Notes under the pieces: generated by a model | What the model saw: only the letters and a program-made list of their open reading frames with translations | What the model was told of the DNA's origin: nothing | The model's database searches: none | Made by a program: the position numbers and the translations under genes | From: Planctomycetota bacterium | GTDB taxonomy: Bacteria > Planctomycetota > Planctomycetia > Pirellulales > Pirellulaceae | Assembly (NCBI GenBank): GCA_026692905.1 | Contig: JAPLNL010000037.1 | Span: forward strand, 1-55,488 | Reading direction: 5' to 3' | DNA length: 55,488 nt | Shown: positions 1 to 55,488 of the stretch, piece after piece | How positions within the stretch are numbered: the first letter of the stretch is position 1 | How the letters are laid out: each line of letters starts with the position of its first letter

Positions 1-60
1 CGGGAGTGCGAGGCTCCTGCCGAGCTTTTTGCGTAAATGGCTCGGCAGGAGCCTCGCCCC
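1..60. repeat. Family A hairpin repeat, first copy
   Basis: Two arms around GAGGCTCCTGCCGAGC and GCTCGGCAGGAGCCTC form a near-perfect hairpin. It is followed directly by a second hairpin of the same family. The position is intergenic, beyond the 3' end of the HD-domain gene. This fits a REP-like palindromic element; it may also act as a transcription terminator. The left part of the element lies outside the window. Confidence 0.7.
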
Positions 61-64
61 ACCC

Positions 65-170
65 CTGTAAACATGTTTCCAAAGAGTTTACCTGAGTCAT
101 TCATTGCTCGGGAGGGTGAGGCTCCTGCCGAACCTTTGCACCGTTGGCTCGGCAGGAGCCTCGCCCTCCC
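65..170. repeat. Family A 106-bp repeat, second copy
   Basis: This 106-bp stretch begins CTGTAAACATG and ends in a hairpin with arms GAGGCTCCTGCCGA and TCGGCAGGAGCCTC. It matches 15722-15827 without gaps, with four substitutions by my alignment. The match covers a non-palindromic 5' part as well as the hairpin, so it is a dispersed element and not a chance terminator. Confidence 0.85.
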
Positions 171-201
171 ATTTACCAAGGCGTTTTATCGACGTTCTTG
201 A

Positions 202-690
202 TTATTCGAGTCCAACCATTCGTTTTCGGTATTCTTCGACGCGGATTGCTTTTGATAAGAATTGGTAAGTCAGCGCGTACTTTTGAATCCGTTTCGCATC
301 GTCTGCTTCGTGACCGGAGCGATATGCGACCCTGCCGATTCGATAGTTGTCTTCTAGATCTGCCATCTTGACTTGAACCGCGATCGGGTCTGAGCTGAGG
401 CTGATAATGTATTCGCAATAGCTCACGTGATCCGGTTTACTGAGCCGTGCAATGGCTTGAATGGCTGGCTCGCTAATTTCATGGCGAGTCAATTCCGCAA
501 CGGTTCCACCAACGTCTTCGATGTAATCGTGGAGAACCGCCGCTTGCTTTGCGATCGGATCACTGACCGCGTGCATGACTCTCAGAACGTGCAAGATATA
601 AGGTTGTCCAGCCTTGTCACGTTGGCCGTGGTGCGATTTAACGGCCAACACGATCGCGCGTTCTAAGGCATCCGATGGATTGATAGTCAT
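202..690 (-). CDS. HD-domain protein, RelA/SpoT-like small alarmone hydrolase
   Basis: The 162-residue protein carries the ppGpp-hydrolase-type HD pattern. A histidine lies in HHGQRDKAGQPY, the HD and ED pairs lie in LHDYIEDVGGT at about residues 53-63, and a KMADLEDN motif follows where SpoT/Mesh1 proteins have KxADxxxN. No synthetase or TGS domain is present, so it is a stand-alone hydrolase of about the length of small alarmone hydrolases. Its ATG overlaps the stop of the methyltransferase-like gene (ATGA at 687-690), showing translational coupling in a three-gene operon. ppGpp or another nucleotide as substrate is an inference; other pyrophosphohydrolase activities are possible. Confidence 0.8.
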   Translation of the reverse strand: MTINPSDALERAIVLAVKSHHGQRDKAGQPYILHVLRVMHAVSDPIAKQAAVLHDYIEDVGGTVAELTRHEISEPAIQAIARLSKPDHVSYCEYIISLSSDPIAVQVKMADLEDNYRIGRVAYRSGHEADDAKRIQKYALTYQFLSKAIRVEEYRKRMVGLE

Positions 691-1277
691 GAAATTTCCT
701 TACGATAAAAATGAAAGCGATGTCGGTTCTTGGTGTCGGATTCGTGAATCGATGTGTTGATTGGCGGGAATACGTAGGGAGCAAATGCATTGAGCCCCGT
801 TAGTTCTTCGAATCGGTATGGTGCCGTCTCTGGTGTGTCATTCCAACCGAACACAAACAAGGCATGATCGCGAAGCGATTGATGGATAGCCGCAAGTGTC
901 TTGTTGATAGCCTCGAGTTCGTTTAAACCGAAGCCATAGACGCCGTTGAATACCACCGCGTCCAATGTGTTGGGTTGGAAGTGGTTGGCTATGTTTTCGC
1001 AACTATCGATAATATGGTTCGCAGCTCCATATTCCGCTTCATCAGGATGAATCTCCATCGTGACGAAATCGCGACCATGGAAAAGTTGGGGATAGTGAAG
1101 CGTGTACCAAGCGCACCCTACGAAAAGAATGTGCTGGTATTGGGGCGTACGCAAAATTTCGGGAAAGACAACCTGTTCAAGTAGTTTCCGATCGGGGCGA
1201 GTTTTTCGGACGTCGATTCCAAATCGAATCAAGTTTCGATGCAAACCGATCCGCAGTCGCTTTATCAAGCTACCCAT
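687..1277 (-). CDS. Methyltransferase-like protein
   Basis: I place the start at ATG 1277 (protein begins MGSLIKRLRIG), which overlaps the last bases of the upstream reductase gene by 8 nt. The open frame continues to 1487, but that part only shadows the reductase gene. The 196-residue protein has a Rossmann methyltransferase pattern: ILFVGCAWYTLHY (motif I-like, without the usual GxGxG), an acidic end of strand 2 in VTMEIHPDEAEYGA, and LDAVVFNGVYGFGL (motif IV-like). Class I SAM-dependent methyltransferase is the best guess. The poor glycine motif means cofactor binding is uncertain. It is the middle gene of the operon. Confidence 0.65.
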   Translation of the reverse strand: MGSLIKRLRIGLHRNLIRFGIDVRKTRPDRKLLEQVVFPEILRTPQYQHILFVGCAWYTLHYPQLFHGRDFVTMEIHPDEAEYGAANHIIDSCENIANHFQPNTLDAVVFNGVYGFGLNELEAINKTLAAIHQSLRDHALFVFGWNDTPETAPYRFEELTGLNAFAPYVFPPINTSIHESDTKNRHRFHFYRKEIS

Positions 1278-2262
1278 GGACCGGTACCTTGAGAAGATTG
1301 TTTTCACGCAGCCATGCAACTGCATCCCGAATGGAATCGATGGCTGGCCGCGGCTTATAACCAAGTTCGGTGATCGCTCGCTGGCTGCTGAACCACTGAA
1401 TCTGAGACGAGATGCGAATGGCAGCGGAGTTGATATCCAGTTCTTGCTTGGTAAACCGGCTGATGACATCACCAATCGTTCCGGCAAGTATTCTCCCTGG
1501 AGATCGCATGTAGGTCAGAGGTCCTTTTTTGCCGAGGGCTTCGCAAATCCGACGCCAAAGGTCTAGGTACATCATATTTTCACCGCCGAGAATGTAATGA
1601 CGACCTGATACCCCTCGGTCGATAGCGTTGAGAATTGCTTCGGCGACGTCGCGAGGGTCGCAAACGGTGCATCCACCGGAGGGGGAAACGGGCGCGAAGC
1701 CTTGCAGAGCTTGGAGCATGCGACCGCTACTGGGCTTCCAGTCCCAGGGGCCGACCATAAAACCTGGGTGTACGATGACGACATCTTGCCCAGCCGCAGC
1801 CGCTGCCACCGCCAAGCGTTCGGCAGCCATTTTGGTAACGACGTAGTTGCACAAAATTTGGCCGCCGCCTTTGGTTTCTTCGTCGACAATCAAGTCCCTG
1901 GTCCCAACCGGTAGAGTGTTCACCGTGGAGACATGAATGAACTTGATCCCTCGTTTCCCGGCCTCCTCCAGGAGATATTGGGTGCCATCGCGGTTCACCT
2001 GCATTCCCTGTTCAACAAATTTCCAACCGATGTGAATGCTGGCGGCGCAATGAATCACGACGTCAAATTGGTTTTCAAATACTGTCGCCAATCTCCTTCG
2101 GTCAACGAGATTGACCGGGAAAACTTCAATATCCATTCCTCTAAACGCCCGGTTAGCCCCATCTGACCTAGAGATGCTAGCGATGCTCAAACCTCTATCT
2201 TGCGCAAGACGAGCGATGTTGTTACCCAACAGGCCATTTGCGCCCGTGATTAAAATTCGCAC
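1270..2262 (-). CDS. NAD-dependent epimerase/dehydratase family reductase (extended SDR)
   Basis: This is an extended short-chain dehydrogenase of about 330 residues. The N-terminal RILITGANGLLGNNIA holds the TGxxGxxG cofactor motif, HCAAS is the usual strand-4 segment, and YVVTK is the YxxxK catalytic pair. It resembles dihydroflavonol-4-reductase-like and 3-beta-HSD-like enzymes; the substrate is unknown. Two in-frame GTG codons can start it: 2271 and 2262. A strong AGGAGG at about 2274-2279 lies only 1 nt before the first but about 10 nt before the second, so I prefer 2262. It is the promoter-proximal gene of the three-gene minus-strand operon. Confidence 0.8.
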   Translation of the reverse strand: MRILITGANGLLGNNIARLAQDRGLSIASISRSDGANRAFRGMDIEVFPVNLVDRRRLATVFENQFDVVIHCAASIHIGWKFVEQGMQVNRDGTQYLLEEAGKRGIKFIHVSTVNTLPVGTRDLIVDEETKGGGQILCNYVVTKMAAERLAVAAAAAGQDVVIVHPGFMVGPWDWKPSSGRMLQALQGFAPVSPSGGCTVCDPRDVAEAILNAIDRGVSGRHYILGGENMMYLDLWRRICEALGKKGPLTYMRSPGRILAGTIGDVISRFTKQELDINSAAIRISSQIQWFSSQRAITELGYKPRPAIDSIRDAVAWLRENNLLKVPVHG

Positions 2263-2343
2263 GCTTTTCACTCCTCCTTGTAGAAAACGTTAACAATCCA
2301 TCCACCAAGTGGGGGTAGGGCTGCCTGCTATGGATGCTTGGTT

Positions 2344-2349
2344 TATAAT
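2344..2349 (+). promoter_or_regulatory. Candidate -10 box before the ABC transporter operon
   Basis: A perfect TATAAT lies in the 128-bp spacer between the divergent reductase and ABC transporter genes, 41 bp before the ATPase start. No good -35 hexamer is visible at the right spacing, so this is only a candidate. Confidence 0.35.
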
Positions 2350-2390
2350 CCAGCCCTCTCGTCCCAAGATCATTTTATCGAAAATCCCTA

Positions 2391-3182
2391 ATGCCGATTA
2401 TTACGACTCGCAAACTATTCAAGCAGTTCGGTACCGGCGACGTGGCCATCGAAGTCTTGCGTGGGGTGGATCTAACCATTGAAAGCGGCGAATTCGTTGC
2501 GGTAATGGGGCCATCAGGCTCTGGCAAAAGTACTCTCATGAGTATCATCGGGGGAATTGAACCCCCTACAAGTGGTCAGGTGATTTTGGATGGGGTAGAC
2601 ATTGCCAATCTGAGCGATGACCAACGTACCATCCTTAGACGGCAAAAAATTGGGTTTGTTTTCCAAGCCTTCAATCTGATTCCGACCTTAACAGCAGTCG
2701 AAAACGTCGCCCTCCCGCTCGAATTAGATGGGATCGATCGAAAAACCGCCAAAAAACGAGCACTGGAAGCTTTGGAGCGAGTCGAACTGCTTCACCGAGC
2801 CGATCACATTCCAGCCAAGCTTTCCGGAGGCGAACAGCAACGGGTTGCCGTGGCTCGCGCGATTGCGATTAAGCCGGCGATCTTATTGGCCGATGAGCCA
2901 ACTGGAAATTTGGACTCGCGGCAAAGTGGTCGTGTGACTCAACTCCTTCGCGATCTCGCTTCGGAATCGAAGCAGACCATCATCATGGTGACGCACGACG
3001 CCAACGTTGCTAAATCGGCCTTTCGACTGCTGATGTTTCGAGATGGAAACATTGAGCGAGACATTCCTCAAGCCGAATTTGAAACGAATTCGCAAGCATT
3101 CAATATGGGTTCAGGAACGTTTCCCAAAATCGATACGCCCCTTGCAAGCGATTCCGCGATTCTCTCGGAGGGGAATCGCTAA
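2391..3182 (+). CDS. ABC transporter ATP-binding protein, MacB/LolD type
   Basis: The 263-residue ATPase has Walker [10 protein letters not shown] (about residues 40-48), a Q-loop in FQAFN, signature [14 protein letters not shown], Walker [14 protein letters not shown] and the switch histidine in VTHD. The family (MacB, LolD, FtsE-like) works with FtsX-type permeases and usually powers mechanotransmission, such as lipoprotein release or export of toxins and peptides, rather than classical import. Its TAA stop shares one base with the permease ATG (TAATG at 3180-3184), so the two are co-translated. The roughly 40-residue C-terminal extension after the ATPase core is of unknown role. Confidence 0.92.
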
Positions 3183-5764
3183 TGCCACTTCGAAGACTCT
3201 CGATTCGGGAAATCCGAAGTAGGCCGGCGCGCAGTTTTCTGACGTTGCTAAGCATTGTTGGAGGAGTTGCTGCAATTGTGGCAACCTACTTGGCCTCTGA
3301 ATCCGCACAGCTTGCTCAAATCGCTTTGGTGCGCGCGGTGTCTGGAAATGCTGCGTTGGAAATCGAAGGGGCGGGTGGAGCGTCCTTTGATGGCAAGCCA
3401 CTTGAACCAATAGCGAAATTGTCGGGTGTTGCGGTCGCTTCGCCTGTTCTGCGACGCTATTCCAATATGACATTAGGGGCTGAACCTGAGCCAGATCCCA
3501 ACAAAGCGCCAGTAGGCTCTGAGTCCGAGATCAAAAAACCTGTTCGATACCGAGTTCAGTTACTGGGAGTTGTGCCGGAATTAGATCAACAAGTTCGAGG
3601 CTACAAATTGGTTTCGGGAGAGAATCTGGACCATTCTGATTCGGATTCAAACGCAGTGCTGATGGATGAGGGGTTCGCTCGCTCAGCGCACGTCACGCTT
3701 GGAAGCGAAGTGCGCTTTTTGACACGAAGTTACGTTCAGACAGGAAAGGTGGTCGGACTAATCAAGCCGAGCAATGCGAGTGCGGGGATCCAATCCGGCT
3801 TGATCGTCGCTCACCTTGCAACAGTACAGCGTTGGTCTCGCGCAAATGGCAAGCTGGATGCCATCCAAATTGTCCTCGATAAGAATGCCAATTTGGAGAA
3901 AATGACGGAGACCATCAGAGAGATGCTGTCCGAAGAATTGCGAGTTGCGCAGCCTCAATTGCGTAGCCAGGTAACCAAGGAAAGTCTTGCTGGTCCGCAG
4001 TTAGGATTGCTTGTTGCCATGGTCTTTGTTTTGATCCTTTCCGTCTTGATCATCTACAACACGTTTCAGATGAATGTTGGTGAGAGGCGTAGGACCATCG
4101 GCATACTGCGAGCAATGGGCACCACTCGCAGGCAGGTGCTGTTGATGATCGTTCGCGAGGGGATGTGGCTCGGAGTGGTCGGGACATTATTGGGCTGCAT
4201 CATTGGCCCTTTTGGTGCGACCGCATTCCGGATGTCGTACGCCAAGTTCTTGCAGATCGAAATCCCTGCAAGTCCATTTTCCATTTGGCCTTATTTGCTC
4301 GCGGGCACCTGCGGAGTTACTGTTTCGCTCGTTGGTGCCTTTCTTCCTGCTCTATTTGCCTCTCGGCTGTCTCCGTCGGAAGCGATGCGTGTGGTTGCAA
4401 AAGGTGAGTTTGCTACCAATCGAACGATTTTCCTGCAATTGGGCAGCCTGCTACTCTTGGTCGGATTGTCAATTCAAACTCTAGCCTTGATCGGCGTAAT
4501 TCACATCAAGCATTCGGTTCCAGCCCTGATTCCCCTGACTTTCGGTGCAATCTTTCTGATACCCGCTGTGATTGGTGATTTGACACTTTTCGTGGAAAGA
4601 CTCTTCCGCTTCTTCTTTAAAACCGAGGGCATGCTTGCTCGTCGTCAAATCCTGCGACATCGTGGACGTTCTTCGCTTACCATCGGCATCATCTTTATCG
4701 CCATGGGAGGTGGGCTGGGATTGGCGAGCACGATTTTGGACAACGTTCGGAACATCGAGGGTTGGTACTCGCGTGCCGTGAAGGGCGACTTCTTTATTCG
4801 GGCTGCGATGCCGGATATGAATAGCGGTCAGGCTGCCGACATGCCAGACGGATTGACAGAGAAAGTGGCAGCCATGCAAGGAGTGGAGCTCGTTGACTCG
4901 CTTCGTTTTGTGCGTGCACGCAGCGATGAAAACTCAGTGGTCGTTGTGGTTCGCAAGTTTAATTCGAAATCGCAAGAGTACTTCGACCTCATTGAGGGAC
5001 ATGAAATTGAAGTGATGGCAGGAATCCATCGTGGCGAAGTGGTTCTGGGATCTGTCCTCTCACAACGCCTGAATATCCATGTTGGTGACACGTTGCCTCT
5101 CGAAACCAAGGAAGGGGCTACTACGCTTCGTGTGGTTGGTGTCACGAACGAGTATATTGCCGGAGGTTTAACGATCTACCTCGAGGCTTCGATCGCGAAA
5201 AAGCTTTTGGATGTTGATGGTACCGATGTAATCGTTATTAAAGCAAAAATAAAAGAACAGGCTGTCGTCGAACAACAACTTCACAAGTTGTGTGATGAGA
5301 CCGGCATGATGTTTCAATCCAACCTCGACCTGCTCGGTTTCGTAAGAGAAACCACCAATGGAATGGTAGGAGGACTGTGGGTCGTTTTGGCTATCGGATC
5401 CGTTGTTGCTGCATTTGGATTGATCAATACTTTAGCCATGAATATTTTGGAGCAAACTCGCGAAATCGGAATGCTGCGAGTCGTAGCGATGACTCGACGA
5501 CAAGTCCGAAAAATGATTTTAGCTCAAGCGTTCTTTATGGGAGTGATTGGCGTAGTCCCAGGCGTATTGATCGGCTTGTGGATTGCGCTCATCCTCAACC
5601 TGTCAACTCAGCAGGCTACCGGTCGAGCTATCGAATTCGGGCTCTATCCCTGGTTGATCGTGTGTTCACCATTGCTCGAATTGCTCGTCGTCGTTGTCGC
5701 TGCATTGATCCCCGCCGAGCGGGCTGCTCGCGTCAACATCTCAAGTGCCTTGCAGTACGAGTGA
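3182..5764 (+). CDS. ABC transporter permease with two FtsX domains
   Basis: The 860-residue membrane protein is built as two MacB-PCD/FtsX halves. An N-terminal helix (about residues 17-38) is followed by a periplasmic domain, then a three-helix FtsX domain (about 275-405) ending in the typical PSEAMR segment. A central hydrophobic pair follows at about 415-470. The second half has its own leading helix near 495-515, another periplasmic domain and a second FtsX domain (about 735-855). This duplicated layout is that of LolCE-like or YbbP-like permeases encoded as one chain. It forms an operon with the preceding ATPase. The transported or remodelled substrate cannot be told. Confidence 0.9.
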   Translation: MPLRRLSIREIRSRPARSFLTLLSIVGGVAAIVATYLASESAQLAQIALVRAVSGNAALEIEGAGGASFDGKPLEPIAKLSGVAVASPVLRRYSNMTLGAEPEPDPNKAPVGSESEIKKPVRYRVQLLGVVPELDQQVRGYKLVSGENLDHSDSDSNAVLMDEGFARSAHVTLGSEVRFLTRSYVQTGKVVGLIKPSNASAGIQSGLIVAHLATVQRWSRANGKLDAIQIVLDKNANLEKMTETIREMLSEELRVAQPQLRSQVTKESLAGPQLGLLVAMVFVLILSVLIIYNTFQMNVGERRRTIGILRAMGTTRRQVLLMIVREGMWLGVVGTLLGCIIGPFGATAFRMSYAKFLQIEIPASPFSIWPYLLAGTCGVTVSLVGAFLPALFASRLSPSEAMRVVAKGEFATNRTIFLQLGSLLLLVGLSIQTLALIGVIHIKHSVPALIPLTFGAIFLIPAVIGDLTLFVERLFRFFFKTEGMLARRQILRHRGRSSLTIGIIFIAMGGGLGLASTILDNVRNIEGWYSRAVKGDFFIRAAMPDMNSGQAADMPDGLTEKVAAMQGVELVDSLRFVRARSDENSVVVVVRKFNSKSQEYFDLIEGHEIEVMAGIHRGEVVLGSVLSQRLNIHVGDTLPLETKEGATTLRVVGVTNEYIAGGLTIYLEASIAKKLLDVDGTDVIVIKAKIKEQAVVEQQLHKLCDETGMMFQSNLDLLGFVRETTNGMVGGLWVVLAIGSVVAAFGLINTLAMNILEQTREIGMLRVVAMTRRQVRKMILAQAFFMGVIGVVPGVLIGLWIALILNLSTQQATGRAIEFGLYPWLIVCSPLLELLVVVVAALIPAERAARVNISSALQYE

Positions 5765-5888
5765 TCCAGCAAAGTAGCAGGCAAGCTCCGTCGTGCCGTC
5801 CGCCGAAGTGAATTGACAATAATTCCTGGTGAACGGCAAATGGAATGCACTTCGGCATGAGTCTGCAATTGAAACAAACCTTTAGCCG

Positions 5889-5954
5889 TTGGGCGCTAGC
5901 CCCGGTTTTCCACTCGACATTCGTCGAGAACCGGGGCTAGCTTCCACGCCCAAT
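5889..5954. repeat. Family D inverted repeat
   Basis: Long nested inverted repeat. The outer arms are TTGGGCG and CGCCCAA, the inner arms GCTAGCCCCGGTTTTC and GAGAACCGGGGCTAGC. It lies between two genes that end towards each other (the permease on plus, pyrK-like on minus). It may terminate transcription from both sides or be a dispersed REP-like element. I see no second copy in this window. Confidence 0.7.
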
Positions 5955-6020
5955 GCTTTGAAGAATGCGCAGGACCGGATTCGTGGTGTGTTTTTGCCTG
6001 CCGCCCGCCATAGCGAGAAT

Positions 6021-6920
6021 CTACCAAACGATTTGTTCCGAATCGAAAACAGGCCCTTCGATGCAGGTGCGTTGGTAGTCCCACTCGCCATCTGCTTGCT
6101 TGATTTTGGCGACGCAGGTAAAGCAAATGCCGATGCCACATGCCATCGGTGTTTCCAATGACAGTTCGCATGGAATGGAATGTTCCAACGCGATCTTGCT
6201 GACCGCTTCCATCATGGGCTCAGGCCCGCAGCAAGCGATGCGAACAGACAATCCAGAGCTCATGTTATGGTCCGATTTTTCTGTATCCAAAAGCGATCGC
6301 AGCAGATCCGTGACACGGCCATGATGGCCTTGCGAACCATCATCGGTGGCGATTCGCACTTCTGTGCATGTCTTCTCGAAGTCAGGAACACCTGCCAAAT
6401 ACTCTTTCGTTCTTGCTCCGTAGCAAAGCGTTACCTTCTTGGCATAACCGTTCGGTTTGACTGGAGAACCGTAGGTCGACTTGCCCAATGCCGCGGAAGC
6501 CAAAGTCAACATCGGGGTTTGTCCAACTCCGCCGGCGACTAAGATGAGGTGGTCCGTTGGTTTGGTCGAAAAACCGTTTCCTAGCGGCCCCCAAAGCTCG
6601 ACTTGGTCGCCAGCCACGCATTTCGACAAGGCTTGAGTGAATTTTCCTTTGACGGTGTAGACCACGCTGACTGCCTCGGGCTGCCCGTTCTGGTCCAAAT
6701 GCCGATCGTACATGGCGAGCGCACGTCCGATCAACGGATCGGTGCGCCCCGCGATACGTATCATGAAAAATTGGCCCGGTACTGTTTTGCGTGCCAGTTC
6801 GGGTGCCTCGACCGTCAGCTGCCAAGTGTCCTTGGCAATGCGATTATGCCTAGCGATTCGAGTCGACAGAAAATCAAATGTGGACTCACAGCCTGGGGCG
6901 TTGGATAGAACTGTGCTCAT
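6021..6920 (-). CDS. pyrK: Dihydroorotate dehydrogenase electron transfer subunit-like ferredoxin reductase
   Basis: The 299-residue protein has the PyrK layout: an N-terminal FAD domain with the PLIGRALAMYD flavin-binding stretch, a central NAD domain starting ILVAGGVGQTPML, and a C-terminal [2Fe-2S] domain with cysteines in CGIGICFTC and a fourth in QRTC. PyrK passes electrons from dihydroorotate dehydrogenase to NAD. Here no pyrD is adjacent. Instead the gene follows the cytochrome c assembly gene by 2 nt, so it is the last gene of that operon. A related sulfide dehydrogenase or NADH-ferredoxin reductase role is possible. Confidence 0.85.
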   Translation of the reverse strand: MSTVLSNAPGCESTFDFLSTRIARHNRIAKDTWQLTVEAPELARKTVPGQFFMIRIAGRTDPLIGRALAMYDRHLDQNGQPEAVSVVYTVKGKFTQALSKCVAGDQVELWGPLGNGFSTKPTDHLILVAGGVGQTPMLTLASAALGKSTYGSPVKPNGYAKKVTLCYGARTKEYLAGVPDFEKTCTEVRIATDDGSQGHHGRVTDLLRSLLDTEKSDHNMSSGLSVRIACCGPEPMMEAVSKIALEHSIPCELSLETPMACGIGICFTCVAKIKQADGEWDYQRTCIEGPVFDSEQIVW

Positions 6921-6922
6921 AT

Positions 6923-9900
6923 TTATTCGAGATCAACCTGGGGTCTGTTCCCGCGGAAAAAGACCAAACCAATCCCAACAAGGATGACGATGGCTTGGCT
7001 CAACGCGAAGAAAGCCAAGTAGTAAAACGTGGTGGCATTGAATCCGTACGAATGGAGGCCCACTCCGAGCAGATTGGTCCCGAACATGGACCAAGCGGTG
7101 ATAATGTTTCCGAAGATGGCCAAGATGCCGAAGCCGAGCGCTTTGACCATCTTGTCCCACTTGGCATGCAGTAGGAGCGCGTTCCAAAGAACGATCATCA
7201 TGGCCCCGTTTTCCTTGGGATCCCAGCCCCAGAATCGGCCCCAACTGTCGTCGCCCCAAAGACCGCCAAGAACGGTACCAACGAAACTAAAGAACAGACC
7301 AAAGCAAACAACGCCATAGCATATGCGGTAGAGCGTCGGGATAACTTCGACTCCCAGTGCAAACTCCCAACGGTCGCCAGACTTGGGTGCTACTGCAGCC
7401 AGGAAGGACGAACGATTCAGGTTTGGTTTTGGAGCGATACGTTCAAGCAAAGTAAAGATGACAATACCTATCCCAAGGAGACCGGCAGCAAACGTAGCGC
7501 TATACCCGAGTGACACGCTAACCACATGCGTCGAAAGCCAAAACTGGGTATCAAGAACCGCTTCGAGAACCGGCATGGAATCGCCGACATTCAGAACGTG
7601 AGCAACTTGAAGTGTTAGGTATCCGGCAACCGAAGCCACTAAGACGGAAATAGAAACGGGGAAGAGCAATTCGGTGACGGTACAGAATAAAACGATTGCC
7701 CAGCCGATGAACACCGCCGCAGAATAGAGCGTTGCCACCGGAGGTCTTTCGGAAATGTAGATTCGGCATACGATCGCTGTGGTATGAACGAGCAGCGTAA
7801 TCACGCACAGCGAAAAGGCAGTTCGTCGCAGCGAGTCTCGGGCAACGATGAAACTAGCAAATGCTAGAACTCCGCAGATCACATAGAGTGTTTTGGAGAT
7901 AGCGATTGGGGAGAAGTTCTCGTACCAAGCTTCAAATGGAACCTTACCGACGCGAATCGTTGAACCAAATTCCTTGATCACGCTAGCTTTGAAATCTGCG
8001 GTTTTCTCATTGATCGTCGATGGTTTTTTCTCATCCGCCGAAACACTCTCCATGAGCGCCATAAGACTCAGTACCGATTCGGTTTTGGATTCTACTCCGG
8101 CGGTTTTGTTCTTGACTGTTTCAAAAAGTGCAGGACCGAAAGCGTCCCACTTTGCTGGCGGTGCTTTTTCTCCGCTTTGGGGAGCATTGCTGACCAGCGG
8201 TGGAAGAATCGCAATGGGGCCGCGAGACCGAATGCGTTCCACCTCCGGTTGCAGACTTCGAAGAGCGGCAATAACTTGAGATGAATCGCCGAAATTGCGA
8301 GGCGTTATTGGGGTGTAGGCTGCGAACAAATTATCCAATGTCGAAACTTTGTCGACCGCCTCAGCGAGTTTCGATTGCTCAAAGCTCCAGTCTTCTCTTT
8401 TGGTTTTGAAAAGACTTTCTAACTGGTCCGGAATCTTAGATAACCCTTCTCGAATTTGGTTGTAGGAATAGCGATTGGAAGTGTGTCGCTGGAGCCCAAG
8501 TGCATTGGTCGTTTCCACCGCATCGATTCGAATGAGGGGACTATCCAGAACCCATTCTTCTCGTGCAAAAACCGACAGGATCCACTGAGCGGCTCCAATT
8601 TTTGCGCCGGTCTTGAAGTCAGGTTCGTAGGTATGGCCATCTTTGCTCAAGGCAAACTTTTTATTCGACAGAACCTCGAGCACCTCGCCAGCAGCAGAAG
8701 CAAGAGGTTTGATTCGGCCACCGTATTGAACCGGGATTTCACCGATGGCATACCAGTTGATTTGCTCTGCGGAGACTTTCGGAATGCTCGCGCTTCGCGC
8801 GATCCATAAACCAATCAGACTGCAGGCGACAATCGGCAAAACGATTGCGGTAATGTCCCTTTTGCCAAGTCCAGCTAAGCCCTTGTTCGGCATTAACTTG
8901 GCCGACAACTCACCCGTGGCCAATCTCAAACGATCGTAGCGAGAGGCGAAACGGGCAAAGGTTCCTCCAAAGTGAACTAACATCCCAAGTCCGCACAGAA
9001 CGCAAGCCACATAGGGGATCAACCAGCCTGCATTGGTTACCACTTGGAGTGTCGTTTGCTCGACACCATATGGGTTCATGCTGCCGTTCATATAGCCCGA
9101 CTGATAAAAAGTCTCTCCGCGAAACCGCATTGGATTGTTCATCCAAATCCGCCCTTGTTGTAGGGTGTCTCCCTGCGAATCCTTGATCTTTACGTAGGAG
9201 GAATAGTCTTTTGGTTTGGATGTACCGGTGTATTCCTCCATGACGACATCGTCCAAGATGATCGAATAGGGTTTGTAGTTCCTGCGAAATCGCAGACCGA
9301 AATCCCAAGTCTTGCCAGCCGCCTCCGCTTGCTCATATTCCGACTTGTACATAATGGCATCGTCGTTAAAGAGTTGGCTTACAGCGAACTTTCCGATGAC
9401 CCGTTTGTCCTCTTTGTTGCGAAGGGTAACATAAGCCGTCGCGTAATTGGTCTGACTCTTGGCTCCGCCAGACTTGGGAAGTTCTTTGAATTCGAACTCG
9501 CGAATGCCAACCCCCATGACTTCGTAGTCTTCGTCTGAAGAATCTGGCAACCGTTTGCGTTCTTCGCGAGTCGAGTTGGTCATCCAACGATCGACTCGAA
9601 TCTCAAAAGGGATTTTTTCGGCCGTAATGAATTTTTTGTTGGCCAAGGATTGCTGGAGCATCGGATGTTCAAATGCGACGACATGGTTCTTGTCCTGGTC
9701 GCTCTTGTCCACGAATGCCAATTCAACCGTATCCAACTCGTACGCCACTTGCGTTTTTTGGCCTTCGAAAATTGCGACACGTTCTTCGTGCTGTGCATCG
9801 CCGAAAATGAATTGACCCAACATGAGAAGTCCGACTCCCAAGTGAATCAGAACATTGCCGCCTCGATTACCAAACAACAGCAGTAAACCGACCAAGAGCA

Positions 9901-10627
9901 CCACACTGACGACCAAGCTTTTGGTCAATTGCCATACGATGCGAAGACCGGGATCGGGAATACGAAAAGCATCGTTGGTTGCAATCAAGAAGTAGCTGAT
10001 TCCTAAAAGAATGGCGGTCACAGTCCAAATGGTCCATCGAACAACCCGTGTTTTCGGATTCCATCCAATGCACCAAACCAATGCCCCAGCCGCGAGGCCC
10101 CAGACGCTTGCCTTCACGCCGCTCCAAAGCCAATCGTAGCTAAAGGGCGGTTCACCTTGCAGACCATCCCCCAAGTGTGCGCTCAGCACGATTAAGCCGA
10201 CCAAGATAAAGCCGATGACCGTAAAGAACATGCCGGCAACAAAGCGGCCACCTTTCGCGTTCATCGCAAAGCGAGTTAGTTTGGCAGCGATCAGGTTGAC
10301 CAGCAAAATTAAGCCAATAGCCGCCCCGCCTGGGATTGCAAATGCGCCCCGAACGGTTTCCTTGTGCGGCCAAATCGTTTGAGGCATGAACACATCGAAT
10401 GGAACCGATGCGACCCAGCTATTGAAGTATTGTTTCTTGACATCGACGATGGTCTCTTCGTCTTGAGCCAATGTCCCAACGAACAGGATCAACGTTCCCA
10501 ATGCAAACATGGTGACCGTGATCTTGAGCGAGCCCATCGCGCGGAGAGCGAGCCAAACGACCCTACCCAAATCAAGTGGGGCGGCGGTCGTCGATACAGC
10601 ACCACTACTAAATGTTCCAGTTGCCAC
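6923..10627 (-). CDS. ccsBA: Fused ResB-CcsA cytochrome c biogenesis protein
   Basis: The 1234-residue membrane protein joins both halves of the system II haem-delivery complex. The N-terminal ResB/CcsB part (about residues 25-560) has helices, a large periplasmic domain and a terminal helix. The C-terminal CcsA part (about 920-1225) has the tryptophan-rich haem-handling motif in WGRFWGWDPKENGA, with flanking histidines in WLSTHVVS and GVGLHSYGF. Between them lies an extra periplasmic stretch of about 370 residues. The start is GTG at 10627, with GGGAG about 10 nt upstream inside the end of the lipoprotein gene. It would move haem across the membrane and attach it to apocytochromes c, consistent with the haem-motif protein further along. 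Confidence 0.9.
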   Translation of the reverse strand: MATGTFSSGAVSTTAAPLDLGRVVWLALRAMGSLKITVTMFALGTLILFVGTLAQDEETIVDVKKQYFNSWVASVPFDVFMPQTIWPHKETVRGAFAIPGGAAIGLILLVNLIAAKLTRFAMNAKGGRFVAGMFFTVIGFILVGLIVLSAHLGDGLQGEPPFSYDWLWSGVKASVWGLAAGALVWCIGWNPKTRVVRWTIWTVTAILLGISYFLIATNDAFRIPDPGLRIVWQLTKSLVVSVVLLVGLLLLFGNRGGNVLIHLGVGLLMLGQFIFGDAQHEERVAIFEGQKTQVAYELDTVELAFVDKSDQDKNHVVAFEHPMLQQSLANKKFITAEKIPFEIRVDRWMTNSTREERKRLPDSSDEDYEVMGVGIREFEFKELPKSGGAKSQTNYATAYVTLRNKEDKRVIGKFAVSQLFNDDAIMYKSEYEQAEAAGKTWDFGLRFRRNYKPYSIILDDVVMEEYTGTSKPKDYSSYVKIKDSQGDTLQQGRIWMNNPMRFRGETFYQSGYMNGSMNPYGVEQTTLQVVTNAGWLIPYVACVLCGLGMLVHFGGTFARFASRYDRLRLATGELSAKLMPNKGLAGLGKRDITAIVLPIVACSLIGLWIARSASIPKVSAEQINWYAIGEIPVQYGGRIKPLASAAGEVLEVLSNKKFALSKDGHTYEPDFKTGAKIGAAQWILSVFAREEWVLDSPLIRIDAVETTNALGLQRHTSNRYSYNQIREGLSKIPDQLESLFKTKREDWSFEQSKLAEAVDKVSTLDNLFAAYTPITPRNFGDSSQVIAALRSLQPEVERIRSRGPIAILPPLVSNAPQSGEKAPPAKWDAFGPALFETVKNKTAGVESKTESVLSLMALMESVSADEKKPSTINEKTADFKASVIKEFGSTIRVGKVPFEAWYENFSPIAISKTLYVICGVLAFASFIVARDSLRRTAFSLCVITLLVHTTAIVCRIYISERPPVATLYSAAVFIGWAIVLFCTVTELLFPVSISVLVASVAGYLTLQVAHVLNVGDSMPVLEAVLDTQFWLSTHVVSVSLGYSATFAAGLLGIGIVIFTLLERIAPKPNLNRSSFLAAVAPKSGDRWEFALGVEVIPTLYRICYGVVCFGLFFSFVGTVLGGLWGDDSWGRFWGWDPKENGAMMIVLWNALLLHAKWDKMVKALGFGILAIFGNIITAWSMFGTNLLGVGLHSYGFNATTFYYLAFFALSQAIVILVGIGLVFFRGNRPQVDLE

Positions 10628-10633
10628 GCGGAG

Positions 10634-11818
10634 TTACTCCCAACGCAATGTGTTGACAAAGCTCAAAAAGGTTGACTTCTCTTCTTCCATCATCCGCAAT
10701 TCGCAGTTTAGTTTCACGAACATGCTCATTCCTCCCTCGCCCATCGGGATGGCTACCACTAACAGTGAACGGGCATCGGGTTGATCCGAAGCGCGAATCG
10801 AATAGAGTTTCGCGGTCTTCGTTCCAACTTGGAGCGTTTCCGCTTGTTCGACCGTTTTCAACGCCAGTGATTCCAAGGTCGCTTGGTCGTTGACAGAGAT
10901 GGTTTGGCTGAGCCACATACCTGCATTTTGCACAGGTATGTCTCTTGCTGTGCTAACGGTGATCTCAGCTTCTTTCCCCTCTTTGGTGACTTTGAAGGTC
11001 GCTTCTCGGTAGGGTTTCGGAGGCTGCAGTTCCCAAGCATCCGGTTTGTCATAAGTCAATTTCAACGCAGGGCGTGCACTCGGTGGGGCGGCTATCGCTG
11101 GTTCCGCGGATACAGGTGGTGTCGAAACGGCAGGAGTTGCCGTTGAGCCTGATGCTCCATCTCCATTGGCATCAAACAAGTAGGCTGGCATAGCAGCTCC
11201 GTCGCGAGGTATCGTCGGAAGCTCACGTTGCAAATCGGACACGGTGGTCGGCGGTAGCTCTAGTTGTCCTCGCCAACGATTGATTTGACTGAGCAAGTAG
11301 TTTTCCCAAGCGGCGGTCTCGGCAGGCTTATCGTATTTCGAAACCGTAAATCGAATGCGTCCCGCAGGAGCTTCGTAGTTGATCTCTGCGATCATCTCCG
11401 CAAGGCCGATCCCGGCGTTCGCATTGTCCAGCAGATTGAGCGTCCAGCCTGGAGGTAGTTCGAACTTGGGGGAACCCGACGCGGGATCGACCGCGAACGC
11501 CTCAACGACAGTGCGGAAGGCGGATTCCGCGGATGCCAATTGGGTGGCGCGATCCGTTGCCTTGACGAAGTAGACGTGGTTGTTGTCTGGGATGACGGCG
11601 CCCAGGATTCGACGTTCGGGCAAGGGGATGCGACTGCCACCCATCATGGGCGGTAACGCTTGGCGAGGCTTGGGCTCCCGTCCTTTGACAAACTCGCTTT
11701 CGACTTTAGGTGCGTCATAAGACCGCGCATGATATTCTCGTGAGCAGCCTAAAAACGCAGCGAAAGCCGCAATGATCAAGGTCGAACGGAGGGGACGTGA
11801 ATGGGGATCTTGCGACAA
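10634..11818 (-). CDS. Putative lipoprotein of unknown function
   Basis: The 394-residue protein starts at a TTG codon; no upstream ATG or GTG gives a sensible N-terminus. It has a hydrophobic segment ending in AAFLGC, a lipobox-like site, so it is probably lipid-anchored. Two similar alpha/beta modules, each with a WTLNLLDN- or WELQPPKP-type tract, are separated by a Pro/Ala/Ser-rich linker at about residues 220-250. The gene ends 6 nt before the ResB-CcsA start, so it leads that operon and may assist cytochrome maturation. I do not recognise a named family. Confidence 0.75.
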   Translation of the reverse strand: MSQDPHSRPLRSTLIIAAFAAFLGCSREYHARSYDAPKVESEFVKGREPKPRQALPPMMGGSRIPLPERRILGAVIPDNNHVYFVKATDRATQLASAESAFRTVVEAFAVDPASGSPKFELPPGWTLNLLDNANAGIGLAEMIAEINYEAPAGRIRFTVSKYDKPAETAAWENYLLSQINRWRGQLELPPTTVSDLQRELPTIPRDGAAMPAYLFDANGDGASGSTATPAVSTPPVSAEPAIAAPPSARPALKLTYDKPDAWELQPPKPYREATFKVTKEGKEAEITVSTARDIPVQNAGMWLSQTISVNDQATLESLALKTVEQAETLQVGTKTAKLYSIRASDQPDARSLLVVAIPMGEGGMSMFVKLNCELRMMEEEKSTFLSFVNTLRWE

Positions 11819-11824
11819 AATAAG

Positions 11825-11838
11825 CGTGAACTCTCACG
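11825..11838. other. Short palindrome upstream of the lipoprotein operon; the rest of the 420-bp spacer is featureless
   Basis: CGTGA and TCACG arms sit a few bases upstream of the TTG start of the lipoprotein gene and could be an operator or a leader hairpin. The remaining spacer to 12238, between this operon and the divergent HD-GYP-like gene, must hold both promoters. I see no convincing ORF, RNA or clear hexamer pair in it. Confidence 0.3.
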
Positions 11839-12238
11839 TTTTGGGGAATGAAAACACAGGTGGGTGGGTATTAAAGGCTGCGGAATAGAAAGCCTGGCTG
11901 GTTGATATTGTCAATGGTCGAGTGGGGCTCCAATCTTTAGTACGCATCAACTCCAGTATAGGAGCGGAACCGAGGGGAGTCATGTCGAAATCCAAAGGTC
12001 TCGGTGCGACGTTTCATTTGGTTTTTCGATATTTGAACCATTTTGTTAGCCGGAACTGCAATCTTTGCGAAAATTTCAGTCCTCACGAATCGAAACCTAC
12101 GAAAAATCGAGGAAAATACCGGCGAAAAGCCTTAGTCTTTCAAAATGCAAGCAATATTTCGACGCGTTGCAGGTATTTGCACCGCTTTCGCTAGACCTGC
12201 AATGCTAGCCCCAAGCACTTATTAAGGATACTTTTTGG

Positions 12239-13507
12239 ATGGGCAAAACCACGGATTTTCAAGAAACCTGGGTTATCGAGACCGCCGATTTGGTGATCGG
12301 ATCGACGTTAAGCTTCGATCTCAACGACGCGAAGGGTGCCGTTCTTCATAAATCGGGCGCTCCTATTTCCAGACGGCTGCTCGATCTCCTGGAAAAAAAA
12401 GGCATTCGTTCCGTCACAGTCAAGGGGCACCAACCTGTTTCGGATGACTTCCAATCCGTTCTTTTGTCGCACTATGATTCGGCAAAAATGGATCGGTTGG
12501 ATCAAGTCTTCGCCGAATGCGAAGCGTCACTCAGGCGGTTTCTCCAATGCCTACAACAAAAAAGAATGGGAGATACGGCTGATTTGGTTTTGCAAGTTGA
12601 CCAGTTTATGGCTCAAGCGAAGAAAGATTCGTCTGCAGCATTCGCCATGCTTTCCAGTCGCATTCAAGCATCGCCACCCGAGATCATCGATAGGATCACT
12701 TCTCGGTCCACCACTTTAGCGTTGATGGGTGTTACGACCGGTGTCCTGATGGGGCTTTCCCGAGAGGATTGCGGCTTGGTTGGAATTACGGGGCTGTTGC
12801 ATGATTGTTCTCTCTTGTTGCATCCCGAATGGTTTCGTAATGGTGCGATTATCGCCAATCCAAAGGTTATCGAAAAGTTTCGAAATCATCCGATCGAGAG
12901 TATGGAGTTGCTAAAAGAGATAGATGGATTCGACGCCGAAGTCTTAACAGCGATTGCTCAGGTACACGAACAGTTTGATGGCTCGGGATTTCCTCATGGC
13001 CTTTCAAGCGGGGTTCCGATTGCGGCTCGCGTTTTAAATGCGGCGGACGCATACCTAAACTTGGTGCTTCCCTTATTTCCAACGAAGCGCATTGTGCCGG
13101 CTGATGCACTGGCAGTACTTTGCCACAACGCTGCTAAACGAAGGTTTGATCCAAAGGTGGTGCGAAGCCTCATCAGGGGAATGTCCATCTATCCAATCGG
13201 TTCGATCGTAGAACTCGATGATCAATCGGAAGCGATCGTCGTAAGTAGCAATTCGACGAATGCGATGGAACCGACCGTTCGTCACTTGAATGCGGAAAAC
13301 GGCGCAATGGATCTAAGCAAGTCCCCGCGAATCATTGTCGGTCCAAGTACCCGCGGCGATGCTTCCGTAGTTCGCGTCGCGAGGTCGAGTTTGAACGAAT
13401 CGCTTTGGCGCTACGATCTCGAAACGGACGCAATATCCTCTCTCCGGGAGGGTCGGCCAGAGGCCGGGGAGGTTGAACTGGCTTGTACAATTGCCGCTAG
13501 CAGTTAA
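12239..13507 (+). CDS. Degenerate HD-GYP domain protein
   Basis: The 422-residue protein begins with the short segment common at the N-terminus of HD-GYP proteins (GSTLSFDLNDAKGAVLHKSG, about residues 21-40). An HD-GYP core follows at about 165-310. Visible motifs are LLHD (HD pair), NHPIESMELL (third histidine) and VHEQFDGSGFPHGL in place of HHExxDGxGYPxGL. The lysine of HDxGK is missing (the sequence is HDCSL) and GYP is GFP. HD-GYP enzymes break down cyclic di-GMP; these changes suggest altered metal binding or a sensor role. It stands alone on the plus strand. Confidence 0.8.
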   Translation: MGKTTDFQETWVIETADLVIGSTLSFDLNDAKGAVLHKSGAPISRRLLDLLEKKGIRSVTVKGHQPVSDDFQSVLLSHYDSAKMDRLDQVFAECEASLRRFLQCLQQKRMGDTADLVLQVDQFMAQAKKDSSAAFAMLSSRIQASPPEIIDRITSRSTTLALMGVTTGVLMGLSREDCGLVGITGLLHDCSLLLHPEWFRNGAIIANPKVIEKFRNHPIESMELLKEIDGFDAEVLTAIAQVHEQFDGSGFPHGLSSGVPIAARVLNAADAYLNLVLPLFPTKRIVPADALAVLCHNAAKRRFDPKVVRSLIRGMSIYPIGSIVELDDQSEAIVVSSNSTNAMEPTVRHLNAENGAMDLSKSPRIIVGPSTRGDASVVRVARSSLNESLWRYDLETDAISSLREGRPEAGEVELACTIAASS

Positions 13508-13516
13508 CCCTACCCT

Positions 13517-13540
13517 CGCTTCGGCTGACTGTTAAACGAG
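13517..13540. repeat. Partial copy of the family C motif
   Basis: The stretch CTTCGGCTGACTGTT matches one arm of the full inverted repeat at 23674-23730. It lies just after the HD-GYP-like gene and shows that this arm occurs alone as well as in pairs. Confidence 0.5.
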
Positions 13541-13649
13541 TGAATCAGCTAGCCCCCCAGTCTCGTCAGAACCTAAGGGTTCGCAGCTGGCGGCGAATCC
13601 GAAAACGAATCATTTTCAGCGTTGACACGGGAATCTCGTCGGCTAGACT

Positions 13650-13872
13650 CATGCCTAAGTGTGGTGGCGAGGGAGTCTTGACTCCTATTCGCAAACAGGG
13701 AACTTCGGTGAAATTCCGAGACGGTCCGGCCGCTGTAAGTTATCCGCGATGCATTTGTGTGTCGCAACCAGAGCTTCCTTCTAACGGGAAGTGCCATTGC
13801 TCGAATTCGAGTGAGAAGGCAACGAAGCTTGGGTGATGACGAAGTCAGAAGACCTACCATGCTTGTGGCATG
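13650..13872 (+). ncRNA. Cobalamin riboswitch-like leader
   Basis: Conserved parts of the cobalamin aptamer are visible in order: GGGAA (13698-13702), GGTGAAATTCC (13707-13717), GGCCGCTGTAAG (13728-13739), and the 3' box AAGTCAGAAGACCTACC (13842-13858). A closing P1 stem can be drawn. 13657-13667 pairs with 13854-13864 over 11 positions including G-U pairs, and is extended by CATGCC (13650-13655) with GGCATG (13867-13872). Peripheral hairpins occur near 13776-13790 and 13800-13811. The gene starts at 13955, so the RNA sits in its leader. Cobalamin riboswitches normally turn off B12 uptake or synthesis genes when B12 is plentiful. The match was made by eye. Confidence 0.85.
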
Positions 13873-13910
13873 TTATCGTCCTCCGGGTTTGGGACGCGTG
13901 CTGGTTTTTT
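13858..13910 (+). promoter_or_regulatory. Candidate riboswitch expression platform
   Basis: CATGC (13858-13862) can pair with GCATG (13868-13872), which would use bases that also form the 3' side of P1, so the two folds exclude each other. A second hairpin (CGTCC at 13877-13881 with GGACG at 13892-13896) is followed, about 8 nt later, by six T residues (13905-13910). This may be a weak terminator. The mechanism is inferred from pairing only. Confidence 0.45.
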
Positions 13911-13954
13911 CGTGAATTTCACGGCCGATGTTGCCCTTCCCTTCAGGACCGACC

Positions 13955-14797
13955 ATGCTCCAGCGCGTAATGGCTCTTTCGTTTTTCGTTTTCATGTTCA
14001 ATTCCCCGGCACTCGGGGACATGATTACGTTCGAAGACAAGACGACGTACACGGCAACGGGTGCCAATGGAAGCTACTACAACGGAAATTCAGGCACCAA
14101 CGTTTCGAACTCGGCAGGATGGAGTTCTGGAGGCGTTCAATTCAACAATGCTTATGATGGTACCTTTAATGTTTGGTCCGGATTTGCCTACTCAAGCGTT
14201 GCGAACTCAACCACCGCTGGGTTTACCAACCAATACGCAGCATTTCCAGGCGGCGGTTCTTCTTCGTCGCAATACGCAGTTGCCTTTAACTTTGGTCAAG
14301 GAGACGCAGTTGTCTCTTTTGCAGCACCCGTCACTGTAAACAGTGCGGACTTTGCGAATACAACATACACGGCGCTCTCCATGCGAGATGGCGATGCGTT
14401 TTCGAAAAAATTTGGAGGCGATTTAGGAAACGACCTCGATTTCCTGCGACTCGATGTTTACGGGTATTTAGGAGGCGTCAATACAGGTACGACCAGTCTG
14501 TACTTGGCGGACTATCGGTTTAGCAACAACAGCTTGGACTTTATACTCAATGGATGGTCCACGCAAAATCTTACAGGGCTGGGCGTGGTGGACTCGTTGC
14601 AATTCGATTTGATTTCCAGCGACGTCGGCGTATTTGGAACGAACACGCCAACGTATTTTGCCTTGGACAACTTGAGCATTACAGCAGTACCCGAACCGAC
14701 AACCGTTGCGATGATTTCTTTGGCTTCGGTTGTCGTGTCGTTTTGTCGTAGAAAAAAGCGTTTGCCAAGTCACCAGAACGAAAAAGCTCCGTCATAA
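13955..14797 (+). CDS. DUF4465-like PEP-CTERM secreted protein under a B12 riboswitch
   Basis: I choose ATG 13955 because AGGA lies 6 nt upstream and the protein then begins with a clean signal peptide (MLQRVMALSFFVFMF). An in-frame ATG at 13928 is less likely. The mature part looks like a DUF4465 domain: an N-terminal TFED-type start, WSGFAYSSV, NQYAAFPGG, MRDGDAFSKKFGGD, LADYRF and NTPTYFALDN. It ends with the sorting signal VPEPTT, a hydrophobic helix and RRKKR. PEP-CTERM signals route proteins to the cell surface by exosortase. With the upstream cobalamin riboswitch, a role in capturing B12 or related cobamides outside the cell is a reasonable hypothesis. Confidence 0.85.
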   Translation: MLQRVMALSFFVFMFNSPALGDMITFEDKTTYTATGANGSYYNGNSGTNVSNSAGWSSGGVQFNNAYDGTFNVWSGFAYSSVANSTTAGFTNQYAAFPGGGSSSSQYAVAFNFGQGDAVVSFAAPVTVNSADFANTTYTALSMRDGDAFSKKFGGDLGNDLDFLRLDVYGYLGGVNTGTTSLYLADYRFSNNSLDFILNGWSTQNLTGLGVVDSLQFDLISSDVGVFGTNTPTYFALDNLSITAVPEPTTVAMISLASVVVSFCRRKKRLPSHQNEKAPS

Positions 14798-14808
14798 AGG
14801 ATTGTGCC

Positions 14809-15639
14809 ATGGAACGAAGAATCGTCTTTCGAGCCGCATCGATCGCCGAAGCACCGGGGTCTTGGAAGCGGACTGGTGTGACCATGGTAGAGCTATTGGT
14901 CGTGTTTGCGATTATTGGCGTCTTGGCCTCTGTGCTATTGCCCGCGGTTCAATTTGCGAGGGAAGCAGCAAGGGGATTTTCTTGTAAGAACAATTTGAAG
15001 CAAATTGGGCTCGCACTGCACAATTATCACGATGTGAATCGCGTGCTACCTGTTGGATGCCTCGAATGGCGTGGGTTTCGAACCCCACCTGCGAACCGGC
15101 AATTGGCGTGGTCCTCGTTCCTGTTACCCTTTTTGGAGCAACAGACACTCCATTCCCAGATCGACTTTGGTAAAGCCTTCGATCATGCGATCAATGCCAA
15201 ACCCGCTGCCCAGCGTCTAAGTGTGTTTGAATGTCCAACGGCGCAGAATCGAACTTTGATACGAGCCCAAACCGATTACGGCGGATTGTTCGGAGAGATC
15301 ATCCTGGATCGCGAACAAGATGATGGAGTTTTCTTGTACGATCGGACCATTGCTCTACGCGATATTCTCGATGGAACGACAAACACCATCGCCGTGTCAG
15401 AGGACATTGGCGGTCCAGACAGCGAATGGATCAACGGACGAAATGTCTTCGTGCAAAGCGGGGGCATCAACGACCGGACGGTTTGGATCGGTGACAATGA
15501 AATTCGCAGCAAACACCCAGGCGGCGCGATGGTCTTGTTCGTCGATGCACGCGTTGTCCTGCTGGGGGACTCGACAGACAAACGCGTGCTTGGCCAATCC
15601 ATTACGAGAGCGAAACAGGAGGCTAATTCCTTGGAGTAA
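14809..15639 (+). CDS. DUF1559 prepilin-like protein
   Basis: The 276-residue protein has a type IV prepilin-like N-terminus: a basic leader of about 23 residues, then GVTMVELLVVFAIIGVLASVLLP with the glutamate at position +5 relative to the methylated residue. The DUF1559 signature NNLKQIGLALHNYHD follows. The C-terminus has HPGGAMVLFVDARV, typical of the family. AAAGG overlaps the stop of the DUF4465 gene and sits 8 nt before this ATG, so both genes are coupled and share the riboswitch. DUF1559 proteins are abundant in planctomycetes and of unknown function; a pseudopilin role is likely. Confidence 0.88.
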   Translation: MERRIVFRAASIAEAPGSWKRTGVTMVELLVVFAIIGVLASVLLPAVQFAREAARGFSCKNNLKQIGLALHNYHDVNRVLPVGCLEWRGFRTPPANRQLAWSSFLLPFLEQQTLHSQIDFGKAFDHAINAKPAAQRLSVFECPTAQNRTLIRAQTDYGGLFGEIILDREQDDGVFLYDRTIALRDILDGTTNTIAVSEDIGGPDSEWINGRNVFVQSGGINDRTVWIGDNEIRSKHPGGAMVLFVDARVVLLGDSTDKRVLGQSITRAKQEANSLE

Positions 15640-15721
15640 GCACCATTGCTTTGGAGATACCCAGTTTAATCACCCTCCCTCTGGAAGGGTCGAGCGAAGC
15701 GAGGGGAGGGTGAAGTCACCG

Positions 15722-15827
15722 CTGTAAACATGTTTCCAACGAGTTTACCTAAGTCATTCATTGCTCGGGAGGGTGAGGCTCCTGCCGAACCTTTGTACCG
15801 TTGGCTCGGCAGGAGCCTCTCCCTCCC
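15722..15827. repeat. Family A 106-bp repeat, third copy
   Basis: Same 106-bp element as 65-170, differing at four positions. The hairpin arms are GAGGCTCCTGCCGA and TCGGCAGGAGCCTC. Another short hairpin (CCCTCTGG to GAGGGGAGGG, about 15675-15710) precedes it. It lies between the DUF1559 gene and the convergent aldolase gene. Confidence 0.85.
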
Positions 15828-15894
15828 GAGTAAAAAGGTGCCCAGTTGAAGTCGGCGCGAAGTGACTTTGAACTGCTAAAACTCTTGCCAAACC

Positions 15895-18087
15895 CTACCG
15901 CAAGAACGCCTCGTAAAGACCGCCGTCGACCGAGATGATCTGGCCTGTTGTCTTGCTAAGGCGTTGGCCGACCAAAAGGAAATAGGCTTCGGCTTGATCC
16001 GCCGGGGTGATGGGCGATTTGGTCAGCGTGCGGTCCGCATAAAACTGAGCGAGTTTTTGCACCAGCGACTCGGTCGATTCATTTTCGGTGTAATCGATAC
16101 GGTATTTGGACAACGAGCCGATAACGCGATCGCGAGGAAACATAGCGCTTCCCTGTACCACGGTCGCGGGAGCGACACCGTTCACTCGAACGAGCGGTGC
16201 CAATTCGATCGCAAGTTCGCGGACCAAGTGATTAGCTGCTGCCTTACTCGTATCGTATGCCACGCTTCCCTTCTTGGCGACCGCCGCATTCGCACTTGTC
16301 GTAAGAACCAAATTTCCATGTAGACCTTGCTCCAGCCAGTTCTTGCCCGCTTCGTCTGCGACCAAGTAGCTACCGGTCACGTTGATCGCAAAGGTCAAAG
16401 CCCATTTTTCATCCGGAATATGGCCTGTGGTATCGGAGGCGACAAAGATACCTGCGGTGACGCATATCGAATCGAAACCGCCGTACGCCAAGCTCACCTG
16501 ATCCAACATCGCACGCACGCTTACTCGCTTCGTGATGTCGCAACCCAAGCCAACCGATGGTCCACATCCCGAAATACCACTGCCGGCGACCCCGATCCCG
16601 AGTCCATGCTTGTTGGTTATTTCGGTAGCGGTGGCGACTGCCGTTTCCTCGTTCAAGTCGACGCATACGATGTGTGCTCCTTCACGAACGAGCCGATGCG
16701 CTGTCTCTTTGCCAATGCCGGAGCCTGCTCCAATCACCACAATGACTTGCCTGGCCAATTCTTTTTCTGCTGGCATGCGTTTTAGTTTTGCTTCTTCAAG
16801 CAACCAATACTCAATGTCGAATGCCTCTTGAAGCGGCAACGCAATGTAGCGATCGATAGCTTCGGCCCCTCGCATCACCTCGACAGCACAGTTGTAGAAC
16901 TCGGCTGTCACACGCGACTCGGATTTGTCTTTGCCCCATGCGATCATGCCTAAGCCTGGTATCAACATGACCGTAGGATTCGGATCTCGCATCGCGGGCG
17001 AGTTAGGTCGCTTGCAGGTCTCATAATACGACGCGTAGTCCTGCCGGTATTGTTCTAGTCCAAGCGTCAACTTGGCTTTGAGCGATGCAACAGTCTCTGT
17101 TTGAGGGTTCCAGTCGACGTACAGGGGCTTGATTTTGGTTCGAAGGAAGTGATCGGGGCAGCTTGTGCCAAGTTCCGCAAGTCGAGGTGCATCATGCGAG
17201 TTCACGAATCGCATGATGGTGGAGTCATCTTGAATAGTACCGACGAATCGGCGTTTCGCGCTCACTTGGCCTCTGAGCCACGGCAAGATAGCAGCCAGAG
17301 TTGCATGTCTGGCAGGTTGATCTAACGTTTGATACTTCAAGCCACCGAAGGCGGTTTTATCACCTCCCTTGGCTTGGTATCTCGAGTCAATATGAGCAGC
17401 AGCGGCCTCGATCATGTCCAACGTCAGCGTGTAACATTCCTTTTCGTCATCTGCCCACGAAATGAACCCATGCTGGCCCATCATGATGGCTTGCAGTTTC
17501 GAATTCTTTTTGGAAATTTCTTGCATGGCCAACCCCAACTCAAAGCCGGGTCGCATCCAAGGGACATAAGCCATTGCGCCTCCAAAGATCTCGTGAGTCA
17601 GTTCCTGGCAGCGATGGCTGGCAGCGATCGAGATGATCGCGTTGGGGTGCATGTGGTCGACATGTTTGCCCGGCAAGAAACTATGCAGTGGCGTATCGAT
17701 AGAAGATGCTCGCGGGTTTAAATTGAAAGTCGTGTGGGTATACATCCCAACCATGTCGTCTTCGGCTTGTCCTTTGTAGCCTTTGTCGGGCCGACCCGAA
17801 TAGAGTTGCTGTAGCTCGAGAAGCTTATTCTGGTAAAGGGATGAAAAGTTCTCGCGAGTTGACGTTCTGAGATCGCCACCAGAACCCTTGACCCAAAGCA
17901 CTTCGGTTGGGCAACCTGTAAGTGGATCCTTTTCCGTGAGCTTCGCGGATGTATTGCCGCCACCTGTGTTGGTGATACGCTGGTCTGAGCCAAGAAGATT
18001 GGAGCGGTAGATCAGTCTGCCGACCGGATCAAAGCTGGCTGCTTTTTCATCGTTCCAGGCGTAGCAGACAAATTTATACGACTTCAT
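15895..18087 (-). CDS. rhaEW: Bifunctional rhamnulose-1-phosphate aldolase / lactaldehyde dehydrogenase
   Basis: A class II aldolase domain (about residues 10-420) is fused to a short-chain dehydrogenase (about 440-730). The aldolase part has SNLLGSDQRITNTGGGNTSAK and the metal-site segment HVDHMHPNAI. The dehydrogenase part has VVIGAGSGIGKETA and YDTSKAA (YxxxK). This is the RhaE-RhaW (YuxG) layout that splits L-rhamnulose-1-phosphate and oxidises the lactaldehyde formed. I start at ATG 18087 (MKSYKF), which matches the family N-terminus; an in-frame ATG at 18168 would add 27 residues. No other rhamnose genes are adjacent, and fuculose-phosphate as substrate cannot be excluded. Confidence 0.88.
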   Translation of the reverse strand: MKSYKFVCYAWNDEKAASFDPVGRLIYRSNLLGSDQRITNTGGGNTSAKLTEKDPLTGCPTEVLWVKGSGGDLRTSTRENFSSLYQNKLLELQQLYSGRPDKGYKGQAEDDMVGMYTHTTFNLNPRASSIDTPLHSFLPGKHVDHMHPNAIISIAASHRCQELTHEIFGGAMAYVPWMRPGFELGLAMQEISKKNSKLQAIMMGQHGFISWADDEKECYTLTLDMIEAAAAHIDSRYQAKGGDKTAFGGLKYQTLDQPARHATLAAILPWLRGQVSAKRRFVGTIQDDSTIMRFVNSHDAPRLAELGTSCPDHFLRTKIKPLYVDWNPQTETVASLKAKLTLGLEQYRQDYASYYETCKRPNSPAMRDPNPTVMLIPGLGMIAWGKDKSESRVTAEFYNCAVEVMRGAEAIDRYIALPLQEAFDIEYWLLEEAKLKRMPAEKELARQVIVVIGAGSGIGKETAHRLVREGAHIVCVDLNEETAVATATEITNKHGLGIGVAGSGISGCGPSVGLGCDITKRVSVRAMLDQVSLAYGGFDSICVTAGIFVASDTTGHIPDEKWALTFAINVTGSYLVADEAGKNWLEQGLHGNLVLTTSANAAVAKKGSVAYDTSKAAANHLVRELAIELAPLVRVNGVAPATVVQGSAMFPRDRVIGSLSKYRIDYTENESTESLVQKLAQFYADRTLTKSPITPADQAEAYFLLVGQRLSKTTGQIISVDGGLYEAFLR

Positions 18088-18217
18088 GGATTCAGCCTTG
18101 TTCGTGTGGATTTGGACAATCAACGATACGTTGGTGAGCGGGAGGTTCAAATCAAACGGACCGCTCATGGCTCTATCTTAGCCGCAATCGAGAAAACGAG
18201 TTAGCTGCGGCCGCGGC

Positions 18218-19744
18218 TCAGAAAACACCCGCGATCGGTTCACCGTGATAGATTTGGTGCGGTCTGTTTGTCGCATCATGCCAAACAGCTGTTGGTGGGA
18301 TTCCGAGCGAGTGATAGATCGTGGCTGCAAAGTTCTCTGGCTTGACTGGCTGTTCTGCTGGATATGCGCCTTGAGCGTCTGATTTGCCAATCACATTGCC
18401 GCCTCGAACGCCTCCCCCAGCAAAGAAAACCGATTGGACAGCTCCCCAGTGGTCGCGTCCAGGCAATTTGTAGTGGGCAGGCAGCAGCGAAATTTGGGGT
18501 GTTCGGCCGAACTCACCCGCCATCACGATGAGCGTTTCATCCAATTCTCCCGTCGAATGCAAATCATCTATCAATGCCGACAGAGCCTTGTCGGTCGGGG
18601 GAAGAAGCGAGTTCTTTAGGTGCGGAAATGCGTTGCCATGGGTATCCCAAGTTTCATCGTTACCCAGATTGACTTGAACCAAGTTGACGCCGGCGGTCAC
18701 CAGTCTTCGCGCCATCAAAAGGGACCAACCAAAGGAGTTTCGTCCATACCGATCCAGGGTTGCCTCTTCCGCTCGCGTCACATCGAGTGCGCGTTGAATT
18801 GAGTTTTCAGTGAGAAGCGAAACCGCGCTTTGGCGAAACCGATCAAAGGACTGGGTTTCGGCATAGTGGGCCAAGGTAGACTGCTGCTTCTTAAGAGTAT
18901 CAAGCAATTGAAGCCGGCCATTGATGTCTTTCATCCCTAAGCCCTCGGGCAGGGTTATCTGGGGCGCTTGGAACAATCGATTGTCGACATTACCTCGATC
19001 TTGATGATCGAACCCATATTCAGGAAACGCACCGTAGGAGGAGTTGTGAAATGGGGAGGCTTCGATCATCCAAGGATCATGTTGCGCTCCCATTTCGCCA
19101 GCGTGTTGGCCAGGTATCATTCTGCCGGTTGAGTGAACCAGTCGTTCAGGCAACGCCACAGCCGTAGGAAGGTTGTTCCGGGCTCTCGTCGTATAACCAG
19201 CCACAGAAGCAATCGAAGGTCGGTCGGTGCGGTTCGATCCATTCGGATTGAATCCAGTCGGCAACTGCGATTGCCCTGTCAGCATGATATGGTGAGCCGC
19301 TGAATGGTCATTAGAACTATGCGTTAGAGAACGACACAGCGCCCAGCGATCGCTTCGCTCAGACAGGAGCGGGAGATGTTCGCAAATTTGAACGCCCGGT
19401 GTTCGCGTCGAAATTGGCCTAAATTCGCCCCGAACATTTTCAGGCGCGTTTGGCTTCATATCAAAACTCTCATGTTGAGCGAGCCCGCCTGAGAGGAATA
19501 TAAAGATACAGGACTTGGCTTTCCCAAACCCCTGATTTGTGTGAGCCTGATTTCCAAAAGGAGATAACGCATTGGCTTGCCGAAGTCCCGACAGGTGGTT
19601 TGACCCGAGCCCGAAAATTCCAATGGCTCCAGCTTGGATCGCTGTCCGCCTGGAAATGGCAGGATGTCTCCATCGGCAGTCTGAGTTCACGGCAATCGCC
19701 TCCACTGGAATTCTACGAAAAAACCCAGGTGTATTGTACACCAT
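18218..19744 (-). CDS. DUF1501 protein (first)
   Basis: The protein of about 508 residues has a twin-arginine-like start (SRRTAIQAGAIGIFGLG) and DUF1501 features: KSCIFIFLSGGLAQHESFDMKP, SNDHSAAHHIMLTGQ, VAGYTT, TWDTHGNAFPHLK and MAGEFGRTP near the C-terminus. DUF1501 proteins are sulfatase- or phosphatase-fold secreted proteins very common in planctomycetes, of unproven substrate. ATG 19744 is preferred over a TTG at 19798 that lies inside a hairpin repeat. It follows a second DUF1501 gene and a DUF1549/1553 gene on the same strand, the usual planctomycete pairing. Confidence 0.88.
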   Translation of the reverse strand: MVYNTPGFFRRIPVEAIAVNSDCRWRHPAISRRTAIQAGAIGIFGLGSNHLSGLRQANALSPFGNQAHTNQGFGKAKSCIFIFLSGGLAQHESFDMKPNAPENVRGEFRPISTRTPGVQICEHLPLLSERSDRWALCRSLTHSSNDHSAAHHIMLTGQSQLPTGFNPNGSNRTDRPSIASVAGYTTRARNNLPTAVALPERLVHSTGRMIPGQHAGEMGAQHDPWMIEASPFHNSSYGAFPEYGFDHQDRGNVDNRLFQAPQITLPEGLGMKDINGRLQLLDTLKKQQSTLAHYAETQSFDRFRQSAVSLLTENSIQRALDVTRAEEATLDRYGRNSFGWSLLMARRLVTAGVNLVQVNLGNDETWDTHGNAFPHLKNSLLPPTDKALSALIDDLHSTGELDETLIVMAGEFGRTPQISLLPAHYKLPGRDHWGAVQSVFFAGGGVRGGNVIGKSDAQGAYPAEQPVKPENFAATIYHSLGIPPTAVWHDATNRPHQIYHGEPIAGVF

Positions 19745-19785
19745 GCAAAGATGACCTGCGCTGCGGCAGCATAAAAAGCAGCTTT

Positions 19786-19841
19786 GCACGACGCGCAAGC
19801 TAGTGAGTTGGTTAGCAAATTCACTAGCTTGCGCGTCGTGC
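19786..19841. repeat. Family B inverted repeat, first copy
   Basis: Perfect 21-bp arms (19786-19806 and 19821-19841) containing CGACGCGCAAGCTAGTGA and its complement surround a 14-bp loop. A near-identical element lies at 46148-46207. It sits between the two DUF1501 genes and could attenuate transcription of the downstream one. Confidence 0.85.
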
Positions 19842-19866
19842 TAGAGCCAGAAAGGCTGCTGGACCG

Positions 19867-21318
19867 TTAAGTTAGAATGTCCTTGATAACATGACCGTAG
19901 ACATCGGTCAGCCGTTCGTCACGCCCCTGATGAAAGTAAGTTAGGCGGGTGTGGTCCATTCCCATCAGGTGCAAAATGGTAGCGTGCAAGTCGTGTACAT
20001 GCACTTTGTTCGTTTCCGCGGCGAAGCCAAGTTCATCCGTCTCGCCATAAGTTATACCACCTTTGACACCGCCACCTGCAAGCCACATAGAAAACCCGTA
20101 GGGGTTGTGATTTCGACCAGGTTTGTCTACCCCCTCCGTGAACGGCATGCGTCCAAACTCGCCTCCCCACACGATCAACGTAGAATCGAGGAGACCCCGC
20201 TGTTGCAGGTCGGCTAACAGCGCTGCAATCGGTTGGTCCGTTTCGCCAGCGTGCCTTCCGTGATTTTTTTCAACGCTTTCATGCGCATCCCACGTCTCTT
20301 CCAAATGCCCGCCACCTGAATACAACTGGATGAATCTTACGCCACGTTCAACGAGTCGCCTCGCAATCAAACAATTGCGTCCAAACTCAGAGGTTTGGGG
20401 GGCGTCCAAACCGTATGCCGCAAGGGTGCTTGCCGTTTCACCACTCACGTCAACCGCGTCTGGCGTCTCCGCTTGCATGCGAAATGCAAGTTCGTAACTA
20501 GCAGCTCGCGAGGCTAGCTCTGTTCCTCCCGGCCGCATTTCCAAATGCTCCTGATTGAACTTGGCCAGCAGATCGAGTTGTTCGCGTTGTTGTGTTCGCG
20601 AAATAGAACCCGGCGAGGTGAGGTCCAAGATTGGATTCCCTTGTGGACGGAAAAGAGTACCTTGGAACGAAGCCGGTGCAAATCCGCTCGACCAGTTGGG
20701 TTGCCCTCCGATTGGACCTCCTCGCTTGTCGAGCATGACGACATAGCCAGGCAAATTCTGATTTTCCGACCCTAGCCCATACGTGACCCAACTACCCAAT
20801 GATGGCCGGCCAATGATCGGCTTGCCTGTATTCATCTGCACCGAAGCGGAGCCGTGCGCGTGCGTGTCGGTGAAACAGGACCGAATGACCGCCAACTTGT
20901 CCACGTGTTCGCGGATACGCGGGAAGAAATCCGATACCATGGTTCCACTCTCGCCACCTGGCCTAAAGGGCCGTACCGCCGGAGAGAGCATACCTACAGC
21001 TCGACCTCCTGAATTAATGAACTTTTTGTCGGTGGGCATGGCTTTGCCCGCGTGTTTCTGCAACTCGGGCTTGTAATCCCAAGTATCCACGTGGCTTGGT
21101 CCACCGTTCATCATCAGGAAGATGCAACTCTTGGCTTTGCACGGAAAGTGGGCAGGTTTGGGAGACAACGGATTCGTTGAATCCGATCCGGCTGCTTGCT
21201 TTGCAAAGAATCCATCTTGGTCCAGTAAAGAGGCTAGCGCCAATCCAGCAAATCCTCCACCCATTTGCCAGAGGGCTTGGCGGCGGGTTTGACCACAAGG
21301 AAAAAGTTGTTCGTTCAT
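19867..21318 (-). CDS. DUF1501 protein (second)
   Basis: The 483-residue protein begins with a twin-arginine-like export signal (TRRQALWQMGGGFAGLALASL) and shows DUF1501 features: KSCIFLMMNGGPSHVDTWDYKP, the DTHAHGSASVQMNTG segment, WDAHESVEKNHGRHAGETD, and VWGGEFGRMPFTEG with a HNPYGFSMWLAGGGVKGG tail. It is probably exported folded. Its ATG lies 2 nt after the stop of the DUF1549/1553 gene, so the pair is one transcription unit. Function is unknown; such pairs are often linked to carbohydrate or sulfated-glycan metabolism. Confidence 0.9.
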   Translation of the reverse strand: MNEQLFPCGQTRRQALWQMGGGFAGLALASLLDQDGFFAKQAAGSDSTNPLSPKPAHFPCKAKSCIFLMMNGGPSHVDTWDYKPELQKHAGKAMPTDKKFINSGGRAVGMLSPAVRPFRPGGESGTMVSDFFPRIREHVDKLAVIRSCFTDTHAHGSASVQMNTGKPIIGRPSLGSWVTYGLGSENQNLPGYVVMLDKRGGPIGGQPNWSSGFAPASFQGTLFRPQGNPILDLTSPGSISRTQQREQLDLLAKFNQEHLEMRPGGTELASRAASYELAFRMQAETPDAVDVSGETASTLAAYGLDAPQTSEFGRNCLIARRLVERGVRFIQLYSGGGHLEETWDAHESVEKNHGRHAGETDQPIAALLADLQQRGLLDSTLIVWGGEFGRMPFTEGVDKPGRNHNPYGFSMWLAGGGVKGGITYGETDELGFAAETNKVHVHDLHATILHLMGMDHTRLTYFHQGRDERLTDVYGHVIKDILT

Positions 21319-21320
21319 GA

Positions 21321-23543
21321 TCAGTCCAGGTAGATAAATTCGTTGGTGTTGACGATCGTGTGGCAGAGAGCTGCGAAAGCAAGCAAATCAGCATTGTCCC
21401 CAGCAATTCCACTCGTTTGCAACCGAGTAATAAAGTCCATGGAAGCGAGTCTTTCGCGATCGGTTGGCTCACGCGAAAGTACGATTCGCCAAGCAGCGGA
21501 AATCCGCTGCTCGCGATCCAAACAGGATGCTAATACGCGCGCTGCCATAGCTTGACTTTCGCCGTGCACCCATTCGTTATTGAGCAGCGTGAGCGCTTGT
21601 GGTGCGACTGTCGAGACATCCCGCCTACCAGTAGGTGCAGTGGTGTCACAGCTATCAAACACTGCCATCATCGGTACGGCCAGCGAACGCTTGGAAAACA
21701 TGTAGACGCCCCGACGCCTACTTTCATCGGCTGGCGAAGCTTTGTAAGCATCCCCTTTTCTGGACAATCCTTCCAAGGCTTCATCGCTGATCGGAGCCTT
21801 GAAACTGGGGCCACCCATGCTTCGATCGAGCCGTCCACTGCACGTCAACAGGGAATCCCGAAGCTGTTCAGCGTCCAGTCTTCGTCGCTCCGCCCGCCAC
21901 CAATAGCGATTCGCGGCATCGAGATCGGAATAGGACTTGGCGGATGGATGGATTGAGCTTTGGCAATAGGTTTTGGACATCACGATCATCTTATGGATTC
22001 TCTTGAGCCGCCATTCGCCCGCCATCAGCTCCGAGGCCAATAGATCGAGCAGCTCAGGGTGCGTGGGTGGACTTCCGAGGAACCCGAAATTGTCAGGCGT
22101 TCGAACGAGTCCTTCACCAAAATGGTGCTGCCATAGCCGATTGGCAACGACGCGGGCTGTCAAAGGATTCCGTTTGTCGACAATCCAACGTGCCAATTGG
22201 AGTCTTCTGGTCGACGTTTTCGAATCAGGCAGCGGGGATTCGAACGTACAAGCGATTTCTCGTGAACCAGTGAGCGACCCCGGCGCAACCACTTGCAATG
22301 GCCGATGGACATCACCTTTTGCGAGCAGCCTTAATTCGGGCGGGTTGTTGGTCAGGTCCGTCCATCCGAGAACGTCAAAGCCAAGCTCTTCCTTGGAAGG
22401 GCCTCCATTCCATTCGCGATTCCGCTGGGCGACCGGTCCGCCCCAGAAACTCGATGCGATGCGGTAATAGTCGGTTTGCGGAATCGCGTCGAACTTGTGA
22501 TCATGGCAACGTGCGCATTTAACTGTCATCGCCAAGAACGCAGTCGTCGTGGTATGCACCATGTCCTCCAAGCGATCGTATTGATACTCTCTGGGATCGT
22601 TGGGTTCGTCGTCCCATGTTCCCAGCCTCAGAAATCCCGTCGCGATCACGCTCGACTGAGATCGGTTGGGGATTTCGTCTCCAGCCAATTGCTCGGTCAC
22701 AAATTGATCGTAGGGCATGTCCGCATTCATCGCTTCGATAACCCAATCTCGATAACGCCACGCATAGGGCTTCACTTCGTCTCGCTCGTAACCGTTCGTC
22801 TCTGCGAATCTCGCCAGATCTAGCCAGTGCCGTGCCCAACGCTCGCCGAAATGCTTCGAAGCCAGCAGCTGATCCACGATTCTTTCGTATGCGTTCGGTG
22901 CAGCGTCTTGTTCGAAGGCAGCGATGTCCTCGGGCGTTGGCGGCAGTCCAATCAAATCAAAGCTCAATCGGCGAAGTAAGGTGCGGCGATCGGCGGGCGG
23001 CGCTGGCGACAGGTTTTGAGCCTTTAGCGAATCACGAATAATCGAGTCGATCGCGTCCGATGTGGTTGCGGCCTTAGCAACTGGCGGAGCAATGGGTTGC
23101 CAAGCCCACCAATCGCGGCCTCCTCGTTTGACCGTCGTTCGTTCGTAAGGATCGAGCTCACGACCATTGGGCCAACTCGCGCCCGCTTTAATCCATTCTC
23201 GCAGTATCGATTGCTCTTCGTCCGAAAGTGCTTGCGATTTGCCGTTCTTTTCCGGAGGCATTTCGGCATGCATCACTCGTTGGAGCAACAAACTCGACTC
23301 GAACTCCACCGCGATAGGCGAGCCACTTTCGCCACCCCGAACCATACTGGTGTGATTGGAAAGGTCCAAGCCGCCGCTTGGGTCAACCGGGTTATGGCAC
23401 TCTAGGCATCTCAAAACGAGCAGCGGAGCAACCTCGCGTTCAAAGTCGCTCGCACTCGCAAGAATTGTTTGAGCCAGTGCGAAGATACTACAGCAGAGGA
23501 GTCGTTCGATCTGCAGTTTAATTTGGCGTTGTGGAGGGATCAT
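21321..23543 (-). CDS. Planctomycete cytochrome-type protein, DUF1549/DUF1553
   Basis: The exported protein of about 740 residues has a haem c motif near the N-terminus (CLECH, PSCyt1 domain), then a DUF1549 (PSCyt2) domain including RRLSFDLIGLPPTPEDI, a second CxxCH (KCARCHDHKFDAI), and a DUF1553 (PSD1) domain towards the end. I start at ATG 23543, which gives a signal peptide (MIPPQRQIKLQIERLLCCSI onward); ATG 23609 would add 22 residues in front. The haem motifs need cytochrome c maturation, for which a ResB-CcsA protein is encoded in this window. Electron transfer partner and substrate are unknown. Confidence 0.9.
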   Translation of the reverse strand: MIPPQRQIKLQIERLLCCSIFALAQTILASASDFEREVAPLLVLRCLECHNPVDPSGGLDLSNHTSMVRGGESGSPIAVEFESSLLLQRVMHAEMPPEKNGKSQALSDEEQSILREWIKAGASWPNGRELDPYERTTVKRGGRDWWAWQPIAPPVAKAATTSDAIDSIIRDSLKAQNLSPAPPADRRTLLRRLSFDLIGLPPTPEDIAAFEQDAAPNAYERIVDQLLASKHFGERWARHWLDLARFAETNGYERDEVKPYAWRYRDWVIEAMNADMPYDQFVTEQLAGDEIPNRSQSSVIATGFLRLGTWDDEPNDPREYQYDRLEDMVHTTTTAFLAMTVKCARCHDHKFDAIPQTDYYRIASSFWGGPVAQRNREWNGGPSKEELGFDVLGWTDLTNNPPELRLLAKGDVHRPLQVVAPGSLTGSREIACTFESPLPDSKTSTRRLQLARWIVDKRNPLTARVVANRLWQHHFGEGLVRTPDNFGFLGSPPTHPELLDLLASELMAGEWRLKRIHKMIVMSKTYCQSSIHPSAKSYSDLDAANRYWWRAERRRLDAEQLRDSLLTCSGRLDRSMGGPSFKAPISDEALEGLSRKGDAYKASPADESRRRGVYMFSKRSLAVPMMAVFDSCDTTAPTGRRDVSTVAPQALTLLNNEWVHGESQAMAARVLASCLDREQRISAAWRIVLSREPTDRERLASMDFITRLQTSGIAGDNADLLAFAALCHTIVNTNEFIYLD

Positions 23544-23673
23544 GAGCCGGAGTGACCACAAGGGAGGATTCGATACACTACGACGCGCGTCGAAGGCGGA
23601 TTGGCCCATCTTAAACTAAATTCAATCGTTCCGCAGCTGAATCCTCGGATTGAAGTTGAATTGCACTTCGTTT

Positions 23674-23730
23674 AACAGTCAGCCGTAGGCGTACTGTCAA
23701 ATAAGCGAAGTAAGTCTTCGGCTGACTGTT
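23674..23730. repeat. Family C inverted repeat
   Basis: Arms AACAGTCAGCCG (23674-23685) and CGGCTGACTGTT (23719-23730) flank a loop that itself contains GTAGGCGTACTGTC, a partial copy. Single arms recur near 13517 and 28860. It lies between the DUF1549/1553 start and the end of the peptidase gene. Confidence 0.65.
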
Positions 23731-23820
23731 TGGCGAATACCTCTACAAGCCGGTGATCGAGAAAGTTGACTATACCTCGCTCACGCTTCGGGTTACCATC
23801 GCTTGCTTAGGACCTTTTGT

Positions 23821-26370
23821 TTACTCTTTCCCTAGAAGATGCCGAACAAAGAACTCGTTCATCTTACGCTGACCATATGCCCCGCCCATCCCGTGACCCG
23901 CGTTGGGAACGACTAGCAAATCAAAATCCTTGTCCGCTTTGATCAGCTTATCCGCAAACCGCAGCGTCGATTCCGGAGGGACATTCGTATCCATCTCGCC
24001 AACAATCAACAGCAACTTCCCGCCCAAGCGATGAGCGTGATCGATGTTTGAGGACTCGCTGTAATGTGGGCCAACAGGGTAGCCCATCCATTGCTCGTTC
24101 CAAGATGCTTTGTCCATCCGGTTGTCATGACATCCACAAGCGGCCACTGCAGCCCTGTAGAAATCCGAATGGTGCAACATAGCTGCCGCAGCATTTTGGC
24201 CGCCTGCTGACGTGCCATAAATCCCAACCCTAGAGAGGTCCATCTGGGGGGTCTGGGTGGCAGCCGCTTTGATCCAAAGTATCCGATCTTCGAACCCTGC
24301 ATCCTTGATATTATGCCAACAAACATCGTGAAAGGCTTTCGATCGGTTGGCCGTCCCCATGCCATCCATCTTGACAACGATGAACCCTAGCTCGGTCAGC
24401 GATTCAAATCGTTGACCTGGGCTAAATGACTTGGGAACATGCGAACCATGCGGTCCGGCATAGATGTCTTCGATGACCGGATATTTCTTGCTCGGATCGA
24501 AATTCCGAGGCAGCGAGACAAAGCCCCAAATGTCTGTTTTCCCATCGCGTCCTTTGGCCGACAGAACTTTTGGCGGCGTCCACCCGCTGGCGACCAAGGC
24601 ACTAATGTCGGACTGCTCGAGAGAACAAATGAGTTTCCCGTCAGCCACTCGACGCAGTTGAGTTTCCGGAGCCAAGTCGACGCGCGAGTAGCTATCGATC
24701 AAGTACTTGCGATCAGGGGAGTACTGAATCGAATGATTTCCGTCTGCTTCCGTCAGCCAAACCATTCCACTACCGTCGAAATTGACTCGGCCATAGTGAA
24801 TCAAGTACGGGTCTTGACCCGCAAAGCAACCACTCGCCCGGAACCAGAGTTGCCGGTTTGCTTCATCCACCTCTTCAATACCTCGAAACACCCACTCACC
24901 GGTCGTGATCGGATTGATAACAGTGCCTGTCGCGACATCGACCAAGTAGATGTGTCGCCAGCCACTTTGTTCCGAAACAAAAAGCAATTGCTCTCCGGAC
25001 TCAAGCCATGTCACTTGACTGACGTTGTCAGTGTGTGCGGTCCAGATAAAGGTCGAGCTCTTTTCATCGATGATATTTCGGAACTTACCACTCATTGCAT
25101 CGACTTCGATCAAACGGAATCGTTGATGGCCGCGGTCGGTTTGTTGGTAGGTGAAGTGCGAACCGGCTTTATTCCAGCGAAGATTCGGTCTGGCGAATTC
25201 ACTTTCGAATCGATCGACCTGCGGCTTGGTTTGTGTGCGGGTCTCGAGTTGAAAGAGATTCAATTCGTAGGAGGGAAACTTGTCGCCGGGTAGAGCGTAT
25301 GGCCGGGACTGCAAGACTGCTCGACCTCCATTTTCGGGCGAGGACTGGACCAAGTGAACTTCTTTGGCATCCCCTGGCTCAATACGAAACGCGATGACTG
25401 TTTTGGAATCGGGCGACCAAGAGACTTGTCCATAGGAGTTCCCATCGTTTCCGTCTTGGCTCACGACGATCTCTAATTCGTCCTCGCCCTTTACTACTAC
25501 ATTGTGATCCTGGATGAATGCAGTCCACTTGCCATCCGGTGAACGTCCTGAGTCGGCTCCGTTCGCTCTCGCTCGATTCCGGCGGCCAGATGGAATTGGC
25601 ATGGCTCGTTTGGTGCCATCGATAGTGAAAACTGAGGGGCGGTCAGTGGCTTCGTAGATACCAAGCTCCTCTCCTTTGTCGTTAACAACGGACCAGCGAT
25701 GCCCGCCAAATGTATGTTGGTCTTTTCTCGATCCAGGGCCGATTTTTCCGTACGAAGTTCTTGGGCCGTCGCCTGCGATCCAAAAGATTTCGATACTGGC
25801 AGCGGTTTTGTTCTCAAACGAAATCTCGGTATCTGCGCCCGTTGCGGGAGCGCGCGATCGCGTCGGCGCTGAATTCGTCTCTGCCGGTTTCGTCGACGAT
25901 GGTTCCTTGGACTCGACAAGCGACTTCGTCTCGGTATTCCATTCCCAACGCTTGTCTCCGATCAAAAAGAGTCTCGAGCCGTCTTCGCTGAATTCGATTT
26001 CTCGAATGGGCAAACGACGTGAATCTGTCCCGTTTCCGAATGCGACAGCAACGGCCTCGTGATCAAAGGCAAACGAGCGTGTTCCTTTCTCTGCATCGAC
26101 CAGGATAAATTCTTTTACTTCTTCTACTAGGTTGTTGCGGTACCAAAACTTGGCACCATTCGCAAACCAATGTGGATCGACACGATCGCGATAGATTCGC
26201 CGGCTTCCGCGTTCGGCACGAACCGTTCTTTGTTGAGAAGCCTCAGGCTGACCGTCCAATTCCTCCAGCGATTCGTATTGAGCCGACGCTTGGCTGGAGA
26301 TCAAAAGTATGCAAATGACACTAGCGATCAGGTGCGTAACGGCATTTCGCCAGGAAATAGTAATCGACAT
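23821..26370 (-). CDS. S9 family prolyl oligopeptidase (DPP-IV-like)
   Basis: The secreted protein of about 849 residues starts with a signal peptide (MSITISWRNAVTHLIASVIC, cleaved after SQASA). A beta-propeller DPP-IV N-terminal region follows, and then a C-terminal alpha/beta-hydrolase. The catalytic serine is in GIYGTSAGG (about residue 721), the aspartate in GEMDTNVP (about 794) and the histidine in NAGHGMGG (about 826). Such enzymes release dipeptides or act on short peptides in the periplasm. ATG 26370 is preferred over an in-frame ATG at 26394. An insert near residues 160-220 (FENKTAASIEIFWIAGDGPR) looks like a VHL-beta-type domain, uncommon in this family. Confidence 0.9.
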   Translation of the reverse strand: MSITISWRNAVTHLIASVICILLISSQASAQYESLEELDGQPEASQQRTVRAERGSRRIYRDRVDPHWFANGAKFWYRNNLVEEVKEFILVDAEKGTRSFAFDHEAVAVAFGNGTDSRRLPIREIEFSEDGSRLFLIGDKRWEWNTETKSLVESKEPSSTKPAETNSAPTRSRAPATGADTEISFENKTAASIEIFWIAGDGPRTSYGKIGPGSRKDQHTFGGHRWSVVNDKGEELGIYEATDRPSVFTIDGTKRAMPIPSGRRNRARANGADSGRSPDGKWTAFIQDHNVVVKGEDELEIVVSQDGNDGNSYGQVSWSPDSKTVIAFRIEPGDAKEVHLVQSSPENGGRAVLQSRPYALPGDKFPSYELNLFQLETRTQTKPQVDRFESEFARPNLRWNKAGSHFTYQQTDRGHQRFRLIEVDAMSGKFRNIIDEKSSTFIWTAHTDNVSQVTWLESGEQLLFVSEQSGWRHIYLVDVATGTVINPITTGEWVFRGIEEVDEANRQLWFRASGCFAGQDPYLIHYGRVNFDGSGMVWLTEADGNHSIQYSPDRKYLIDSYSRVDLAPETQLRRVADGKLICSLEQSDISALVASGWTPPKVLSAKGRDGKTDIWGFVSLPRNFDPSKKYPVIEDIYAGPHGSHVPKSFSPGQRFESLTELGFIVVKMDGMGTANRSKAFHDVCWHNIKDAGFEDRILWIKAAATQTPQMDLSRVGIYGTSAGGQNAAAAMLHHSDFYRAAVAACGCHDNRMDKASWNEQWMGYPVGPHYSESSNIDHAHRLGGKLLLIVGEMDTNVPPESTLRFADKLIKADKDFDLLVVPNAGHGMGGAYGQRKMNEFFVRHLLGKE

Positions 26371-26588
26371 CGGTCTCGCTTCGGTGATAAACAAACGTTG
26401 GTTGAATCGACGTTAGAGTGAGTCACCAATATTGTTTGCGATGTGAGGATTTGCAAGGAGAGATTTTTTGTTGATGGTCGATAGAAAAGGCCCCAGCGGC
26501 CTTGGTGGCCGTCTCACGTTCACCGCACTTTACGGGCCCCCCGACGAGAAAACGGGAGGGTGACGAACCGTAAAAAGATTTTGGATCT

Positions 26589-26647
26589 CAGATCTCAGAT
26601 AGCAGATAGCAGATAGCAGATAGCAGATAGCAGATAGCAGATAGCAG
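26589..26647. repeat. Tandem 7-bp array (CAGATAG)
   Basis: Seven consecutive CAGATAG units (26596-26644), preceded by a CAGATCT variant, form a perfect minisatellite. It directly abuts an 8-bp array. Both lie upstream of the four-helix-bundle gene. Translation of the array is an artefact. Confidence 0.95.
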
Positions 26648-26648
26648 G

Positions 26649-26728
26649 TTTCGGAGTTTCGGAGTTTCGGAGTTTCGGAGTTTCGGAGTTTCGGAGTTTC
26701 GGAGTTTCGGAGTTTCGGAGTTTCGGAT
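26649..26728. repeat. Tandem 8-bp array (TTTCGGAG)
   Basis: Ten units of TTTCGGAG follow the 7-bp array without a gap of more than two bases. The unit length change from 7 to 8 bp shows two separate expansions. Between here and the gene start, motifs such as ATTTGAAATTCGAAATT continue the theme in degraded form. Confidence 0.95.
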
Positions 26729-26894
26729 GGCAGAATTCATGTTTTCGATCTTGGATAGCAGGCTGAGAGTGCGCGGATGCGTTAAAATCGAAATGCTAAA
26801 AATGAGTAGGCTCTCCTTCCGGTTCCGCCAGGGTTTTGCGTTGTAAATTCGAAATCTGCGATCTGATATTTGAAATTCGAAATTGGAACACGCC

Positions 26895-27422
26895 ATGAAG
26901 TACAACCGCTTTGAAGACTTGCCCGTCTGGAAACTTGCCGCCGATTTGGCGGCTGCGATGTTCGAGTGGACTGCTCATTCCTCTTTTCGCGGCAAGGGCG
27001 ATCTTGCAAACCAGATCCAACGAGCCACCCTTTCCATCTCCAACAACATCGCCGAAGGTTTCGAACGAGGTACAACCAATGAACTGATTGCATACCTATA
27101 CATCGCTCGAGGCTCTGCAGGCGAAGTGCGATCGATGCTTGCGGTCATGAAACGGATGACTAACTTTACGATGTTGGCTCCAGAGATCGATCGCTATCAG
27201 GCTGAATGCGAACAGATCTCGCGTCAGCTCGGTGGTTGGCTCCAGAGTTTGCAAAATTCGAACATACAAGGCCAAAGGTATTTGAATGAAGAATCGAAAA
27301 GAAGATACGATGGCGAGCAGAGGCGGAAGGCGTTTTTGGATTTGAATGCGGAACGGATGAAAGAGATCGAAGCAAAGATTTTGGAAGACCAAAGAAAACG
27401 CAACCTGGCAAAAGAAGGTTAG
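26895..27422 (+). CDS. Four-helix bundle protein (23S rRNA intervening-sequence family)
   Basis: The 175-residue protein has the family hallmarks: YNRFEDLPVWKLA at the start, IQRATLSISNNIAEGFERG in the middle and YIARGSAGEVRS after it. These proteins, first seen inside 23S rRNA intervening sequences, form pentameric four-helix bundles related to the Avd protein of diversity-generating retroelements; their role is unknown. The C-terminus extends about 50 residues beyond the usual end as a charged helix (EEQRRKAFLDLN-like). I start at ATG 26895. The gene is bracketed by tandem-repeat arrays on both sides and stands alone. No reverse transcriptase is nearby. Confidence 0.9.
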   Translation: MKYNRFEDLPVWKLAADLAAAMFEWTAHSSFRGKGDLANQIQRATLSISNNIAEGFERGTTNELIAYLYIARGSAGEVRSMLAVMKRMTNFTMLAPEIDRYQAECEQISRQLGGWLQSLQNSNIQGQRYLNEESKRRYDGEQRRKAFLDLNAERMKEIEAKILEDQRKRNLAKEG

Positions 27423-27443
27423 TAGATTCGGGATTCGATGCTT

Positions 27444-27534
27444 CAGATTTCAGATTTCAGATTTCAGATTTCGGATTTCAGATTTCGGATTTCAGATTTG
27501 AGATTTGAGATTTGAGATTTGAGATTTGAGATGC
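27444..27534. repeat. Tandem 7-bp array (CAGATTT/GAGATTT)
   Basis: About thirteen 7-bp units run from CAGATTT through CGGATTT variants to GAGATTT, starting 22 bp after the four-helix-bundle stop codon. The same 7-bp period is seen in the upstream array, so the gene is flanked by related arrays. Confidence 0.93.
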
Positions 27535-27667
27535 GAAGCCCCAAGATCCAACACAGCTTGTGGTTGCCGTGGTTTTTGGTTCAAGGCAGTCGCTTATTGC
27601 AAGCGGCTAGAATGCCCTAAAAGCTAGAAGTGAACTATTGCGTTCCTGCCTTAATCGCAAGTGGCAT

Positions 27668-28801
27668 TTATCGCTGGTAGATCGGTAGGTAATGGTACTT
27701 CACTGAGAGACTAAGAATTGCTAGAGCTGTGCAATAGACTTTGCCTGCGTTCTGCTCTTCGCCGCTGGATGAAGACCAGGAACCGTTCGCGTCTTGATGG
27801 GAAAGCAGCTCCGCAGAAACGAGCTTCGATGCCGTCTCGGCGATTTCGCCTCCTCGTTGATGCATTCCTTGAGCGTAGTAATAGGTGCCATAAAGAATAA
27901 AACGCTCGCCCCATTTGGGCGGGTGTTCTTTTAGCCAGTCGGTAGCGCCAATCACCAGAGGCGATTCATATTGACCGCAGACTTGCATGGCCAACAATCC
28001 TGCGGCGGACATCGTGAACGTTGGACTATCATTGTTGGCTTCATAGGAAAAGCCATTCTTGGCTTGCCTGGGTTGGCCATTTGTATCGACAGGAGATGTA
28101 AACGAGCGGACCAAATAACTGATCGCATCATCGATGGTACTCGATGGTACGTCCATGCCATCGTTTTTGGCGCTGCGAAGAGCCATGAGTTGCCACACCG
28201 AAACAGACAAGTCACTATCGGCAGCGTCTGGAGTATAACGCCAACCACCTTTAGCAAACGCGGGCTTCTTGGTCCTCTGGCTACGAACGATCAAGTCGAT
28301 AGCTTTTTGGCACGCTTGATGAATCGCTTCATCGGTTTGGTCGTCGCCTCCCATGCCGATCATTTCGGTTAGCATGAGAGTGACGATACCGTGTCCATAC
28401 ATGCGAGACCCATCGCTTGCTCCGAAGTATCCTGCTTTGTCTTGTCGTTTTGCGCCGAGAACAAATCCAAGCCCTTTCTTCATGACGACTCCCTCGGGGG
28501 TTGAGTCTGTCGGTTGATGACCGACAGAGGCCATTGCCATGATTGCAAGGGATGTCATCGCATTCTCGTGTCCACGGTCGGAAATCGAGCCATCATTTTG
28601 CTGCTGCGAGAGCAGAAAAGCGACTGCGCGGTTGATCGCCGAGTCGACTTCAGGTGACTTGGCCGCTTCCTGCGATTGAGATTCGGCTGCGGACAAAAGG
28701 CAGCTCCCAATCAAAAGCAGGCGGAATATGGTTGAGAATGTCGACGAAATCAAGGTACGGGTGCTTTTCTTCATTCGGAGGTTTTTCGAGGACTTGTTCA
28801 T
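27668..28801 (-). CDS. Secreted prenyltransferase/squalene-cyclase-repeat protein
   Basis: The protein of about 377 residues has a signal peptide (ending near [10 protein letters not shown]) and an alpha-toroid made of repeats like those of prenyltransferase beta subunits and squalene cyclases: [43 protein letters not shown], and [11 protein letters not shown] near the end. Planctomycetes encode many such secreted proteins; no catalytic DxDD or zinc site is evident, so it is probably a binding scaffold. I start at ATG 28801; ATG 28774 is an alternative. It is divergent from the tagaturonate epimerase gene. Confidence 0.8.
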
Positions 28802-28833
28802 TTGCCCCAAAGACTTGCGACTACGGGTTTCGG

Positions 28834-28881
28834 CGTGCTGTCAAAGACAACAAATTACGCCTTCGGCAGACTGTTATACGA
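28834..28881. repeat. Partial family C element
   Basis: Contains CCTTCGGCAGACTGTT, one base different from the family C arm, with a GTGCTGTCAAAGACAAC segment before it. It lies in the divergent spacer before the tagaturonate epimerase gene. Confidence 0.4.
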
Positions 28882-29010
28882 CAAAATCAACAAGCGCTGT
28901 TGCGTCGCGTTCGCATCTATGTGTGAACAGATCAGCGAGCCGATCTTCGCTCTTCCCTTCTCCGGAATTTCAGTGACAATAGGCGACTCCACTCTCAAAA
29001 AGGTACGTTG

Positions 29011-30276
29011 ATGTTAGTCTTAGAACCCTATTCCATCGGTGTTGGCGATCGCTTTGCCCACCAGGCTAAATCGCAACTCCGCGCGTTCATGACGCTGTCA
29101 GAGCAAATGAAACCGCAAAAAGGCTTCGATGTTGTTCCGGTTTGGAACAAATCGAATCGCGAACATACTTTTATCGGCTCCGAGCCTCAAAGCGTATACG
29201 ATGCCGCGGCCGCCGCTGTTGCTGAACTTGGCTGGACGCATCCTTGGTATGTCGATGCCGATCATATCCAGCTCAAGACCGTTGATCGCTTTTTGGATTG
29301 TTCTAATTTTTTCACTATCGACGTGGCTGATTCTATCGGCAAACCCGCAAGCGACGCCGAAGTAACACAGTTTGTTCAACTTCATCCAGAATTGCTGAGC
29401 CCAATCACGGTACCAGGGATTGATAGACCGTTGGTGATAGGTCGCGATGAAGTCGAACGGGTTGCTCGCAAGTACTTGTTAGCAACTCGCCAAGCCGGTG
29501 ATATCTATCGCTACATTGAAACAAAAAAAGGACATGGAAACTTCGTCCCTGAGGTATCGATGGATGAAACGGACTCACCGCAAACACCACCCGAGTTGCT
29601 TATTATTTTGGCTGCGCTGGCCGACGAAAAGTGCCCTATTCAAACGGTCGCTCCGAAGTTCACGGGCCGATTCAACAAAGGTGTCGACTATGTTGGCGAT
29701 CTAAAGCAATTCGAACGCGAGTTCTTCGACGACCTAGCCGTCATTCGATTCGCTGTCGGACAGTATGGCTTGCCAAGCAACCTAAAGCTCAGCGTTCATA
29801 GCGGTAGCGATAAATTTGGCCTCTATCCGATCATTCGAAAGGCGATGAACCAGACCGGTGCCGGGATCCACCTCAAGACCGCCGGTACAACTTGGCTCGA
29901 AGAGTTGATCGGCCTCTGTGAGGCAGGTGGAGATGGCCTCCTGCTTGCCAAAGAAATCTACGCCTATGCCTTGGAACACATCGATGAATTCTGTGCTCCC
30001 TATGCAAGCGTCATCGATATCGATCGCGCTCGATTGCCGTCCGCTTCGGAGGTCACTACGTGGGATGGTGGTCATTTTGCAAGTACGATTCGACACATTC
30101 CAGGCGAGGCTCGATTCAATGCGAGCGTTCGGCAGTTGTTGCATGTATCGTTCAAGGTCGCGGCAAGGTCAGGAAACCGATTCACGGATTTGCTCAAATC
30201 GAACGCAAAAATCGTAGGCGAACAGGTGACTACGAATATCTTTGATCGGCACCTGAAGCCATTGTTTCTGAGTTAG
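29011..30276 (+). CDS. uxaE: Tagaturonate epimerase family protein
   Basis: The 421-residue protein matches the UxaE family, which interconverts D-tagaturonate and D-fructuronate in galacturonate catabolism. Landmarks are GVGDRFAHQ near the start, WYVDADHIQ, FFTIDVADSIG, LKLSVHSGSDKFGLYP and GIHLKTAGTTWLEE. ATG 29011 is preferred over an overlapping TTG at 29008, because AGG lies 7 nt upstream of the ATG. No other uronate gene is adjacent. Together with the rhamnulose-phosphate aldolase fusion it suggests use of rhamnogalacturonan- or ulvan-like sugars. Confidence 0.85.
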   Translation: MLVLEPYSIGVGDRFAHQAKSQLRAFMTLSEQMKPQKGFDVVPVWNKSNREHTFIGSEPQSVYDAAAAAVAELGWTHPWYVDADHIQLKTVDRFLDCSNFFTIDVADSIGKPASDAEVTQFVQLHPELLSPITVPGIDRPLVIGRDEVERVARKYLLATRQAGDIYRYIETKKGHGNFVPEVSMDETDSPQTPPELLIILAALADEKCPIQTVAPKFTGRFNKGVDYVGDLKQFEREFFDDLAVIRFAVGQYGLPSNLKLSVHSGSDKFGLYPIIRKAMNQTGAGIHLKTAGTTWLEELIGLCEAGGDGLLLAKEIYAYALEHIDEFCAPYASVIDIDRARLPSASEVTTWDGGHFASTIRHIPGEARFNASVRQLLHVSFKVAARSGNRFTDLLKSNAKIVGEQVTTNIFDRHLKPLFLS

Positions 30277-30311
30277 ATTGCGACGAAGTACCCTCTAAGT
30301 TTCCAAGGCAA

Positions 30312-30360
30312 TAAAAAAACGTTCTAGCTGTTTCAATAAAACAGCTAGAACGTCGTCGAT
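30312..30360 (-). terminator. Intrinsic terminator
   Basis: A strong hairpin with arms CGTTCTAGCTGTTT and AAACAGCTAGAACG has an A-run on its left, which reads as a T-run on the minus strand, and a weaker TTTT on its right. It should end the minus-strand pilin-like gene and may also serve the plus-strand epimerase gene. Confidence 0.8.
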
Positions 30361-30515
30361 TTTCAAGGATGCGATTTTCGACAATGCGCTGGGATGTGTC
30401 ACCATCAGAGGGCGGAGCGGCATGAATAATCAGCCGGCAAAGAGCTCGTGGATTGGCGAAGTCAGGGTTGCGAGAACCGCGTCTGTAAATTCAACGGTTT
30501 ACTTGGCTACAATGG

Positions 30516-31040
30516 TTACTTGGCTGCAATGGTACCTGTAACAGTGGTGAGATAATCACCAGCCGCAAATTCACCGAATTCTCCGCCAATAAAGCTGACG
30601 GTCAAATTCATGCTCGCTCGGCCTACACCGTTCGAGGATGCAGTGACTTGCGCAATGCCATCGTCGCCAGCGTAATTCGTTGTGTCTGTTGCGACGCCAA
30701 CAGTCCATGCTGCTGGACCAGCTGTGGAACCGACTGCAAGGTCCAGTTTCGCGTTTCGCTTGAATGTATTGTCGGTAGAATTAACAAAGGGGGTGGTCGT
30801 CGCGAAACTCACATTAACGCCATTGACGGAATTCCCTTTAACAGTCCAAGCTTGAGCGGGGAACGCCTGAGGGTCATTCGTTTCGTTGTGGGTGATGGTT
30901 ACGGCTGAGGGAGCTACGATCGAAACCGACGTAGGGACAATGACTTTATAAGTTTGAGTGCTTTGAGCCATGACGGATTCGGTTACGAATCCAAACAAGG
31001 CGACCGAAGCGACTAACGAAAGTACAAATTTCTTGAACAT
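30516..31040 (-). CDS. Secreted beta-rich pilin-like protein
   Basis: I start at ATG 31040, giving a signal peptide (MFKKFVLSLVASVALFGFVT, cut after SVMAQ) and GGAG about 10 nt upstream. The mature part of about 150 residues is rich in Thr, Val and Asn, with alternating strands: TQTYKVIVPTSVSIVAPS near the start and AAGDYLTTVTGTIAAK at the end. A terminal TTVTGTI strand recalls chaperone-usher-like pilins and spore-coat-U-type proteins. No cysteines are visible in the mature part. Its last 17 bp including the stop are tandemly duplicated. It is divergent from the PEP-CTERM gene and lies in a secretin cluster, so a surface fibre subunit is a plausible guess. Confidence 0.75.
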   Translation of the reverse strand: MFKKFVLSLVASVALFGFVTESVMAQSTQTYKVIVPTSVSIVAPSAVTITHNETNDPQAFPAQAWTVKGNSVNGVNVSFATTTPFVNSTDNTFKRNAKLDLAVGSTAGPAAWTVGVATDTTNYAGDDGIAQVTASSNGVGRASMNLTVSFIGGEFGEFAAGDYLTTVTGTIAAK

Positions 31041-31051
31041 GGGGCAAACTC

Positions 31052-31090
31052 CAAACAGTAACAAAAGGGGGCAAACAGTAACAAAAGGGG
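31052..31090. repeat. Direct repeat in the pilin-like gene leader
   Basis: Two copies of CAAACAGTAACAAAAGGGG, 20 bp apart, lie just upstream of the start at 31040. The repeat could be a duplicated regulator site or simple slippage. Confidence 0.85.
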
Positions 31091-31305
31091 AAATGTTCCG
31101 AAAGCGGTTAGCAATGTCGCTCTCAAGACAGAGAAAGTTAGCTTCTGATTTGCGCCAGCAACCTATTTCTAAAAAAGTTTTTTGTTTATAATTTGAACAT
31201 TGTGTGGTGACTCGCAACCGCCTGTTGGGTTGTCAAAACGGCTTCGCTGCGGTAGGCTCAGTCACGTTGTGAAAAGGCTCTCTCAATGGTCATGGAAGAT
31301 AAACA

Positions 31306-32217
31306 ATGTATTATTCAAGCCTAGGTTCGGTGGCCTTCCTCGGACTACTCTTTTTTGATGTTTGTTTTTCAGTGGCACCTGCAACCGCTGGATTGATATT
31401 AAACCCAGCAGGAACCGTAGTTATAGAAGCTTCACCAATTCCACTCGAAGCCCGAGTCAAGCTGACCTCAGGATTGGTTAGTGGTGTTGAGGGTTTCGCG
31501 GGAAGATACTTTGGCGAAACCAAGGGGGATATCTACGTTTCGGAAAATGGCCATTTGGTTTTTGCGGCTGGTGAAGCTGATTTTCCAGTACCACTGGGCA
31601 GTTCGCAAGCAAGTATTGCTCCGCTTTGGGACGATTACCTGTTGATCCAGTCTACCGTATCACAACCCGTCAACAATGCGGTTTTAGCAGATTATTCGTC
31701 TGGCCATTACCTAGCTGTTACTTGGCAAAATGTACGATTGGAAGTGGAGACGGTTGCTGGCGAGGAATTTCCTGACACCAATCGCTCCACACAGGTTGTA
31801 TGGTTTGAGGGTGATACCATGATTCGAGGTTTCGAATTTAAGAAGGATGATATCGCGTTTGGCTATGTTCCTCATACAAGCGGCGCGGACTTTGGTGACA
31901 TTGCTGCAGTTGCAGGCCTCGATAAGGGAGATGGTACCTTTTCGGCAATCCAGGGTACTACCGATGGCTCTTTATCTGCTTCACAAGGTAACCTTTTGGC
32001 GCCAGGCGAAAACAACTTTTTGCTTTTCCGACCAGGAGTTGCAGGGTCTGTTCCCAATAATTTCACCGCAGACAGTTTTCAAGGCGGTTATTATCGAGGG
32101 GCTTTTTCATTAACCGCTGTTCCCGAACCTTCGTCGCTCGGGTTGTGCTTCGTATCAGTCGCAATCGCAGTTGGTTTCGCGATTCGGCGCAAGATCAGTT
32201 CATTTTCATGCTCTTGA
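31306..32217 (+). CDS. PEP-CTERM protein with nidogen-like domain
   Basis: The 303-residue protein has a signal peptide (up to about PATAG) and ends with VPEPSS, a hydrophobic helix and RRK, the PEP-CTERM exosortase sorting signal. The middle has features of a NIDO (nidogen extracellular) domain: YVSENGHLVF, IAPLWDDYL, YLAVTWQNV and TQVVWFEGDTMIRGFEF. NIDO domains occur in adhesive surface proteins. The gene is divergent from the pilin-like gene, and its 3' end overlaps the 3' end of the convergent gene by 23 bp. Confidence 0.8.
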   Translation: MYYSSLGSVAFLGLLFFDVCFSVAPATAGLILNPAGTVVIEASPIPLEARVKLTSGLVSGVEGFAGRYFGETKGDIYVSENGHLVFAAGEADFPVPLGSSQASIAPLWDDYLLIQSTVSQPVNNAVLADYSSGHYLAVTWQNVRLEVETVAGEEFPDTNRSTQVVWFEGDTMIRGFEFKKDDIAFGYVPHTSGADFGDIAAVAGLDKGDGTFSAIQGTTDGSLSASQGNLLAPGENNFLLFRPGVAGSVPNNFTADSFQGGYYRGAFSLTAVPEPSSLGLCFVSVAIAVGFAIRRKISSFSCS

Positions 32218-33925
32218 TGGAGTCGTTTCCTGAACCCTCTGCCGAAACCGACTTGATCGGTTTCGCATTATCGAGGTCAGACACTTCGAAAACCTGTTCC
32301 TTCACGATGGAGCCGTCTCCGTGTTGCAATTCGCATTTGAGCTTATATTTACCTGGACTGAGTACGTGTTCGGAGCGGAACTCAAGCTTCGAAATTTGTC
32401 CGGGCATTAGCCATTTGCCGAAGCCTGCAGGAATCAGAATGCGGTTCCCGCTTTCATCAAAGATACTAAGTCTTGCCTCTAAGGGGTGATGGGTTTCTCC
32501 CGAGTTTGAAACAGTACAACGGAAGCATGGATACTTTCCTGTAGCAATCCATTGGACAGGAGTCATGTCTATCTCTGGTAGCGGGGATTTCTTCAAAGCG
32601 ATCGCCATCGGAATGTCTCGATATTCATTGAAGTCCTTGCGATCCGAACGACATTGCACGTGGAGCGCGCCGTATAACGTTGCATTCGTTGCGTCGTCCT
32701 GACTCTTCAATGTAACAGAGATTTTTCGGCTCCCATTGGGTGGGAGTGTGAAATTTGGCGGTTGGATCATAACCGCTTCCATCGTTAGTCCAGTTGAATT
32801 AAGAGCTGTAACCTCGACCGTCTTCGAGTCTTTTCCGTTGTTTTTTACTAGCATAGTCATTCGCCGATTTCCGCCGCGAAGTTGCGAAAGCTCCATTTGG
32901 GCCGGCGATACTTGAACATCTTCACCCAACTGAGCGATAAGCACTTCCTGAGCAGGGAAATCCTCTGCATTGACTTCAACGGAAAGGGTTTTTTTAGCGA
33001 CCACCTTTCCCGCTTCCTTTTTCTCCTTCGAGACTTCCAAGATCTCAAGATCCGTTTCATAGGCCCCGCTCGCAATCGCCTCTGGAAGTAGCTCGACCAT
33101 GCGAATGCGGCTCTTTGGAAGAATTCGACCTACAAATCGACCTTCATTCTGGATGGACTCTCGGGAAGGCATAACCAACCGAATTGCGCGAGCCGTTCGA
33201 TCGCTCGGTGATGACCTCAATTTAGCGCGGACCTCGAATTCAAAGGTGGAGTCCGATGGATTGATTATCTGTGCCATCAACTTTGGGCGGCCATCGAATG
33301 GGGCTAGTTCGATTTTTTCAATTGCGAGTACATTGGCGTTTTCACCCCGTACGTTGTCTACTTCGAGGTCGATTCGCAAAACATACTGGGTAATGAACCT
33401 AATGGCCGCTTGGGTCTTGGGCTTGCTTGGGTCGGTGTTCGCGGTCAACTTGGCCGCTGCCCCGACATCCTTGACGAGGATCCCAACGGAATGGAACTTT
33501 GCATCACCTCGTGGAAATTGAACGAGCCCTTGTATTTTGGCTGGTGTATTCGACGTTAACGTCATCTTTGAGGGGGACGTAAGTCTAAGAAGGTCTGCTT
33601 GAGGCGCCTGCGAATCATGCAGAATCATGCCGGAGATTTCTTGACGCAAGCCAATCGGCAATACCTCGATTTCAGCATTGCGATTGGCCGCCTCGAGAGT
33701 GAATTCGAAAGGAACAATTGCTCCGGTGCGACCCGTCAAACTTTGCGTAAGAGGTTCGATGCGAAAAGTGGGTTCAAAAGACTCGGTTACAGATATCTCT
33801 TTCCCTGAATTTCCCTTCTTTCCAATTTCTCTCTCTGTTTGGCCTAGAGCAAGGTTGGTCTGCGTCAGTGTAGCGAAACCTATTGCAGCAACTACAGCGA
33901 GTAAGGAAAGCGATTTCATGGTCAT
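32195..33925 (-). CDS. Large periplasmic beta-sandwich protein, chaperone-like
   Basis: The 576-residue protein has a signal peptide (MKSLSLLAVVAAIGFATL onward) and several immunoglobulin-like beta domains. The first, with GLRQEISG, LTSPSKMTLTSN, FPRGDAKFHSVGILVKD and QYVLRIDLEV, resembles PapD-type or COG1470-like chaperone segments. Later domains have the spaced LPPNGSRKISVTLKSQ pattern, and a C-terminal one has PGKYKLKCELQHGDGS. Its start lies 6 nt after the secretin stop, so it is co-expressed with the outer-membrane pore. A role in holding the nearby pilin-like protein is inferred. In-frame ATG 33919 is an alternative start. Confidence 0.7.
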   Translation of the reverse strand: MTMKSLSLLAVVAAIGFATLTQTNLALGQTEREIGKKGNSGKEISVTESFEPTFRIEPLTQSLTGRTGAIVPFEFTLEAANRNAEIEVLPIGLRQEISGMILHDSQAPQADLLRLTSPSKMTLTSNTPAKIQGLVQFPRGDAKFHSVGILVKDVGAAAKLTANTDPSKPKTQAAIRFITQYVLRIDLEVDNVRGENANVLAIEKIELAPFDGRPKLMAQIINPSDSTFEFEVRAKLRSSPSDRTARAIRLVMPSRESIQNEGRFVGRILPKSRIRMVELLPEAIASGAYETDLEILEVSKEKKEAGKVVAKKTLSVEVNAEDFPAQEVLIAQLGEDVQVSPAQMELSQLRGGNRRMTMLVKNNGKDSKTVEVTALNSTGLTMEAVMIQPPNFTLPPNGSRKISVTLKSQDDATNATLYGALHVQCRSDRKDFNEYRDIPMAIALKKSPLPEIDMTPVQWIATGKYPCFRCTVSNSGETHHPLEARLSIFDESGNRILIPAGFGKWLMPGQISKLEFRSEHVLSPGKYKLKCELQHGDGSIVKEQVFEVSDLDNAKPIKSVSAEGSGNDSIKSMKMN

Positions 33926-33931
33926 CTTGAA

Positions 33932-35605
33932 TTAGGGGGCTTGCGAATTCGGCTCGGAATGGAGGCCATTAAACGAATGCGTTTCTTTACAAGCGTGGCT
34001 GTCTAAAACCAGCTTCGGAGAAATGAAGATGGCAACTTCCGCATCTTGTTCCTGCTTTTCAATAGTTTGAAAAAGCTTTCCGGCAAGTGGAATCCGACTC
34101 AAAATGGGGATTCGATTGACACGCTCAACGGTCTGGCGCTGGACTAAGCCACCTATAACGATTGTATGTCCTTCTGGAACATTGACGTTTGTCGATACAT
34201 TCCGACGGTTGATGCTAGGGTATTGGTTGGAATTGGGAACCGCTTCGCTACTAGGGAGATATTCACTCACCTCTGCCTTCGTGATCGAGACGGAAATCAT
34301 GTCGCCATGCAATCTGGGTGTAATATCGAGGCTGATTCCGGCCTCGACTTTCTGGATCGTGGGTGAAAAAAAAGCGTTTGCGGCCGAGCCTTGTAGGCTA
34401 AAGTACGTTTCACGATTGATCGAAATATTTGCTTTTTCCCCATCCTTGGTTGTCACTCGAGGTTGTGCCCGAATCGTGATATACCCTTCCTGAGCTAGCA
34501 GTCGGACGAAAGCCGACGTCACGGCGAAATCAGAGAATGCGTTCCGAGTGCCTGAGGAGCCTGAAAAACTCAATCCGGTCATACCTGCCTTGAGTGAGTC
34601 AACTCCATTTATACCCACCACGTGATTCCAGTCTAAACCGAAGCGAAAGCCACTATCTGGTGCGACAACGCAAACAATCGCTTCAAGCTCGATCTGAGCG
34701 ACGGGAGTATCTATCTCGCGGATTCTTGACAAGATATCTTGCCCTAATTCCGGCGGAGCATCGATCAAGATAAGGTTTCTATTTTCGGAACTGTTGACGA
34801 ATTTTTTGTATCTAACTGGCAGCAGTAACAGGATACCTTTGACATCGTGATGCAGCGGCTCGTACTGATATCGCTTCGAAATCTTCGAATACAAAGGTGA
34901 ATCGGGGTCCGGTGGAGCCACATAATAAGTTCCCTGCTCAAGCGAAAAACAAAGTCCGAGTGGAGCTAACACCTGTGCCAAAGCTTCATCAAATGTAGCG
35001 GCTTGAATTTCGGCGCTGGTAACACCGCCCACCGTATCGTCAACAATAACCCTTTGATTGCTATTTGTTGCAAGAACTTGGATTGCTTCACGCACATCGG
35101 TCTGGTTGAATGTGTCTGTGATATTGCCCTTGGCTACTCCAAGCGGCGTTGCCTCCTGAACGGTATTGGCAGAAATGGGGCGGAGCGAACTGGCCAAAAC
35201 CACAGAATCGCTTGGCTGTTGAAGTAGGTTCGTCCATGGCCCAGAATAGAGCCCAGAATAGAATTGCGGCTCCGAAGCAAAAACCAAGGCGTCTTGAACA
35301 GGGTTGGACGCAATCGCCGAATCGACCTTCGGCAGGAGTTTTGGCAAATCCATGGATGGCCTGGCTTGGGCGTAATTAGATTGAATAGCAGGATGGTTTG
35401 GCTGAATGACCGAAGGCCTCCTGTCTGCGTCTCGCAAGGCTTCGTTGTACAGGTCTCCAATTGACTTACGGTTTATCTTGTTCATTCCCAGGCAGCCACA
35501 TACACTCAAGCAGCAAATGAAAGCGCATACTCCTATGGCACCCTTAATTGGGTTTCTCGAAATGGAGAGCGTGGAAGCATTTTTCATTCTAGGTGGCATA
35601 CTCAT
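33932..35605 (-). CDS. Secretin (type II/III secretion outer-membrane pore)
   Basis: The 557-residue protein has an N-terminal hydrophobic segment ending LSVCGC, a likely lipobox, then a low-complexity stretch. An STN/N0-like domain follows (DVREAIQVLATNSNQRVIVDD, about residues 170-240), then an N1-like domain ending in IREIDTPVAQIELEA. The secretin beta-barrel signature comes last, VPEGHTIVIGGLVQRQTVE and RIPILSRIPLAGKLF. No ATPase, inner-membrane GspF-like or pilin peptidase gene is adjacent. A 25-bp tandem duplication covers the start region, so the true start could be ATG 35605 or ATG 35587. Confidence 0.9.
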   Translation of the reverse strand: MSMPPRMKNASTLSISRNPIKGAIGVCAFICCLSVCGCLGMNKINRKSIGDLYNEALRDADRRPSVIQPNHPAIQSNYAQARPSMDLPKLLPKVDSAIASNPVQDALVFASEPQFYSGLYSGPWTNLLQQPSDSVVLASSLRPISANTVQEATPLGVAKGNITDTFNQTDVREAIQVLATNSNQRVIVDDTVGGVTSAEIQAATFDEALAQVLAPLGLCFSLEQGTYYVAPPDPDSPLYSKISKRYQYEPLHHDVKGILLLLPVRYKKFVNSSENRNLILIDAPPELGQDILSRIREIDTPVAQIELEAIVCVVAPDSGFRFGLDWNHVVGINGVDSLKAGMTGLSFSGSSGTRNAFSDFAVTSAFVRLLAQEGYITIRAQPRVTTKDGEKANISINRETYFSLQGSAANAFFSPTIQKVEAGISLDITPRLHGDMISVSITKAEVSEYLPSSEAVPNSNQYPSINRRNVSTNVNVPEGHTIVIGGLVQRQTVERVNRIPILSRIPLAGKLFQTIEKQEQDAEVAIFISPKLVLDSHACKETHSFNGLHSEPNSQAP

Positions 35606-35628
35606 TTTTCATTCTAGGTGGCATACTC
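35580..35628. repeat. 25-bp tandem duplication over the secretin start
   Basis: Two adjacent copies of a unit beginning TTTTTCATTCTAGGTGGCAT have a 25-bp period. The upstream copy carries its own ATG (35612) in another frame, giving a seven-codon open frame that overlaps the secretin start. Confidence 0.9.
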
Positions 35629-35732
35629 TTGATGCAAATCCAGTACTTGATGAACTAGCTTCTAGGAGGCTTGCTCAAGGTATCTGTGAATAATGCACTC
35701 GATGGAAAACGGTGACGGGATGGACTCCTGCA

Positions 35733-38700
35733 CTACTGTTGTGGTGGAAGAGGTTGAGGTGCCTGTGGAACTTGACCGCCACCAAAGAGTGAACCGTTTC
35801 CTAGGCCGGGAATCTGAAAATTTTGCAAGTTCGGTAGTTGAGGCATATTCTGTTGAACGCCTTGTTGCATCTGCTGCATACCTTGTTGCAATGGACTTAG
35901 CTGCTGCGAGAGTGGGCCGAGAAGTTTGCCTATTCCTTTGTCGATCTCTTTCTTCGCGACCCCTTGTAGTGCCGATGTTGCCAACTGCTGACCGATCGAT
36001 GCAAAACTGCTTAAATCCAATTGCGGTCGCTGAATCGTACCACGAACTGGAATTTGAATTTGTTGGCCAGCCAACGATTGCAATAGTGGAGTCTTATCGA
36101 CCCAGTCCTTCAAGATAGGAACGGCCGCGATCATCTCAAGCTGGCCATCAATTCCGACGGAGCCTGAGGTGTTAATGACAACGTCGCCCGCTTGGATTTG
36201 CATGTTCTTGTGTGCCACGCGTCCTTGCTGGACATCAAAGCCAATTTGTTGTTCCGGCAATTGCAGCCAGGTCGTTTGCTGGCCACCGCCATCCGTTGCT
36301 CCAGCACCTTTACGCAAAGCTCGAACCTGTTGGACCAACCCCAGCAACTGATCCGCTAAAGGACCGGGCCCCACATTGGCGCCATGCACTTGCAACTGGC
36401 CGCGGATGGTTTGTCGCTTCAAATCGGTTGGGACGATCGAAGCTTCGTCGATTTGCAAACTCAAGTTACCTTGAACACTTGCCACGTCGGCCAGAATTGG
36501 CGCGACGTACTTGAGCCAACCTTGGCACATTTGCCGAGTGATGGCAACATTTTCGATGACCTTTTCAGGGCTCTGCACGATCACAATCGGAGTGCCAGCA
36601 ACGTCACCATCGAGATTCCATCGCAAGGTTCCCTGTGAGACCGGTATTTCGGCTCGCGATAGGAATCGGCCATTTTCGATTTTCAGTGGGAAGTCAGCTT
36701 TTCCAATATCGATCCCGATGACATTCGCTTGGTCCCAACCGATCTGCGATTTGGCTTGCAACGATTCAGCCCAATTACCGCTCTCGCTCGAGGTCCAAGT
36801 GACTTCGACGGGTTGTGTGCGCTGTCCTTGTACGGCTAAGTAGTCACCGGTCCATGGCCGAAGTCGTTCTGCGACTCGAGCTGCATCGTAGGTCATATTG
36901 CCAGTGGATACCAACTTACTGGACTTGCCCTGCTTCGTCATGCTCGTCTTCCCTTCGTAAGCGACCCATTCGGTCATGAGTGCAGCTCTGGGAACCTCTA
37001 AATTGCCGGTGCTCACTTCGTATCGGCCATCGACGATCAACTTGGCTTGTGGTTCTTCCCATAGTATTGACGGTGCGATCGATCGATTGGAGACTGTGTT
37101 GACAAGCTGACCGGACGACGGTGATGGTGCTGGTGCTGGGGTTCTTTGTATGGCACGAATGTTCTTCGCGTCCGAAATCAATTGCCAAGCTAGCAGTTTC
37201 GGGTCCACTTGCCACAAGATCTGCCCGGTAACATCACCTTCGACGGAGATATCGCTCGATGAACTCGCTGATGGGCTCTCGGAGTGGATGGCAGACATGA
37301 GAAGACTCGGATTAATACGAAAGCCGGCTTGCCCTTGGCGAGCCAACTCGCGATTGGGTACCGCTTCATCTTTGGCTTGCAATGCAAAGGATTCCGATTG
37401 GATCAGCAAGTTGTCAACTTGCAGTCGTGCAATGTTCTGTGTGTCGATTCGGCCATCAAATTTGCCTAACATGCGAGCTTCGCTAAATACGGTTTCACCG
37501 CTTTGGACCGTAAAGGGTTCGGTCTTCAAGTTGGCTTGGGTCACTTCCAAGTGATTCATGTCCAATGCACCATTCGCGTCCAGTTCGCATCGACCGCCAA
37601 GCTTGACACCAGGATCAACACCAGCAAACAACTGACCGCGGCGTTGCCAGCCTCCGAGGTCCCCTACTAATTTGAGCTGAATGCCAGCGGGCGGTAGCTG
37701 TGCTATTCCGGGCGTTGATCCCACGAGTGAAATGGGCTCCAGTATGTTTGCAGAGAGCAATTCACCTGTTGCTTGTAGCGATGCTTGTCCGCGATCGATC
37801 TGAATGATTCGACCCTGGTCGACCCGTGCAACGACTTCAAAGTCACCCGTCCACGCTGGTTCATCGAGCTCGCCATACTTGTTAACGATCTTAACTTGTG
37901 TGGTTTGAAGCTTTCCGTTAGCGGTCAAACGATTGCTACCATCCTGCTTCCAAACAGCGCGACAAGCTGCTGAGCCGCTGAGGCTTTCAACGGGAAGTGC
38001 GAACCATTGCGAAAGACGCTGTTGCATCTTTGCGAGATCGAATTGTCCATCAAGTTGGCCTTCTTGCAGATCGCCCGCTCCCTCAATCTTGCAAAACTCA
38101 GAGGTGCAATCCGCCTTGAAACTAGGATGACCTTGGGCATTCGGGATAACATCGACCGAAGCTTGGAGCGCCTGGTCCCATCGCATCGTCGTTCCCTGCA
38201 CATTCGCTTGCAGTCCTCCCAATTGCATCCGATAGCTGCTGGTTGGTGGCGCAGCGAGGGTGGCCCCAGCAACGGCAACCGATTTTCTTTGGCTCGCGCT
38301 AAGTTCTGCATTGCCCGCGAGCAATTGCACTTGGTCCTGCATTTGAATCAAGTCCGGTGCCACTTGAATCAAACGAGCTAAGTCCACTTTGCCCTTAAGC
38401 TCCAGATCCGTGTCTTGCAACCATGGTTGAGTGACTGTCGGAATGACCGGTGGCCATGGCATGTCGGCATTGGCTGCCAATGAACCAATATCGCATTGAA
38501 GAGTCGCATTCTGTGTCGTAAGTCGACTTCCGACGAGTTGGACGTTACCGCTGAGCTTGATTTGCTGAAGCCCTGCCCCTCGTTTGCCCACCAGAGCCGG
38601 AGCGATGATCCTTAGCGAGTCGATCTGAGCTGTTTGGATTTGAGCCTCAATGTTGTTGTTGCTCAAAGCGATGTCTGCTTGAACTGTTGCCAGTCCCAGA

Positions 38701-39539
38701 ATCCGCTCGATCGGAATTTCAGGCATTCGACGCTTAACCAAACTAAACCACTGCATCGGTAACCCGTTCGTCGATATGTTCATCTTCATGGGGGCCAAAC
38801 CACCAGCGGTCACATTCGCTGCCGCTGTCATGGGCTGAGTCCGAATCGTAAATTGACCTCCCATCAACGTCTCACCCGGTAAAGCGTTCGTTTGTTGAAC
38901 CAAGCCGACCAGAGTCATTGGAGGGATCGGTTGCTCTTTGCTTGGGAACGGAATGTCCGCTTCGCTCACTTTGAAGTCCCAGGCGGTCAGGTCTACGCTA
39001 TCTCGAGCATGCACGAAAGCGTCTGCAATCCGAATTCTTCCGGTTGGGAAACTAGATGGAGAGGAGGTTGATGACGAGTTAGGCTTACTCGAGTTCATTG
39101 AGCCCAAAAGCGGCTTAATCGCCTCCTCGATGTTGGTTGTGCCAGGTTGAACGTCGACAACAGCTTCTGCACCACGAATCGTGATGGTGCCAAGATTCTT
39201 GTAGTTCGTTGCAAGTCGAATCAAATTGAGTTCGGTCTCGACTTCTGCAACCTTGACCAATTCGGCCCCTTTATCGTCGATCAAACGCAGACCGCGCACC
39301 TTGATCGATCGCAACCAGCCACCCTCGATGCTTGCCAAGTCAATACGCATCGGGGCGAGACCCGCATTGCGATTGATGGTCGAAACAACCAGCTCTCGAT
39401 TTTGCAATGCAATCGGCACTCCCACAATGATGGCAACTAAGCCCAAAAGCAGCCCACCGAGGAGAATGTGTCGCTTCTTAAATCGTCTTCGCCTGGCGGG
39501 TTTCGCGTAGGCAAGTTCGGCGTTGGTTTGCGGATTCAT
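35733..39539 (-). CDS. AsmA/TamB-like envelope protein
   Basis: The 1268-residue protein has one N-terminal helix after a basic stretch (KKRHILLGGLLLGLVAIIVG, about residues 22-41). A very long beta-rich periplasmic body follows with AsmA/TamB features: LASIEGGWLRSIKVRGLRL, TIRGAEAVVD, repeated short beta segments, and a C-terminal portion with GSVGIDGQLEMIAAVPILKD. The tail (last 60 residues) is Gln/Pro/Gly-rich. The family bridges inner and outer membranes and moves lipids or helps outer-membrane protein assembly. It lies upstream of the secretin on the same strand with a 127-bp gap, so it may aid the pore's envelope assembly. Confidence 0.8.
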   Translation of the reverse strand: MNPQTNAELAYAKPARRRRFKKRHILLGGLLLGLVAIIVGVPIALQNRELVVSTINRNAGLAPMRIDLASIEGGWLRSIKVRGLRLIDDKGAELVKVAEVETELNLIRLATNYKNLGTITIRGAEAVVDVQPGTTNIEEAIKPLLGSMNSSKPNSSSTSSPSSFPTGRIRIADAFVHARDSVDLTAWDFKVSEADIPFPSKEQPIPPMTLVGLVQQTNALPGETLMGGQFTIRTQPMTAAANVTAGGLAPMKMNISTNGLPMQWFSLVKRRMPEIPIERILGLATVQADIALSNNNIEAQIQTAQIDSLRIIAPALVGKRGAGLQQIKLSGNVQLVGSRLTTQNATLQCDIGSLAANADMPWPPVIPTVTQPWLQDTDLELKGKVDLARLIQVAPDLIQMQDQVQLLAGNAELSASQRKSVAVAGATLAAPPTSSYRMQLGGLQANVQGTTMRWDQALQASVDVIPNAQGHPSFKADCTSEFCKIEGAGDLQEGQLDGQFDLAKMQQRLSQWFALPVESLSGSAACRAVWKQDGSNRLTANGKLQTTQVKIVNKYGELDEPAWTGDFEVVARVDQGRIIQIDRGQASLQATGELLSANILEPISLVGSTPGIAQLPPAGIQLKLVGDLGGWQRRGQLFAGVDPGVKLGGRCELDANGALDMNHLEVTQANLKTEPFTVQSGETVFSEARMLGKFDGRIDTQNIARLQVDNLLIQSESFALQAKDEAVPNRELARQGQAGFRINPSLLMSAIHSESPSASSSSDISVEGDVTGQILWQVDPKLLAWQLISDAKNIRAIQRTPAPAPSPSSGQLVNTVSNRSIAPSILWEEPQAKLIVDGRYEVSTGNLEVPRAALMTEWVAYEGKTSMTKQGKSSKLVSTGNMTYDAARVAERLRPWTGDYLAVQGQRTQPVEVTWTSSESGNWAESLQAKSQIGWDQANVIGIDIGKADFPLKIENGRFLSRAEIPVSQGTLRWNLDGDVAGTPIVIVQSPEKVIENVAITRQMCQGWLKYVAPILADVASVQGNLSLQIDEASIVPTDLKRQTIRGQLQVHGANVGPGPLADQLLGLVQQVRALRKGAGATDGGGQQTTWLQLPEQQIGFDVQQGRVAHKNMQIQAGDVVINTSGSVGIDGQLEMIAAVPILKDWVDKTPLLQSLAGQQIQIPVRGTIQRPQLDLSSFASIGQQLATSALQGVAKKEIDKGIGKLLGPLSQQLSPLQQGMQQMQQGVQQNMPQLPNLQNFQIPGLGNGSLFGGGQVPQAPQPLPPQQ

Positions 39540-39788
39540 TTCCGAGTCGTCCTTCCGTGGAGATTTCGGTTTCGCTATCGAAAGCTATCAAAACACAAGT
39601 AACTGGAGCTATCGTCCCGGAGTTTAGAGAAAGGGACACGTGTAGGTCGAGAGCGAAATCCATGGAAAGAAACGTGGTTTGTCACGTTGAGGACACTCAG
39701 TCGCTTCAAACGCCCGAACAAGCCCCTGGAACAAACGATTGCCAAGACACACCGTCTGAGTGCAAATGGGATACAACGGAACCCACGA

Positions 39789-40214
39789 TCAACCTTTACC
39801 AAACCTACCGTACACCTCAGGGGAAATCGCTTCCTCTGCTTGATCGGACTCAAAGACGGGCTTGGTCGGAACCGGGTGAAAGCGAGGCCACGGTGGTGCG
39901 TTGGCTGCTGCTTTCTTTTCGTTTACCCAACCGCAAACCGAGGCCTTCATCGCTCCGCAGCGTTGAACGGGCCAAGCTGCAATGGGCCGAAATCCGCTCA
40001 GCCACCTTTTCGAAATATCACCAGTATCGCAAAGCCCACAACATTCGACGGATGGGAGCGGTTCACAGCCGTTCGCTGGATGACCACCATTCGACAGTAT
40101 TAGAGAATCATTGAGAGCAGCATGTCTGTAAGAGACACAACCAGTTGCCTGAAATGCAAGCATAAATACAACGCAAAGCCATATCAGCTTCGTTAATGCG
40201 TTCCATGCTTTCAT
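39789..40214 (-). CDS. Small planctomycete lipoprotein
   Basis: I start at ATG 40214, 8 nt after GAGGG; an upstream in-frame codon at 40238 lacks a site. The 141-residue protein has a signal peptide with lipobox LAFQATGC. The cysteine-containing middle (VECCGLCDTG) is followed by a C-terminal WPRFHPVPTKPVFE motif, which I associate with planctomycete lipoproteins of unknown function. It is 249 bp upstream of the AsmA-like gene on the same strand. An ORF on the opposite strand covering the same bases has no signal and looks like a shadow. Confidence 0.7.
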   Translation of the reverse strand: MKAWNALTKLIWLCVVFMLAFQATGCVSYRHAALNDSLILSNGGHPANGCEPLPSVECCGLCDTGDISKRWLSGFRPIAAWPVQRCGAMKASVCGWVNEKKAAANAPPWPRFHPVPTKPVFESDQAEEAISPEVYGRFGKG

Positions 40215-40327
40215 GCTGAATCCCTCGTCAAAATACAATCAATTGGCAATCACAATCAGCTATCGTCACGGAAGACGGCGAGGATTGAGGCGAATTTAAC
40301 GATTGCGAAAGAAGAGGCGAGAGTGCC

Positions 40328-40348
40328 GAACAATTGCCCCAATTGTTC
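40328..40348. other. Inverted repeat in the spacer before the small lipoprotein gene
   Basis: Arms GAACAATT and AATTGTTC enclose five bases. It lies about 115 bp upstream of the lipoprotein start and could be a regulator site. The rest of the spacer 40215-40495 shows nothing recognisable. Confidence 0.4.
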
Positions 40349-40495
40349 ATGAGAGCTCAGCCGACTCCGAATAAATCACATTGCCATGTGTAGCACTGTT
40401 CAACCAGACATTGTGCATTGGCCAAATGGTTTCCTTTGCAAACACGGTGGTCGCGGCTCGTGTTAGCGGAACGACGCAAGCGGTCCGGTCAGGGC

Positions 40496-40536
40496 AAAAA
40501 AAAACCGCCGAGCGGAATGTACCCCTCGGCGGTCTT
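40496..40536 (-). terminator. Intrinsic terminator of the histone-like gene
   Basis: Hairpin arms CCGCCGAG and CTCGGCGG, preceded on the plus strand by eight A residues, give a minus-strand G+C-rich stem followed by a T-run. It lies about 65 bp after the stop of the 48-residue histone-like gene. Confidence 0.88.
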
Positions 40537-40597
40537 GAGTTTGTTGCTGAGGGCAGATCATCGGCAAGATACCGAACGCCCTAGCAGAGCAACGGTA

Positions 40598-40744
40598 TTA
40601 CGAAGGAGACTTTGTGGAAGTCTTCTTAGCAGCCTTCTTCTTGGCTACTTTCTTCTTGGTTGCAGCCTTCTTAGGTGCTGCTGTCTTCTTGGCAGCTTTC
40701 TTAGCTACCTTCTTCTTCGTTGCCCCAGCTTTTTTCTTGGCCAC
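40598..40744 (-). CDS. Histone H1-like lysine/alanine-rich DNA-binding protein
   Basis: A 48-residue protein made almost only of Lys and Ala, with repeats of the kind KKKVAKKAAKKTAAPKK and a Thr/Ser/Pro tail (TSTKSPS). It starts at GTG 40744, with a GGAGGA about 7 nt upstream, and ends at TAA 40598, followed by a strong terminator. This is the composition of histone H1 C-terminal-like nucleoid proteins (HctA/HctB and AlgP types). It should bind DNA by charge and help compact the nucleoid, a trait of planctomycetes. It is unusually short and has no other domain. Confidence 0.85.
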   Translation of the reverse strand: MAKKKAGATKKKVAKKAAKKTAAPKKAATKKKVAKKKAAKKTSTKSPS

Positions 40745-41500
40745 TGATAAATCCTCCGAAAAGCGAAATTCTTAGTTGCCGCACCGATCGAACATCAGAA
40801 GCAGTAGATGAACGATCCATGTCTAACAACCAGTACAAAAAACCCTCTGTCGAAATGGTTTGACTGATGACGTCGTGTCGTATGCTCGACGAATCGAGCA
40901 TCCATTCAAGCCAATCTCTTCAAAGGAACAACATCCACTTCGACTATTTGTATAAAAGTCGAAAGTTAATGCAACATCTTTTCGACAATTTTTCCACATA
41001 AATGAAACCAATTTTCCACAGCGACATCTGACGATGCTGTTCGAAGGATGCTGCCACATCGATCGATGGACGTCCCAATTTGCGATCCAAAACATCGCGT
41101 TGATGATCTTCGATCGAAGGCGATTTTTGGTCGCTACTTCGAGCTCATGAAACATCCCTTCGATCGATCTTTTGTGATCCATCCGAGTGCGTAGCGAGTC
41201 TCAATGATGTCGCCTCGATTCGATCGCAAACTCAAAAAACCCAATAAATTTATTGCCATCTTGCAATCACGCATTGTCTGATGCATCGATGGATCGCGCT
41301 GGTCACGAACATGCTCAACATGGCAAGGTGACCTAACCAATAGCGCTCGATCGATTGCGTTAGCAGCATGCGCAAGGACTCAAAAAACGAGTTGCATCGA
41401 TTCAAAAAAACGTCTGCGAAGATCACGCAACGATGCACATGGCTACGATCAAAAATCGATCAATCATCGTCGAAAAAATATTTCAATTTTTTTTGCGAGA
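40745..41500. other. Non-coding GATC-rich region with two DnaA-box matches
   Basis: No believable gene fills these 756 bp. TTTTCCACA occurs twice in the same direction (40990-40998 and 41012-41020), 22 bp apart; it fits the DnaA-box consensus TTWTNCACA. From 41041 to 41520 I count 14 GATC sites, against about two expected by chance, mostly in CGATCG or ATCGATCG contexts. An A/T-rich tract (about 41470-41494) lies at the right end. This could be a replication-related or nucleoid-protein binding region, or the long leader of the histone-like gene. Confidence 0.45.
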
Positions 41501-42304
41501 TCACCAATTTCGAGGTCCATAGCCGCCTCGAAGGGCCTGAATGTTGTTCATCACCATCGATGCGACGAAGATCGCGTTCAACTCCATCCGATGCGTGATG
41601 CACCAATATGCGATCACGACGCCGACGACCGCGCTGAGTGTATGTGCCTCCATGAGTCCACTCGTGCGTCGAACGATCCCGAGTATGTGCTGAGCGATCT
41701 GACCGCCATCGAGTGGATAGATCGGAAGCAGATTGATCAGCGCCCACCAGATACTGGATGTGATCGTGAAGTGAACTACCGCATAGAGATGCGGATTGCG
41801 TGGGTCGCTTACTACCAAACGAAAATAATCCGACATCCATTTGAATTCGTAAACAAAAACGCCGCAAAACACGGCTGCAATTCCTACGACGGCAGCTAAT
41901 AACAACTGGAATGCGGGGCCCGCTGCTGAAATGAGGATCTGATTCATTTGGCTTAATTGGGCCCGACGACCATTGCGTCCCCAAATCAATCCGGCACCCG
42001 GTATGGCGAGTCCGCCCATCTGGTACAGCACAATTTCGCATCGAATTCCGAAATAACGGAACGCGCAGGCATGACCAAGCTCATGAACAAGAATCGACAC
42101 AAAAGTGACAGCGACCCAGATCATGAGCAACCCACCCAAATTCACTGAGACGCCATCCAAAGCATAGCCTCTTTGCACAGACATCGCAGAGCTATAACCG
42201 AGCGCTGCGCTGACGGCCCAAAAGAGCCATGTCACTCGCACTGGGAAATCGAATATCTGAAATCGCCAGTCGTATTGGCTCGATTGCGGTTCGCCCAACA
42301 ACAT
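41501..42304 (-). CDS. M50 family membrane metalloprotease
   Basis: The 267-residue membrane protein has the site-2 protease zinc motif HELGHACAF in an early helix and the second motif NLLPIYPLDGGQ in a later helix, the aspartate being the third zinc ligand. Hydrophobic helices lie at about residues 25-45, 58-78, 125-150 and 165-185. Such rhomboid-like intramembrane proteases cut membrane-bound regulators or small membrane proteins. No PDZ domain is present, so it is the short (SpoIVFB/Rv-like) form. The target is unknown. Confidence 0.88.
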   Translation of the reverse strand: MLLGEPQSSQYDWRFQIFDFPVRVTWLFWAVSAALGYSSAMSVQRGYALDGVSVNLGGLLMIWVAVTFVSILVHELGHACAFRYFGIRCEIVLYQMGGLAIPGAGLIWGRNGRRAQLSQMNQILISAAGPAFQLLLAAVVGIAAVFCGVFVYEFKWMSDYFRLVVSDPRNPHLYAVVHFTITSSIWWALINLLPIYPLDGGQIAQHILGIVRRTSGLMEAHTLSAVVGVVIAYWCITHRMELNAIFVASMVMNNIQALRGGYGPRNW

Positions 42305-42420
42305 TTCGTCTGTTCCTATCTAGTTTTCCAAGACTCTCTCAAGCGGTTACCCAAGTTCGGTGTCGTTTGGGAACAGGGTCAATGTACCAGCGTCTCAAGC
42401 AATCGTAACTGGCAAACTAT

Positions 42421-42948
42421 CTATTCCGATAATGCCTGATGCTGTATCGACCTGACTTTTTCCATCAACGTAGGAATAATCTCGCTCGGTACGAAACGAT
42501 CCAAGGATCGTCCGTGCCCCAGACTTGCAATCTGCTTGATCAACGTGCTGGAGACGTGCGCGTAGACTTCGTCGGCCATGAGGAAAACCGTTTCTATGTC
42601 GCTATCGAGTTGCCGATTCGCCATCATCATGGTGAACTCCGCAGCGATGTCCGTCAGCGGCCTTACGCCCCGCACCATCACTCTTGCACCGATGTTTCGC
42701 ACAAAGTCGACGGCCAATCCATCGAATCTTTCAATTGAAACATGCGGCAAATGCCGGGTGACACGCTGCAACAAATCGATTCGTTCATCTGTCGAGAACA
42801 AGGATTGCTTTGCGGAGTTAACACCGACACCGATAACAAGTGAGTCGTACAGCCTCGCACTTCGCTCGATTATGTCCAAATGCCCCAGCGTGACTGGGTC
42901 GAACGAACCGGTGTAAACTGCTTTGTACGGGCTGAGCTGGATAGTCAT
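42421..42948 (-). CDS. coaD: Pantetheine-phosphate adenylyltransferase
   Basis: The 175-residue protein has the CoaD signatures: AVYTGSFDPVTLGHLDII at the N-terminus (TxGH nucleotide motif), RGVRPLTDIAAEF in the middle and SSTLIKQIASLG near the end. It makes dephospho-CoA from 4'-phosphopantetheine and ATP, the fourth step of coenzyme A synthesis. Its length is normal for the family. It is followed by an unrelated protease gene on the same strand, with a 116-bp gap. Confidence 0.95.
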   Translation of the reverse strand: MTIQLSPYKAVYTGSFDPVTLGHLDIIERSARLYDSLVIGVGVNSAKQSLFSTDERIDLLQRVTRHLPHVSIERFDGLAVDFVRNIGARVMVRGVRPLTDIAAEFTMMMANRQLDSDIETVFLMADEVYAHVSSTLIKQIASLGHGRSLDRFVPSEIIPTLMEKVRSIQHQALSE

Positions 42949-42975
42949 CTTCGATTCACCTCGTGCGGGAGTGTC

Positions 42976-43584
42976 TTACGAAAATTGGGAAAGCGTTTTT
43001 TGCTTGCTGAACGTCAAAAACGAAAATAGGTAAAACACGAACATGACTATCGCAATGAAAATCGCGAATGCAATGCCAGCGAACATCATCCCCTGAATGA
43101 CCATACCCATATCCGGCCCATTCGCTTGTTGAGGGGGCAAGTTCTTCATGGTTTGTTCGATCGTCGGGCCAATCGCAAGATAATTGAGAATCGCAACGAA
43201 CGTGGTCTCCGCAACCTTTAAGACCAACATGAAGCCTGAAATGAAGCGAATCAGGTTCGCACCGGCCCGCTTCTGTTTGAGACCGAGGATGCCACCCACA
43301 ATCTCGAGAACCGATACGACACCGTTGATTGCGGCGACCCCGATGCTCACTGCCATTGCACCCGGAAAGAGTTTCATCGGATTGAATTGCTTTTCATCCA
43401 TAAAGAGTACTAATACCAGCGAGGCAATGGCTTGCAGCGTTCCAAGCAATCCGAGAGCGCCAAGAACGATAAATAGGATACAGACAATTTTTACGAAGCC
43501 TTTGATTTGCGGTTTGCCAGCGGTTTCCGGTTGGCTTGGAGTCGAAGACGAGGTGTAGGGATTGTAACTTGAGTCGACGTTCAT
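42976..43584 (-). CDS. Four-helix membrane protein of unknown function
   Basis: The 202-residue protein has a polar Ser/Thr/Pro-rich N-terminus (about 28 residues), then hydrophobic helices at about 32-57, 75-102, 112-132 and 165-195. I see no catalytic or binding motif. It lies 27 bp before coaD and 15 bp after the cysteine-desulfurase-like gene on the same strand, so it may share their transcript. Confidence 0.75.
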   Translation of the reverse strand: MNVDSSYNPYTSSSTPSQPETAGKPQIKGFVKIVCILFIVLGALGLLGTLQAIASLVLVLFMDEKQFNPMKLFPGAMAVSIGVAAINGVVSVLEIVGGILGLKQKRAGANLIRFISGFMLVLKVAETTFVAILNYLAIGPTIEQTMKNLPPQQANGPDMGMVIQGMMFAGIAFAIFIAIVMFVFYLFSFLTFSKQKTLSQFS

Positions 43585-43599
43585 GAATGGAAACCTGCT

Positions 43600-44808
43600 T
43601 TAGATGGTTTTGTTCTCTCGTAAGGTCCAAACCAAACGATCAATATCTTCTTGATTATTGTATGCGTGCGTTGCCACTCGCAGACGCCCGTGCCTAACGC
43701 TAAGCACAATTTCTTCCTTGAGCAAGCGACTTCGAAGTTCGTTTGGGTCGATGCCTAGCAGTTCAAACGTCATGATCCCACTCAATTCTTCGGGACTGCT
43801 GTGGTCGCTTCTCGCGCGATAGCAACGGGCGCCGACTGATTTTAACCCATCTTCGATTTTGGCCGCATTTTCTAAAACAGCCGCCGCGATCGGGTTGCTG
43901 GGCTGGTTACATCCTTGGTTCAACAAAACCGCAAGACTTTCGTTGAGCCCAATCAGGCCAACATGGTTAGCCGATCCGCCCTCGTATCGTGATGCATTGT
44001 CTTTCAGTACCATGTTCGCCGTTTGAAACTTGCCCGCCATTTGGAGAGACCCCCATCCCTGCATCAATGGCTCTAGACGCTCCAGGTTTTTTTGCCTTAT
44101 GAAAAGCAACCCGGCTCCTTCAGGGCCCAGCATCCATTTGTGCCCGTCCGCGGCCAAATAGTCGATTGGAATCTGCTGTGTATCGAGAGAAAAGACTCCT
44201 AGCCCTTGAATCGCATCAACGAATAGTTGAGCGCCCGCTTGGTGCACCATTTCACACAGCTTGGCTAGATCGATTCGAAAACCGCTGAAGTACCCGACCC
44301 AACTGACAGCCACCAATCGCGTTGTCGAATCCATGGCTTTCCGGATAGCTTCCAACGAAACGACGCCAGATTCCGGCACAGGAACCCTGCGTACTTCGAC
44401 ACCGCGCCGCTCCAATGCCAACCAAGGAAGCAGGTTACTAGAAAATTCGTTGTCCAAAACGACGACGCTGTCGAGCCCTTTCTCGCCGGACCATCGATAG
44501 CCTTGCGAGACAATGTTGATACCAAAGGTTGTATTGGGGATGAGAGCAATCTCGCCAGGCTGGCAATGGATCAGTTTCGAGGCCGAGGATCGCAATCGAC
44601 TAGCCGCCGCAGACCACTCTGGCCAGCACACATCCCCTTGGAAAAGCGACTGGTCGACCCAGGTTCGGATGGCATTTGCGGCAGGAGACGGGAGGGGGCC
44701 CACTGCGGCGTGATCGAAGTAGGCGTACCTCTGAGAAACAGGCATGAGCTCTCGAAGAGACTCGCTGACCGAGGTTTTTGGTTCGTTTTTGTTAACAAAT
44801 CCGCTCAT
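43600..44808 (-). CDS. Aminotransferase class V (cysteine desulfurase-like)
   Basis: The PLP enzyme of about 402 residues has the PLP lysine in DGHKWMLGPEG, an aspartate in FVDAIQGLG and the family's AVGPLPSPA substrate-side segment. It belongs with SufS/CsdA- and isopenicillin-epimerase-like class V enzymes. The conserved catalytic cysteine loop of true desulfurases is not obvious, so it could be a related lyase or epimerase. ATG 44808 is chosen over an upstream TTG, since GAGG lies 6 nt before it. It heads a minus-strand run ending at coaD. Confidence 0.85.
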   Translation of the reverse strand: MSGFVNKNEPKTSVSESLRELMPVSQRYAYFDHAAVGPLPSPAANAIRTWVDQSLFQGDVCWPEWSAAASRLRSSASKLIHCQPGEIALIPNTTFGINIVSQGYRWSGEKGLDSVVVLDNEFSSNLLPWLALERRGVEVRRVPVPESGVVSLEAIRKAMDSTTRLVAVSWVGYFSGFRIDLAKLCEMVHQAGAQLFVDAIQGLGVFSLDTQQIPIDYLAADGHKWMLGPEGAGLLFIRQKNLERLEPLMQGWGSLQMAGKFQTANMVLKDNASRYEGGSANHVGLIGLNESLAVLLNQGCNQPSNPIAAAVLENAAKIEDGLKSVGARCYRARSDHSSPEELSGIMTFELLGIDPNELRSRLLKEEIVLSVRHGRLRVATHAYNNQEDIDRLVWTLRENKTI

Positions 44809-45072
44809 TCGGTCCTCGTCGGGAGGCTTTTTGGATAAAAACAAAACGTCTGGAACTTGCCCGATGACAGTCCCAAAAGTTCAACTATACTAGCCGTCTG
44901 ACACCTGAGTTGTTTTGACGACTGAGAATGGTCATTTCCGGTGAAGATTCCGGCTCTTTCCTAGAGCTCAATTCCTTGCCCGGATCACAATGCGTCTTAA
45001 TTCCAGCAAGATTACCCTTTCCATCAGCCACCCAGACACTGGGAGCATCCCTGAAAAGCACCGAGGAACTTG

Positions 45073-45270
45073 ATGCCCAGAATGTTGTGTTTAGGCGGTC
45101 TAGTGGTCGCTGGTTTAGTATTGCTACTCTTTCTTCTCGACTTGATCATGAGTTTGGCAGGAATGGGTTCGTTATTTCGTTACCCAAGCCTCTTAATGGA
45201 TCTCACGTTCATGCTATGCTCTGGCATATTAGGGTATCTATCGTGGATGTCCTTAAAAGAATTGAAATAA
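45073..45270 (+). CDS. Small two-helix membrane protein
   Basis: A 65-residue protein with two hydrophobic helices (about residues 5-30 and 40-58) separated by a short polar turn. AGGA lies 5 nt before ATG 45073. A longer ORF overlaps it in another frame but has ordinary shadow composition. The neighbours are the divergent desulfurase-like gene and a downstream esterase; the function is unknown. Confidence 0.6.
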   Translation: MPRMLCLGGLVVAGLVLLLFLLDLIMSLAGMGSLFRYPSLLMDLTFMLCSGILGYLSWMSLKELK

Positions 45271-45355
45271 CACGACGACTCTAACTTCGTCGTGCAACTC
45301 GCTGAGCCCCCTCCCCAATCGGGGCCGCCGCGAGAACATCTCCGTCAAAACCATT

Positions 45356-46117
45356 ATGCGATTCGACCCCGAAGCTTGGTCTCTTGATCGACCATCCCTT
45401 GGTTCTTTGGACTCTATTCTCGTAAGGCCAGCCAAATCGCTCCCGTCCTGTTTGGTCGTGATGTGCCACGGATTCGGTGCACCTGGCTCCGACCTAGTCG
45501 GATTGTTCGAAGACATCCTCTATTATCTTCCAGAGGATGCCTCAAAACCTGCGTTCTTATTTCCGGAAGCTCCAATCGACTTGGAAGACGAGGGAATGTT
45601 CGGGGCTCGCGCATGGTGGCGAATCAACATGGCAAAGCTGATGCAAATGTCAGCCACAAACTCCTTTGAGGAAGTACGCAATTCGGTGCCCGATGGGATC
45701 GATGAAGCGAGAGAGAAACTTTGTAACTGCATCGACGCCTGCCGCGAACAACAAAAATGGGGTGATCTGCCGATCGTACTGGGAGGATTCTCACAGGGGG
45801 CCATGTTGACGGTCGATACCGCGCTGAGAGGAACCGTCAGCCCGGTCATCGGGTTGCTGGTCTTCTCGGGTGCCCTCATCTGCGAATCCCTTTGGCGCAA
45901 TGCAGCTGCTGAGCGACCACTCCATGTTCCGGTTGTGCAAAGCCATGGAACGGTGGACCAAGTTCTCCCCATCGCAACCGGCCGCTGGCTCCACTCGCTC
46001 TTAAACGAGATTGGATGCGCGGGGGAATTGGCCGAGTTTCATGGCCCACACACGATCCCAACCGACGCTTTGGAAGCTGCGGCCAAACTCTTAAACAAAC
46101 TTTTGCCGCCCACTTAA
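45356..46117 (+). CDS. Carboxylesterase/phospholipase-like alpha/beta hydrolase
   Basis: The 253-residue enzyme resembles the YpfH/EstB-type predicted esterases: LVVMCHGFGAPGSD carries the oxyanion loop, the nucleophile is in GGFSQGAML, an aspartate in HGTVDQVLPI, and the histidine in FHGPHTIP. It would hydrolyse short esters or lysophospholipids in the cytoplasm; there is no signal peptide. It is downstream of the small membrane protein, with an 85-bp gap. Confidence 0.88.
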   Translation: MRFDPEAWSLDRPSLGSLDSILVRPAKSLPSCLVVMCHGFGAPGSDLVGLFEDILYYLPEDASKPAFLFPEAPIDLEDEGMFGARAWWRINMAKLMQMSATNSFEEVRNSVPDGIDEAREKLCNCIDACREQQKWGDLPIVLGGFSQGAMLTVDTALRGTVSPVIGLLVFSGALICESLWRNAAAERPLHVPVVQSHGTVDQVLPIATGRWLHSLLNEIGCAGELAEFHGPHTIPTDALEAAAKLLNKLLPPT

Positions 46118-46147
46118 CAATAAGCGATAGGCGGGTTCCGATTTACC

Positions 46148-46207
46148 TAGCACGACGCGCAAGCTAGTGACTCTTTTGGCCAATTCACTAGCTTGCGCTT
46201 CGTGCTA
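46148..46207. repeat. Family B inverted repeat, second copy
   Basis: Arms 46148-46170 and 46185-46207 match those of the element at 19786-19841, with one mismatch (GCG against GCT) and a different loop. It sits in the 257-bp spacer between the esterase and RDD genes; the rest of that spacer shows no feature. Confidence 0.85.
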
Positions 46208-46374
46208 CGGTAGATTTAGGCCTGCCACTCGCCTTCGGCACACAAGACAATGCAATTTGAGTTAAACTAGGCATCAAATCTTCAAGACCGTCTCTAGCTA
46301 AGTAGTGGACTTATTTTAGAGCGCCCTTTTGAAATCCACCTTTGCCGCTGAACTCTTACCACGCAAGGGAAAAA

Positions 46375-46893
46375 ATGTCGTTCGATCAAAACCCGTATGC
46401 TTCTTTCAGCCCCGCTGGCCCCGTTCTCGAACCAAAAAATCTCCGAACTGCCGATCTGGGAAAGCGATTTTTAGGAGCATTGGTTGATGGCTTAATCGGA
46501 ATTGTTTTTGTTGGCCCCGGATATGGACTCATGATTGCCGGCTCAGCCATGTCTGAACAGCCAGACCAACCAGGCCCGCTCTTCTTCGTTGGGCTTGCCT
46601 TCATCCTTTTGGGAGGAATTGCGTTGCTCGGAACCCAAATTTACTTGGCCGCGACCCGAGGGCAAACCATCGGCAAGTATTTCCTCAAGACCCAAATCGT
46701 GGATTTCGAAACAGGTGTGCGTGCCAATTTCGTTCAATGTTTTTTACTTCGGTCCGTTGTTAACGCACTCATTGGAGCAGTCCCATGCGTTGGGGGGATC
46801 TATTCGCTTGTCGACATCTGTTTTGTTTTCCGCGAAGATAGACGGTGCATTCACGATCTACTTGCGAAGACCTGCGTCATCGATATATCGTGA
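46375..46893 (+). CDS. RDD family membrane protein
   Basis: The 172-residue protein starts at ATG 46375, shortly after AAGGGA; an in-frame start at 46342 would add 11 residues with no signal. A polar N-terminus (about 30 residues) is followed by the RDD domain: DLGKRFLGALVDGLI, GQTIGKYFLKTQIVD, LLRSVVNALIGAVPCVGG, and RRCIHDLLAKTCVID at the end, the conserved HD(L/M) tail. RDD proteins are often ion-antiporter-like or accessory; the role here is unknown. Confidence 0.85.
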   Translation: MSFDQNPYASFSPAGPVLEPKNLRTADLGKRFLGALVDGLIGIVFVGPGYGLMIAGSAMSEQPDQPGPLFFVGLAFILLGGIALLGTQIYLAATRGQTIGKYFLKTQIVDFETGVRANFVQCFLLRSVVNALIGAVPCVGGIYSLVDICFVFREDRRCIHDLLAKTCVIDIS

Positions 46894-47009
46894 GCCGAAT
46901 AAGGACGCGGGAGGTAAACTCCGGTACCATAGAGCAAAGCTTCGAGACTGCTTAGTCGCGATCTCGAAATGATATCCTCCCGCCATTGTCCCTTGCAAAA
47001 GGCTCCTCG

Positions 47010-50000
47010 ATGCACTCCGTTGCCACTCCTCAGCCATTCGTTCCGCTTCCTATTGCGAATCAAATCGCATCGGTCCTTCTTCTGTGTCTGTTTCATGTTG
47101 CCGTTGCTCAAGCGAACGAGTCGCCAACACCCAAAAAACACCCCAACATCGTCTATCTGTTGTGCGATGATCTTGGCGTAGGTGACCTCAAAGTATTTAA
47201 CGCCAATAGCAAAATCCCTACACCCGCGTTGGATCGATTGGCGGCTCAGGGAATGCGATTCACCGATGCGCATTCCGGCTCCGCAGTATGCACACCCACT
47301 CGCTACGGAATCCTCTGTGGACGTTATGCATGGCGAACCAAATTGCAAAGTGGAGTCCTTGGCGGACTTAGTCCAAGCCTAATCTCCCCCAATCAATCGA
47401 CTGTTCCCAAATTCCTTAAGTCCAACGGCTACCACTCGGCATGCATCGGAAAGTGGCATCTAGGTCTCGACTGGAAGAAGCTCGAAGGAAAAAGTGTTTC
47501 GGAGCTTAACATCGAATCGTTGGAGCAAAACCGAAACGTTGACTATGGCCAGCCTTACCAAGCAGGACCACTTCAAGCAGGATTCGACGAATACTTCGGA
47601 ATTAGTGCTTCGCTCGACATGGTCCCCTACGTTTACTTAAAGGACCATGCGGTCACGGAATTGCCAACGGTCGACAAATCCTTCGGCATGCGATCCGCCA
47701 CACACAAAAGCCATACACGTCTCGGACCTGCTGCGCCCGATTTCACGGCCGACGATGTGTTGCCTCGACTGACTAGTGAAGCAATTGCTTATCTAGAACG
47801 TCGTTCGAAAAACCACCGCGACCAACCTTTCTTTCTTTACGTCCCATTTGCTTCACCCCACACACCCATCGCCCCCAGCAAAGATTGGCTCGGAAAAAGT
47901 GGCCTGAATCCGTACGCCGATTTCGTAAGGCAACAAGACGATTGCGTCGGAAAAATCCTCGCGGCGCTCGAGGAGTACAAGCTCGATCAAGATACCATCG
48001 TGTTCTTTACCAGCGACAACGGTTGCTCGCCAGAAGCAGACATCCCCAAACTTCGCGAGATGGGACACGATCCATGCCATCCCTTCCGTGGACACAAAGC
48101 AGATATTTACGAAGGAGGCCATCGCGTCCCGATGATCGTGCGTTGGCCCGGTGTTATTGCGCCTAACACAACAGCGACGCAAACAGTCTGTTTAACCGAC
48201 CTCTTTGCTACTGTTGCTGATACGATAGGAGTCCCGCTGACTGCAGAGTCCGGACCTGATAGCTTCAGTTGGCTCTCTCTCTTCGAAAATCCGAACGGCC
48301 CGCAAGTAAGAACGTCGACCATTCACCACTCAATCAATGGTTCCTTCGCCATTCGCAAAGGGAACCACAAACTATGCTTCTGCTCAGACTCTGGCGGCTG
48401 GAGCGACCCCAGGCCTAAATCCAAACCAGATTTGGAAGCGGGGCTTCAACTGTTTGACTTGGAAAATGATCTCCAAGAGACAAAGAACATTGCAAAGGAT
48501 CGACCAGAGATCGTCAAAGAACTTGCGATCGAAATGGAACGATGCATTGAACAGGGCAGGAGTACGCCCGGAGAGAAACTGTCGAACGATGTCCAAGTCC
48601 AACTTTGGAAACGTAGCAACCGACCAGTGTCTCTCTCGAACGTCACTTCTAAGATCGAATTTCAAAGCCCCAAAAACAATCAGGTCTTTCAGAGACAATC
48701 AAACGTCCCACAACTTTCTCACTCGCATCATGGAGGCAAACCCGCTCGCGGATTCGCCGAAGTGCCTATCCGTTGGAGCAAAGGCGATGAGAATTGGTCA
48801 CGCTTCGAATATCGACTTCGAACCAACGGCGACGAAACCTCGATTCCAAAGTGGACGGCCATTGAAAGGCCGAACGCGAGCCATCTGGACAATCTCACGA
48901 TTCCGGTCTCTGCAGGAGGTTGGTATCGCATCGAAGTTCGACTACTCGCTCAGGAACAAGTCATAGCGCAGGGGGAAAGCGGGCAATTTGGAGTTGGCGA
49001 ACTATTCCTTGTTGCCGGCCAATCGTACGCAACCAATTGCAATGATGTGAAGCTCACGGTTGCCGATCCGCAAAAACGCGTGGTGGCATTCGACATGAGC
49101 CGATCCTCGTGGCAAGTGGCCGACGACCCACAACCTGTATTTGATGGTAGCGACGGCGGTTCGATTTGGCCCGCAGTAGGCGATTCGCTGACTTCGATCT
49201 TGCAAGTTCCCGTCGGGTTTGCAAACGTTGCCATCGGCGGAACTTCCTCAACGCAATGGTTACCAGAGGGGGCATTGCATCCTAGATTGATTCAGGCGGG
49301 CAAGGAGTTGGGAGCGTTTCGCGCAGTTCTCTGGCAACAAGGAGAGTCCGACGTGATCGAAAAAGCAACCTCAGATGCATACATTCAGCGGCTTCTGAAA
49401 ATTCGCGAATCGGCCGAGTTGGGCTGGGGTGCCAAAGACAAGCCATGGTTTCTGGCTAAGTCCACGCTGCATCCTACGGTATACAACGATCCACTCGCAG
49501 AACATCGTATTCGATCCGCCATCGACAGTTTGATCGAGCGACATGGATTTGAACGAGGACCGGATACCGATATGCTCGCCGGTGAAAATCGCGGGCCCGT
49601 CGATTCGCGGAGACATTTTAGCGGAATAGGACAGCGCAACGCGGCAGCCATGTGGTTTGCAACCTTGCTCAACTTTCTTCAACAACCCAAGGCTCCCCAC
49701 GAGGCCGCAATCGAAGCCCTGCCTGGGATGCATTTGCTCGAACCCGCTTGGAACTCAAGCGTAGTTCATCGCGAAAGCAGCGTCCTTCTTCAGCTTGAAA
49801 AGGACGGGCCGATCACGGCTCGCCTTGCCTACCCAGCGAGCGAAATCCTCTCCATCGAAAGCGCTTCGCAAGCCAAAACGTTTGAACTCGGAAAAGACTT
49901 CCAATTGGGCGATGACAAACGGACCCTCATATGGCTCGGTGCGCCATCGAATGAGCTTATCACTGCCGAACAGATGTTTCCTCCAAAAGATGCACCTAAT

Positions 50001-50774
50001 AGTTATCGACATCGCATCGGAAATCCAGACCAGCATTTGATGTATTTCCCAGGTCGGTGGTTTCACGATCGAGATTTTGAGGTGACTTATGTTCGGGAGG
50101 GATTCAAGTCACCAAGCGAGGAAACTCCGCTTTCAACAGGTCCATTGCTTCCATTGACCATGCAGAAGCTCAAGTCGGGTAAGCCACTTCGTATCGCTGT
50201 CAGCGGCGATAGCATCTCGACAGGGCTGGACGCCTCGGGTACGACGCAAGCACCACCCAATCAGCCTGGCTATCCGGATCTGGTCGCTGCACAACTGAGA
50301 AAAAGTTATGGCAGTGAAGTTTCGCTGACCAATCGAGCGGTTAGTGGTTGGAGCATTGCCAACGGAGTTCAAGACTTGGATGTTTTGCTTGAGTCCTCAC
50401 CCGACTTGTTGATCGTCGCGTATGGAATGAACGACGTTGGCCGCCGTGATCCCAATTGGTTCGGTCAACAAGCGGTAATGATTCACGAACGAGCCAAGGC
50501 GAAGCTTCCTAACATTGAAATCATTTGGGTTTCAACCATGTTGGGAAACAAAGAGTGGATCCACACGCCTCGCGATATGTTTTCTAGTTACCGGGATGAG
50601 CTTGCAAAGCGAACAGGTCCCGACGCAGTCTTAGCCGATTTGACAGCGGTGTGGGAGGAACTGCTGGAACACAAGCACGACTTGGACTTAACCGGCAATG
50701 GCTTAAACCACCCCAACGACTTTGGTCATCGTTTGTACGCGCAAGCGATCTTGCAAAAGCTTAGCGATAAATAG
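47010..50774 (+). CDS. Secreted sulfatase fused to SASA esterase and SGNH hydrolase
   Basis: The 1254-residue protein starts at ATG 47010, 7 nt after AAAGG; an upstream in-frame TTG lacks support. A signal peptide precedes a sulfatase domain (about residues 42-540). This has LCDDLG calcium ligands, the formylglycine motif CTPTR (about 94-98) and FFTSDNG. The second domain (about 570-905) is a SASA/CE6-type esterase with VAGQSY, WQQGESD and DSRRHFSG. The third (about 1055-1254) is an SGNH/GDSL hydrolase with SGDSIS, YGMNDVG and LNHPNDFGH. Together these would remove sulfate and acyl groups from a polysaccharide outside the cell. Confidence 0.92.
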   Translation: MHSVATPQPFVPLPIANQIASVLLLCLFHVAVAQANESPTPKKHPNIVYLLCDDLGVGDLKVFNANSKIPTPALDRLAAQGMRFTDAHSGSAVCTPTRYGILCGRYAWRTKLQSGVLGGLSPSLISPNQSTVPKFLKSNGYHSACIGKWHLGLDWKKLEGKSVSELNIESLEQNRNVDYGQPYQAGPLQAGFDEYFGISASLDMVPYVYLKDHAVTELPTVDKSFGMRSATHKSHTRLGPAAPDFTADDVLPRLTSEAIAYLERRSKNHRDQPFFLYVPFASPHTPIAPSKDWLGKSGLNPYADFVRQQDDCVGKILAALEEYKLDQDTIVFFTSDNGCSPEADIPKLREMGHDPCHPFRGHKADIYEGGHRVPMIVRWPGVIAPNTTATQTVCLTDLFATVADTIGVPLTAESGPDSFSWLSLFENPNGPQVRTSTIHHSINGSFAIRKGNHKLCFCSDSGGWSDPRPKSKPDLEAGLQLFDLENDLQETKNIAKDRPEIVKELAIEMERCIEQGRSTPGEKLSNDVQVQLWKRSNRPVSLSNVTSKIEFQSPKNNQVFQRQSNVPQLSHSHHGGKPARGFAEVPIRWSKGDENWSRFEYRLRTNGDETSIPKWTAIERPNASHLDNLTIPVSAGGWYRIEVRLLAQEQVIAQGESGQFGVGELFLVAGQSYATNCNDVKLTVADPQKRVVAFDMSRSSWQVADDPQPVFDGSDGGSIWPAVGDSLTSILQVPVGFANVAIGGTSSTQWLPEGALHPRLIQAGKELGAFRAVLWQQGESDVIEKATSDAYIQRLLKIRESAELGWGAKDKPWFLAKSTLHPTVYNDPLAEHRIRSAIDSLIERHGFERGPDTDMLAGENRGPVDSRRHFSGIGQRNAAAMWFATLLNFLQQPKAPHEAAIEALPGMHLLEPAWNSSVVHRESSVLLQLEKDGPITARLAYPASEILSIESASQAKTFELGKDFQLGDDKRTLIWLGAPSNELITAEQMFPPKDAPNSYRHRIGNPDQHLMYFPGRWFHDRDFEVTYVREGFKSPSEETPLSTGPLLPLTMQKLKSGKPLRIAVSGDSISTGLDASGTTQAPPNQPGYPDLVAAQLRKSYGSEVSLTNRAVSGWSIANGVQDLDVLLESSPDLLIVAYGMNDVGRRDPNWFGQQAVMIHERAKAKLPNIEIIWVSTMLGNKEWIHTPRDMFSSYRDELAKRTGPDAVLADLTAVWEELLEHKHDLDLTGNGLNHPNDFGHRLYAQAILQKLSDK

Positions 50775-50790
50775 ACCGTGGGTCACTTCA

Positions 50791-51744
50791 TCACCCGCGA
50801 GGGTGAAACTTCTGGTGGATCTTCTTCAACTTGCTATTCTCGACGTGCGTATAGATCTGAGTCGTTTGGATACTGGCATGTCCGAGCATTTCCTGAATCA
50901 GCCTGAGATCAGCACCACCAGCGAGCAAGTGAGTTGCGAACGAGTGCCTCAGCGTGTGAGGGCTAACTTCGGCATCGATCCCAGCCCGAATTGCAAAGCG
51001 TTTGATTAACTCCCATATCGCCTCGCGGCGCATTCGTTGCCCGGTTCTCGAAAGAATGAGCCAAGGTGAAACCGCCAATTCTCGTTGAGCGGCCAGAAGC
51101 GGTCTGTACTCCGCCAGATAAAACTCGATGGCTTCGATGGCTCGTTCGCCGAGCGGTACCATCCGTTGCTTGCTCCCCTTGCCCTCCGCCAAACAATAGC
51201 CGTCCTTCAAGTTGACGTTGGCGACGAGCAAGTTGCTGGTTTCGGAAACGCGACAGCCGGTCGCATACATCAATTCCAAAATGGCTCGATCTCGAATCCA
51301 GTGTTGGTCAAATTTTTGAGGAGCAGCCAGGAAGCGATCGACTTGTGCGATACTTAGAACCTTGGGGACCCGCTGCCAAACTTTGGGAGTCGTCAATAGT
51401 TCTGCAGGATTGTCTGCGATCGCGCTTTCCAGCTGCAAAAATTTGTAAAACATGCGAATGGCCACGATATGCCTGGAAATCGACGTGGCGGCCAAGTGTT
51501 TGTTTTTGAGAAACGCAGCAAATTCGGTTAAATCGGAAATGCCGAGCACCGTTGGGGAGCGACCGTCGAGCCATTCTTTCATATGCTCTAGATCACGACG
51601 GTAAGCTTGTACGGTGTTTTCGGCCAAATGGCATTCGCTACGCAGGTAAACCGTGTACCGTTCGATCCAACCAGCCATCGTTTCAAACGGTTTAGGTGAC
51701 TCGGCGACCGCTTGTTTGAGTTTTTTTAACTTGCTAACAGCCAT
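50791..51744 (-). CDS. xerD: Tyrosine recombinase XerD-like
   Basis: The 317-residue protein has a SAM-like core-binding domain (about 25-110, WIERYTVYLRSE) and a tyrosine recombinase catalytic domain. The residues seen are arginine in GCRVSE, lysine in KGSKQR, HTLRHSFATHLL, and the histidine and nucleophilic tyrosine in LGHASIQTTQIYTHV. XerD with XerC resolves chromosome dimers at dif. No dif site or XerC is seen nearby. It converges with the sulfatase gene, with 16 bp between stops, and has no phage neighbours. Confidence 0.93.
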   Translation of the reverse strand: MAVSKLKKLKQAVAESPKPFETMAGWIERYTVYLRSECHLAENTVQAYRRDLEHMKEWLDGRSPTVLGISDLTEFAAFLKNKHLAATSISRHIVAIRMFYKFLQLESAIADNPAELLTTPKVWQRVPKVLSIAQVDRFLAAPQKFDQHWIRDRAILELMYATGCRVSETSNLLVANVNLKDGYCLAEGKGSKQRMVPLGERAIEAIEFYLAEYRPLLAAQRELAVSPWLILSRTGQRMRREAIWELIKRFAIRAGIDAEVSPHTLRHSFATHLLAGGADLRLIQEMLGHASIQTTQIYTHVENSKLKKIHQKFHPRG

Positions 51745-51849
51745 AATTCAAATATCCGGTCGCCATAGTCGATCAAACGAAATACGATTGTATGCTCTGA
51801 AACGAGCCGTAAGCGTTAACGCATTGTAGTTTTCAAAGGGAAGACGGGT

Positions 51850-52836
51850 ATGAAGATACTGGTTGTCGGTGGAGCAGGATACGTCGGTTCGCACTCGGTC
51901 AAGCTGCTGACGTCACTCGGGCATACGGTTTGGGTCTACGACAATCTTTCCCGCGGCCACCGCGAAAGCGTCCCAAAAGAGATACTCATTGAGGGCAATC
52001 TGACCGATCGTGCGTTGCTGATGCGAGTCATGCAAGAAAAAGAGATCGACGCGGTTATGCACTTTGCGGCCTATGCTCTGGTAGGGGAGTCTGTGCAGCA
52101 TCCCGCCATGTATTACCAAAACAATGTGACTGCCACGTTTGAATTGCTTGAAGCCATGCGGGCAGCTGGGGTTTGGCGATTTGTGTTCTCAAGCACCACC
52201 GCCACCTACGGGCAACCCGACAAGATGCCTATCTCGGAAGACACGCCCCAAAATCCAATCAACCCCTACGGCTTCACGAAGCTAGTCGTAGAACGCGCTC
52301 TCGCAGATTACGCCCACGCCTATGGCTTTGGAGTCGCCGCCCTGCGTTACTTCAACGCGTCAGGCGCATCCGCCGATGGCTCGATTGGCGAAGACCACGA
52401 TCCAGAAAGCCATCTCATTCCGATCGTCCTGCAAGTTGCCTTGGGACAGCGAGAGAGTATCTCTATCTTTGGCAAAGACTACCCAACTCCCGACGGAACT
52501 TGCATCCGCGATTACATTCACGTCGAGGATTTGGCCACCGCCCACGTTTCGGCCCTACTGAAGCTAAAGCCGGGTGCCGTCATGCAAATGAACTTGGGCA
52601 CCGGCGTCGGGCATAGCGTCTTAGAAGTTATCGAAGCGTGTCGCAAGGTCACCGGCCATCCCATTCCGATCGTCTATTCCGATCGTCGTCCTGGCGACCC
52701 AGCTTGCTTGATCGCGAACAGCAACTTGGCGCAAACGACACTCGACTGGAAACCCAGGTACATCGAAATCGAAGGCATCGTCGAAACGGCTTGGCGATGG
52801 CATCAATCACACCCGAAAGGCTACGCAACAACGTAA
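51850..52836 (+). CDS. galE: UDP-glucose 4-epimerase
   Basis: The 328-residue extended SDR has the cofactor motif VVGGAGYVGSH, the serine in SSTTATYG and the catalytic pair in NPYGFTK. NLSRGH and ALRYFNASGA are GalE signatures, and GTGVGHSVLEVI near the end is typical. It interconverts UDP-glucose and UDP-galactose. Its stop codon lies in the first unit of a tandem hairpin repeat. Confidence 0.93.
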   Translation: MKILVVGGAGYVGSHSVKLLTSLGHTVWVYDNLSRGHRESVPKEILIEGNLTDRALLMRVMQEKEIDAVMHFAAYALVGESVQHPAMYYQNNVTATFELLEAMRAAGVWRFVFSSTTATYGQPDKMPISEDTPQNPINPYGFTKLVVERALADYAHAYGFGVAALRYFNASGASADGSIGEDHDPESHLIPIVLQVALGQRESISIFGKDYPTPDGTCIRDYIHVEDLATAHVSALLKLKPGAVMQMNLGTGVGHSVLEVIEACRKVTGHPIPIVYSDRRPGDPACLIANSNLAQTTLDWKPRYIEIEGIVETAWRWHQSHPKGYATT

Positions 52837-52972
52837 AGCGATTGTCCTAAATCGCTTGTGCCAAAAAGTGTAAAGCGATTGTCCTAAATCGCTTGTGCCA
52901 AAAAGTGTAAAGCGATTGTCCTCAATCGCTTATGCCAAAAAGTGTGGCGAGATTGTCCTCAATCGCTTCGAG
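52833..52972. repeat. Tandem 37-bp hairpin repeat
   Basis: Three complete 37-bp units (52833-52869, 52870-52906, 52907-52943) and a partial fourth each form a hairpin: AAAGCGATT and AATCGCTT arms around GTCCT, then GTGCCAAAAAGT. Unit three differs slightly (TCCTCAATCGCTTATG). The galE stop is inside unit one. The arms are contiguous without spacers, so it is not a CRISPR. It may serve as a multi-step terminator or an mRNA end protector. Confidence 0.95.
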
Positions 52973-53089
52973 CGGGCTCTGTTCTGTGTGGGCTCCACTT
53001 GCCGAGTGGATCGGTCCATCCAAGACATGCTGTTCGGTCACTTACGTTTGTCAAACCGCAACCCATGAATCCCTAAGCCTAACAGAGCC

Positions 53090-54304
53090 ATGCAAGATAT
53101 CATCATAGAAAAACCATATCAGTTTGTTCCACCGCACCGTGGAAACTTCCTGCCCAAGGCGATTCTCAAACTCGGCTTAGTCCCTTGGTATCTAAGGAAG
53201 TATGAAGGAGTCGTCTCACATCAATTGCGGGGCGTTGACCATTTGCGTGAGTCGATGCGACAGGGGCATGGAGTTTTGCTTGCTCCGAACCATTGCCGCT
53301 ATGCCGACCCGTTGGTCATGGCCTTCCTGGCACAGGAAGCGCAGGTACCCATGTTTGCGATGGCGAGTTGGCATTTGTTTGAACAGAGCCGGTTGCAACG
53401 CTGGGCCTTGAGTACGATGGGCGCCTTTAGCGTCTACCGAGAAGGGCTCGACAGACAGTCCCTCGATACGGCAATTGATATGCTAACCGATCCCAAGCGG
53501 CCGTTAGTCGTTTTTCCTGAGGGGACCGTTTTCCGTACCAACGATCGTTTGCAGCCGTTATTGGATGGCGTAGCTTTCATGGCCAGGACTGCGGCCAAGC
53601 GTAGAGCGAAAGACGGAGGGACGGGCAAGGTTGTGATCCATCCCGTCGCGATCAAGTACATATTTCATGGTGATCTAGAAAAAGCGGTCGACCCGACTTT
53701 AGATGCGTTGGAAAAGCGGCTGACGTGGACCTTGCTCAAAGAGACCACAACCACACAACGCATCCATCGCATCACTTTGGCCATGTTGAGCCTCAAGGAG
53801 ATTGAGTATCTTGGTGCCGCACAACAGGGCAACATCGAGGAACGCCAGCAACGCTTAGTGGATCATTTGCTCTGTCCGCTGGAACAGGAGTGGTTGGGCA
53901 AGACGACTGCGGACACGATTATTCCGCGGATCAAAGCGCTGCGAATGAAAATTGTTCCTGAGCTAACGACCGGCGAATTGGACGGGGCCGAGCGAGAGCG
54001 GCGATGGACACAATTATCGCAAATCTACTTGTCCCAGCAGATCGCCTCCTACCCGCCCGATTACGTCGTATTCCCGACCACGGACACTCGAATTTTGGAA
54101 ACGGTTGAGAGACTCGAAGAGGACATAACAGACCGAGTCGGCGTTCACGGTCCATTAGAAGTGATCATCCAGGTAGATGAAGCCATCGAGGTACCGACCG
54201 ATCGAACGCCAAGAGGAGAAGAGGACCCGATCATGAAACGATTGCGAGAGCGAATGCAAGCTATGTTGGATCAACTATCAACGGAAGCCAACATGGTTCA
54301 ATAG
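53090..54304 (+). CDS. 1-acyl-glycerol-3-phosphate acyltransferase-like protein
   Basis: The 404-residue protein has the PlsC acyltransferase motifs: NHCRYADP (NHxxxxD-like, about residue 62), VYREGLDR and FPEGTVFRTND (FPEG). The acyltransferase domain covers about 40-240. The C-terminal 160 residues form a charged helical region (EEIEYLGAAQQGNIEERQQ-like) found in a subset of such proteins. It would acylate lysophosphatidate or another glycerolipid at the membrane. It is downstream of galE and the tandem repeats, separated by about 250 bp. Confidence 0.85.
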   Translation: MQDIIIEKPYQFVPPHRGNFLPKAILKLGLVPWYLRKYEGVVSHQLRGVDHLRESMRQGHGVLLAPNHCRYADPLVMAFLAQEAQVPMFAMASWHLFEQSRLQRWALSTMGAFSVYREGLDRQSLDTAIDMLTDPKRPLVVFPEGTVFRTNDRLQPLLDGVAFMARTAAKRRAKDGGTGKVVIHPVAIKYIFHGDLEKAVDPTLDALEKRLTWTLLKETTTTQRIHRITLAMLSLKEIEYLGAAQQGNIEERQQRLVDHLLCPLEQEWLGKTTADTIIPRIKALRMKIVPELTTGELDGAERERRWTQLSQIYLSQQIASYPPDYVVFPTTDTRILETVERLEEDITDRVGVHGPLEVIIQVDEAIEVPTDRTPRGEEDPIMKRLRERMQAMLDQLSTEANMVQ

Positions 54305-54442
54305 TCGAGTCCGTTCAATAGGCGACACGGTCCGATAGTTGAAAAAGACATGAGCCAACACATTGAAGGAGGCAATTCACTATGTGAATTGTTGAAACGG
54401 AAAAAAACGACCTTTAGGGCTGGACTTAGCAAAGGTAAAGCG

Positions 54443-54448
54443 TATCAT
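54443..54448 (+). promoter_or_regulatory. Candidate -10 box of the tRNA-fMet gene
   Basis: TATCAT lies 5 bp before the tRNA 5' end, with TGGACT about 16 bp upstream as a weak -35. The transcript would start close to the mature 5' end. Confidence 0.4.
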
Positions 54449-54453
54449 AACCA

Positions 54454-54527
<74 letters not shown>

Positions 54528-54540
54528 CTCTACCAACCCT

Positions 54541-54557
54541 GTCAAACTTTGTTTGAC
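54541..54557 (+). other. Short hairpin after the tRNA
   Basis: Arms GTCAAAC and GTTTGAC enclose TTT about 14 nt after the tRNA. It may help 3' processing or mark an attachment junction. Confidence 0.4.
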
Positions 54558-54574
54558 CTCCGGGTTAAGTATTT

Positions 54575-54613
54575 AAGCCGGTGATGGTGTAATGCACTGT
54601 CGCCGGCTTTTTT
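54575..54613 (+). terminator. Intrinsic terminator after the tRNA
   Basis: Arms AAGCCGGTG (54575-54583) and CGCCGGCTT (54601-54609) pair over nine positions (one G-U) around a 17-nt loop, followed by a run of six T residues. Confidence 0.8.
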
Positions 54614-54941
54614 CGTTTTTCCGCGAGGTTTTTACAAGGGAAAACGCACTTTGGCCCACTCTCTCGCGGATCTCTGGCTCTCCAACTAGAGACTCTCTAT
54701 CCGACGACTCCACCCACCGCGGCGAGAGCGCGTACCCCCGAATCTCACGACTCTCTTGTCTCTCTGACCTTCGGCTTATGTGATTTTCCCAGGCCGAGAG
54801 ACTCTCCAGAGACCACCCAAAAAATGCCGCTTTGGCCTGCAAAAAATCATTCTGTGGGACGTCGTCGGGACAAATTGCATAGTTATTCCTGAGAAGCGGT
54901 TTGGTTCGGTTCGGTAGGTTGAATGTGCTTAAGCATGCATC
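54614..54941. other. Spacer with ACTCTC/GAGAG motif cluster
   Basis: No believable gene fills this 328-bp spacer. ACTCTC recurs at 54658, 54692, 54750 and 54801 in the same direction, with GAGAG complements at 54724 and 54796. Such repeated short motifs upstream of a mobile-element gene can be protein binding sites, for example recombinase arms, but this is inference. Confidence 0.35.
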
Positions 54942-54951
54942 AGGAGGTTAT

Positions 54952-55350
54952 ATGTCTGAGATGGTCTCGCCGGCGGAGCAAGTAACGCGGGTGGCAACAC
55001 TGTTGGGACGAGCGGTGCTGCGGTGGAAACGCGAGAAAGAACAATCGTCAGAAATCTCGGAAATCGTCTCGGACTCTCTACCCAAACGGCTTGAGTTTAG
55101 TCCGGTTTCCTCGCTCTCTGTGACTGGTCAAAACGACGAGGCGACGGGCCTCGAAGAGACCAGTTCAGACTCCGAGATAAATCCAAACAACCATGTGCGA
55201 GGAGCAACAAACAAAGATCGCGACCTTGATCGTCGAAGCGATTTGGCGAAACGCGAACAAGATGGTCGAGCAGCTGGCCGTCGCATCGAAAGAGCCGACC
55301 ACGCCACCAAGCGACGCAACGATGTTCAGCGACAAGGAGGCCGACGATGA
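54952..55350 (+). CDS. Small hypothetical protein at the edge of a mobile element
   Basis: A 132-residue protein starting MSEMVSPAEQVTRVATLLG, with a perfect AGGAGG 4 nt before ATG 54952. The N-terminal 60 residues look normal (helical, charged). The C-terminal third, from about residue 80, is very Arg/Asp-rich and resembles out-of-frame translation; another frame there gives a more natural protein. So either the gene ends early by frameshift or two genes overlap. It is followed by a DUF2924 gene whose ATG overlaps its stop by 4 nt. I do not recognise the family. Confidence 0.6.
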   Translation: MSEMVSPAEQVTRVATLLGRAVLRWKREKEQSSEISEIVSDSLPKRLEFSPVSSLSVTGQNDEATGLEETSSDSEINPNNHVRGATNKDRDLDRRSDLAKREQDGRAAGRRIERADHATKRRNDVQRQGGRR

Positions 55351-55357
55351 GTCCTGA
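55193..55357 (+). CDS. Possible overlapping small ORF
   Basis: In the +2 frame relative to the preceding gene, a 54-codon ORF starts at ATG 55193 and reads MCEEQQTKIATLIVEAIWRN onward, acidic and helical with ordinary composition. It overlaps the preceding ORF's dubious C-terminal part and the first 11 nt of the DUF2924 gene. It has no clear Shine-Dalgarno site. It may be the true gene here, reached by frameshift or by reinitiation. Confidence 0.4.
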   Translation: MCEEQQTKIATLIVEAIWRNANKMVEQLAVASKEPTTPPSDATMFSDKEADDES

Positions 55358-55488
55358 TACGAAAGTAAAATTGGCAGAGTTGTCCGAGTTAACCATTGGC
55401 CAGCTCGCTGCCAAATACGAAAAGCTGTTCGGCGAGAAGTGCCGCTCGAGGAACCGACGCTATGTCTACCGCCGAGTCGCTTGGAAGA
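55347..55488 (+). CDS. DUF2924-like protein, truncated by window end
   Basis: ATG 55347 has AGGAGG at 55335-55340 and overlaps the preceding stop (ATGA). The 47 visible residues include LTIGQLAAKYEKLFGEK, RSRNRRYVYRRVAWK, which is the DUF2924 signature (short acidic helix, then SRN...RRIAW). DUF2924 proteins accompany recombinases in phage-like and integrative elements. The gene continues past the window. Confidence 0.8.
   Translation, partial: MSPDTKVKLAELSELTIGQLAAKYEKLFGEKCRSRNRRYVYRRVAWK

Follow-up and report, generated by a model that had tools for sequence, protein, structure and literature searches.

The locus described here lies in a window of 55,488 nucleotides, the whole stretch of DNA that was analysed (positions 1-55,488 of the forward strand of contig JAPLNL010000037.1, assembly GCA_026692905.1), from a Planctomycetota bacterium of the family Pirellulaceae. 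It comprises a cobalamin riboswitch aptamer, a gene for a secreted DUF4465 protein and, after a gap of 11 bp (14798-14808), a gene for a DUF1559 prepilin-like protein (Table 1). An earlier note on this DNA had proposed these same elements, namely a full aptamer, a secreted DUF4465-like protein with an exosortase sorting signal and a prepilin-like gene close downstream, and covariance-model and profile searches bear them out. The short gap makes translational coupling of the two genes plausible. A covariance-model scan found no further riboswitch in the window at or above its own gathering score.

Table 1. Features of the riboswitch-controlled locus (window coordinates)
Feature	Position	Strand	Evidence
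Sigma-70-like promoter TTGACA-16-TAGACT (candidate), at the aptamer start	13622-13649	+	10/12 consensus bases
Cobalamin riboswitch aptamer	13645-13875	+	RF00174 full length (1-189), 74.9 bits, E 1.1e-16, gathering score 31.5
Hairpin directly 3' of the aptamer	13878-13895	+	GUCC-UCCGGGUUUG-GGAC
Secreted protein with a DUF4465 domain, BtuJ-type, predicted to bind cobamides	13955-14797	+	PF14717 1.4e-42, 146.4 bits, cut-off 25
DUF4465 domain	14162-14674	+	PF14717
C-terminal PEP-CTERM signal marking the DUF4465 protein as an exosortase substrate	14684-14752	+	PF07589 and TIGR02595
DUF1559 prepilin-like protein, riboswitch-linked clade	14809-15639	+	PF07596 2e-46; N_methyl 9.8e-05
Prepilin cleavage/methylation motif, with the first part of the pilin helix	14866-14940	+	PF07963 residues 20-44, 22.2 bits vs 21.2

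The hairpin adjoining the aptamer is kept in relatives with compensatory changes in its stem, which reads GCCU...AGGC in most of the nine, and its loop is variable (UCCGGGUUUG in the window; CCGG, CCGA, CCGT and CTGG among relatives). It is probably part of the expression platform, as a candidate P13/L13 kissing-loop hairpin. A terminator or an RBS-sequestering platform was also sought after the aptamer, neither proving significant, and the region 13860-13975 folds no better than its shuffles (z -0.82). Sigma-70-like sites in 13480-16000 are about as frequent as in shuffled sequence (2 found, 1.9 expected), so that the position of the site at the aptamer start is the one argument for a promoter.

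The DUF4465 gene most likely starts at ATG 13955, which has AGGA six bases upstream, ATG 13928 being the alternative. A solved relative of its product, 9hmu (E 8e-19), contains B12 in its structure. An augmented beta-jellyroll is the fold of DUF4465/BtuJ proteins, and with this sequence homology it is the putative fold of the window protein. The family (IPR027828) is described as B12-binding in PMC12751083 and PMC13398666, the former covering BtuJ1 and BtuJ2 of B. thetaiotaomicron, and B12 binding has been reported for relatives of the window protein (PMC13398666); eight DUF4465 (BtuJ) proteins now have published binding, one of them from the planctomycete Mucisphaera. The four residues through which BtuJ1 contacts B12 by hydrogen bonds (Tyr146, Asn241, Thr242 and Tyr245) are all present in the window protein: the tyrosine codons 14366-14368 and 14654-14656 align with Tyr146 and Tyr245, and codons 14642-14656 spell N-T-P-x-Y. 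Cobamide capture by the window protein is thus a well-supported prediction. Its C-terminal end, with a VPEP motif, a hydrophobic stretch and a basic end, scores above the cut-off of TIGR02595 (NCBIfam; 23 bits, cut-off 16) and just below that of PF07589 (Pfam; 20.1 bits, cut-off 20.7), and the genome holds two PF09721 exosortase matches. The InterPro entry IPR013424 is presumably the PEP-CTERM domain. This entry is found on 88 of 824 DUF4465 members, according to PMC12751083.

The link to Bacteroidetes cobamide loci that the earlier note had drawn is borne out, BtuJ1 and BtuJ2 being DUF4465 proteins that bind B12 (PMC12751083). They share with the window protein the DUF4465 domain, control by a cobalamin riboswitch and the four conserved B12-contacting residues. 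The B. thetaiotaomicron proteins are, however, lipoproteins encoded in loci with BtuB, BtuG and BtuCD, whereas the window protein carries an exosortase signal, has a prepilin partner and lies near no TonB receptor. The interpretation in the earlier note is supported, with two corrections: the domain that would do the capturing is a member of the BtuJ family and no separate type, and what is distinct is the DUF1559 prepilin. DUF4465 capture by BtuJ was known already; the prepilin partner is new here.

The earlier note had treated the prepilin as a follower of the DUF4465 gene. In having a prepilin motif, a long N-terminal helix and PF07596, the window DUF1559 protein resembles type IV pilins, pseudopilins of the GspG type and the DUF1559 family of planctomycetes. 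Its structure model has a helix at residues 26-77, and the solved structures significantly related to it are those of pilins, which align with this N-terminal helix; a structure search with the model returned no solved structure at E <= 0.001, the top three matches being pilins. The N-terminus also resembles GspG-type pseudopilins, at a score below that model's cut-off. DUF1559 is abundant in the genome (44 match rows), which also has eight match rows for a secretin. The window protein differs from other DUF1559 proteins in grouping apart from them, with proteins linked to cobalamin riboswitches: a tree that included 29 of its own paralogues, those with the highest scores out of 43 other match rows, places it in a 29-row riboswitch-linked clade (support 99) with none of those 29 paralogues. 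The label of this clade, group A, was set from an earlier tree plus locus L044, and the clade and its support are independent of the label. Riboswitch-linked DUF1559 proteins form three supported clades in all (99, 100 and 100), and none of the 29 paralogues lies in any of them.

Six-frame searches of 60 genomes of the same family found all 21 DUF4465 genes after a cobalamin riboswitch, as did ten of 11 further planctomycete loci in a 392-genome sample of the phylum, the eleventh beginning at a contig end. The tendency of planctomycete DUF4465 genes to follow such riboswitches, on which the earlier note had staked its proposal, is thus well borne out. DUF1559 follows 37 of the 69 cobalamin riboswitches in the 60 genomes, in 19 cases with no DUF4465; one riboswitch row below the gathering score (G021, 24.9 bits) was left out of these counts. 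No DUF1559 was found at 55 rpoB loci (276 kb). Two of the three riboswitch-linked clades occur without DUF4465, either at the head of salvage and import operons or alone after the riboswitch; clade C provides nine loci with such riboswitch-DUF1559 units. At L052, DUF1559 heads an operon with a full set of CobQ, BtuR, CobU and BtuF-, BtuC- and BtuD-like proteins, and at L035, L074, L076 and L079 it heads operons with parts of that set. At L132, from another family, the riboswitch is followed in turn by DUF4465, X-family, prepilin, BtuF-like and ABC ATPase genes, and at L134 two back-to-back riboswitches face DUF4465 and DUF1559, respectively. The X family gave no match under E 0.001 in the viral fold search. 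Partner proteins of riboswitch-linked DUF1559 at L069 and L045 were considered as hidden DUF4465 domains, a possibility that profile comparison did not support. Genome G010, of the same genus, carries a single riboswitch, and no DUF1559 lies at it.

The only PF00593 TonB receptor of the window genome is on another contig, so that none lies in the window, in agreement with the earlier note; its best scores are with heme and copper models, all below their cut-offs. No profile match to a BtuB-type receptor was found in this genome (95.95% complete) at E 1e-5. A BtuF-, BtuC- and BtuD-like set (Peripla_BP_2, FecCD and ABC_tran) is encoded on another contig under the genome's second cobalamin riboswitch. 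The genome thus has in common with BtuB-BtuG loci a cobalamin riboswitch, a surface B12-binding protein (predicted here) and BtuFCD-like genes (here elsewhere in the genome), but where those loci have BtuB, no BtuB-type receptor was found and a prepilin stands in that place.

Among the 60 genomes, 33 have riboswitch-linked DUF1559 or DUF4465, 22 have a BtuB-type receptor and three have both, 'BtuB-type' meaning E < 1e-100 with TonB profile A1, which gives some match in 35 of the 60 at E 1e-5. All receptors in the cluster except L099, 15 out of 16, went into this profile, and ten of the module genomes lacking a close BtuB relative show weaker similarity to TonB receptors (E 1e-25 to 1e-9). Fisher values for these counts take no account of ancestry. 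A pair test on an RpoB tree, which covered 55 of the 60 genomes and in which 30 module genomes out of 33 were counted as such, gave about three independent pairs that were opposite and one that was the same; by this test the exclusion is not significant, informative pairs being too few. Four of 17 riboswitch loci with a TonB receptor also have DUF1559 within 6.5 kb.

The best 80 of 488 DUF4465 loci, a non-random set taken with a planctomycete profile and spanning several phyla, have a prepilin near 34, a TonB receptor near 27, both near none and neither near 19, where 'near' means about 4 kb on each side. Prepilins were called in this set at a weak threshold (E 1e-4), and for 31 of the 34 calls a prepilin motif can be read no more than 2 kb away on the same strand. 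Within these best 80, the 11 Verrucomicrobiota loci have a TonB receptor in four cases, a prepilin in six and both in none, and each of the 19 Pseudomonadota loci has a TonB receptor but lacks a prepilin, with a VPEP-type tail on 15 of the 19 DUF4465 proteins. The set also includes 14 loci with no riboswitch, 11 of which have less than 1 kb before the DUF4465 frame.

On balance, we consider it probable that the window encodes an operon, repressed by B12, that serves to gather cobamides at the cell surface, in which the DUF4465 protein captures the ligand and a dedicated pilin or pseudopilin does the job of the receptor. When cobamide is scarce, the riboswitch would permit expression of both genes; the DUF4465 protein would be exported, anchored by exosortase and bind cobamide tightly, while the DUF1559 protein would undergo prepilin processing and be assembled into a pilus or pseudopilus. 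There it would receive, present or help move cobamide over the outer membrane, replacing a BtuB-type TonB receptor, and the BtuFCD-like proteins of the second-riboswitch operon would then import it. A role for the pilin in cobamide uptake is what we infer, as the reading that accounts most economically for the comparative data; vitamin uptake by a pilus is, to our knowledge, without precedent. Weighing against the proposal are the relatives, G010 among them, with no DUF1559 at the riboswitch, the 19 of the best 80 of 488 loci with neither partner, the weaker TonB-receptor matches in ten module genomes, the non-significant exclusion on the tree, the abundance of DUF1559, the four of 17 TonB riboswitch loci that also have one and the lack of a solved match to its model at E <= 0.001. 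The wider proposal is more tentative, and we hold it to be rather doubtful: Planctomycetes and some Verrucomicrobia may have a TonB-independent cobamide route, in which a dedicated B12-regulated pilin or pseudopilin replaces BtuB, the ligand is captured at the surface by DUF4465, alone or together with the X-family protein, and a pilus-type machine carries it across the outer membrane to BtuFCD.

DUF4465 might instead be the whole module, with DUF1559, a member of an abundant planctomycete family, co-transcribed by chance and playing no part in cobamide handling. Its commonness in the genome would fit, as would three of the 21 family-survey loci (L055, L068 and L072), where DUF1559 is missing right after the riboswitch, and the nearest Pirellula-type relatives (L209-L217), which have the riboswitch and DUF4465 with no adjacent DUF1559. 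We nevertheless regard this as unlikely: DUF1559 follows over half of the riboswitches surveyed, often with no DUF4465, and never occurs at the rpoB loci; the linked proteins form supported clades that exclude the genome's own paralogues; and at L134 DUF1559 has a facing riboswitch of its own.

A part for the DUF1559 pseudopilin in a type II secretion-like machine, exporting or anchoring DUF4465 and other capture proteins at the surface, would be in keeping with the sub-threshold GspG likeness, the secretin matches and the position of the gene beside that of an exosortase substrate. It is hard to reconcile, however, with the two DUF1559 clades that occur without DUF4465 and with the Pseudomonadota loci among the best 80 of 488, where DUF4465 proteins, mostly VPEP-tailed, go with TonB receptors and no prepilin, and we give it little credence. 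Least probable, in our judgement, is that DUF1559 itself binds cobamide, the locus then encoding two independent capture proteins and outer-membrane passage following an unrelated route. The clade C units agree with this, and the DUF1559 model finds no good match among solved structures beyond its helix, so that a new ligand site there is possible; such a site is nonetheless putative, and DUF1559 binding alone would leave unexplained why prepilin and TonB receptor do not co-occur at the best 80 of 488 DUF4465 loci.

TonB-dependent receptors are thought necessary for large vitamins to cross the outer membrane. The recurrence of a riboswitch-controlled prepilin in the receptor's place, which we favour as part of an uptake system, makes a second route directly testable, and would give one branch of the very large planctomycete DUF1559 family its first functional setting. 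In PMC5394234, planctomycete pili-like fibres are described as binding dextran at crateriform structures, and these surface fibres are proposed to act in vesicle-free uptake, much as in the pilin route proposed here; the passages on them name neither their subunit nor any connection with cobamides. A tie between those fibres and the window DUF1559 protein or cobamides is conjecture, but cobamide would be a cargo with which fibre-linked uptake, as proposed for planctomycetes, could be tested.

The full-length cobalamin aptamer that the earlier note had drawn from the sequence is the only riboswitch above the gathering score in the window, part of a planctomycete assembly of 5.96 Mb (148 contigs, 95.95% complete), and its conserved boxes are visible in the RNA aligned with nine relatives. 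The hairpin 3′ of the aptamer shows a compensatory change, its stem being GUCC/GGAC in the window versus GCCU/AGGC in most relatives. Because its loop (UCCGGGUUUG in the window) varies among relatives, this alignment makes it only a likely P13/L13, the usual name of a hairpin in this position. A promoter-like hexamer pair shares five bases with the 5′ end of the aptamer match, and chance alone predicts such sites in the stretch. No terminator is listed by the promoter and terminator scan in the stretch from the aptamer to the DUF4465 gene, and the fold of 13860-13975 is no better than those of shuffled sequences.

Features of the window and examples of the X family, with loci of other genomes given as L numbers
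Feature	Position	Strand	Context	Evidence
Cobalamin aptamer, full-length	13645-13875	+		74.9 bits
Hairpin 3′ of aptamer	13878-13895		stem GUCC/GGAC	alignment with nine relatives
DUF4465 gene	ATG 13955, stop 14797	+	first gene of operon	DUF4465 1.4e-42
DUF1559 gene	14809-15639	+	second gene of operon	DUF1559 2e-46; prepilin methylation motif
VPEP-tailed protein, second in window	31306-32217	+		by eye
Secretin gene	33932-35605	-		PF00263 at G000:C37:34007-34498
X-family proteins	L226:4773-5873; L219:2825-3958; L091:2007-2918; others			alignment A4

The DUF4465 protein has a hydrophobic N-terminus, judged by eye, and a PEP-CTERM tail (a domain that we take to be IPR013424) scoring over the NCBIfam cut-off and 0.6 bits below Pfam's; the genome holds two exosortase matches. 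Among solved structures, the closest in sequence (E 8e-19) is 9hmu, in which the Coraliomargarita DUF4465 protein D5EK51 was crystallized with B12. Eight distant family members bind B12, according to one report (PMC13398666), including ‘Pan’ of Mucisphaera calidilacus, a planctomycete by the title of another (PMC8882080). A third source describes two B. thetaiotaomicron proteins, BtuJ1 (Kd 0.16 nM) and BtuJ2, with conserved B12 contacts at Tyr146, Asn241, Thr242 and Tyr245, and gives IPR013424 for 88 of 824 DUF4465 family members (PMC12751083). Profile alignment, alignment columns and a residue count place the counterparts of these contacts in the window protein at codons 14366-14368 (Tyr), 14642-14644 (Asn), 14645-14647 (Thr) and 14654-14656 (Tyr), and the N/D/S-T/L-P-x-Y motif is kept in 111 of 114 DUF4465 frames of the sets compared. 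As the family binds B12 and the contact residues are kept, the capture function rests on established work, and cobamide capture by the window protein is very probable.

An uncharacterised secreted family, here called X, has no Pfam domain across its conserved part. In four named phyla it adjoins DUF4465 or is joined to it in one protein; its 60 frames lie in 60 loci, and DUF4465 is present in 58 of these. The X profile gives a weak match (E 0.007) to the latter half of 8blw_B, which is the lipoprotein BtuG1 in complex with BtuB1. The X model, confident in part (mean pLDDT 61.9), is similar to F5/8C/CBM32 domains and to 8blw_B (E 5e-3), so that X may be a further domain for handling cobamides. 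Five giant proteins, 1517-2014 residues long (L058, L075, L089, L094, L096) and all preceded by a riboswitch and DUF1559, combine two or three DUF4465 domains with an X-family match, and the one scanned against Pfam, at L094, has a dockerin too.

Among 60 genomes of the same family, DUF4465 occurs in 20 and cobalamin riboswitches in 48, and a same-strand riboswitch lies upstream of all 21 DUF4465 genes, a tendency on which the earlier note had staked its reading. The phylum sample has DUF4465 in 11 of 392 genomes, the window genome included; besides the window, a riboswitch lies upstream at 10 of 11 loci, the remaining one starting at a contig end, and a DUF1559 or prepilin frame lies within 3 kb at 10 of 11 (three opposite-strand, four weakly scoring). 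A collection-wide scan found the riboswitch at 66 of 80 named DUF4465 loci; upstream sequence is shorter than 1 kb in 11 of the 14 others, and at L243, L248 and L273 no riboswitch passes the gathering score within the 3.7 kb or more of sequence available. Two further arrangements were seen: L240:1508-2055, with a back-to-back pair of cobalamin riboswitches, one on each strand, and L246:3228-3615, in a MAG placed in Myxococcota, where a cobalamin riboswitch, a c-di-GMP-I-GGC riboswitch and a DUF4465 gene follow one another, a possible two-signal switch.

All 69 riboswitches above the gathering score in the 60 same-family genomes were classified by what follows them: DUF1559 with DUF4465 in 18, DUF1559 without DUF4465 in 19, a TonB receptor in 17, DUF4465 with no DUF1559 in first place in three, and other genes in 12. 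At L055, one of the three loci with DUF4465 and no leading DUF1559, a DUF1559 gene lies 1.4 kb further along. The other targets, identified by scanning one to a few members per cluster, include class I ribonucleotide reductase, methionine synthase MetE, TonB, DUF6580 and, in the window genome, a BtuF-, BtuC- and BtuD-like set. DUF6580 (PF20221) recurs in these operons (L062, L075 and L095 by scan, L041 and L091 by clustering) and is a candidate part of an inner-membrane cobamide or cobalt transporter. DUF1559 leads the full order CobQ, BtuR, CobU, BtuF-like, BtuC-like, BtuD-like at L052 and parts of it at L035, L074, L076 and L079; L132, from another family, runs riboswitch, DUF4465, X-family protein, prepilin, BtuF-like protein, ABC ATPase. 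L134 (6147-6681) shares the back-to-back arrangement of L240, and in L134 one of the two riboswitches faces DUF4465 and the other DUF1559. As controls, no DUF1559 frame was found at 55 rpoB loci (276 kb), and DUF1559 lies somewhere within 6.5 kb at four of 17 TonB riboswitch loci, so that its presence nearby is not rare by chance; chance neighbourhood does not explain DUF1559 directly 3′ of a riboswitch. Judged from sequence, the prepilin is a member of the cobalamin riboswitch regulon.

The predicted structure of the window DUF1559 protein (mean pLDDT 85.6) has an N-terminal helix of 52 residues, across which its sequence profile matches pilins; Foldseek returned nothing at E 0.001 or better, with pilins as the top three. 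In a tree with 29 paralogues of the window genome and nine other rows as background, the protein falls within a 29-row clade (support 99), in which 28 proteins are encoded at riboswitch or DUF4465 loci and the remaining one is a long-branched DUF1559 (L038), itself 4.1 kb downstream of a riboswitch. Two more riboswitch-linked clades, of 5 and 9 rows, both have support 100, and one linked protein (L141) lies outside all three. Linked DUF1559 genes also precede secreted VPE-tailed proteins without a DUF4465 match at L082, L045 and L069 (for those of L069 and L045, profile comparison gave no support for a hidden DUF4465 domain), candidate alternative capture proteins, and, at L059, ABC exporter-like, HlyD-type and outer-membrane efflux proteins.

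The window's nearest relatives (L209-L217) have riboswitch and DUF4465 without adjoining DUF1559, and the same-genus genome G010 has one riboswitch and no DUF1559 at that locus; a pilin is therefore not needed next to every DUF4465 gene. L208, 90% identical, has an adjoining DUF1559. The earlier note had seen no TonB receptor near the operon, and a profile built from 15 receptors of the TonB riboswitch set detects nothing at E 1e-5 in either the window genome or G010. The window genome's sole PF00593 receptor (contig C139) differs from the BtuB set, heme and copper models scoring best, all below their cut-offs; for the one receptor of the TonB set scanned, the best model is BtuB TIGR01779 (273 bits, below the cut-off of 599.7). 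Close receptor relatives (E < 1e-100) occur in 22 of the 60 genomes and riboswitch-linked DUF1559 or DUF4465 in 33, both together in three (G009, G024, G053) and neither in eight (Fisher p 1.6e-6). Any profile match at E 1e-5 extends to 35 of 60, and the weaker receptors that are alone present in ten module genomes (G004, G006, G013, G015, G019, G026, G027, G028, G031, G045) could carry B12. When independent pairs were drawn from an RpoB tree (55 genomes, with labels on 30 of the 33 module genomes), about three were opposite, one was the same and five showed no difference, which gives no proof of genome-level exclusion. Among 80 DUF4465 loci, a TonB receptor is present at 27 and a prepilin at 34; no locus has both, and 19 have neither. 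A stricter prepilin rule leaves 31, still none with a receptor. All 19 Pseudomonadota loci have a receptor and none a prepilin, the counts being one and 22 among 37 in Planctomycetota and four and six among 11 in Verrucomicrobiota (Fisher p 0.009 for the latter two phyla jointly, 0.015 for Verrucomicrobiota alone). The prepilins of L226 and L285 (verrucomicrobial or phycisphaeral) have the methylation motif and score below Pfam's cut-off for DUF1559.

A PF02310 search of the window genome gave two matches, a radical SAM protein that binds B12 and a regulator-like protein containing B12-binding domains, and nothing MetH- or mutase-like; these two proteins alone show that the genome uses B12. 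The open-access literature searched holds nothing combining DUF4465 with PEP-CTERM, mentions DUF1559 and B12 together solely as unrelated words, and has, by title, no planctomycete study on cobalamin riboswitch and pilin; because subscription papers lay outside the search, the prepilin-riboswitch link may already be in print. One study of planctomycetes describes dextran-binding pili-like fibres as well as vesicle-free uptake into the periplasm (PMC5394234); a tie between such fibres and the window DUF1559 gene is conjecture. A direct role of DUF1559 in cobamide uptake is slightly favoured, and replacement of the TonB receptor by a pilus-type route appears rather unlikely. As proposed, the operon would serve cobamide collection under repression by B12: the exosortase-anchored DUF4465 protein would capture the cobamide, a dedicated prepilin would take over the outer-membrane job of BtuB, and BtuFCD-like proteins would then import it.
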